The position numbers were made by a program, and so were the translations under genes. A stretch of DNA of 27,941 nt, taken from positions 1-27,941 of the IMG/VR virus record IMGVR_UViG_3300044613_003920; one strand, written 5' to 3'. Numbering within the stretch: position 1 is the first letter of the stretch; each line of letters starts with the position of its first letter. Source of the stretch: a virus. Below the pieces are notes generated by a model that was not told the DNA's origin, did not search any database, and was given only the letters and a program-made list of their open reading frames with translations. This document shows positions 1 through 27,941 of the stretch, one piece after another.

Positions 1-2
1 CG

Positions 3-2300
3 ATGTCTGAAGCCAGAGAATTCCTGAAGCAATATGAAGATGTTGCTGGTATGGAAATCTATGGCTTCACTGATTTTATCTACGCTTATATCAACGACAG
101 ATACAAGTCCCAGATATCCTATGATCCTTCTCTGATCAGAACAGTGTTTATCGACATCGAGGTTTCCTCTGCTGGAGGATTCCCAGACATTGCAACTGCA
201 GACAAGCCGATTACAGCCATCACTATTTCTTGGCGTGGGCGCAAACATGTGTTTGGTCTGAGAGACTTCAAGCCCCACAAAGACAATGTGATATACTATC
301 ACTGCAAAGACGAAGAGACTCTGCTGGCGAAGTTCCTGACTTATTGGCAGGAAATATCGCCAGATTGTGTTACAGGCTGGAACGTAGAGTTCTTCGATAT
401 TCCGTATATCATCAACAGAATCAAAGCGGTCTTTGATGACGCCCAAGCTGCCAGGCTTTCTCCCTGGTTTCTCTTGAGAGAATACGAAGTTGAGATCAGA
501 GGTAAGATGAACAAGGCTTACACTCCTGTTGGCATCAACGTTCTCGATTACATTAACCTGTACAAGAAGTTTACCTACTCTCAGCAAGAGTCTTATACTC
601 TCAATCATATATCGTATGTCGAGCTTGGTGAGAAGAAGGTTGACTATTCTCAGTATGGTTCTCTTAATGATTTGTATGAGAAGAATCACCAGCTGTTCAT
701 TGAATATAACGTCAAAGACGTTGAGCTTGTTGAGCGCCTAGAAGACAAGATGAAACTGATTGAGCTTGTCTTTGCCATGGCTTATGATGCCAAGGTCAAC
801 TTCGAAGATACTCTTGGTTCAGTTAAGCAGTGGGATGTTATCATCCACAACTATCTGCTTTCTCAGAATATTGTTGTCCCACAATTCAAGAAAAAGCCAA
901 ACTCTGAAATCGTTGGTGGCTACGTCAAAGAGCCTGTCATCGGAATGAGCAAGTGGGTCGTCTCAATGGACTTCAAGAGTCTGTATCCCCACCTGATCAT
1001 GACCTATAACATCTCGCCAGAAACTCTAGCTGGCAAAGTTGACAGATTCTATTCTGTTGACGAACTCTTACAGAAGCAGTTCGAGCACGATGGCCAATAC
1101 AGTTACTGCGCCAACGGAACCTATTACTCTAAAGATAAGCAGGGGTTCCTTCCTTATCTTATGCAGAAGATGTATAATGATCGCGCTGAAGCCCAGAAGC
1201 AGCTTAAGCAAATCAAGAAGCAATATAACGATACAAAAGATGAGAGTTTGCTGAAGCAAATATCCGCTCTCAACAACAAGCAGATGGCCAAGAAGATTCA
1301 GCTGAACTCAGCTTACGGTGCTCTTGCCAATATGTATTTCCGTTGGTTCAATGCTGATATTGCCGAGGCTATCACCCTTTCTGGTCAGCTTGCCATTCGT
1401 TGGGTTGAGACGAACGTCAACAGATATCTCAATGGTATGTTCAAGACCAAAAAAGATTATGTCATTGCGGTTGATACCGATTCAAACTATATCACCCTCG
1501 AGAAATTGGTTGAGCAATATCAATCTTTCTCCAAAACCGATGATGTGAAAAAGATCGTTGATGTGATTGATAAATTCGTTGAGAGTAAGCTGAAGCCTTT
1601 CATTGATTCAGCTTGCCAAGATCTCCACGAATATATGAATTCTTATGAGCAAAAGCTTGTTATGAACCGAGAGGCTATCGCAGATAAAGGTATCTGGAAA
1701 GCCAAGAAGATGTATATCCTGAACGTTCTTGATCAAGAAGGCGTTCGTTACGATTCCCCCAAGCTAAAGATGATGGGCATCGAGGCGATCAAATCCTCAA
1801 CTCCAACTTCCTGTAGACAGAATCTCAAGAAGGCATTTGAGATTGTCATGAATCAAACAGAGGGCCAACTCCAGCAATTCGTTGCTGACTTCAAGAGTCA
1901 GTTTTCTAGTTTGCCGTTTGAAGAGGTTGCGTTCCCTCGAGGTGTCAAGGATATCGAAAAGTGGGAAGGCAAGAACGGAAACTATCTTTCAGGAACACCA
2001 ATCCACGTCAAAGCCTCTATGGCGTTCAATGCTATTGTTGATGATCTTGGTCTTCAGAATAAATATGAGAAGATCGTCTCTGGTTCCAAGATCAAATTCT
2101 GTTATATGAGAACTCCCAATCGCTACAACATACAGGTATTGGGGTGTCCATCAACAATGCCAGACGAATTCAAGATGCAGAAACACATAAACTATGACAT
2201 GCAATTTGATAAGGGCTTCATTGAACCGCTACGCAGTATCACCGAAACCATTGGCTGGAATATCGAGAAGCTCTCAACCCTCGAAGATTTTTGGAATTAA
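3..2300 (+). CDS. 43: Family-B DNA polymerase, T4 gp43 type (5' end cut by window)
   Basis: Replicative phage DNA polymerase with 3'-5' proofreading exonuclease. The exonuclease motif FIDIEV has its acidic pair at about residues 51 and 53, whereas T4 gp43 has it near 112/114. About 60 N-terminal residues therefore probably lie before the window, and the ATG at position 3 is unlikely to be the true start. The polymerase motifs follow in order: DFKSLYPHL (about 323-331), KIQLNSAYG (about 431) and the catalytic DTDS (about 491-494). Downstream come small genes, then uvsX and a gp41-type helicase, a T4-like replication neighbourhood. The C terminus looks complete, ending at a TAA followed two bases later by the next ATG. 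The family assignment is secure; only the start is uncertain. Confidence 0.95.
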   Translation: MSEAREFLKQYEDVAGMEIYGFTDFIYAYINDRYKSQISYDPSLIRTVFIDIEVSSAGGFPDIATADKPITAITISWRGRKHVFGLRDFKPHKDNVIYYHCKDEETLLAKFLTYWQEISPDCVTGWNVEFFDIPYIINRIKAVFDDAQAARLSPWFLLREYEVEIRGKMNKAYTPVGINVLDYINLYKKFTYSQQESYTLNHISYVELGEKKVDYSQYGSLNDLYEKNHQLFIEYNVKDVELVERLEDKMKLIELVFAMAYDAKVNFEDTLGSVKQWDVIIHNYLLSQNIVVPQFKKKPNSEIVGGYVKEPVIGMSKWVVSMDFKSLYPHLIMTYNISPETLAGKVDRFYSVDELLQKQFEHDGQYSYCANGTYYSKDKQGFLPYLMQKMYNDRAEAQKQLKQIKKQYNDTKDESLLKQISALNNKQMAKKIQLNSAYGALANMYFRWFNADIAEAITLSGQLAIRWVETNVNRYLNGMFKTKKDYVIAVDTDSNYITLEKLVEQYQSFSKTDDVKKIVDVIDKFVESKLKPFIDSACQDLHEYMNSYEQKLVMNREAIADKGIWKAKKMYILNVLDQEGVRYDSPKLKMMGIEAIKSSTPTSCRQNLKKAFEIVMNQTEGQLQQFVADFKSQFSSLPFEEVAFPRGVKDIEKWEGKNGNYLSGTPIHVKASMAFNAIVDDLGLQNKYEKIVSGSKIKFCYMRTPNRYNIQVLGCPSTMPDEFKMQKHINYDMQFDKGFIEPLRSITETIGWNIEKLSTLEDFWN

Positions 2301-2302
2301 AA

Positions 2303-2395
2303 ATGAAAGATCCTATTGAAAGAGAACTGGGAGTTGTGGTTTTCATGACGGCCTTGATTTTGGTGGTAATAATAATTGCGGAGATTATTCTATGA
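2303..2395 (+). CDS. 30-aa single-span membrane micropeptide
   Basis: A very short reading frame two bases after the polymerase stop. It starts MKDPIERELG and continues with a hydrophobic stretch (VVVFMTALILVVIIIAEII) that fills almost the whole remainder, so it would be a single-pass inner-membrane peptide with a short charged N-terminus. Its stop overlaps the next start in an ATGA arrangement, which suggests translational coupling. The ribosome-binding site is weak (TGGAA inside the polymerase end). No function can be assigned. It could be spurious, but the neat fit between two genes and the strongly hydrophobic composition favour a real gene. Confidence 0.5.
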   Translation: MKDPIERELGVVVFMTALILVVIIIAEIIL

Positions 2396-2715
2396 AAGAA
2401 AGAGAAGAAATATTTTTTGATTTTGGCTTTACTACACAAGACGAAAATGATATAATAGCCAATAGTGATCTACACTATGATGTGGAGACGACTCGAGACA
2501 GAGTTGTTCAACTAGAAACATTGTTGAAAACAATGAACAAAAAAGTCCATACCATTTATGATAGAATATCGCCTTTGTTGAATAATCTTTTAAAAGATGC
2601 AGATGAGAAACCAATTATCAATTGGCCAAACAGAAAAGAAAAGATTACAGAATTTCAAAAGATACTGAAGAAAATTGTCGATGAAGCTGACCAGATTATT
2701 AAAGGAGAGAGTTGA
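2392..2715 (+). CDS. Hypothetical protein, 107 aa
   Basis: Unrecognised protein between polymerase and uvsX. The N-terminus is acidic and aromatic (MKEREEIFFDFGF). From about residue 30 to the end it is helical and charged, with a likely coiled coil around residues 38-60 (QLETLLKTMNKKVHTIYDRI). It overlaps the 30-aa membrane peptide upstream through ATGA, and its TGA overlaps the ATG of uvsX as TGATG. All three are therefore probably translated as one coupled unit. The start at 2392 is set by that overlap. Position suggests a replication or recombination accessory role, but nothing in the sequence proves it. Confidence 0.75.
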   Translation: MKEREEIFFDFGFTTQDENDIIANSDLHYDVETTRDRVVQLETLLKTMNKKVHTIYDRISPLLNNLLKDADEKPIINWPNRKEKITEFQKILKKIVDEADQIIKGES

Positions 2716-3785
2716 TGGCCAAGAAGAATGATTTTTTGAGGGACTTCATTTCCGAACTAGGAGATGAGAATACTTCTATTGCAGCCGATGGAGTTTCGGC
2801 GGGAGAGTTTGCTGGATTTGTTGATACGGGTTGTTATGCACTGAACGCTGTGCTTTCTGGTTCAATCTATGGTGGAATCGCTGATAATAAAGTGACAGGG
2901 TTCGCTGGCGAAAGCTCAACTGGCAAAACCTTTTTCGTTCTTGGCATTGTCAAGAATTTCCTTGATGCGAATGAAGATGGATTCGTTGTTTATTATGATA
3001 CAGAAGCAGCTGTCACTAAGGATATGATGGAGAGCAGAGGTATTGACACTTCTCGTGTTGTTATCTCAGAACAAGAAACTATCCAGAAATTCAGGCATCA
3101 TGCTATCAAGATCATTGACAGTTATGTTGCCAAACCAGAAGCAAAACGCCCGAAGATGATGATGGTTCTTGATTCTCTTGGTATGCTTTCAACTACGAAA
3201 GAGTTGGAAGATTCTACTGAAGGAAAAGAAACTCGTGATATGACCAAAGCCCAAGTCATTAAAGCTGCATTCAGGGTTCTAACTTTGAAGCTGGCAAGAG
3301 CGAAGATTCCTCTGATTATTACCAACCATGTTTATGCGGCTGTTGGTGCATATGTTCCAACAAATGAAATCTCTGGTGGGTCTGGTTTCAAGTTTGCTGC
3401 AACTACCATTGCAATGCTTTCGAAGAAAAAAGAAAGAGAAGGTACTGATGTTGTTGGTAATATTGTTACCGTCAAGATGTATAAGTCTCGCCTGTCGAAA
3501 GAAAATCAAATGGTCCACGTCAGGCTTTCTTATGCAACAGGACTTGATAGATATTATGGACTAGCAGAAATTGCCGAAGAAGCTGGTGTGTTTGAAAAGG
3601 TTGGCAACAAACTGAAGATGCCAGACGGCAAAACTATTTTTGAAAAAGCGCTTAATCGCGAGCCTGAAAAGTATTATACTCAAGAAGTGCTTGATGCCAT
3701 CGAGAAGCAAGTGAAACAAAAATTTGCTTACGGAGTTAACAGCCTTGACGATGAGCTAGAGGAAGTTTATGAAGAGGAAGAATAG
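2715..3785 (+). CDS. uvsX: UvsX-type RecA-like recombinase
   Basis: RecA-family strand-exchange ATPase for phage recombination and recombination-dependent replication. The Walker A motif is GESSTGKT (about residues 65-72) and the Walker B strand is MMMVLDSLGM (about 150). The length of 356 aa is close to T4 UvsX (391). The C terminus is an acidic tail (LEEVYEEEE), as is usual in this family. A TTG three bases upstream is possible, but the ATG at 2715 overlaps the previous stop (TGATG) and has AGGAGAG at a good distance. The last 36 bp of the gene, encoding the acidic tail and containing a GAGGAAG ribosome-binding site, are repeated exactly at the end of the following gene. Confidence 0.93.
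   Translation: MAKKNDFLRDFISELGDENTSIAADGVSAGEFAGFVDTGCYALNAVLSGSIYGGIADNKVTGFAGESSTGKTFFVLGIVKNFLDANEDGFVVYYDTEAAVTKDMMESRGIDTSRVVISEQETIQKFRHHAIKIIDSYVAKPEAKRPKMMMVLDSLGMLSTTKELEDSTEGKETRDMTKAQVIKAAFRVLTLKLARAKIPLIITNHVYAAVGAYVPTNEISGGSGFKFAATTIAMLSKKKEREGTDVVGNIVTVKMYKSRLSKENQMVHVRLSYATGLDRYYGLAEIAEEAGVFEKVGNKLKMPDGKTIFEKALNREPEKYYTQEVLDAIEKQVKQKFAYGVNSLDDELEEVYEEEE
3750..3785 (+). repeat. 36-bp direct repeat, copy 1 (end of uvsX)
   Basis: Exact 36-bp copy of 4023-4058. It encodes the residues DELEEVYEEEE plus the stop codon and holds a GAGGAAG ribosome-binding site just before the following start codon. It flanks the inserted 90-aa gene on the left. Confidence 0.97.
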
Positions 3786-4058
3786 GTGAGCAGTAATAAT
3801 TGTGTTGTCTTTTATTGGTATGAGAAAGAAGGACAGCGTTTCTATCGGTGTAGGGGTTACGGAGCAAAATACGATAAGTTCTATAGGGAGTGGATCAACT
3901 CATCCTCGTACAGATGTACTTATGAGAATTTTCCGTGGGACTTTTTCGTTTTTGACAATCCTATAGACTGGGCACGATTGGAACGGGACTTTCCAGGTGA
4001 CGTTTATGAGGACAATAGAGAGGATGAGCTAGAGGAAGTTTATGAAGAGGAAGAATAG
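3786..4058 (+). CDS. Hypothetical 90-aa protein inserted between uvsX and helicase
   Basis: Starts with GTG directly after the uvsX stop and ends directly before the helicase ATG. The first ~75 residues are rich in aromatic residues and arginine (FYWYEKEGQRFYRCRGYG, then W and F runs) and match no family I recognise. The last residues, EDELEEVYEEEE, are not a convergent tail: the DNA there is an exact 36-bp duplicate of the uvsX end, including its ribosome-binding site. The simplest reading is that a cassette entered between uvsX and the helicase, and each flanking gene kept the translation signal it needs. T4 has gene 40 at this spot, but no resemblance to gp40 is visible. It could be a selfish or moron-type insertion. 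Confidence 0.75.
   Translation: MSSNNCVVFYWYEKEGQRFYRCRGYGAKYDKFYREWINSSSYRCTYENFPWDFFVFDNPIDWARLERDFPGDVYEDNREDELEEVYEEEE
4023..4058 (+). repeat. 36-bp direct repeat, copy 2 (end of 90-aa gene)
   Basis: Exact copy of 3750-3785. It forms the C-terminal codons of the inserted gene and supplies the ribosome-binding site for the helicase that starts at 4059. Confidence 0.97.
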
Positions 4059-5486
4059 ATGACATCAGAGAGAGTTGAAGACGCCATATTTTCGAATCTC
4101 TTGCATAATGAGAATTATGCCAGAAAAGTTATTCCTTTTATCAAAGAAAGTTATTTCCAGGATGTAACAGACAGGACGCTCTTCAATCTTATCGACACCT
4201 TTGTTGCCAAGTATAATAAATTCCCAACCAAAGAATCTCTTCTAGTTGATCTACAGGCAATCAACAATCTTCAAGAATCCACATTCAAAGATCTCAAGAA
4301 ATATATCTCCGATATCTCTGAAAAGAAATTTGAGGACCAGTGGCTTGTTGATAAAACTGAAGAGTTCTGCAAAGACAAAGCGTTGTATAATGCTTTGATG
4401 GACGCCATCAAGATTGTCGATGATGGCAAAAACAAGGGCAATCTATCAGTAGGATCTATCCCTAAGATTCTATCTGATGCTCTTGGTGTTTCTTTTGACA
4501 CGAGTATCGGCCATGACTTTCTTGACAATGCCGATCAACGATATGACTTCTATCATTTGGTTGAGAACAAAGTCAAGTTCGATCTTGATTACTTCAACAA
4601 GATCACAAAGGGTGGCATTGCCAACAAAACTCTGAACATCATCATGGCTTCCACTGGTGTTGGTAAAAGTTTGTTCATGTGTCACTGTGCGGCCAACAAT
4701 CTCTCGGAGGGATTGAACGTTCTTTATATCACTCTGGAAATGGCCGAGGAAAGAATCGCCGAAAGGATAGACGCCAATCTTCTTGATATGACTATTGACG
4801 AGCTCAAACAACTTCCTAAAGATTCTTATCTGAAAAAGATCAATAGGGTGAAGAAAAAGACTGATGGTAAATTGATCATCAAAGAATATCCGACAGCTTC
4901 AGTCGGATCTGCCAACTTCAGGCATCTGTTGAATGAGCTAAGTCTGAAGAAAGACTTCAAACCTGATATCATATATATAGATTACCTAAACATATGTTGC
5001 AGTTCTCGTTTTAAAAATATGGCTGGCGTTAATTCTTACACTCTGGTCAAATCTATTGCTGAAGAATTGAGAGGACTGGCTATTGAGTTTGATGTGCCTA
5101 TTATTTCGGCGACCCAAACGAATAGATCAGGTTATGATAACAGCGATGTGGATTTAAGTAACACTTCTGAATCGTTTGGTCTGCCAGCAACTTGTGACTT
5201 TATGTTTGCTCTGATATCTAATGAACAACTGGAATCTCTAAATCAAATTATGGTGAAACAACTTAAGAATCGCTATAATGATCTAAACTATTACAAGAAG
5301 TTTGTGATTGGTGTTGATAGGTCGAAGATGAGATTGTATGATGTCGAGGAAAGCGCCCAAAGCGATATAGTTGACAACAGTTCTAAGAAGGAGGAAGACA
5401 GGCCAGTTATGGATAATACCGTTTTCGGAAGTCGTATGAATGATGATGCAGATTATAGGAAGCAGAAGATGAGGGAATTCTTTTGA
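4059..5486 (+). CDS. 41: Replicative DNA helicase, T4 gp41 / DnaB type
   Basis: Hexameric 5'-3' replicative helicase of the DnaB/gp41 superfamily. The length of 475 aa equals my recollection of T4 gp41. An N-terminal helical domain (about 1-165) is followed by a RecA-like motor: Walker A ASTGVGKS (about 197-204), a Walker B strand DIIYIDYLN, and a region (ENSYTTVK-like NSYTLVKSIAEELRGLA, then SATQTNRSG and SESFGLPATCDFM) that runs parallel to gp41. The start ATG follows the upstream TAG directly, and its ribosome-binding site lies in the duplicated 36-bp block. The gene sits with uvsX and the polymerase, as expected of a replisome cluster. The last bases overlap a small downstream frame. Confidence 0.93.
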   Translation: MTSERVEDAIFSNLLHNENYARKVIPFIKESYFQDVTDRTLFNLIDTFVAKYNKFPTKESLLVDLQAINNLQESTFKDLKKYISDISEKKFEDQWLVDKTEEFCKDKALYNALMDAIKIVDDGKNKGNLSVGSIPKILSDALGVSFDTSIGHDFLDNADQRYDFYHLVENKVKFDLDYFNKITKGGIANKTLNIIMASTGVGKSLFMCHCAANNLSEGLNVLYITLEMAEERIAERIDANLLDMTIDELKQLPKDSYLKKINRVKKKTDGKLIIKEYPTASVGSANFRHLLNELSLKKDFKPDIIYIDYLNICCSSRFKNMAGVNSYTLVKSIAEELRGLAIEFDVPIISATQTNRSGYDNSDVDLSNTSESFGLPATCDFMFALISNEQLESLNQIMVKQLKNRYNDLNYYKKFVIGVDRSKMRLYDVEESAQSDIVDNSSKKEEDRPVMDNTVFGSRMNDDADYRKQKMREFF

Positions 5487-5653
5487 GAAAAGAGTTGATT
5501 GAAAAAATAAAGCGCATGACTGGTGCTCTTGACCCAGTGCCTGAAGAAGCAATTCAAATTGGCTTTGGCGATCACGTTCCTGATTTTATCTCAGAGTCAT
5601 TAATGAGATTTAATGAATTCTCGCAGAAAATGAAGCCACAAAAGAATAAATAG
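5483..5653 (+). CDS. Hypothetical protein, 56 aa, TTG start
   Basis: Small frame that overlaps the helicase stop as TTGA. GAGGGA lies about 8 bases before the TTG. The product begins LRKELIEKIKRMTGALDP and is charged and helical, without recognisable domains. An internal ATG at 5516 would give a 45-aa product and is the alternative start. Coupling to the helicase and the good ribosome-binding site support a real gene, though T4 has nothing I can match here. The stop lies in an AATAAATAG sequence that loosely resembles a late promoter. Confidence 0.55.
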   Translation: MRKELIEKIKRMTGALDPVPEEAIQIGFGDHVPDFISESLMRFNEFSQKMKPQKNK

Positions 5654-5698
5654 TATCCGAGCACTTCGCTCAAATCACACACACAAAAGGAGACTAAC

Positions 5699-6031
5699 AT
5701 GAACAAAAGTGGATATATGCAAACTAATCTTCCCGAATTTAAGGTCAATGCCTCTAAAAACGGATATGAGATTCGTACTGAGATTCTCAATATGGCCCTC
5801 GGTTTCGTTCAAAACGAATTCAGTTCTAAATTCACTGGATGGGAACTGTCTTGCAAACGCGATGAAAAGACCAACCAACTTGTGACAACAGTTGGTATGC
5901 CAAGTTTTCCAGGATTAGATGTTGTGCTTGATACAGCCGAAAGGATGTACTCTTTCGTCAGCACTAATACTCCTCCCACACCAAAGGTGGAAAAAACTGA
6001 GAAGCGTTCTAGCAAACACTCTGACGAGTAA
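5699..6031 (+). CDS. Hypothetical protein, 110 aa
   Basis: Preceded by a strong AAAGGAG ribosome-binding site 7 bases before the ATG. The protein has a mixed alpha/beta-looking N-terminal part (about 1-85, including NGYEIRTEILNMALGFVQNEF and GWELSCKRDEKTNQLVTTVG). A proline- and charge-rich tail (TPPTPKVEKTEKRSSKHSDE) is probably disordered. Similar short proteins occur in T4-type genomes as far as I recall, but I cannot name a function. The TAA overlaps a 22-bp palindrome (AACATTA-N8-TAATGTT) that may end the transcript or serve as an operator. Confidence 0.8.
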   Translation: MNKSGYMQTNLPEFKVNASKNGYEIRTEILNMALGFVQNEFSSKFTGWELSCKRDEKTNQLVTTVGMPSFPGLDVVLDTAERMYSFVSTNTPPTPKVEKTEKRSSKHSDE

Positions 6032-6052
6032 ACATTAAAAAGATTTAATGTT
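6031..6052 (+). repeat. Palindrome AACATTA-N8-TAATGTT, copy 1
   Basis: Seven-base arms separated by eight bases, starting inside the stop codon of the 110-aa gene and 17 bp before a late promoter. Three further copies (6309, 7787, 10790) each lie 8-11 bp before a sigma70-type -35 box. An operator or a terminator hairpin are both possible. Confidence 0.75.
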
Positions 6053-6069
6053 GATAAGGCATAATCTAT

Positions 6070-6077
6070 TATAAATA
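6070..6077 (+). promoter_or_regulatory. T4-type late promoter TATAAATA
   Basis: Exact match to the T4 late promoter core, recognised by the gp55 late sigma factor. The expected start is about 6083, just before the 9-bp terminal stem of the candidate RNA at 6083-6238. CATAAT at 6060 might be a second, weak -10. Confidence 0.7.
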
Positions 6078-6082
6078 GAAGC

Positions 6083-6238
6083 TCTAAGAATGTGGAGAAA
6101 CCAAGAGAGTTCTTCGGTTTCAGCATGGCAAGTGGTCTTTGTATAGAAGATGAACGGAACAGACGGGGCAAAAGGTGGGGTTCCTCCCGTTACACATTCT
6201 TCAACTCGAACAAGTAAGGCGACCTTCGGGTCGCCTTA
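6083..6238 (+). ncRNA. Candidate structured non-coding RNA
   Basis: No convincing gene lies here, but the sequence is highly foldable. AAGAATGTG (6086-6094) pairs perfectly with CACATTCTT (6193-6201), closing a ~116-nt domain. Inside it, GAAACC-AAGA (6097-6106) pairs with TCTT-C-GGTTTC (6111-6121). GGAAC (6156-6160) can pair with GTTCC (6180-6184), and ACGGG (6163-6167) with CCCGT (6186-6190), an interleaved order that would make a pseudoknot. A late promoter sits just upstream and a 10-bp TTCG hairpin (6215-6238) closes the unit. A 30-codon frame (6125-6217) exists but has no ribosome-binding site. The sequence shows the pairing; transcription and function are inferred. Confidence 0.5.
6215..6238 (+). 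terminator. TTCG-loop hairpin ending the candidate RNA
   Basis: A 10-bp stem (TAAGGCGACC / GGTCGCCTTA) with a TTCG tetraloop. There is no T-run after it, so it may be a weak terminator or a 3'-end stabiliser. Confidence 0.6.
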
Positions 6239-6261
6239 TCCACAAGTAGAATCGCTGCGAA

Positions 6262-6277
6262 GACTTATATATAAGTC
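6262..6277 (+). promoter_or_regulatory. 16-bp palindrome GACTTATATATAAGTC, site 1
   Basis: Perfect palindrome, identical to the site at 6293 and 31 bp from it (about three helical turns). The pair lies upstream of the promoter at 6342. Probably a binding site for a dimeric regulator. Confidence 0.65.
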
Positions 6278-6292
6278 CTAACCTCTCGATAA

Positions 6293-6308
6293 GACTTATA
6301 TATAAGTC
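6293..6308 (+). promoter_or_regulatory. 16-bp palindrome GACTTATATATAAGTC, site 2
   Basis: Second identical palindrome, flanked by the same AA on its left. It ends one base before the AACATTA-type palindrome and 33 bp before the -35 box. Confidence 0.65.
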
Positions 6309-6330
6309 TACATTAAATTTTGTTAATGTT
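6309..6330 (+). repeat. Palindrome (T/A)ACATTA-N8-TAATGTT, copy 2
   Basis: One mismatch in the left arm relative to the other copies. It lies 11 bp before the -35 box of the promoter at 6342. Confidence 0.7.
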
Positions 6331-6341
6331 TATAGAAAGAG

Positions 6342-6370
6342 TTGACTTTGATGCTTTCTCATAATAGAAT
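6342..6370 (+). promoter_or_regulatory. Sigma70-type early promoter
   Basis: TTGACT, 17-bp spacer, TAGAAT: close to the bacterial consensus. It lies 23 bp before the ATG of the 63-aa gene and below a cluster of three palindromes. Confidence 0.8.
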
Positions 6371-6393
6371 AAAGCGTTATAGGAGATATTGAA

Positions 6394-6585
6394 ATGAAAT
6401 TTAAAGTTGGCGATAAAGTCTACAAATATACTGGAGACTATCAGCTTGCTGGAGAAATCCGAGCAGCGTTCACAACTTCTGCAGGCAAAGAACGATACGT
6501 AGTTGAACACTATGGTGGAATGTTACATATCTATAGCGAGAAAAACTTGATGTTTTTCACGGAAGAGTCGTCGTCTATCGGTTAG
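6394..6585 (+). CDS. Small conserved phage-type protein, 63 aa
   Basis: Starts at ATG with TAGGAGA eight bases upstream, under the strong promoter at 6342. The pattern KVGDKVYKYTGDYQLAGEIRAAF...RYVVEHYGGMLHIYSEKNL resembles a widespread family of ~60-residue phage and prophage proteins with a small beta-barrel-like (GDxVxxxTGDY) core. I know of no proven function. The last few codons and the stop lie in a stretch that matches the D-arm of the tRNA-Glu at 12120 in 17 of 18 bases. The C terminus may therefore have been redefined by a tRNA remnant. Confidence 0.8.
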   Translation: MKFKVGDKVYKYTGDYQLAGEIRAAFTTSAGKERYVVEHYGGMLHIYSEKNLMFFTEESSSIG

Positions 6586-6610
6586 AACGTTTCGATTCCT
6601 ACAGGGGTTG
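6572..6610 (+). pseudogene. Possible tRNA-Glu remnant (D-arm and T-loop, no anticodon arm)
   Basis: Bases 6572-6589 match the D-arm of tRNA-Glu (12128-12145) with one mismatch. A T-loop-like GTTTCGATTCC follows directly. The anticodon arm is missing and no matching 5' acceptor strand is present. It overlaps the end of the 63-aa gene. It could be chance, but an 18-base near-match is unlikely. Confidence 0.35.
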
Positions 6611-6624
6611 CCATGGAGAATATA

Positions 6625-7443
6625 ATGAAAATCGCATATATGAGCGATCTGCATCTTGAGTTTGGAAACAACTTTCTTCCAAAAAACAAAGAGAAAGCAG
6701 ACCTTCTTGTTCTTGCTGGAGACATCATCCTTGCTTATGATCTGGTTGACCAGAATCCTAAGAGAAAGAAGCTCTATGATAAATTCTTTGATCGTGTAAG
6801 CAAAGAATACCCCCATGTTCTTATAATTGGCGGGAATCACGAGCTCTATCGCTGGAGAGAAAAAGAACTTGTGAATCATGGAAGCTATATCGATGTGATC
6901 AAAGACTATCTTTCCAAATATAACAATATTCGGTTTCTGGAAAACGAATATGTGGAGTTTGGCGACACTCGATTCTTCGGTGCCACTCTGTGGACTGATT
7001 TTGGTAACGCGAATCCCCTTGTGATGCAGCAAGCTAGAGGTCAAATGAACGACTATAGGTGGCTGTATTCTCCAGAGAACACCCTTGTGTGGCATCGCGA
7101 GAGCATGCACACGCTCGAGAAAGCTCTGGACCACAAGAAGGTCGTTGTTATCAGTCATACAGCACCCAGTTATCTGAGCGTGCACGAAAGATTCAAAGGC
7201 GATCCCATGAATGCAGCTTACGCCACTGAATTGTTCGAATTCATCTCAGATAGACCCCAGATCAAACTGTGGTTTCATGGTCATATGCATCATAACAATG
7301 ATTATATGATCGGCTCGACTCGCATTCTGTGCAATCCCTTTGGGTACCACGGACTCGAAAAGAATCGCGGCTTCAAACCAGAAGCTACGGTTGATCTTGA
7401 TAGTGATTGGTCTGCGTTTGTTCCGGAAGTCGTGGAGAACTGA
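6625..7443 (+). CDS. Calcineurin-like metallophosphoesterase
   Basis: A 272-aa protein with the full motif series of the binuclear metallophosphoesterase fold: SDLHLEF (D8, H10), VLAGDI (about 35), GGNHELYR (about 73), VISHTAPS (about 184) and WFHGHMHHN (H218, H220, H222). All metal ligands appear present, so it should be an active phosphatase, nuclease or phosphodiesterase. The substrate is unknown; phage members of this family have been linked to nucleic-acid or nucleotide phosphodiesters. An ATG at 6613 is in frame, but the ATGGAGAAT there is better read as the ribosome-binding site (GGAG) for the ATG at 6625, as at several genes downstream. It is followed three bases later by another gene. 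Confidence 0.88.
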   Translation: MKIAYMSDLHLEFGNNFLPKNKEKADLLVLAGDIILAYDLVDQNPKRKKLYDKFFDRVSKEYPHVLIIGGNHELYRWREKELVNHGSYIDVIKDYLSKYNNIRFLENEYVEFGDTRFFGATLWTDFGNANPLVMQQARGQMNDYRWLYSPENTLVWHRESMHTLEKALDHKKVVVISHTAPSYLSVHERFKGDPMNAAYATELFEFISDRPQIKLWFHGHMHHNNDYMIGSTRILCNPFGYHGLEKNRGFKPEATVDLDSDWSAFVPEVVEN

Positions 7444-7446
7444 GAT

Positions 7447-7701
7447 ATGGAAAATCTTCTGCTAAACATAAACGAGTACAACTACCCATATAAATTTTAT
7501 CATCAATCAGAAATGGTGGGTCCTGTTAATCCAGACTATATCCCCAAAGAAAGGATAAGCGTGGAACTGCCTTTCAATTTACAATACAACGATTACACAG
7601 AGATGAAAATGCAGACAAACATCATTGTTCAGTTTATCAACGATTTTCCTCTTGATATCAAAAAGGGTCTTATCGTCATTCGCCTGAAGTGGGATATTTG
7701 A
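7447..7701 (+). CDS. Hypothetical protein, 84 aa
   Basis: Begins four bases after the phosphoesterase stop, with GTGGAGAA as ribosome-binding site overlapping the end of that gene. The product is rich in Asn, Tyr and hydrophobic residues (MENLLLNINEYNYPYKFYH; C-terminal beta-like IVQFINDFPLDIKKGLIVIRLKWDI). It looks like a small globular beta-containing protein without a recognisable family. It is probably co-transcribed with the phosphoesterase from the promoter at 6342. The 380 bp that follow hold no standard gene. Confidence 0.7.
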   Translation: MENLLLNINEYNYPYKFYHQSEMVGPVNPDYIPKERISVELPFNLQYNDYTEMKMQTNIIVQFINDFPLDIKKGLIVIRLKWDI

Positions 7702-7786
7702 CGTTTTTAGGCGTGTTTTGGCATTTATTAATGAAAATTAACGAAAAAGTTTGGGGTTAACGGAAAAAACCTAATAAAATCAGTCA

Positions 7787-7808
7787 AACATTACCAATAT
7801 TTAATGTT
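7787..7808 (+). repeat. Palindrome AACATTA-N8-TAATGTT, copy 3
   Basis: Perfect 7-bp arms, 8 bp before the TTTACT -35 box of leader copy A. Confidence 0.75.
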
Positions 7809-7816
7809 GAGGGGGA

Positions 7817-7844
7817 TTTACTTCCTCTTCCATTGGGGTAGAAT
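7817..7844 (+). promoter_or_regulatory. Early promoter of leader A (TTTACT-N16-TAGAAT)
   Basis: The TTTACTT -35 box resembles the GTTTAC-type box of T4 early promoters and TAGAAT is a good -10. An equivalent element with 16-bp spacing occurs in copy B. Confidence 0.6.
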
Positions 7845-7950
7845 GGTCCTGTTCTGGGAAGGCTCTGTGACTATCGAGGCCGATCCTACCTGACTATCGG
7901 TTTGATCACTGTCCGCAGATACCGCTGTTTGACATCGTGGAAAGATTGAC

Positions 7951-8039
7951 GGGCCACCGATCTAGGTGTCCCATGGGGCTCGCTGGGCTTAAACCCAGCG
8001 ATGCCATGTTTGTTGCGAAAGTCAGCTTAGTGCGCTGAC
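7951..8039 (+). other. Hairpin-rich gene-free leader before the broken tRNA
   Basis: Three stem-loops follow each other: GGG-CACC / GGTG-CCC (7951-7972), TCGCTGGG / CCCAGCGA (7980-8001) and GTCAGC / GCTGAC (8021-8039). No ribosome-binding site with a convincing frame was seen between 7894 and 8080. It probably is an untranslated leader whose original downstream gene has been displaced. Confidence 0.5.
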
Positions 8040-8080
8040 GCCCCAAAACACGACTTTGTTGCATTTTTAAGCGCCTGGTT

Positions 8081-8117
8081 GGGCTTGTAGCTCAATTGGT
8101 TAGAGCCGACTGTAAAT
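8081..8117 (+). pseudogene. 5' half of a broken tRNA (Tyr-like anticodon loop)
   Basis: GGGCTTG (acceptor strand), TA, GCTC-loop-GAGC (complete D-arm with GGTT), then CGA and the loop CTGTAAA, which would give anticodon GTA (Tyr). The 3' side of the anticodon stem is absent and the sequence changes to an AT-rich late promoter. Three bases fewer than normal lie between D-stem and anticodon loop, so the identity is tentative. The acceptor strand pairs 7/7 (two G-T pairs) with CGAGCCT at 8733-8739. Confidence 0.65.
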
Positions 8118-8127
8118 TTTGTTATTT

Positions 8128-8135
8128 TATAAATA
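8128..8135 (+). promoter_or_regulatory. Late promoter TATAAATA before the GIY-YIG gene
   Basis: Exact late-promoter core 24 bp before the start codon, placed inside an otherwise early region. Homing endonucleases of T4 are often expressed from their own late promoter. Confidence 0.75.
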
Positions 8136-8158
8136 AGTCATAGGTTTGGAGAAATTCT

Positions 8159-8662
8159 ATGTATACTGTTTATAAGATAACAAATTTGGTCAACCAAAAA
8201 TATTACATCGGCGTCCACAAAACAGATAACCCATATGATTCTTATATGGGGTCTGGATATGCAGTAAAATCCGCCATCAAAAAACACGGCAGAAAGAATT
8301 TTATAAAGGAAATTCTTTTTACCACAGTTGATAAAGAAGAAGCTTACGCTTTCGAGAAAAAATTAACTGAAGATTATATGACAAGAGATTCATATAATAT
8401 GAAAATTGGTGGCGTTGGAGGGTTTTCTAGAGAGAACGCTTTAAAGGGGCATGCCGCTTCTCTAAAGAAATTAACAAAACAACAACGTTCTGATAATGGA
8501 AAACTTGGTTACGCTGCAATGCTTCCCAAAATCAATCTAAATGAGATTGGCAGAAGGGGAGGTCAGGCTAACAGAGGCAAACCAAAATCCGAAGCGCATA
8601 AAGAAAAACTTCGGCAAGTTTGGAGAGACAAAAAAATAAGGGCGAGTCGCCAAGAGGTCTAA
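8159..8662 (+). CDS. GIY-YIG homing endonuclease, Seg-like, with NUMOD3
   Basis: A 167-aa site-specific endonuclease. The GIY-YIG domain runs from about 3 to 90: VYKITN, YYIGVHK (Y16-G18), YMGSGY, catalytic-type Glu in AFEKKLTEDY and SYNMKIGG. A DNA-binding NUMOD3-type motif follows (GKPKSEAHKEKLRQ, about 140-153). It has its own late promoter and GGAG ribosome-binding site, as free-standing T4 Seg genes do. It lies between the two ends of a broken tRNA, and its last seven codons run into a complete tRNA-Met. T4 SegB likewise sits in and spreads the T4 tRNA region (established knowledge), so this enzyme probably targeted the tRNA locus. It appears intact. Confidence 0.9.
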   Translation: MYTVYKITNLVNQKYYIGVHKTDNPYDSYMGSGYAVKSAIKKHGRKNFIKEILFTTVDKEEAYAFEKKLTEDYMTRDSYNMKIGGVGGFSRENALKGHAASLKKLTKQQRSDNGKLGYAAMLPKINLNEIGRRGGQANRGKPKSEAHKEKLRQVWRDKKIRASRQEV

Positions 8663-8716
8663 GGCCGCCACCTCATAAGTGGTTCATCGCAGGTTCAAAT
8701 CCTGCCTCGCCTACCA
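8640..8716 (+). tRNA. tRNA-Met (CAT)
   Basis: Complete cloverleaf: acceptor GGGCGAG / CTCGCCT (first pair G-T), D-arm GCC...GGC, anticodon stem GCCAC / GTGGT with loop CTCATAA (CAT), T-arm GCAGG-TTCAAAT-CCTGC, discriminator A and encoded CCA. It lacks the initiator hallmark of three G-C pairs in the anticodon stem, so it is an elongator Met, or Ile if the C34 is modified to lysidine. Its first 23 bases double as the end of the endonuclease gene. Confidence 0.88.
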
Positions 8717-8720
8717 TTTT

Positions 8721-8743
8721 TTCAAGTCCAGCCGAGCCTACCA
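8721..8743 (+). pseudogene. 3' fragment of a broken tRNA
   Basis: TTCAAGT (T-loop), CCAGC (3' T-stem), CGAGCCT (3' acceptor), A, CCA. The 5' T-stem (expected GCTGG) is replaced by T residues following tRNA-Met. Its acceptor strand is complementary to the 5' fragment at 8081, so the two probably were one gene. It also matches the tRNA-Met 3' end in 18 of 23 positions. Confidence 0.6.
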
Positions 8744-8777
8744 GACGCTTAAATGTGCAACAACGAAAGGAAAGCTA

Positions 8778-9062
8778 ATGACCGTTGCCAACTTTGTCTC
8801 GAAAAAACCCTACTCGGGTCAAAACGTGGACATCCTTGAAGCTGCCGTGGAAGCTCGTGAGTTTAGCTCGAACTTCTTCCTGACTTATCGGCAAGCTCAA
8901 GAAAACGGCTTCCAAGTCCGTAAGGGCGAATCGGGATTCATGATCACTCGTGTGGTTCTGGTTGAGGAAGCTGATAAGAAAACTGGTAAGAAGCGCATGA
9001 TGAAACGCCCAAAGCATTTCACAGTGTTTAACCTTGATCAGTGCGATAAAGTGGAAGCCTAA
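8778..9062 (+). CDS. Stand-alone ArdC N-terminal domain protein (putative antirestriction)
   Basis: A 94-aa protein that follows the ArdC N-terminal (DUF1738-type) pattern: PYSGQNVDIL (about 11-20), FFLTYRQAQENGFQVRKGESG (about 33-53) and FTVFNLDQC (about 81-89). In plasmid ArdC this domain binds single-stranded DNA and is followed by a metalloprotease domain; here only the N-domain is present and the gene ends cleanly. The start at 8778 has GAAAGGAAAG upstream. An in-frame start further up would read through the tRNA fragment and is unlikely. As the first gene after leader A and the tRNA locus, it is probably expressed early, fitting a role in protecting incoming DNA. That role is inference. 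Confidence 0.75.
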   Translation: MTVANFVSKKPYSGQNVDILEAAVEAREFSSNFFLTYRQAQENGFQVRKGESGFMITRVVLVEEADKKTGKKRMMKRPKHFTVFNLDQCDKVEA

Positions 9063-9073
9063 GCTTCCATCTG

Positions 9074-9097
9074 ACCCCAGTGGAAACCCACTGGGGT
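9074..9097 (+). repeat. Intergenic hairpin module 1
   Basis: Stem ACCCCAGTGG / CCACTGGGGT, loop AAAC, followed by AGGCGTAGTT and ATGGAGAAA before the 81-aa gene. Confidence 0.92.
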
Positions 9098-9125
9098 ACA
9101 GGCGTAGTTGAAATGGAGAAAATGA

Positions 9126-9371
9126 ATGCAAACCGAAACGTCCAACGTAGAAGTCTTCGCTCTTATTGCAAGGCTTGAATGGAACGATTTCGAAGACTCT
9201 GACTATCAGTCTTTCTCTGGCGTAATAAGCAAAACGCCTCTGATTGCTGAAGATGAAGAGCTTCAACTCATCTATGTCCTAGATGATCAGGTTCTGCAGG
9301 TGCTCGACTCCCGTGGTAATGTGAAGAAAATATACACTCTTCGCGCCACTGAAGCGATCAGAGCTCTGTAA
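9126..9371 (+). CDS. Hypothetical protein, 81 aa
   Basis: Start ATG preceded by ATGGAGAAA, the ribosome-binding site supplied by hairpin module 1. The protein is acidic (MQTETSNVEVFALIARLEWNDFEDSDYQSF) with a beta-like second half (ELQLIYVLDDQVLQVLDSRGNVKKIYTL). It shows no signal peptide or membrane segment and I recognise no family. It is flanked on both sides by hairpin modules, so it is a one-gene cassette in the early array. Small acidic early proteins in T4-type phages often target host proteins; nothing here proves that for this one. Confidence 0.75.
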   Translation: MQTETSNVEVFALIARLEWNDFEDSDYQSFSGVISKTPLIAEDEELQLIYVLDDQVLQVLDSRGNVKKIYTLRATEAIRAL

Positions 9372-9378
9372 TCTGCCT

Positions 9379-9402
9379 ACCCCTACGCAAAAGCGTGGGG
9401 GT
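9379..9402 (+). repeat. Intergenic hairpin module 2
   Basis: Stem ACCCCTACGC / GCGTGGGGGT (one T-G pair), loop AAAA, followed by TTT, GGCGTGTCT and ATGGAGAAA. It is the most divergent copy and the only one with a short T-run, so it may also act as a terminator. Confidence 0.88.
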
Positions 9403-9428
9403 TTTGGCGTGTCTAATGGAGAAAAACT

Positions 9429-9653
9429 ATGTTTTCTAACTGGAAATACCGTGTATATGATACGGTAGAAAAGAAATATGCCATCAAGAAACGTTATGCT
9501 TCTGATGCAGAAGCAATGGTCGCTGTAGAGCGTCTAAGACGTAGGCATAAAGACAGTCCCTTTGGCAGGTTCATGGTTCTTGTCGATCCTGGTATAAAGA
9601 AAAAACGCCATAGTGACTATTATCAATCCCGAATCGTCTATGTCGGTGATTGA
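9429..9653 (+). CDS. Hypothetical basic protein, 74 aa
   Basis: One-gene cassette between hairpin modules 2 and 3, with ATGGAGAAA upstream. The product starts MFSNWKYRVYDTVEKKYAIKKRY, which looks like a short antiparallel beta unit, followed by a helix (ASDAEAMVAVERLRRRHKD) and a basic, beta-like tail. The high Arg/Lys content would suit nucleic-acid or acidic-surface binding, but that is only a guess from composition. No family recognised. Confidence 0.72.
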   Translation: MFSNWKYRVYDTVEKKYAIKKRYASDAEAMVAVERLRRRHKDSPFGRFMVLVDPGIKKKRHSDYYQSRIVYVGD

Positions 9654-9659
9654 TTCCTT

Positions 9660-9683
9660 ACCCCAGCGAAAACTCGCTGGGGT
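9660..9683 (+). repeat. Intergenic hairpin module 3
   Basis: Stem ACCCCAGCGA / TCGCTGGGGT, loop AAAC, followed by AGGCGTAGTTAGGAG. Here the ribosome-binding site is AGGAG rather than ATGGAGAAA. Confidence 0.92.
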
Positions 9684-9708
9684 CAAGGCGTAGTTAGGAG
9701 TGTGTAAC

Positions 9709-9810
9709 ATGAGAAATATAAACTGGGGTTTCATTTTCGGAATGCTATTCTGTGTGGCCTTTTGGCTATCAGTTATTGTTTCGATCAACATCTTGATTCA
9801 AGGAAACTAA
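9709..9810 (+). CDS. 33-aa single-span membrane micropeptide
   Basis: ATG about 11 bases after AGGAG of module 3. The peptide MRNINWGF is followed by a continuous hydrophobic stretch (IFGMLFCVAFWLSVIVSINILI) and ends QGN. It is a clear single-pass membrane peptide with the positive charge at its N-terminus, hence probably N-in. The next gene follows two bases after its stop. It is too small for most gene finders, but its placement directly behind a module and its composition support it. A function in membrane depolarisation or superinfection exclusion is conceivable, with no evidence. Confidence 0.65.
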   Translation: MRNINWGFIFGMLFCVAFWLSVIVSINILIQGN

Positions 9811-9812
9811 TT

Positions 9813-10034
9813 ATGGAAACCTTTACCGTAGACAACGCTGCTATGGGTCGAGCCAAGGTCTGGGAATACAAACAGGAAGAAACTGTTCGTGAAATTCCCT
9901 GCCAGGGCTGTAAATTCATTGTTCGATGCACTGATTCGCTCACTGATTGCTTCGCCTTCAGGCGTTGGACTCATAGTGGTAACTACAGCGATCGCCAGAT
10001 CAACCATCTGGTTCGTCCTTTTGAAACGGAGTAA
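9813..10034 (+). CDS. Hypothetical cysteine-containing protein, 73 aa
   Basis: Start at 9813 chosen because AGGAAAC sits 9 bases upstream and the ATG follows the micropeptide stop. A longer frame from 9762 would run through that peptide. The product has four cysteines (CQGCKFIVRCTDSLTDC), a CxxC...C...C pattern that could bind a metal such as zinc, followed by FRRWTHSGNYSDRQINHLVRPFE. No family recognised. It is the second gene of the three-gene cassette behind module 3. Confidence 0.7.
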   Translation: METFTVDNAAMGRAKVWEYKQEETVREIPCQGCKFIVRCTDSLTDCFAFRRWTHSGNYSDRQINHLVRPFETE

Positions 10035-10037
10035 ATT

Positions 10038-10301
10038 ATGATCAATCGCAAACTCAAACTCATCGAAGAAAAAGGATCTATCAATACTCTTCGATTCGTC
10101 AACGAGATGACAAAACTTCCAGTTGGAATCATCTATAAGACGAGAGACGAAAAAGGAATACTCTGGCAAGTTGAAGCCTTTGATGACTTCAACGGCAAGA
10201 CCAAGGGATTCCGAAGCTTGGAAGCGGCAAGATATTACTTGTGCGCTTTCGCCGTTGAGGCTTGGGAAGAAGAAGTCGCAGAGATGCGATTTGCGAGTTA
10301 A
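10038..10301 (+). CDS. Hypothetical protein, 87 aa
   Basis: Third gene of the cassette behind module 3, starting four bases after the previous stop with ACGGAGTAA as ribosome-binding site. The product looks like a small alpha/beta protein: beta strands around LRFVNEMTKLPVGIIYKTRDEKGILWQVEAF, then a helix (SLEAARYYLCAFAVEAWEEEVAEM). No family recognised. Module 4 follows directly and probably ends the cassette. Confidence 0.72.
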   Translation: MINRKLKLIEEKGSINTLRFVNEMTKLPVGIIYKTRDEKGILWQVEAFDDFNGKTKGFRSLEAARYYLCAFAVEAWEEEVAEMRFAS

Positions 10302-10308
10302 ACTCCTC

Positions 10309-10332
10309 ACCCCACTGGAAACCCAGTGGGGT
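10309..10332 (+). repeat. Intergenic hairpin module 4
   Basis: Stem ACCCCACTGG / CCAGTGGGGT, loop AAAC, then AGGCGTAGCT and, after a 9-bp insertion relative to other copies, ATGGAGAAA. Relative to module 1 both stem strands have changed (AGTG to ACTG, CACT to CAGT), keeping the pairs. Confidence 0.92.
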
Positions 10333-10366
10333 CGAGGCGTAGCTAAAGCATGTATGGAGAAAAATA

Positions 10367-10744
10367 ATGCTTCCTGCTGGTGAATACTATATCGGTGATC
10401 TTTGCTACGTCATTGATGACGAGAATTGGGATAACTTCTGTGCAATGACTTGTTTCGGGAACCATGTTCTCGATGGCGAGTTTAATTTCCAGGGTACTGC
10501 TATCGCTTGCTACGGAACTATGTACGGCGATGGTTGCTACAGAGATCAAACGGGCCACGAATATCCTGTGGATGCTGGTTTGATTGGTTGTATCCTTCTG
10601 AGCGAAATCACCAAACCAGAAGGTGTCGAACATGGAAGGGTTGTCACTTTTGAGAGATCTTTCAGAACGTTCAGTTATAGAGGCGTCATCGGGTTCGATA
10701 ACGTCCAAATCGACACCAGCGATAACGAAAAAGACGAATATTAA
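10367..10744 (+). CDS. Conserved phage-type protein with GxYxIGDLCYV motif, 125 aa
   Basis: Starts MLPAGEYYIGDLCYVIDDENWD, a pattern (GxYxIGDxCYV) I recall from many phage and plasmid hypothetical proteins whose function is unknown. Further features are a GTAIACYGTMYGDGCYRD segment with repeated glycine and cysteine, a central VDAGLIGCILLSE strand and an acidic tail (SDNEKDEY). Module 4 supplies ATGGAGAAA. The stop codon lies inside a 10-bp stem hairpin (10733-10759) that separates it from leader copy B. No membrane segment. Confidence 0.78.
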   Translation: MLPAGEYYIGDLCYVIDDENWDNFCAMTCFGNHVLDGEFNFQGTAIACYGTMYGDGCYRDQTGHEYPVDAGLIGCILLSEITKPEGVEHGRVVTFERSFRTFSYRGVIGFDNVQIDTSDNEKDEY

Positions 10745-10759
10745 CGAAAAATATTCGTC
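10733..10759 (+). terminator. Hairpin over the stop codon of the 125-aa gene
   Basis: Stem GACGAATATT / AATATTCGTC, 7-base loop, no T-run. A factor-dependent terminator or an mRNA 3'-end structure. Confidence 0.45.
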
Positions 10760-10789
10760 CCTGCAGAAAAAACCTAATAAAATCAGTCC

Positions 10790-10811
10790 AACATTACGAA
10801 GATTTAATGTT
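10790..10811 (+). repeat. Palindrome AACATTA-N8-TAATGTT, copy 4
   Basis: Perfect 7-bp arms, 7 bp before the TTTACT box of leader B. Confidence 0.75.
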
Positions 10812-10818
10812 GGAGGGG

Positions 10819-10846
10819 TTTACTTCCTCGTTCGATAGGGTAGAAT
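10819..10846 (+). promoter_or_regulatory. Early promoter of leader B (GTTTACTT...GTAGAAT)
   Basis: TTTACT, 16-bp spacer, TAGAAT, preceded by G as in T4 early promoters. It would serve the gene array to the terminator at 13720. Confidence 0.62.
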
Positions 10847-10868
10847 GGTTGTGTTCTGGAAGGGTTCA

Positions 10869-10994
10869 GTGACTATCGAGACCTGCCTTCGGGCACTCCC
10901 AGTTCCACTGTTTGACATTGTAGAGAGACTGACGCGACCTCCGCCTAGGAGGCGCAATTGCCGACCTCACCCCAGTGGAAACCCACTGGGGTAG
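10869..10994 (+). CDS. Possible leader peptide, 41 aa, GTG start
   Basis: GGAAGG lies five bases before the GTG, and this arrangement (GGAAGG, 4-5 bases, GTGACTATCGAG) is the same in leader copy A. The peptide reads MTIETCLRALPVPLFDIVERLT and then a proline/arginine-rich stretch that runs into hairpin module 5, stopping at the TAG of GGGGTAG. In copy A the codons for LFDIVERLT differ only at synonymous positions, but a length change upstream breaks the frame. This suggests a once-translated leader peptide or gene fragment. It could equally be a shadow of an RNA leader. Confidence 0.3.
   Translation: MTIETCLRALPVPLFDIVERLTRPPPRRRNCRPHPSGNPLG
10969..10992 (+). repeat. Intergenic hairpin module 5
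   Basis: Stem ACCCCAGTGG / CCACTGGGGT, loop AAAC, then AGGCGTAGCTAG. The ribosome-binding site before the next gene is GAGGAAA. Confidence 0.92.
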
Positions 10995-11035
10995 AGGCGT
11001 AGCTAGCAATCAGGCTAGAATGAGGAAACTTGATT

Positions 11036-11197
11036 ATGAAAAATGCGAAAAAAGCTGCTGCTCCGTTTGTTATCAAGCACAAGAATGCCAGGACTGGCCA
11101 GACTTTTGTGCTGACGTATACTGATGGTGAAGTTGCGCGTCGCGCTTCTGCTTACTTCACCGAACTCGGTATCGAACATAAGCTGATCGCTGCTTAA
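11036..11197 (+). CDS. Hypothetical basic protein, 53 aa
   Basis: Short gene between modules 5 and 6, with ATGAGGAAAC before the ATG. The product begins MKNAKKAAAPFVIKHKNART and continues with GQTFVLTYTDGEVARRASAYFTELGIEHKLIAA. The pattern is beta-beta-helix-beta, with an Ala/Lys-rich N-terminus that may be flexible. Codon use is slightly more GC-rich than in the metabolic genes. I recognise no family. The clean fit between two modules and the good ribosome-binding site make it a likely real gene despite its size. Confidence 0.7.
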   Translation: MKNAKKAAAPFVIKHKNARTGQTFVLTYTDGEVARRASAYFTELGIEHKLIAA

Positions 11198-11207
11198 TTA
11201 CCCGCCC

Positions 11208-11231
11208 ACCCCACTGGAAACCCAGTGGGGT
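11208..11231 (+). repeat. Intergenic hairpin module 6
   Basis: Stem ACCCCACTGG / CCAGTGGGGT, loop AAAC, then AGGCGTAGTTAG and ATGGAGAAA. Confidence 0.92.
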
Positions 11232-11258
11232 CGAGGCGTAGTTAGAATGGAGAAACTT

Positions 11259-11435
11259 ATGTCTAAGATGGCTATCTTCTTTCAAGAAACTGGTGAAGAA
11301 GGAATCATCCACTATAATGATGGGGAAACCCTAGAACAGCTTCTAGAGCGTTCTCCCCCTGAGTGGCGATATCGCTACACAGAAACTCCTCGTCGTTATC
11401 AGTACGATCCTGATCGTGATGATTACGATTACTGA
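11259..11435 (+). CDS. Hypothetical acidic protein, 58 aa
   Basis: The ATG at 11247 belongs to the repeated ATGGAGAAA ribosome-binding site, so the start is placed at 11259 (MSKMAIFFQETGEEG). The rest is acidic and helical (DGETLEQLLERSPPEWRYRY), and the tail alternates Asp, Tyr and Arg (DPDRDDYDY), probably disordered. No family recognised. It is a one-gene cassette between modules 6 and 7. Confidence 0.7.
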   Translation: MSKMAIFFQETGEEGIIHYNDGETLEQLLERSPPEWRYRYTETPRRYQYDPDRDDYDY

Positions 11436-11443
11436 TCGACCTC

Positions 11444-11467
11444 ACCCCAGTGGAAACCCACTGGGGT
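11444..11467 (+). repeat. Intergenic hairpin module 7
   Basis: Stem ACCCCAGTGG / CCACTGGGGT, loop AAAC, then AGGCGTAGCTGAA and, after an insertion, ATGGAGAAT. Confidence 0.92.
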
Positions 11468-11506
11468 AGAGGCGTAGCTGAATTAGCAGCAAATGGAGAA
11501 TATTGA

Positions 11507-11737
11507 ATGGCTAAGTCCCGTGTCCAACGCATCCGCAGCCTTGCTAACGCTTTCGAGCGTATCACTCGCGGTGTGATCGTTACGGATAATCTCCTCAATA
11601 CCTACTTCGATAAGAAAGCTGATGAGATAGAGGCGTTCAACGCCGAGCTCACTGATGTTCTTACTACGAAAGAGGAGCTCGTCGAGCCTACCGAAACGGT
11701 AGTTCGCGCAGCGAAACGACGTAAGAAAAGGTCGTAA
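11507..11737 (+). CDS. Hypothetical helical protein with basic tail, 76 aa
   Basis: Starts MAKSRVQRIRSLANAFERITRG, is helical throughout (DKKADEIEAFNAELTDVLTTKEEL) and ends in a strongly basic tail (RAAKRRKKRS). Two opposite charge patches suggest a DNA- or RNA-associated or host-factor-binding protein, but no family is recognised. GGAGAA lies about 9 bases before the ATG. One-gene cassette between modules 7 and 8. Confidence 0.72.
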   Translation: MAKSRVQRIRSLANAFERITRGVIVTDNLLNTYFDKKADEIEAFNAELTDVLTTKEELVEPTETVVRAAKRRKKRS

Positions 11738-11745
11738 CGCCCAAC

Positions 11746-11769
11746 ACCCCAGCAGAAACCTGCTGGGGT
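11746..11769 (+). repeat. Intergenic hairpin module 8
   Basis: Stem ACCCCAGCAG / CTGCTGGGGT, loop AAAC, then AGGCGTAGTTGAA. A third stem variant with pairing preserved. Confidence 0.92.
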
Positions 11770-11798
11770 AGAGGCGTAGTTGAAAGAAGGAAATCGAT

Positions 11799-12017
11799 AT
11801 GACCTGTCTTAAAACTATCTGCGAACTCGCCGCCAAAGTTGGTGTCGATTTAACTGGTAAGCTGACTCGTTCAGAAATGAGACGAGTGATATGGGATCAT
11901 TATGACGAGAAGCATCGCGAAGCTTATGCTGCTGGTCTGCGTGATCTAATATGGATAACTCAAGCTGATATTGATCTGCTTGATTCTTTAGAAATTAGCA
12001 GCTTCAGAAAGCCTTAA
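11799..12017 (+). CDS. Hypothetical protein, 72 aa
   Basis: GAAGGAAA precedes the ATG. The product is helical: MTCLKTICELAAKVGVDLTGKLTRSEMRRVIWDHYDEKHREAY, then GLRDLIWITQADIDLLDSLE. The segment GVDLTGKLTRSEMRRVI resembles a short SAP- or helix-turn-helix-like DNA-binding unit, a weak impression only. It is followed after nine bases by tRNA-Leu and tRNA-Glu, with which it probably shares a transcript from leader B. Confidence 0.7.
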   Translation: MTCLKTICELAAKVGVDLTGKLTRSEMRRVIWDHYDEKHREAYAAGLRDLIWITQADIDLLDSLEISSFRKP

Positions 12018-12026
12018 TTTCCTTGA

Positions 12027-12114
12027 GCGGGCGTGGCGAAATTGGTAGACGCACCAGACTTAAAATCTGTTAGGCCGTAGGCCTGTGTCGGTTCGAGTCC
12101 GATCGCCCGCACCA
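12027..12114 (+). tRNA. tRNA-Leu (TAA)
   Basis: Acceptor GCGGGCG / CGCCCGC, anticodon stem CAGA / TCTG with loop CTTAAAA (TAA), long class-II variable arm (GGCCGTAGGCC), T-loop TTCGAGT, discriminator A and encoded CCA. All stems pair. Confidence 0.95.
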
Positions 12115-12119
12115 ATTAA

Positions 12120-12194
12120 GGTCCCTTCGTCTATCGGTTAGGACGCTAGGTTTTCAACCTAGAAAGACGGGTTCGACTCCCGTAGGGACTACCA
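12120..12194 (+). tRNA. tRNA-Glu (TTC)
   Basis: Acceptor GGTCCCT / AGGGACT (first pair G-T), D-arm GTC...GAC, anticodon stem CTAGG / CCTAG with loop TTTTCAA (TTC), T-arm ACGGG-TTCGACT-CCCGT, discriminator A and encoded CCA. Five bases after tRNA-Leu. Confidence 0.94.
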
Positions 12195-12208
12195 ATCACA
12201 TAACCTTC

Positions 12209-12232
12209 GCCCCAGCGAAAACTCGCTGGGGT
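12209..12232 (+). repeat. Intergenic hairpin module 9
   Basis: Stem GCCCCAGCGA / TCGCTGGGGT (outer G-T), loop AAAC, then AGGCGTAGCTAG and ATGGAGAAA. Confidence 0.92.
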
Positions 12233-12261
12233 AGAGGCGTAGCTAGAATGGAGAAAAACAT

Positions 12262-13122
12262 ATGCTACTTCGAATATTCGGAGTTGTTCTGATCGTTGCT
12301 GGTTTCGGTCTGGCAGCGATATCTGGCTATCTGGCGTATTTCGGTTTTGAGCACACCATCAAGCTGCCATTTATCGGTATGATTGGTCCCTTCGTGGCCC
12401 TTTCGCTGGCTTCTCTCGGCGTTGCCGTCGAGGTTGCCTTTCGTCGCCGTAAGTGGTTGGCCTTCGTGCCCCTGTTCGCTCTGATGGTTGTTGCTGGTTT
12501 GATCGATAAGAATGGTGGCGAGATCGCCCTCAAGAATATCGTCAACGACGCGACCCAAGGTGACTCTGACCGTAATACTGCCTATAGTACAGCTCTTTCT
12601 ACCAAAGCCGATCTTGAGAAACAGATCGCAGACCTTGAGGCTGAATACAAGGTTATGACTGGTAGCGATATCGCTGCCGCCCAGGAAGTCCTGTTGGCGC
12701 GTGGTCTGTATGTTGATGCGGCTGGAAATCCGATGCCCATCGACGGAAAGCGTGGCCCCTTTACGTTGAAAGCTATGGCTGATCGTGGAAAGGCTATCAC
12801 TGCGGAACTGGGTAATGTCCGTAGTGATCTTAAGAGTGCGACGGCAACGGTCGCCTCTGGTGCTGCAGTTACTGAAGCACCCTTTACCCTCCACCAAGCA
12901 GAGCTCTATGCTCTGATGATCACAGTCATGTCTGTGCTCTTTGCGATGGCTGGTTCTTTCGTTTACGGCGGTTTCGGCGACGATGAGCCGAATATCGATG
13001 AAGAAATCGAGCAGGTCGAAGAAATTGCTTCCAAGATGGAAAACAATATCGTTCGCCTTGCAGAGCACTTCGGTGCCTTCGAATTCGACGATGAGCCTGC
13101 AGCCAAGCGCAAGCGTGGATAA
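12262..13122 (+). CDS. Four-span membrane protein with peptidoglycan-binding-like segment
   Basis: A 286-aa integral membrane protein. Hydrophobic segments lie at about 4-27, 36-59, 66-82 and 213-237. Between the third and fourth is a soluble part of ~130 residues: a coiled coil (STKADLEKQIADLEAEYK, about 113-130), then AQEVLLARGLY...DGKRGPFTLKAM (about 140-172), which follows the LxxxGxY...DGxxGPxTxxAV pattern of PG_binding_1 domains. The C-terminal tail is acidic with a basic end. If the loop is periplasmic, it could touch the cell wall, fitting superinfection exclusion or lysis timing (inference). The DNA is more GC-rich than most neighbours, suggesting recent acquisition. Module 9 provides its ribosome-binding site. 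Confidence 0.8.
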   Translation: MLLRIFGVVLIVAGFGLAAISGYLAYFGFEHTIKLPFIGMIGPFVALSLASLGVAVEVAFRRRKWLAFVPLFALMVVAGLIDKNGGEIALKNIVNDATQGDSDRNTAYSTALSTKADLEKQIADLEAEYKVMTGSDIAAAQEVLLARGLYVDAAGNPMPIDGKRGPFTLKAMADRGKAITAELGNVRSDLKSATATVASGAAVTEAPFTLHQAELYALMITVMSVLFAMAGSFVYGGFGDDEPNIDEEIEQVEEIASKMENNIVRLAEHFGAFEFDDEPAAKRKRG

Positions 13123-13149
13123 TCGACCCGTAAGGGTGGCACTACCTCT

Positions 13150-13173
13150 ACCCCTGCTCAAACGAGTGGGGGT
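13150..13173 (+). repeat. Intergenic hairpin module 10
   Basis: Stem ACCCCTGCTC / GAGTGGGGGT (with T-G and G-T pairs), loop AAAC, then AGTCGTAGTTAG and ATGGAGAAA. Last copy of the array. Confidence 0.9.
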
Positions 13174-13200
13174 AGAGTCGTAGTTAGAATGGAGAAACAA

Positions 13201-13518
13201 ATGGCTGATATTGAAATTGTTGCATCTGATGGACATGGAATCTACCTTCCTCAGCATGTCGCCGGATCTTGCGGCGCTGAGTTGTTTCCGATAAGGAACA
13301 ACCCAAAGAATGCAAACCAGCTTAAAGAATGCATCAACATTCTTATGAGTGGTCCTACAAACAACGACTATTGGGAAGCTTGGCACTGGGTGTTGGATAA
13401 TGCCTGCATAAAAGTCAATCGTTCGCGTTGGTCTCTTTACCAAGACGGAGATTGTTGGGCTATTCCAATGAACAAAAAAGGTCGTCAAGAGGCCGCAAAA
13501 TTGTTTGGCTGGGAATAA
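13201..13518 (+). CDS. Hypothetical protein, 105 aa
   Basis: The ATG at 13189 is part of the ATGGAGAAA ribosome-binding site, so the start is 13201 (MADIEIVASDGHGIYLPQHVA). Visible features are a central WEAWHWVLDNACIKVNRSRWSLYQDGDCWAIP, rich in Trp and with a D-G-D turn, and a C-terminal helix (KKGRQEAAKLFGWE). Short phage proteins of this layout (alpha/beta, Trp-rich, ending xxLFGWE) are familiar as hypotheticals, but I cannot name a function. It is followed by the 61-aa gene after 11 bases. Confidence 0.75.
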   Translation: MADIEIVASDGHGIYLPQHVAGSCGAELFPIRNNPKNANQLKECINILMSGPTNNDYWEAWHWVLDNACIKVNRSRWSLYQDGDCWAIPMNKKGRQEAAKLFGWE

Positions 13519-13529
13519 TGGAGAAATAT

Positions 13530-13715
13530 ATGATAACGCAGACACGTTATGAGATATTTGGTGAGCTCAAAAACGGAGAGGTTGTTCACTGTTTCGTTTG
13601 GCGAGGAACTCCTGAAGATGGTATTCGCCGAGCCGAGAGAGACGCAAGACTTTTCGGTAAATCTTTTAAAAGGTTTTGGAGCCAACCTATTCAGGTTCAA
13701 CAAACATTCGTCTAA
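13530..13715 (+). CDS. Hypothetical protein, 61 aa
   Basis: Uses ATGGAGAAA as ribosome-binding site, but without a hairpin, since it follows the previous gene at 11 bp. The true start is the ATG at 13530 (MITQTRYEIFGELKNGEVVHCF). Beta-hairpin-like N-terminus, then a helix (PEDGIRRAERDARLFGKSFKRFW). No family recognised. A strong intrinsic terminator follows and closes the whole module array. Confidence 0.7.
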   Translation: MITQTRYEIFGELKNGEVVHCFVWRGTPEDGIRRAERDARLFGKSFKRFWSQPIQVQQTFV

Positions 13716-13719
13716 ATTA

Positions 13720-13747
13720 AAACCCAGCCCAGCGCTGGGTTTTTTTT
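13720..13747 (+). terminator. Strong intrinsic terminator
   Basis: Stem AAACCCAGC / GCTGGGTTT, 5-base loop and a run of eight T. It ends the early module array before a new promoter. Confidence 0.92.
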
Positions 13748-13756
13748 CATTTTTGT

Positions 13757-13785
13757 TTGACTTCTCGGAATCAATAAGGTATAAT
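13757..13785 (+). promoter_or_regulatory. Sigma70 promoter TTGACT-N17-TATAAT
   Basis: Near-consensus promoter 10 bp after the terminator, 33 bp before the 104-aa gene. AATAAGG precedes the -10; the promoter at 14873 has the same feature. Confidence 0.88.
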
Positions 13786-13817
13786 TAATATGTTGTTTCG
13801 CTGAATAGGATTATATT

Positions 13818-14132
13818 ATGTCTGACGACGTTTTCTATATTCGTACTGGTGATAAGATCGGTAAGCCTTTTCGGTTTGGGTTCTTTTCTAGATTGGCATT
13901 TCTGAGTTTCGTCATATACACTTCATATATCACATATGAATATTTTCGCGTTGATGCCATGAAAGCTGAGATAGCTAAACTGCGAAACTTTACCCAAGCT
14001 AAATATAACTTGATAGAAAAATATGATGAAGCTATCGGTCAAATAAACTCAGCCAATATTGATTACGTCAACTTCATGCGTATGATAGAAAACGTCCAAC
14101 AAACAGAGGATAAAGATGCAAAATCTCGTTAA
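13818..14132 (+). CDS. Single-span membrane protein with coiled coil, 104 aa
   Basis: First gene behind the promoter at 13757; AGGA lies about 8 bases before the ATG. A short N-terminus (MSDDVFYIRTGDKIGKPFRFG) leads to one hydrophobic helix (about 23-44, FSRLAFLSFVIYTSYITYEYF), then ~55 residues of helical, likely coiled-coil sequence (AMKAEIAKLRNFTQAKYNLIEKY). It has an inner-membrane anchor and probable periplasmic rod, reminiscent of spanin or receptor-binding inhibitor layouts, but no family match. Its end overlaps the next gene by 17 bp, so the two are probably coupled and may interact. Confidence 0.75.
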   Translation: MSDDVFYIRTGDKIGKPFRFGFFSRLAFLSFVIYTSYITYEYFRVDAMKAEIAKLRNFTQAKYNLIEKYDEAIGQINSANIDYVNFMRMIENVQQTEDKDAKSR

Positions 14133-14511
14133 TGAAAACTTAAAAAAAGCTCTAGAGCTCACACGTCTAGAAGAAACCATCAATAGAGATCTGAGCAGAC
14201 TACGCGAAGAAATTAGTTTTATCGGAAAAACTGTTAACAGCAAAGTGCAGCAGCTGGAAAAAGTTAAAGCTGATATCATTGAGATTCAAAAAGAAACCAG
14301 CGCTTATATTATGACAGGCAAGTGGCTTATGAAAGAAGAACCAGCTAAGGCTGATGTCTTATCTGGCATACCAGCTACTTCAGCCGCTGTGATACTTCCC
14401 GCTCTTCATAGGAATAGTCTTTGGAACTCTTTGAAAAATACGCTCAAAAATATATGGAATTTCTTCTCGAAGAAGCGAAAGGTCAAGAACCAGTCAAATC
14501 CAGTAGAATAA
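14116..14511 (+). CDS. Coiled-coil protein, 131 aa
   Basis: Starts within the membrane-protein gene upstream, with GAGGATAA as ribosome-binding site. Residues about 1-70 form a long heptad-rich helix (LKKALELTRLEETINRDLSRLREEI...). The middle holds a short hydrophobic Ala/Pro stretch (SGIPATSAAVILPAL), and the C-terminal part is basic (SLKNTLKNIWNFFSKKRKVKNQ). No signal peptide. It may be the soluble partner of the preceding membrane protein. The final 91 bp overlap the deaminase gene in another frame, which is unusual even for a compact phage. Confidence 0.7.
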   Translation: MQNLVNENLKKALELTRLEETINRDLSRLREEISFIGKTVNSKVQQLEKVKADIIEIQKETSAYIMTGKWLMKEEPAKADVLSGIPATSAAVILPALHRNSLWNSLKNTLKNIWNFFSKKRKVKNQSNPVE

Positions 14512-14834
14512 GAGCAGGTCTGGTTTATAAAAATCAACTTCTTTGTGTTGGTCAGAATAAACTAAAAAGCCATCCGTTTCAGAAAAGATTTGGTAAAAAC
14601 GAATCGGCTATCTATCTTCATGCTGAAGTTGATTGTATTGTAAACGCTATCCGCAGTAATATCCCTCTTTCTGATATCTCAAAAAGCAGTTTGATCGTGG
14701 TTCGAATTAAGAAAAATGTCAACGAGTGGATAGTAGCTACAGCAAAACCTTGTTCTGGTTGCCAGAGAGCTATAGCTCATTTCGATATAAACAAAGTTTT
14801 GTATACAACAGACAACGGAACTGATTATTTATGA
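14421..14834 (+). CDS. Cytidine/deoxycytidylate deaminase-like protein
   Basis: A 137-aa zinc-dependent deaminase-fold protein: HAEVDCIVNAI (H67, E69) and KPCSGCQRAI (C111, C114) are the classic H-A-E and P-C-x-x-C zinc and catalytic motifs. It is shorter than T4 dCMP deaminase (about 190 aa) and lacks an obvious allosteric segment. The target could be free dCMP/cytidine or a base in nucleic acid. The frame opens at a TTG (14421) with TAGGAAT eight bases upstream; the ATG at 14454 has no ribosome-binding site. The catalytic core begins near residue 30, so even the ATG start would keep the fold. It overlaps the preceding gene by 91 bp. Confidence 0.72.
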   Translation: MELFEKYAQKYMEFLLEEAKGQEPVKSSRIRAGLVYKNQLLCVGQNKLKSHPFQKRFGKNESAIYLHAEVDCIVNAIRSNIPLSDISKSSLIVVRIKKNVNEWIVATAKPCSGCQRAIAHFDINKVLYTTDNGTDYL

Positions 14835-14872
14835 ATAAGAACCAACTGGTAGTTTATTCTCAGAAAATTAGA

Positions 14873-14902
14873 TTGACTTTTTTGCAAAAAATAAGGTATT
14901 AT
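14873..14902 (+). promoter_or_regulatory. Sigma70-like promoter TTGACT-N18-TATTAT
   Basis: Good -35, 18-bp spacer, AATAAGG before the -10 as at 13757. It lies 29 bp before the 96-aa gene. Confidence 0.7.
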
Positions 14903-14930
14903 ATGTGGTTGCTGTTCGATAAGGTTGATG

Positions 14931-15221
14931 ATGAGTCTCGATAAGTTTTTCGATATAGATGTTGCTGAAAAACAAAGACGTATATGTGTAGCTCTGTGGG
15001 CTTGGGCTTATGAGCAGCATTCAGATTCAATTGTCTCAGACGCTAAGTTTGACGACACCTGCAAAAGAATAGACACAAGTATTGAAACTGGCAACATTCT
15101 TTTGGATAATTTTTTCAAAAGAGAATTTAGCCCCCATACTGGACAATGGGTACATAAGCATCCTGAGAAACACAAACTAGAAGCTTTATATCAAAGATTG
15201 AGAAAGACGAAAAATGGTTGA
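14931..15221 (+). CDS. Hypothetical protein, 96 aa
   Basis: Three in-frame starts lie close together (TTG 14925, ATG 14928, ATG 14931). AAGG at 14921 fits the last one best. The product (MSLDKFFDIDVAEKQRRICVALWAWAYEQHSDSIVSDAKFDDTCKRID) is helical and ends FFKREFSPHTGQWVHKHPEKHKLEALYQRL. The SDAKFDDTC stretch faintly recalls the start of NAD-dependent DNA ligases (SDAEYDxL), but there is no adenylation motif, so I do not assign it. Similar small proteins are known to me as phage hypotheticals. It is followed by an overlapping gene. Confidence 0.72.
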   Translation: MSLDKFFDIDVAEKQRRICVALWAWAYEQHSDSIVSDAKFDDTCKRIDTSIETGNILLDNFFKREFSPHTGQWVHKHPEKHKLEALYQRLRKTKNG

Positions 15222-15432
15222 TGAGTTTATTGTTGGACACAAATATCGATTCGTTGGAAACAGATTACACCCAAGAAACTATTATGGTGCAACCAGCAAC
15301 ACGTTGTTTACTTGTGTTGCTTCTGGCGAAAGGTATGTCGTTTTGTATTGGGATGCCAGAGTTTGCGGTAAAAAAGAAACCACTATAGTTGCAGAACACG
15401 GAACGAATAACTGGACTTTGGTTGATCGCTAA
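15214..15432 (+). CDS. Hypothetical beta-rich protein, 72 aa
   Basis: Overlaps the previous gene by 8 bp. The product MVDEFIVGHKYRFVGNRLHPRNYYG...LFTCVASGERYVVLYWDARVCGKKETTIVAEHG alternates beta strands and turns, like a small SH3- or Tudor-type barrel. The pattern GxxYRFVG...FxCVAxGxxxVVLxW is typical of short phage proteins without assigned function. The ribosome-binding site is weak (GACGAAAA), so translation probably depends on coupling to the preceding gene. Confidence 0.7.
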   Translation: MVDEFIVGHKYRFVGNRLHPRNYYGATSNTLFTCVASGERYVVLYWDARVCGKKETTIVAEHGTNNWTLVDR

Positions 15433-15453
15433 ATAATAAAAGGAATTCGCTTC

Positions 15454-15759
15454 ATGAGGAACAACTCTATGGAAAAGAAAAGCCAAAGAAAAACAAAACG
15501 CAGAACAGCTGCTTATAACGGAAAACCTTTGACTCTTCGATATAGAAAGCAGTTTCTTGAGCAGATGATGTGTGGCGAAACAAATTTGCCAGATCCATTT
15601 AATCATCCAGTAGGAAACATACCAGACTACTTTATAGAGATTTTGCAGTCTACCTTTGATTATATGAAGCTTAAGAAAAATCAGGCCAAAGTTTATTATG
15701 ATGAAGATGACGACAACGTTTACTTTAAGATTGTTCCCAATCTAGAGAAAACTCCTTAA
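15454..15759 (+). CDS. Hypothetical basic protein, 101 aa
   Basis: AAAGGAATTC precedes the ATG at 15454. A second ATG at 15469 has GAGGAAC in front and would shorten the protein by five residues. The N-terminus is basic (KSQRKTKRRTAAYNGKPLTLRYRKQF). A middle part, FNHPVGNIPDYFIEILQSTFDYMKLKKNQAKVYYDEDDDN, ends in an acidic turn and a final beta strand. No family recognised. tRNA-Gly follows after four bases, so gene and tRNA may share a transcript. Confidence 0.72.
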   Translation: MRNNSMEKKSQRKTKRRTAAYNGKPLTLRYRKQFLEQMMCGETNLPDPFNHPVGNIPDYFIEILQSTFDYMKLKKNQAKVYYDEDDDNVYFKIVPNLEKTP

Positions 15760-15763
15760 CAAT

Positions 15764-15838
15764 GCGGACGTGGTCTAGATATATGGGCCTTGGTCTTCCA
15801 AACCAAAGAGGCAGGCGAGATACCTGTCGTCCGCTCCA
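15764..15838 (+). tRNA. tRNA-Gly (TCC) with non-canonical D- and T-loops
   Basis: All four stems pair (GCGGACG / CGTCCGC; GTCT / GGGC with wobbles; TTGGT / ACCAA; GCAGG / CCTGT). The anticodon loop CTTCCAA reads TCC, with discriminator T and encoded CCA. Two universal features are missing: the D-loop (AGATATAT) has no GG pair and the T-loop (CGAGATA) has no TTC. The normal D-loop/T-loop contact cannot form in the usual way. It may be a specialised or impaired tRNA. Its 3' half is copied at 16512-16551. Confidence 0.75.
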
Positions 15839-15839
15839 A
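15800..15839 (+). repeat. 40-bp direct repeat, left copy (3' half of tRNA-Gly)
   Basis: Exact match to 16512-16551. It starts at the base next to the anticodon and ends one base after CCA. Together the copies bracket the methyltransferase islet. Confidence 0.97.
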
Positions 15840-15883
15840 TCCCCCCTAACTTTGAAAAGGATTAAATATGATAGGACAGTACG

Positions 15884-16492
15884 ATGAAAATTGAGCTAGG
15901 CACCGATTCCGGTGATTATGAATTGCTGCGCGAGGCGGTGCAGTTGGCGCCGAACGGCTACTACCTTGCCACCGAGATCGGCGTGCGAGAAGGCGGCTCC
16001 ACCCAAATGATTATGGAAGAGCTTGCCGCGAAGAAGTTTCGCGGGATGCTGACCCTGATCGACCACTACGGTGGGATGCCGCAATGGCACTCGGATACAG
16101 AGTGTGTCGTGCTCGACTACACGAACGAAATGCGTAACCGAGCGATGTCGTCGATCTACCAGTTGGCCAACCACCACAAGATCAACTTCCAGTTTTTCAA
16201 TCTGGCCGACGACGACTTCTTCGCCTTCTTTCCAGACGGCGTACCGATCTATAGCGGCGGTGTGCGGATGTTGGTGAACGAATACTGTTTCGCTCACTTG
16301 GACGGCCCGCACCGCGTAGAACTGGTGGAGAAGGAAGCCGCGTTTTTCGCACCACGCATGGTGAGGGGTGGTGTGATCGTCACTGACGACATCCAACTCT
16401 TCAACTTCAAACAGTTCACCAAGTTCGCCAAGACTATTGGCCTAGAGCTTGTGAAGAAGGGCGGCCTCAAAGCGGTGTTCCAGAAGCAATGA
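15884..16492 (+). CDS. Class I SAM-dependent methyltransferase, horizontally acquired
   Basis: A 202-aa protein with the Rossmann-type methyltransferase pattern: EIGVREGGST (about 31-40, SAM-binding motif I), LTLIDHYGG (about 57-64), FAHLDGPH (about 137-143) and GGVIVTDD (about 162-169). This is the layout of the Methyltransf_24 group, whose members methylate small molecules, sugars or lipids; the substrate here is unknown. It is not obviously a DNA methyltransferase (no DPPY-type motif). The DNA is far more GC-rich, with GC-ending codons, than its AT-rich neighbours, marking transfer from another genome. It lies alone between two 40-bp copies of the tRNA-Gly 3' half. AGGA sits eight bases before the start. 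Confidence 0.85.
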   Translation: MKIELGTDSGDYELLREAVQLAPNGYYLATEIGVREGGSTQMIMEELAAKKFRGMLTLIDHYGGMPQWHSDTECVVLDYTNEMRNRAMSSIYQLANHHKINFQFFNLADDDFFAFFPDGVPIYSGGVRMLVNEYCFAHLDGPHRVELVEKEAAFFAPRMVRGGVIVTDDIQLFNFKQFTKFAKTIGLELVKKGGLKAVFQKQ

Positions 16493-16511
16493 CGTTGTCG
16501 CCTCGAAGCTA

Positions 16512-16551
16512 AAACCAAAGAGGCAGGCGAGATACCTGTCGTCCGCTCCAA
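16512..16551 (+). repeat. 40-bp direct repeat, right copy (tRNA-Gly 3' remnant)
   Basis: Exact copy of 15800-15839 without any 5' tRNA half before it, as left by integration or recombination at a tRNA gene. Confidence 0.97.
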
Positions 16552-16565
16552 AGGACAATATCTTG

Positions 16566-16913
16566 ATGAAGTTTTCCTTTATAAAAGAAACCAGAAAATG
16601 GGTTGTCGATACATTCGGCAAAGAATCAATCTTAAACAAAAAGATTCGTAATGAGAGATTTCTGGAAGAGTGTCTAGAATTGGTGCAATCTTGCAACATG
16701 ACTAAAGAGGATGCTTCCAAGATTCTTGATTATGTTTATTCCAGACCGAAAGGAAAAATGGAACAAGAAGTTGGCGGTGTAATGGTTACTTTCGCCGCCC
16801 ATGCTAGCTGTTATAATTATGATCCAGATTTTTGCGGCAAGTTAGAAATAGCTAGATGCTGGAAAAAGCAAGAAGAAATTAGACAGAAAAATTCTGAAAA
16901 GCCAAACCTATAA
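16566..16913 (+). CDS. MazG-like NTP pyrophosphohydrolase
   Basis: A 115-aa all-alpha protein with the MazG-type pattern RFLEECLELVQ (about 31-41, the EExxE metal site) and MEQEVGGVMVTFAA (about 65-78), ending in EIARCWKKQEEIRQK, a layout known from phage MazG-like proteins. These enzymes cleave (d)NTPs to (d)NMP and pyrophosphate. Substrate choice (dATP/dGTP, or alarmones) cannot be read from sequence. A TTG at 16563 is in frame, but the ATG at 16566 has AAAGGACA in front. It is followed after 13 bp by a GMP reductase homologue, so the pair may act in sequence on purine nucleotides. Confidence 0.75.
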   Translation: MKFSFIKETRKWVVDTFGKESILNKKIRNERFLEECLELVQSCNMTKEDASKILDYVYSRPKGKMEQEVGGVMVTFAAHASCYNYDPDFCGKLEIARCWKKQEEIRQKNSEKPNL

Positions 16914-16926
16914 TAAAGGAATTGTT

Positions 16927-17970
16927 ATGAGAGAATACCTTGATTTTCAAGACGTACTGCTGCTGCCTGAAATGTTCTCTAGACTGAATTCAAGATCTCA
17001 ACCACAACTACACACATCTGAAAACTCTGTGCCTCTATCGATAGCCAATATGGAAAATATTGGAACTCTTAAAGTGGCAAAGATTGCATCGGCTCGTGGT
17101 TGGAAAACATACATCGACAAACACGTTTCCATCATTGATTGGAGAACGTTTATCAAAGAATCAGATTGGTCTTTGGTCAAAAATGTTATTCCAACCTTTG
17201 GGTTTACAGATCAAGACTTTGCAAAGATGAAAGAGATTTGGTATCTTCTGAGCGAGAAGTTTGTTCTTTGTGATAAGACTGTTTGTTTTGATTTGGCCAA
17301 TGGACATTCGGATAACTTTTGGACCTCCACAATCAGATTTTTGAGAGAAGCGCCATTCAAAAATGTTATTTTTGGAAATCTGGGTAACGCGGAGACAATT
17401 CATTATTTGATTGCATATCTCCGAGCTCGAGAATCTTTTCCAAATATCAAATCAATAGGACTGAAGTTTGGTATTGGTTCTGGCTCAGTTTGCACAACAA
17501 GATTGATGACTGGAGTCGGCGCTCCTCAATATAGTCTTATTTGTGATGCGAGAAAACAACTAGAAGCTTGCAAAAAAGAAAACGAAAAGCTTTTCGAAAA
17601 CGTTTATATCATTTCCGATGGTGGCATTCGCAATCCCGGAGATGTAACAAAAGCTTTTGTGGCGGGTGCCCATGAGGTTATGATGGGCGGAATGTTTGCT
17701 GGTTTGACTGAAACTGGAAATAAGTTTTATGGTTCTTCTAGTGAAGAGTCTAAATCTTATAAACCAGAGAATAAATATTCTTCACCAGAAGGTAAATCTG
17801 TTTTGATTTCCAGAAACATGAGCGTTGAGGAAAGAATCACTGAGATTGAAAACGGACTTCGTTCTGCCATGACATATTTAAATATTGCCTGTGTTGACGA
17901 TCTCATCAAAGACTATTATTATCTTCAAAATAATGTTGTGAAAGTTAGGAGACAAACGGATAATTACTAG
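16927..17970 (+). CDS. guaC: GMP reductase homologue (IMPDH/GMPR family)
   Basis: A 347-aa TIM-barrel protein, the same length as my recollection of E. coli GuaC. It follows GMP reductase throughout: LDFQDVLLLP (N-term), IANMENIGTLKVAK, KHVSIIDWRTF, CFDLANGHSDNF, the catalytic loop GIGSGSVCTTRLMTGVG with Cys189 and the following TT, the phosphate-binding SDGGIRNPGDVTKAF, and EVMMGGMFAG. It lacks a CBS insert, so it is GMPR rather than IMPDH type. It should convert GMP (or dGMP) to IMP with NADPH. A purine-salvage reductase is rare in phages. The start has AAAGGA eight bases upstream. Codon use matches the phage, so it is not a recent acquisition like the methyltransferase. Confidence 0.88.
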   Translation: MREYLDFQDVLLLPEMFSRLNSRSQPQLHTSENSVPLSIANMENIGTLKVAKIASARGWKTYIDKHVSIIDWRTFIKESDWSLVKNVIPTFGFTDQDFAKMKEIWYLLSEKFVLCDKTVCFDLANGHSDNFWTSTIRFLREAPFKNVIFGNLGNAETIHYLIAYLRARESFPNIKSIGLKFGIGSGSVCTTRLMTGVGAPQYSLICDARKQLEACKKENEKLFENVYIISDGGIRNPGDVTKAFVAGAHEVMMGGMFAGLTETGNKFYGSSSEESKSYKPENKYSSPEGKSVLISRNMSVEERITEIENGLRSAMTYLNIACVDDLIKDYYYLQNNVVKVRRQTDNY

Positions 17971-18013
17971 TAAACAAAGAATCCTTTTGGGAATAAAACG
18001 GGGAAAGAAAAAA

Positions 18014-18232
18014 ATGACCGAACAACCCTCGCTGAGACATCCAGAACTCTCAATCAGAATTTCACCTGATGATCATTCTTTCACAATCATCAGCAAAGTA
18101 ACTCGAGTTTTGCGAAACAACAGCAAACATGATTCCATTGAGGATTTTATGAAACAGGTTTTGGTAGCAGAAACTGATGAAGAGTTTATGGCTATAGTCA
18201 ATAGTTTTTTGAGGGTGGTTGATGACAATTGA
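18014..18232 (+). CDS. Hypothetical protein, 72 aa
   Basis: The frame opens at a TTG (17987), but the ATG at 18014 has GGGGAAAG about seven bases upstream and is the better start (MTEQPSLRHPELSIRISPDDHSF). It has beta strands, then helical LRNNSKHDSIEDFMKQVLVAETDEEFMAIVNSFL. Acidic overall. No family recognised. It lies between the GMP reductase homologue and a 204-aa unknown protein, overlapping the latter by 11 bp. Confidence 0.7.
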   Translation: MTEQPSLRHPELSIRISPDDHSFTIISKVTRVLRNNSKHDSIEDFMKQVLVAETDEEFMAIVNSFLRVVDDN

Positions 18233-18836
18233 AATTGATTATGACTGCACTATCTCTGATATGGATATAATGGATCCATATCGCACAAGAGATATGATGT
18301 ATGAGATTAGAGAAGCGAGAAACTATTTCGGTCTTCATGGTTATATTCACTGGGTCGAGAAAGCTGTCATTCCTCAACAAAAAGCCCATGGTGTTTTTCC
18401 TAGAGAGCTCTTAGGAAACATGCCATTTCTTTCTAGACTCTTTTATAAAAAGTTACCACAACAGGGCAAATATATGTTTGTCGAAAACGACAAGATTCAT
18501 CTTGTTGTTGTGTGTGACAAGAGCGATATGAAAAAATTCAGAGGCAACACCCAATCAGTTGTTTCTCTATTCGTGGCATTCCTAGGTGTTTATAACGAGA
18601 AAACAGGAGTGGCCCATGCAGTCGTCAACGAGAACAACACTTTGCTGGGTCAATCTGTTATAGCCAAATGTTCAACTAAAGTTATTGGTGGGCAGGCTGT
18701 TATCGTGAACACCTTTTATCCAATAACTCAAAAACTTCTAGAAGATAATAATCTACAGTTTCCAGTTGAAGAACAATTAGAGACTATCGGCATGGACGAT
18801 ATCTCGGAAGATTTTTCTTTTATTCATAAAAATTAA
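18222..18836 (+). CDS. Hypothetical protein, 204 aa
   Basis: Start ATG at 18222 (preceded by GAGGGTGG) inside the end of the previous gene. The N-terminal part is acidic (MTIEIDYDCTISDMDIMDPYRTRDMMYEI). The middle is alpha/beta (GKYMFVENDKIHLVVVCDKSDMKKF, then VVSLFVAFLGVYNEKTGVAHAVV), and the C-terminal part has VIGGQAVIVNTFYPITQKLLED. No catalytic motif or membrane helix is obvious, though the central hydrophobic stretches suggest a well-packed globular core. Unassigned. It is the last gene before a new promoter. Confidence 0.75.
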   Translation: MTIEIDYDCTISDMDIMDPYRTRDMMYEIREARNYFGLHGYIHWVEKAVIPQQKAHGVFPRELLGNMPFLSRLFYKKLPQQGKYMFVENDKIHLVVVCDKSDMKKFRGNTQSVVSLFVAFLGVYNEKTGVAHAVVNENNTLLGQSVIAKCSTKVIGGQAVIVNTFYPITQKLLEDNNLQFPVEEQLETIGMDDISEDFSFIHKN

Positions 18837-18847
18837 TAAAAAAAGAC

Positions 18848-18876
18848 TTGACAATTACCAAAATTTATAGTAGACT
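18848..18876 (+). promoter_or_regulatory. Sigma70 promoter TTGACA-N17-TAGACT
   Basis: Perfect -35, 17-bp spacer and a fair -10. An ACTTATAAGT palindrome (18874-18883) overlaps the -10 region. Confidence 0.78.
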
Positions 18877-18907
18877 TATAAGTTGTAATAATTGAAAGGA
18901 TTTTGTT

Positions 18908-19207
18908 ATGGCAGTCTTAGGATCGCTAAGGAAAAAGCCTCGCACGCGAAGAAAGCCTCTGCGTGGTCGTAGCTGGAACGCTCCTGACTTTTCTTGGATG
19001 AGGGAAACTCCCGATCTTCCAGAGTGTTCCAACAATATGGTGTATACTCCTGCTAGAAATTTCTTCGATCAAACTCGTAATGAGTCGAAACAAGTTAAAG
19101 CAGAAATGACTTTGAATATGACAAGCGTTGCCCCTATTTGCAACAAAGGCGCGTATCAATTCGTGACCAAAAAAGATGATGCTAACGCACTAGGAAGAAA
19201 GAAGTAA
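18908..19207 (+). CDS. Hypothetical basic protein, 99 aa
   Basis: First gene of the unit behind the promoter at 18848; AAAGGA lies about 7 bases before the ATG. The N-terminus is very basic (RKKPRTRRKPLRGRSW), then mostly polar (DFSWMRETPDLPECSNN...FFDQTRNESKQVKAE), with a basic end (ALGRKK). It is probably partly disordered, and nucleic-acid binding would fit. No family recognised, though short basic proteins of this type occur in many T4-type phages. Its stop overlaps the next start as TAATG. Confidence 0.72.
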   Translation: MAVLGSLRKKPRTRRKPLRGRSWNAPDFSWMRETPDLPECSNNMVYTPARNFFDQTRNESKQVKAEMTLNMTSVAPICNKGAYQFVTKKDDANALGRKK

Positions 19208-19740
19208 TGAATATATTTTATTTGTCTGAGAATCCTGTTCAGTGTGCGCGTTGGATGGTTGACAAACATGTCGTAAAAATGATCCTCGAAACAGCACAGC
19301 TGCTATCAACTGCCCATCGCGTTCTTGATGGGACGATGAGAGTGGATGTTGTTAATGGCAGGAAGAAAAAGGTTTATGCTCTTCCCGATTCGCGAAACGA
19401 AACTATCTATTCGGCGACTCACATAAACCATCCATCGGCTATTTGGGCCAGAGAAACCTCTGGTAATTACAACTGGCTCTATCGCCACCTTCTTGCTTTG
19501 CTGGAGGAATACACCTATCGATATGGAAAGAAACACAAGGTAGAAACAACGGGAATGATTTTCGTTCTTGGAACTCTTCCCGGAAGAATTAAAATAGACG
19601 ACTGCACTGTGATGCCTTCTTGTATGGACGAAAAATATAAAGTGTCGGTAGACCCAATTTTGAATTATCGCAATTACTATCGACAAGGTAAAACGCATCT
19701 TCACAGTTGGAAGAAACGAGTCGCCCCTTCTTGGATTTAA
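19207..19740 (+). CDS. Conserved phage protein with CDKH-like VDKHVVKMILETAQLL motif
   Basis: A 177-aa protein of a family I recall from many T4-type and marine phages: N-terminus MNIFYLSENPVQCARWMVDKHVVKM, then ILETAQLLSTAHRVLDG, THINHPSAIWARETSGNYNWLYRHL, EEYTYRYGKKH and a C-terminal DPILNYRNYYRQGK...WKKR. The conserved His, Lys and Trp/Arg residues look catalytic. Members are sometimes named pyrimidine-dimer glycosylase, but T4 DenV shares no visible sequence with this protein, so I do not adopt that name. Coupled to the basic protein upstream. No terminator is visible before the late promoter that follows. Confidence 0.8.
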   Translation: MNIFYLSENPVQCARWMVDKHVVKMILETAQLLSTAHRVLDGTMRVDVVNGRKKKVYALPDSRNETIYSATHINHPSAIWARETSGNYNWLYRHLLALLEEYTYRYGKKHKVETTGMIFVLGTLPGRIKIDDCTVMPSCMDEKYKVSVDPILNYRNYYRQGKTHLHSWKKRVAPSWI

Positions 19741-19751
19741 ATTATAGTTTT

Positions 19752-19759
19752 TATAAATA
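19752..19759 (+). promoter_or_regulatory. Late promoter TATAAATA
   Basis: Exact T4-type late core, 27 bp before the ATG at 19787. First of the late region. Confidence 0.82.
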
Positions 19760-19786
19760 GATAGAAACAAAATCCAGGGAGCCAAA

Positions 19787-20455
19787 ATGTCTAATATTGA
19801 TCGTTACGCCAAGTTTATATCAGAGCAAGCTCGTATTGCTAGACTGGATGGACCAAAACAATTGAGCGAAGAATGGACAGCGCATGAAGTGAACGCCGAA
19901 CCCCTACACCCAGATAATGATGGGAGGGGATATGGTGGTCACGATCCAGACGTACCCTTAGTAAGCGGCAAACTTCATCACACAGATGGCCATACAGCTG
20001 AATTTGTTAGATCACCTAATGGCGTATTAAGTGTTGATGTTCATCATGCAAAAACAATAGAAATTGCTGGTGGGTATGCCGAATTACAAAGATCTGCAGA
20101 AAAAGCAGCACAGGAAATATGCGATAAACACGATGGATTAAATGAATCAAAACAGCTGAGCGAAGAATGGACAGTGCATAAAGTGGAAGGCGGTGAAGTC
20201 ACTCTACATCATCAAGAAGATGGTCATAAAGCTGTTGTTAAGAATGGTAAAGTTACTTTGACAGTTGATAAAGAAAAATTGCTGGACAGGGCTTTTATTC
20301 CACCTCCGAGCTTGAAGGATTTCTTCGCCGCCCATCCGGAAGGCGATATGGGACAATTTTCTACATATATAGAAACCACTCGTGAAGCTCCAGAAATGAA
20401 ACGTTTAGAAAAAACTGCTCGTGAAGCAGCAACTGCTGCATTGGAAAAAAAATAG
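19787..20455 (+). CDS. Late protein with internal repeat and capsid-targeting-like N-terminus
   Basis: A 222-aa protein behind a late promoter, with AGGGAG before the ATG. The N-terminus MSNIDRYAKFISEQA resembles the T4 capsid-targeting peptide (F-I-x-E followed by a cleavage point). The motif KQLSEEWTxHxV occurs twice (about residues 25 and 124), each time at the head of a His- and Gly-rich beta-like stretch (VSGKLHHTDGHTAEF; VTLHHQEDGHKAVV), so the protein is two diverged copies of one unit plus a helical tail (EMKRLEKTAREAATAALEKK). No enzymatic motif seen. Possibly a packaged internal protein. It ends in a textbook terminator. Confidence 0.75.
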   Translation: MSNIDRYAKFISEQARIARLDGPKQLSEEWTAHEVNAEPLHPDNDGRGYGGHDPDVPLVSGKLHHTDGHTAEFVRSPNGVLSVDVHHAKTIEIAGGYAELQRSAEKAAQEICDKHDGLNESKQLSEEWTVHKVEGGEVTLHHQEDGHKAVVKNGKVTLTVDKEKLLDRAFIPPPSLKDFFAAHPEGDMGQFSTYIETTREAPEMKRLEKTAREAATAALEKK

Positions 20456-20497
20456 AAGCCTGAACATTAGAATATTAACCTGTCTGTATCTAAACAG

Positions 20498-20524
20498 ATC
20501 CCCGCTTCGGCGGGGATTTTTTTT
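20498..20524 (+). terminator. Intrinsic terminator with TTCG loop
   Basis: Stem ATCCCCGC / GCGGGGAT, TTCG tetraloop and at least seven T. The T-run leads straight into the next late promoter. Confidence 0.95.
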
Positions 20525-20526
20525 AT

Positions 20527-20534
20527 TATAAATA
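20527..20534 (+). promoter_or_regulatory. Late promoter TATAAATA
   Basis: Exact core. Its expected start (about 20540) lies after the ATG at 20537, which argues that the downstream gene starts at the TTG at 20570. Confidence 0.82.
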
Positions 20535-20569
20535 ATATGACTTCTATAATCGTTTCAGGAGAGCCTCCT

Positions 20570-21994
20570 TTGCACAGTTTTAAATATTTTGTGGAAAATT
20601 TTTTAACAGAAGCACAGTTAAGTAAAGGCGAACTTACTGATGCAAATGGAAGAATTTCCGAACACGCTTTTCATCATGCAATAAACTCCTATTACAATAA
20701 AAGAGTTTCTGGAATGAGCCATGAACAAGCTTTGGATGAACTGCATCATCAATCCTCTCAAGCTAGTTTTAAAAAAGATGGCGGCGAATCAGATGAAATG
20801 AAACCGTTTAAAAAAAAATTAAAACACGGTAGATTTGATAAACTGTATTCTGATACAGTAAAATCTGCGGCTCATTTTATTCATCATCTTCATACTGAGG
20901 GGTTCTCCGTAGCTGGGCCTCCGCATGCCACTGGAGCTGGTCAAGAAAGGGGTGTTGAAGAAAAATATGGAGTTTCCTCTAATGCTGATGTGGTTGTCCC
21001 GATAGTAAAACATAGCACAGAAACTTCGGAACATTCTGAAGATCCTCTTTCTTCGTTAAAACATGGAGAAGGATTGTTAGCTGGTGTCTCTCTCAAAGTT
21101 TCTGGATATGGAGAAAGCGGCAAAAAAAGTGCATCAGACAAACTAAGAGGGCCAGGATTTGCAGTTTTACACCATCACATTAGTAATTTGGTTGGTGCTG
21201 TTTTGGGGCCGACAGCCAAAAAAAATCTGGATTCTCTACACAAAAAAGCAAAAAGTTCGTTGGATTTTGATGAAGATCATCCTTTGATGCAAAAAACGCC
21301 TGATGGTAAACAAACAAAATTACTTGCTGTCAAAGGTGTGATTAATTCTAATCCCCAATTATTTAAAAAAACAGATAAATCTGGTAAAGAATTGCTTGCT
21401 AAAATAACCAGAAGAATCCCAAAGGGATCAGAACAAGCAAAACAATATGATGAGATAGCAAAAGAAAAAAAATTACCAACATCTGATGAGCTACATAAAC
21501 ATCATGAAGAATCTTCTGATAAAAACTCTATACCAAATTATTATTCTGCTGCTGCACGCGCTCTTAATAGAGTCTATAGCAAAGTTAGAACGCACCCAGA
21601 TGAACATGGTCGTTTGTTGAAAAATTTTCATTCTGAAATATCTGGAATACCAGACAGACAATCAAAAGAGAGAAAAGTCATTAGAATTTTTCACGTAAGC
21701 GTAGCTAATGATGGAGAAGAACCAAAAACTAAAGTGGCCAATCTTCCGCGTTTGTTAAGAAACGCTCACGATTTTGATATCAAAAATGCATCTGATCCAA
21801 ACAGACAGTTTTCAGTTTCTTATACTCCCGGATCTCAGTCTTTCACTATAAAAAGATCGACAGGTAGTACGTTATTTTCTGTTAGCCATGATAGAAGATT
21901 TACAAACATTAAATCGGGGTCTGGTTTGATGCCAAATAAACCCATAGGAAAATCTTTGGCATTTTACAAAGACAGATCTTGGTCAGGAAGATAA
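20570..21994 (+). CDS. Late protein, 474 aa, capsid-targeting-like N-terminus
   Basis: An in-frame ATG at 20537 would precede the expected transcript start. The TTG at 20570 has AGGAG eight bases upstream and yields HSFKYFVENFLTEAQ, close to the T4 capsid-targeting consensus with a cleavable F-L-T-E site. The rest is rich in Lys, Ser and His (for example ALDELHHQSSQASFKK). A segment SNADVVVPIV...GVSLKVSG (about 140-180) weakly resembles the D...(x)-x-K core of restriction-type (PD-D/ExK) nucleases. The C-terminal ~80 residues are beta-like (FTIKRSTGSTLFSVSHDRRF). No firm family. It is followed by a nucleotidyltransferase-like gene three bases later, so both are one operon. Confidence 0.75.
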   Translation: MHSFKYFVENFLTEAQLSKGELTDANGRISEHAFHHAINSYYNKRVSGMSHEQALDELHHQSSQASFKKDGGESDEMKPFKKKLKHGRFDKLYSDTVKSAAHFIHHLHTEGFSVAGPPHATGAGQERGVEEKYGVSSNADVVVPIVKHSTETSEHSEDPLSSLKHGEGLLAGVSLKVSGYGESGKKSASDKLRGPGFAVLHHHISNLVGAVLGPTAKKNLDSLHKKAKSSLDFDEDHPLMQKTPDGKQTKLLAVKGVINSNPQLFKKTDKSGKELLAKITRRIPKGSEQAKQYDEIAKEKKLPTSDELHKHHEESSDKNSIPNYYSAAARALNRVYSKVRTHPDEHGRLLKNFHSEISGIPDRQSKERKVIRIFHVSVANDGEEPKTKVANLPRLLRNAHDFDIKNASDPNRQFSVSYTPGSQSFTIKRSTGSTLFSVSHDRRFTNIKSGSGLMPNKPIGKSLAFYKDRSWSGR

Positions 21995-21997
21995 AAA

Positions 21998-23194
21998 ATG
22001 CTCACTTATAAACAGTTTATCACAGAAGCTGAATCAAAAGGCGGTCACGGCCACCTTGGACACGCAGCTGAAGCAGCTATTCGTCTTGATGGAACTAAAC
22101 CCATGATTGGGTTGCTTCGTGATGTTGTTTCTAGAAAGGCAGAAATCACAAGAAAAATTGATGGAGCCATTTCTTTAGCTCGTAAAGATAAAGCAATAAG
22201 TTATAAATCAGACGCCGCAAAATGGCTTGGGTCTCCGGAAGAAGTTGGAGCATTGCACGGACCACAAGGTTCTGTTCCAAAACCGCATCTTCATGATATA
22301 TTACGTCCATTGGCACAGCATCTACATGCAACTTTAAAAGAACCTGGATCCCACCAATTTGATGTTCTTTCAAAAAACCCAGAAGGGGGATTTGGCGGAA
22401 ATATAGTAACATATCACCCAACGACTGGCGGGACTGAAAACGCATCACATCTTGTCGCTTTCCACACTGAAATGGATCCGAAAAAAGGTCCAACCCCTAT
22501 TAAACCTTCATTTGCTGGAACCACAACTCAACATCCACAGGGCAAAATTGCACATATGGATGTTAGTATGCATCCAGATGAGTTGGATATTTCCCCAAAA
22601 CGTAAAGCAGAAGCTTTAAAACATCTAACAGCTGCCGAAGAAGAACACTCTCATCCTAATTACACAGAATCTCACTTGTTTGAAAATGGTCACGTTCATC
22701 CTCTGTTACGCAAAGGAAATCCAACAGCCAAGACCAAACCATTGAATTATGTTGAGATGTATCTCAATAGCACTCTTAACAGCAACAAACAGTCAAACGT
22801 GAAAGATTTAAAGAAATTTGTTCGCGCAAGATATCAAAAAGATGGAAAAGATTCGACTGCTGCTTTACAACACATCGATGAAAACCAAGAACATTTTAAT
22901 AGAACATTCAGAATACACAACCATTTACAACGAGCAGTTAATGCCATCACTAAAGGTATTGGTGAGAAATCAGAAAAAGTTGGAAGATTTCCATTCAGAA
23001 TGACAGCCAGAATGCCTGGCGGTCGTCAAGGCAATACAAATGTTGGCGAAGGATTTTATGCTAAAAATGGAGAAACCCACGCCAAATTAGTTATGAGCTC
23101 TATAGCTTTGCCCAAAAAAGATCATCCAGCTGAACCAGACAATTTTGCCAGAAACAATCGTCTTAATGATAAATTTTCTAGACAGCCCGTTTAA
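21998..23194 (+). CDS. KxDG nucleotidyltransferase-like (ligase-like) late protein
   Basis: A 398-aa protein starting MLTYKQFITEAE, nearly the T4 capsid-targeting peptide. Next comes LGHAAEAAIRL, then RKIDGAISL (K53-x-D55-G56), the KxDG motif I of ATP/NTP-dependent ligases and capping enzymes, and AISYKSDAAKW. Further on are GGNIVTYHP and LVAFHTEMD, which parallel positions I recall in the KWDGAPA-type proteins of cyanophages (QPNxIxYAV and HTxY). I therefore assign it to that nucleotidyltransferase-like family, with moderate certainty and unknown substrate. The ATG has AGGAAG six bases upstream. It ends 15 bp before a second nucleotidyltransferase-like gene. Confidence 0.7.
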   Translation: MLTYKQFITEAESKGGHGHLGHAAEAAIRLDGTKPMIGLLRDVVSRKAEITRKIDGAISLARKDKAISYKSDAAKWLGSPEEVGALHGPQGSVPKPHLHDILRPLAQHLHATLKEPGSHQFDVLSKNPEGGFGGNIVTYHPTTGGTENASHLVAFHTEMDPKKGPTPIKPSFAGTTTQHPQGKIAHMDVSMHPDELDISPKRKAEALKHLTAAEEEHSHPNYTESHLFENGHVHPLLRKGNPTAKTKPLNYVEMYLNSTLNSNKQSNVKDLKKFVRARYQKDGKDSTAALQHIDENQEHFNRTFRIHNHLQRAVNAITKGIGEKSEKVGRFPFRMTARMPGGRQGNTNVGEGFYAKNGETHAKLVMSSIALPKKDHPAEPDNFARNNRLNDKFSRQPV

Positions 23195-23209
23195 TATTTG
23201 GGAACCAAT

Positions 23210-23947
23210 ATGAAAAAATCTTTAATTCTTGGTGTTACTTCTCTTGGTGGTGGTGTTAATAGCATCGGGCACCATTATTATGCCAATAAAATTAAAGAAA
23301 TGGCTGATAAGTCTGGATCTGATCACGTTGTTGTTGTTGGCCACGCTGTTGATGGTATTACAGCAGGAAAAAAAAGCGTTGTTGGTAAAATTTGGAAAAA
23401 AATTGAAAAACCAAACCTAGCTAAAAGAAAAATAGAAGGCGCGCCAAAAATTCCAGAAAGTCCAATGCCAGCAGGCGAAAAAATAAAATTTGCCAAGGCG
23501 TTTTCTCGAGGTGTTAATTGGGCTGAAACGACACCAGAACGCGGTCTTGGTGAAATTTTTAAAGATCATGCCGAAAAATATTCTAAGATTCATGTTCATG
23601 TAGAACCAGAACAAGCTAAACATTTAAGAGAAACTGTAAGACATATGGAAAATTCTGGCGAATTAACACCTGGTAAAGTTAAAATTCACGATTTTGGCAG
23701 AATTTCAAATTCTTCTGGAGAACAGATAACAGGAACAGCTATGAGACATATGATAGTTGATGGAGAAAAAGAAAAATTTTTCTCACAACTTCCTCCCGCT
23801 CCCTCTACTCATCCTCAAATACATCAACACCTCTGGAATAGTTTGAGATATTATATGGGAATTTCGAAAACTCGCCCACCATCGTTGTCTTCAGAATCAA
23901 CCATAATGTCGTTCAAAAAATTTATCCAAGAAAACAGTAGTCTTTAA
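23210..23947 (+). CDS. Cytidylyltransferase-like (HxGH superfamily) late protein
   Basis: A 245-aa protein. The N-terminus ILGVTSLGGGVNSIGHHYYANKI matches the layout of HIGH-superfamily nucleotidyltransferases (GRFNPPTxGH in phage relatives), but the first His of HxGH is replaced. DHVVVVGHAVDG follows where SHSQD occurs in relatives. Near the C terminus, ITGTAMRHMIVDGEKEKFFSQLPP fits the ISGTxMRxxIxxGDxxxFxxxLP signature. Phage relatives are annotated as nicotinamide-nucleotide adenylyltransferase-like. A TTG at 23198 is in frame, but the ATG at 23210 has GGGAA in front. The protein ends with MSFKKFIQENSSL, a capsid-targeting-like peptide at the wrong end. Confidence 0.7.
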   Translation: MKKSLILGVTSLGGGVNSIGHHYYANKIKEMADKSGSDHVVVVGHAVDGITAGKKSVVGKIWKKIEKPNLAKRKIEGAPKIPESPMPAGEKIKFAKAFSRGVNWAETTPERGLGEIFKDHAEKYSKIHVHVEPEQAKHLRETVRHMENSGELTPGKVKIHDFGRISNSSGEQITGTAMRHMIVDGEKEKFFSQLPPAPSTHPQIHQHLWNSLRYYMGISKTRPPSLSSESTIMSFKKFIQENSSL

Positions 23948-23958
23948 AACTCATTTTA

Positions 23959-23966
23959 ACTAAATA
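23959..23966 (+). promoter_or_regulatory. Variant late promoter (ACTAAATA)
   Basis: TAAATA with a non-consensus 5' pair, 35 bp before the ATG at 24001, in the place expected of a late promoter. Confidence 0.4.
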
Positions 23967-24000
23967 GAATATTAAACAGATAAGCCCAAGGGAAACTCTG

Positions 24001-25344
24001 ATGAAGAAAAAACAAGACCGCAGAACCGCTGTTTCTAGTAAAAGTGTAGAGGGCGTTCCCGAAGCTCCAAAAAAATTATCCGATAAAATTTGTGCTGTTA
24101 AAATAATGGATGAGAAAGAGCACATCCTCGAAAAATCAAAAGGCGATGAATACGAGTATGACTATGAGGGCGACATGGCGATGTCACAACTCAAGAGTAT
24201 TATGACAAACGCCAAATGTATCCACGATATGCTAGAACCAAACACCAATTTGCCAGAATGGGTTCAGTCTAAAATCACCCTCGCCAAAGATTACATCGAG
24301 ACCGCTTGTGATTATCTGCAAACTCAGATGAAGGAAGAAACAGTACAAGAAGGAAGATCCCTGACTTTCCAACAAAGATTGGTCAGAGCTCGTCAAATGA
24401 AAAGAATCGAACCAAAGGTCTATCGGGGACAACTGAGATATCAAGAAAGAGTGCCATCACAATCCAGGCTCGAAAAAAGAGCCGAAAGAATGGCCAGAAA
24501 TTTAATTAAACAAAAAATTTCCCACACACCATACGACCAGATGACAATACCAGAAAAAATAATGATAGACAAGATTTTGGAAAGAAAACAAAAAGCGATT
24601 AAAAGACTCGCACAAAGACTTCTTCCCAAAGTCAGACAAATTTCTATTGAGCGACTTTCAGGTGTTGCAACTACCATACCAAAAATGCCTATGCAAAGGC
24701 TGGTAATGGGAGAAGAAACTATTCCTTACTTGAGCGAAAGCGTCAATACAATCTATGCACTGGCATCAGGCGAAGAAACAAAGGCTGTGAAAGCTTTGAA
24801 AGAAAAAGCTGAGAAAGCAGGCGTTTCGTTCGAAGAAATCGTTGAGGTTTATTCAGAAGCTGTGCAGAAGTACACACCAAGAAAAATTTCTTCTGAACAA
24901 TATGCCTTTAATGCCGTCAATTGTTTTGTTTCTAATAAACTAAATGAAGATTTTCGGAGGATGAGCGTAAATCAAATGTTTTCGGAGATGTTTGTGCATC
25001 CAGACGCAGATAGAGCCATTGAAACAATTGGTGGCACTTTAGTTGGCGCAGCCAAAAGAAAAGCTCTTACACCAACAGTACTGGCAATGTTACAAGCCAT
25101 GTCAAATTCAAATAAACAAACAGATTTGATGGGTAATTTTAGCAGAAGGGCTGGCAAACGTATTGGCGAAAATACAGAGATTACAGAGACAGCAGCTGAA
25201 CGACTTAAAAAATTTGGAGAACGGATTAAAACACAACCCACTCTTACAAAACAAAGCGGTGTTTTGGACAGTACCGAGGTTGAAATAGACGCTGCAGGAA
25301 AGAGAACCAGAGAAAGATTAACCAAACTTAGAGGGAAACCTTAA
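24001..25344 (+). CDS. Basic late virion-associated protein, 447 aa
   Basis: AAGGGAAA precedes the ATG. The N-terminal ~125 residues include GDMAMSQLKSIMTNAKCIHDML...WVQSKITLAKDYIETACDYL, a helical unit I recall from several T4-type marine-phage proteins. A strongly basic central part follows (FQQRLVRARQMKRIEPKVYRG, RLEKRAERMARNLIKQKI, KILERKQKAIKRLAQRLLPKVRQ). After residue ~220 are helical segments (SEQYAFNAVNCFVSNKLNEDFRRM) and GAAKRKALTPTVLAMLQAMSN. The basic zone would suit DNA binding in the head or a scaffold role. The function is not established to my knowledge. It lies between the nucleotidyltransferase-like gene and a decoration-type protein. Confidence 0.75.
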   Translation: MKKKQDRRTAVSSKSVEGVPEAPKKLSDKICAVKIMDEKEHILEKSKGDEYEYDYEGDMAMSQLKSIMTNAKCIHDMLEPNTNLPEWVQSKITLAKDYIETACDYLQTQMKEETVQEGRSLTFQQRLVRARQMKRIEPKVYRGQLRYQERVPSQSRLEKRAERMARNLIKQKISHTPYDQMTIPEKIMIDKILERKQKAIKRLAQRLLPKVRQISIERLSGVATTIPKMPMQRLVMGEETIPYLSESVNTIYALASGEETKAVKALKEKAEKAGVSFEEIVEVYSEAVQKYTPRKISSEQYAFNAVNCFVSNKLNEDFRRMSVNQMFSEMFVHPDADRAIETIGGTLVGAAKRKALTPTVLAMLQAMSNSNKQTDLMGNFSRRAGKRIGENTEITETAAERLKKFGERIKTQPTLTKQSGVLDSTEVEIDAAGKRTRERLTKLRGKP

Positions 25345-25359
25345 ACAGATACTCAAACA

Positions 25360-25367
25360 GATAAATA
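25360..25367 (+). promoter_or_regulatory. Variant late promoter (GATAAATA)
   Basis: One mismatch to TATAAATA, 30 bp before the ATG of the structural protein at 25398. Confidence 0.5.
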
Positions 25368-25397
25368 GATAAAACTACAACAAAAAGGAAGAAACAT

Positions 25398-26354
25398 ATG
25401 TGGGGTAACCGAGACGCTAAAACTGCTAATACTGGAACTATCCAGATTTATGCCAATGGATATTGTGTTGGTACAAGCACTCTGTTTCAGACTGAGGCTA
25501 AAGTCGGCGAGTACATTATAGCCGATTCCAAAAAATATCTAATTGTTCGAATCGATTCTAACACAGCTGCTCAGGTCCAAGCTTCTAACCTTGGTGCGGC
25601 AGTTGCAACAGTTGGTGCTTCAAACACCTACATTTTCCAGCAGGCTCCAGCTTATGTTGCGGCTACTGAGGTTAATGGAAACGCTCTTGAGGTTTATGGT
25701 ATTGATACAACCGAAGTTGGTGTGGCCAACGGATCTCTTATCTCTATCGCGGTAAATTTCCCAGGTTCTGGATACACAGCAAATGCTGCAGTGACTGTTG
25801 GTGGAAACGGAACAGCGAATGCCCAGGCCAACTCCACAGGCCGTATTGCTGCTGTTAACGTTGTCCTTTCCGGAAACTCATACACAACTCCTCCAGCAGT
25901 AACAATCGCCGCTCCAGCAAAACAATCCTTTAACGCCAACTCTGCTGTTGCAACCAATGGATTTATTTCTATTGCAACAAACGTTCTGCAGGCCAATGAT
26001 CTTGTTACCTACGAAGTCGCGGCTGGAAACACTGTTATTGCCGGACTGACAAATGGCGCTTCATATTATGTTGTGACGCCAAACTCAACAGGTGTATATC
26101 TTTCAAGTACAATCGGCGGTTCAGCCATCACTCTTACTAAAGGTTTGACCGAAACAGGACATACGCTTCAGGGTCAAACAGCCACTGCTCGGGCTCCTGT
26201 AATTTCTGGTCTTTCTGGTAAAGTCGCCCATGCTGGTTGGGTTCGTAGGGTTGTCGGAACAGGCAATCGCTCAGGAAGAATTCAGTATGAAACTCTAGTG
26301 GCTATGGGCTCGATTGCAGGCGATGCTGAAGACGTAATCGCCAAAGACTCGTAA
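25398..26354 (+). CDS. Virion structural protein with GSGYT beta repeats
   Basis: A 318-aa Ala/Gly/Thr/Val-rich beta protein, typical of a phage particle component. After an N-terminal unit (GTIQIYANGYCVGTSTLF...) it has two copies of a GSGYTxxxxVTV / GNSYTTPPAVTI repeat (about residues 124 and 160), a motif frequent in tail and decoration proteins. The C-terminal signature AHAGWVRRVVGTGNRSGRIQYETLVAMGSIAGDAED resembles structural proteins I recall from T4-type cyanophages and pelagiphages. AAGGAAG lies about 7 bases before the ATG. GC3-rich, well-biased codons suggest high expression. The exact place in the virion is unknown. It ends in a hairpin with a GAAA loop. Confidence 0.8.
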   Translation: MWGNRDAKTANTGTIQIYANGYCVGTSTLFQTEAKVGEYIIADSKKYLIVRIDSNTAAQVQASNLGAAVATVGASNTYIFQQAPAYVAATEVNGNALEVYGIDTTEVGVANGSLISIAVNFPGSGYTANAAVTVGGNGTANAQANSTGRIAAVNVVLSGNSYTTPPAVTIAAPAKQSFNANSAVATNGFISIATNVLQANDLVTYEVAAGNTVIAGLTNGASYYVVTPNSTGVYLSSTIGGSAITLTKGLTETGHTLQGQTATARAPVISGLSGKVAHAGWVRRVVGTGNRSGRIQYETLVAMGSIAGDAEDVIAKDS

Positions 26355-26378
26355 CTGATGTTTTCTTTGTTGTAGTAG

Positions 26379-26408
26379 ATGGTGGGCTATCGAAAGATGG
26401 CCCATCAT
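26379..26408 (+). terminator. 13-bp hairpin with GAAA loop abutting a late promoter
   Basis: Stem ATGGTGGGCTATC / GATGGCCCATCAT with two G-T pairs and a GAAA tetraloop. No T-run follows; TATAAATA begins at the next base. Confidence 0.65.
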
Positions 26409-26416
26409 TATAAATA
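26409..26416 (+). promoter_or_regulatory. Late promoter TATAAATA
   Basis: Exact core directly behind the hairpin. The predicted start (about 26422) is only eight bases before the ATG at 26430. Confidence 0.8.
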
Positions 26417-26429
26417 AATGGAAAATAAG

Positions 26430-26582
26430 ATGTTAGAGAAAATTAAACAGATCATAGCAGAACAAAAGAAAATTCCCGAGCGGGCCTTGCATAAAACTCC
26501 TCTTGAAACTCTTTTTCATTTATTAAATGTTAGAAAGAAAAAAGGCGAAGAGACTGGTACAAAAGAAATAGGAAGATTGTAA
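26430..26582 (+). CDS. Small late protein, 50 aa
   Basis: An in-frame ATG at 26418 would lie before the expected transcript start, so 26430 is preferred, with GGAAAA as a weak ribosome-binding site on a very short leader. The product MLEKIKQIIAEQKKIPERALHKTPLETLFHLLNVRKKKGEE is helical and basic. Its first residues (IKQIIAEQ) again have the I-x-E layout of a capsid-targeting peptide. No family recognised. It is followed two bases after its stop by another small gene with a similar start. Confidence 0.6.
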   Translation: MLEKIKQIIAEQKKIPERALHKTPLETLFHLLNVRKKKGEETGTKEIGRL

Positions 26583-26583
26583 A

Positions 26584-26841
26584 TTGCTAAACAAAATCAA
26601 AAAGATTATTTTCAGCGAAGCCGATGTTATACCTTTTCCCAAAGGCGAGCCTCTGAAAGTCGGAGATGTTGTGACTCATCCAGAACATCCAGACAAAAAA
26701 TTTAAAATATATTCTCTTCCAATTGGAAAGGGTTACACCTCAAAAACTGCTGTAATAAAGCCAGCTGATTCTGAAAAGAATGATGTAAGTGGGATGATGA
26801 ACGTCAAGGATCCCAGTATTTTAAAAAGGTCACAAAATTAA
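26584..26841 (+). CDS. Small late protein, 85 aa, TTG start
   Basis: Opens at a TTG with AGGAAG about ten bases upstream, two bases after the preceding stop. It starts MLNKIKKIIFSEADVIPFPKG, parallel to the preceding protein's MLEKIKQIIAEQ, then a beta-rich unit (LKVGDVVTHPEHPDKKFKIYSLPIGKGYTSKTAVIKP) like a small SH3/KOW-type barrel with GDVVTHP...KKFKIY. No firm family. The two similar N-termini suggest that both small proteins carry the same packaging signal or arose from one another. Confidence 0.62.
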   Translation: MLNKIKKIIFSEADVIPFPKGEPLKVGDVVTHPEHPDKKFKIYSLPIGKGYTSKTAVIKPADSEKNDVSGMMNVKDPSILKRSQN

Positions 26842-26844
26842 TAG

Positions 26845-27198
26845 ATGTTTGATGTACTGAATGATTCAAACTTTATTATTTTCGCTGCGAAACATTATGA
26901 TAATCCACAATGTACCAGCACCAGCGAATTTTTAAACGATTTGAATCGTTTCAAGTATATAAAAAAGCTTCTAACCAAATACCACAATACTGGCGAACTG
27001 AAAGAAAGGCTTATACTCAACCATCTGATTATCTTGTATAATTGTTTTGACAAAGAAACCACAAGAATGTTGCTGGTAAAGATGCCAGAATATCAACAGT
27101 ATTTAATCCCCTTTATTTCTTATTTGAATCGTTTGCCAGAAAAGTTATCTGGAGTTTTATGTGACGACAAAATAGAAAAAATATTGACAAATTTGTAA
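26845..27198 (+). CDS. Conserved T4-type phage protein, 117 aa
   Basis: MFDVLNDSNFIIFAAKHYDNPQCTSTSEFLNDLNRFKYIKKL...GELKERLILNHLIILYNCFDKETTRMLLVKM is a helical protein that I recognise from T4-type cyanophages and relatives, where it lies among structural genes, always without known function. The ribosome-binding site is poor (AAAGG lies too far upstream), so it may be translated by coupling with the gene that stops three bases before its ATG. All of the family pattern seems present and the length fits. The region after it contains a variant late promoter. Confidence 0.78.
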   Translation: MFDVLNDSNFIIFAAKHYDNPQCTSTSEFLNDLNRFKYIKKLLTKYHNTGELKERLILNHLIILYNCFDKETTRMLLVKMPEYQQYLIPFISYLNRLPEKLSGVLCDDKIEKILTNL

Positions 27199-27213
27199 CA
27201 AGAATTAATTTCA

Positions 27214-27221
27214 GCTAAATA
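27214..27221 (+). promoter_or_regulatory. Variant late promoter (GCTAAATA)
   Basis: TAAATA core with non-consensus first bases, 37 bp before the ATG at 27259. Confidence 0.35.
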
Positions 27222-27258
27222 TATTAGCAGAGTTGTTGCGAGAAAAGAGAGAAACGGT

Positions 27259-27516
27259 ATGAAAACGTTTAAACAATTCGTGGAAGAATTAGCCGAATCA
27301 GTTCCTGCTAATTCTTCAGGAGCAACTAATTCTCAAACAGGAGATTTAAATGTTAATAGAGTGGATCCTCCTCTTGGCAGATTATCAATGATGAGCCGTC
27401 ATATTATGCAATTGATTAAATCGTTTAAAATGGCAAAAAGGCCAGATACTTATGGTCACCCCGAAGCATCAAAAAAAGGCGGAGACTCATCAGTAAACGT
27501 TCCTGGTCTTCCATAA
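27259..27516 (+). CDS. Late protein, 85 aa, capsid-targeting-like N-terminus
   Basis: MKTFKQFVEELAES is the closest match in the window to the T4 capsid-targeting peptide MKTYQEFIAEA. The rest is small and polar (VPANSSGATNSQTGDLNVNRVDPP), with one helix (SMMSRHIMQLIKSFKMAKRPD) and a Gly/Ser-rich end. Ribosome-binding site GAGAGAAA. I recall similar short MKTFKQF proteins in T4-type marine phages. If the signal works as in T4, the protein would be packed in the prohead and trimmed by the gp21-type protease. It lies directly before the probable spanin gene, with no gap. Confidence 0.7.
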   Translation: MKTFKQFVEELAESVPANSSGATNSQTGDLNVNRVDPPLGRLSMMSRHIMQLIKSFKMAKRPDTYGHPEASKKGGDSSVNVPGLP

Positions 27517-27941
27517 ATGAAAAATATCTGGACATATGTCATAGTTTTTGTTTTTCTGGCTGGCTTGGGAACAGCTTTCTATTTCTATTACCAAGATTCA
27601 CAGAAAAAGATGTTTAAAATGGCCAGTGACATTAGCACTCTACAAATATCAAACGAAATGCAATCTAAAACAATTGACGTTTTGGTGGCCGACTCTAAAC
27701 TAATGAAAACTATCTCTGAAAAAATACAAGAGGCACAAAAAACCTCACAGAAAGCTGTCAGTGATCTGGCTAATACATTCAGAAAAATGACTCTGGATGG
27801 ACAAAGAGATATCGGAAATCTTGCCCAGGCTAGACCCGATTCAATTGAAAGAATAGTTAATAACGGAACCAAGAAAGTGTTCCGTTGTATGGAAATATCA
27901 ACAGGAAACCCTCTAACCGAAGAAGAAAGAAAAGAGTATGA
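27517..27941 (+). CDS. Probable inner-membrane spanin (Rz-like), cut by window end
   Basis: The frame runs off the window after 141 codons. The N-terminus MKNIWTYVIVFVFLAGLGTAFYFYY is a membrane anchor with the positive charge inside. It is followed by a long helical, coiled-coil region (about 27-105), then ARPDSIERIVNNGTKKVFRCMEISTG, a C-terminal pattern (ARPxxIExxINxGTxxVFxxIExxTG) I recall from spanin-like proteins of T4-type phages. i-Spanins span the periplasm and help disrupt the outer membrane at lysis. A matching outer-membrane lipoprotein gene would be expected just downstream, possibly overlapping, outside this window. The start follows the previous stop directly. Confidence 0.7.
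   Translation, partial: MKNIWTYVIVFVFLAGLGTAFYFYYQDSQKKMFKMASDISTLQISNEMQSKTIDVLVADSKLMKTISEKIQEAQKTSQKAVSDLANTFRKMTLDGQRDIGNLAQARPDSIERIVNNGTKKVFRCMEISTGNPLTEEERKEY

Follow-up and report, generated by a model that had tools for sequence, protein, structure and literature searches.

The stretch of DNA analyzed here (the window) comprises 27,941 nucleotides of the IMG/VR virus record IMGVR_UViG_3300044613_003920, in which a RecA-like recombinase gene (uvsX) and a gp41-type replicative helicase gene are separated by a short reading frame that is bounded by an exact repeat. The sequence GATGAGCTAGAGGAAGTTTATGAAGAGGAAGAATAG occurs at 3750 to 3785 and again at 4023 to 4058, with 36 of 36 positions identical and a start-to-start distance of 273 bp, and the two copies enclose 237 bp of unique DNA; the duplication that a first-pass annotation of this DNA had placed at the end of uvsX and immediately before the helicase ATG is thus real. 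The locus contains the following features.

2715 to 3785, + strand: uvsX, RecA-like recombinase (PHROG 97, E 8e-81), ending in ...DDELEEVYEEEE and the stop
3750 to 3785, + strand: copy 1 of the 36-bp repeat, with the UvsX acidic tail, stop, and Shine-Dalgarno GAGGAA; serves the GTG at 3786
3786 to 4022, + strand: unique insert of 237 bp, 79 open codons from the GTG, no relatives
3786 to 4058, + strand: 90-amino-acid (90-aa) frame, consisting of the insert and copy 2; the 273-bp presence/absence unit (from the open reading frame list and the relatives)
3987 to 4022, + strand: possible diverged third tail unit (21/36 versus copy 2; core GACGTTTATGAGGA, 12/14), suggestive only
4023 to 4058, + strand: copy 2 of the 36-bp repeat, with the end of the 90-aa frame and the helicase Shine-Dalgarno
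4059 to 5486, + strand: DnaB/gp41-like replicative helicase (PHROG 19, E 1e-121)

Despite the insert, UvsX and the helicase are both full length and in frame. Copy 1 consists of the last 11 codons of uvsX and its stop, while copy 2 supplies the last 11 codons and the stop of the 90-aa frame, with the helicase ATG at 4059 next. The 90-aa frame begins with the GTG at 3786, the base right after the uvsX stop, and reads through copy 2 in the same frame as UvsX, giving it the C terminus DELEEVYEEEE. No third site for the repeat was found in the window at three or fewer mismatches, and 100 shuffles of the sequence yielded no match. The insert with its identical copies is also present in two further assemblies, G001 (100% identity over 6.1 kb) and G006 (99.99% over 13.9 kb), which are the same strain as the window phage and not independent events; a structure found in three assemblies is not an artifact of a single one. 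Apart from the metagenomic source of the data nothing favors a chance match or an assembly artifact, and given the empty shuffles and the shared structure such an origin is next to impossible. No + strand promoter and no terminator or inverted repeat was found at the locus (3500 to 4300/3700 to 4120).

We compared the locus with relatives in a sample of 79 IMG/VR loci that carry a UvsX relative. Among these, L002, L003, and L004 are the nearest relatives without the insert (UvsX proteins 94, 90, and 90% identical, respectively); in all three, uvsX and the helicase are joined directly, through a TAATG overlap in L002, TAAATG in L003, and TAGATG in L004. These direct junctions lacking the 273 bp make the 273 bp a clean presence/absence unit, which is most simply read as an insertion. 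The first-pass annotation had named, as the finding that would undo its reading, a 90-aa gene that is universally present with a diverged tail, the repeat then being only recent gene conversion; this refutation fails, because the gene is absent from L002 to L004 and is therefore not universal. The same 36 bp differ from those of L002, L003, and L004 at 4, 12, and 8 of 36 positions, respectively, with the Shine-Dalgarno part constant. Full identity of the copies next to divergence among the relatives would mean that the duplication either postdates the split from L002 or is homogenized by gene conversion. No excised variant with near-identical copies of the phage's own flanks was found in IMG/VR, and no diverged version of the 90-aa gene was found in the relatives compared.

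Within the repeat, GAAGAGGAAGAATA forms the last codons of UvsX and is constant in L002, L003, and L004, where the preceding codons vary; it includes GAGGAA, approximately 8 bases 5' of the helicase start. Its retention in insert-free relatives bears out the earlier claim that the repeat carries both the end of UvsX and the helicase ribosome-binding site. The predicted pairing of the Shine-Dalgarno with the 16S end is alike at copy 1, at copy 2, and in the three relatives (-6.0 kcal/mol), a modest value next to random 20-mers of the window (mean, -3.6 kcal/mol; 5% reach -7.8 kcal/mol), so the argument rests on conservation and position rather than on energy. A gene placed between the uvsX stop and the helicase start would separate the helicase from its Shine-Dalgarno, and copy 2 restores this site.

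The insert itself resembles nothing in the collections searched. No homolog of the 90-aa frame was found by tblastn against phages and plasmids or in PHROGs, Pfam, and PDB, peptide scans of IMG/VR and GTDB gave no match, and phmmer against 25,632 open reading frames (ORFs) of the compared loci gave none. A donor for the insert was likewise absent from phages, plasmids, IMG/VR, GTDB contigs, PDB, and protein families at the sensitivities used. The frame has no endonuclease domain in PHROG and Pfam searches (no GIY-YIG or HNH match), and neither terminal or flanking inverted repeats nor a transposase was found at the insert. The first-pass annotation had suggested looking for the 90-aa gene at other loci with other borrowed ends; none turned up in any search, which leaves the idea of a mobile cassette with borrowed ends unsupported. 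Seventy-nine open codons have a chance probability of about 0.005 to 0.007 and follow a good Shine-Dalgarno, while the codon score of the insert (-0.04 bits/codon) is below the range of the 23 other frames scored (0.11 to 0.28). An AlphaFold model made without an alignment reached a pLDDT of 53. The insert may be coding DNA of foreign origin or a newly arisen reading frame with a putative product. Two other candidates were rejected: an RNA element (fold z-score, -0.36) and a plain tandem duplication of uvsX, since beyond the tail the insert is unlike uvsX, the helicase, and the other phage DNA compared. The last 36 bases of the insert are aligned in tandem with copy 2, exactly in register and in the same frame, a hint that the insert came with a tail-like end. 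This could be chance: the comparison was made post hoc, five more of the 27,905 places in the window reach 21/36, and shuffling with local alignment, without regard to register, gave a P value of 0.22.

The junction between uvsX and the helicase appears from the gene orders compared to be a common place of gene gain in this phage superfamily. It holds gene 40 in T4, a 2OG-Fe(II) oxygenase in P-SSM7, and nothing in S-SKS1, and in more distant relatives of the window phage it holds unrelated genes, mostly 2OG-Fe(II) oxygenase-like genes and small ORFs. Such ectopic ORF insertions in T4-related phages, among them T4 gene 40 and the cyanophage 2OG-Fe(II) oxygenase, resemble the present case in placing an unrelated gene between intact core neighbors, but the exact copy of the upstream gene's end is seen only here: among 43 relatives with other inserts, the longest recurrence of the uvsX end before the helicase was 11 bp. 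These junctions in T4-related phages are typically without mobile-element signatures (review, PMC2993671). Downstream of the helicase, a 110-aa gene at 5699 to 6031 is present in G002 and has no tblastn match in the related phage G003, where its flanks are nearly joined; this is a further gene gained or lost next to the helicase.

To place the repeat against a base rate, we surveyed eight named T4-like genomes and two long contigs for isolated exact repeats of at least 24 bp within 2.5 kb, of which there were few. Among the repeats inspected (leaving aside KVP40, phiM12 36214, and Aeh1 70772), those of T4 and P-SSM7 are situated at gene 5' ends or shortly before them, that of G008 resembles a promoter repeat, that of Cr30 copies a gene 5' end, that of phiM12 joins two paralogous genes, and that of Aeh1 at 119980 is intergenic. 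An insert framed by 3' ends was not found in 612 kb of related loci, except in copies of the same insert. The partial gene-end duplications of T4 (the 47-bp start shared by ipII and ipIII; alt.-1 and alt.-2) are similar in being exact or old copies of gene ends beside accessory genes, but they copy the 5' end, with ribosome-binding site and start, whereas here the 3' end is copied. In L197 (Cr30, 124800 to 126300), a gene start region recurs two genes upstream as a short remnant, a 5'-end counterpart of the uvsX-end copy.

Aside from a family of stem-loop elements, the window contains only one other exact repeat of at least 20 bp within 2.5 kb. This repeat is 40 bp long and frames a second accessory gene.

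15764 to 15838, + strand: tRNA-Gly(TCC)-like gene (Infernal, 38.4 bits; gathering score, 29)
15800 to 15839, + strand: copy 1 of the 40-bp repeat, from tRNA position 37 to CCA plus one base
15884 to 16492, + strand: methyltransferase-domain gene (Pfam PF13578, E 2e-8), GC rich (55%; GC3, 0.75)
16512 to 16551, + strand: copy 2 of the 40-bp repeat, an exact copy of the tRNA 3' half located 3' of the methyltransferase gene

The Rfam model of the tRNA ends at 15835 and is followed by CCA, and ARAGORN missed the gene, which has an unusual T-loop (CGAGATA) and may be degenerate. As in tyrosine-recombinase elements seated at tRNA genes, the 3' part of the tRNA is duplicated at the far end of the unit, but these 712 bp contain one methyltransferase-domain gene and no integrase gene. 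G003 has a normal tRNA-Gly with a similar leader, followed by a different, nonalignable methyltransferase-like gene behind which no copy of the tRNA end longer than 13 bp was found; the ancestral state is less clear at the tRNA locus than at uvsX. At two sites in one phage, then, a gene lies behind the 3' end of another gene whose last 36 to 40 bp recur behind it, and this second case makes coincidence less likely.

Several other features of the window involve repeats or mobile genes. A stem-loop element (CCCCAGTGGAAACCCACTGGGG, then AGAGGCGTAG...ATGGAGAA) occurs nine times at 9068 to 13202, mostly just 5' of small ORFs; it is PeSL-like and is also found in G003 at approximately 32712 to 36680. 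A stretch of approximately 240 bp is present in two diverged copies (71 to 81% identity) 3 kb apart, at 7733 to 7973 and 10736 to 10956, and a 51-bp repeat (82%) at 19848 to 19898 and 20142 to 20192 lies in frame within a 222-aa ORF. A GIY-YIG homing endonuclease gene (8159 to 8716) overlaps at its 3' end a tRNA-Met gene (8640 to 8716). PeSL promoter/stem-loop cassettes, as summarized in PMC4503421 from Arbiol 2010 and Comeau 2014, shuffle genes of T4-type phages; going by that summary, they share with our locus short repeats beside accessory genes, and a PeSL-like family is present elsewhere in the window, but the 36-bp repeat differs in lying inside coding sequence and in having no promoter, terminator, or inverted repeat. 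The free-standing homing endonuclease genes of T4 (seg and mob) are promoterless, inserted between conserved genes, and use their neighbors' signals (PMC2988022); the 90-aa frame is alike in position and in the use of neighboring signals and differs in lacking relatives and any match to GIY-YIG or HNH.

We consider it probable that a 237-bp segment, foreign or newly formed, was inserted into this T4-like phage by ectopic illegitimate recombination, linked to replication or break repair, in the course of which the last 36 bp of uvsX were copied. Either an end that had broken or stalled at the uvsX stop would have been lengthened on a foreign template and joined back 36 bp upstream, or overlapping ends, two in number, would have been bridged or joined; a diverged tail in exact register at the insert end would offer limited homology. 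The product would read uvsX tail, insert, tail, helicase, in which the left copy would keep the UvsX end and give its ribosome-binding site to the GTG of the insert, while the right copy would close the insert frame with the last 11 residues of UvsX and let the helicase regain its own Shine-Dalgarno. Illegitimate double-strand-break repair with joining at microhomology is described for T4 (review, PMC2988022), ectopic insertion has been proposed for T4 relatives (PMC2993671), and UvsX and Dda support template switching (PMC3016280). Insertions would pass selection only if both essential genes could still be expressed. The first-pass annotation spoke of a "neutral-insertion design": the signals of both neighbors are indeed preserved, but a dedicated design is unnecessary, since insertions that disrupted UvsX or the signal of the helicase would be lost and selection against broken neighbors would by itself leave clean, design-like junctions. 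The insertion may be neutral. We infer that absence is ancestral, together with the copying mechanism (a 36-bp back strand switch or overlapping-end joining) and any function of the insert; the failure to find a donor in the collections searched speaks against a firm assignment of direction and mechanism.

The same arrangement could have arisen if the gene were older, with gene conversion keeping the repeat identical and a precise deletion between the copies removing the gene from the relatives. Such a deletion would rebuild exactly the junction seen in L002 to L004, and T4-like phages recombine intensely. We nevertheless regard this history as unlikely, because three insert-free relatives require one or more losses, the relatives compared contain no diverged version of the gene, and the codon usage of the insert is unlike that of the phage. 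It is distinctly improbable that the copy was kept for the protein, the UvsX acidic tail enabling the 90-aa product to bind or mimic UvsX partners. The continuation of the frame into copy 2 in the UvsX frame, up to its acidic end, would suit such a role, and in T4 gp32 an acidic C-terminal end mediates replisome contacts (PMC3016280), but third codon positions and the stop are identical too, which is what a recent copy would show, the helicase Shine-Dalgarno is enough to explain retention, and the insert's codon score falls under that of true genes.

A dedicated integration system that leaves a long target duplication at gene 3' ends, by way of a tRNA-type attachment site or a Cas1/casposase-like enzyme, would account for two unrelated genes in one phage being framed by 36- and 40-bp copies of upstream 3' ends. 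The tRNA repeat begins in the anticodon loop, as do those of classic tRNA attachment sites, and as in integration into tRNA or gene 3' ends the duplicated 3' end, in the second case a tRNA 3' half, keeps the target whole. The present cases differ in that no recombinase was found and one small gene lies inside. The two repeats share no sequence and differ in length, no integrase, transposase, or Cas1 occurs among the window proteins tested, and flanking inverted repeats are absent; with unrelated repeats and no recombinase among those proteins, such a system is very improbable and the weakest of these three alternatives to illegitimate recombination. We are also quite doubtful of a broader proposal, in which this lineage has a gene-capture process that places single genes behind 3' ends (uvsX and tRNA-Gly) and copies the last 36 to 40 bp of the target behind the insert, leaving targets and downstream genes functional and the insert precisely removable.

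The gain of ORFs by T4-like phages is already known, and what is unusual here is how well the junction is kept. Insertion junctions usually lack a signature (PMC2993671), and the way in which T4-like phages gained their many unique genes is therefore poorly known. The uvsX/helicase locus retains both ends of an apparently recent event, with empty sites in relatives and within a defined core operon. It leads to the prediction that gene capture is accompanied by copying of the upstream gene's end, which would protect the neighbors and leave a repeat for precise loss. The insert between uvsX and the helicase would thus represent a rare, recent trace of how T4-like phages pick up new genes.
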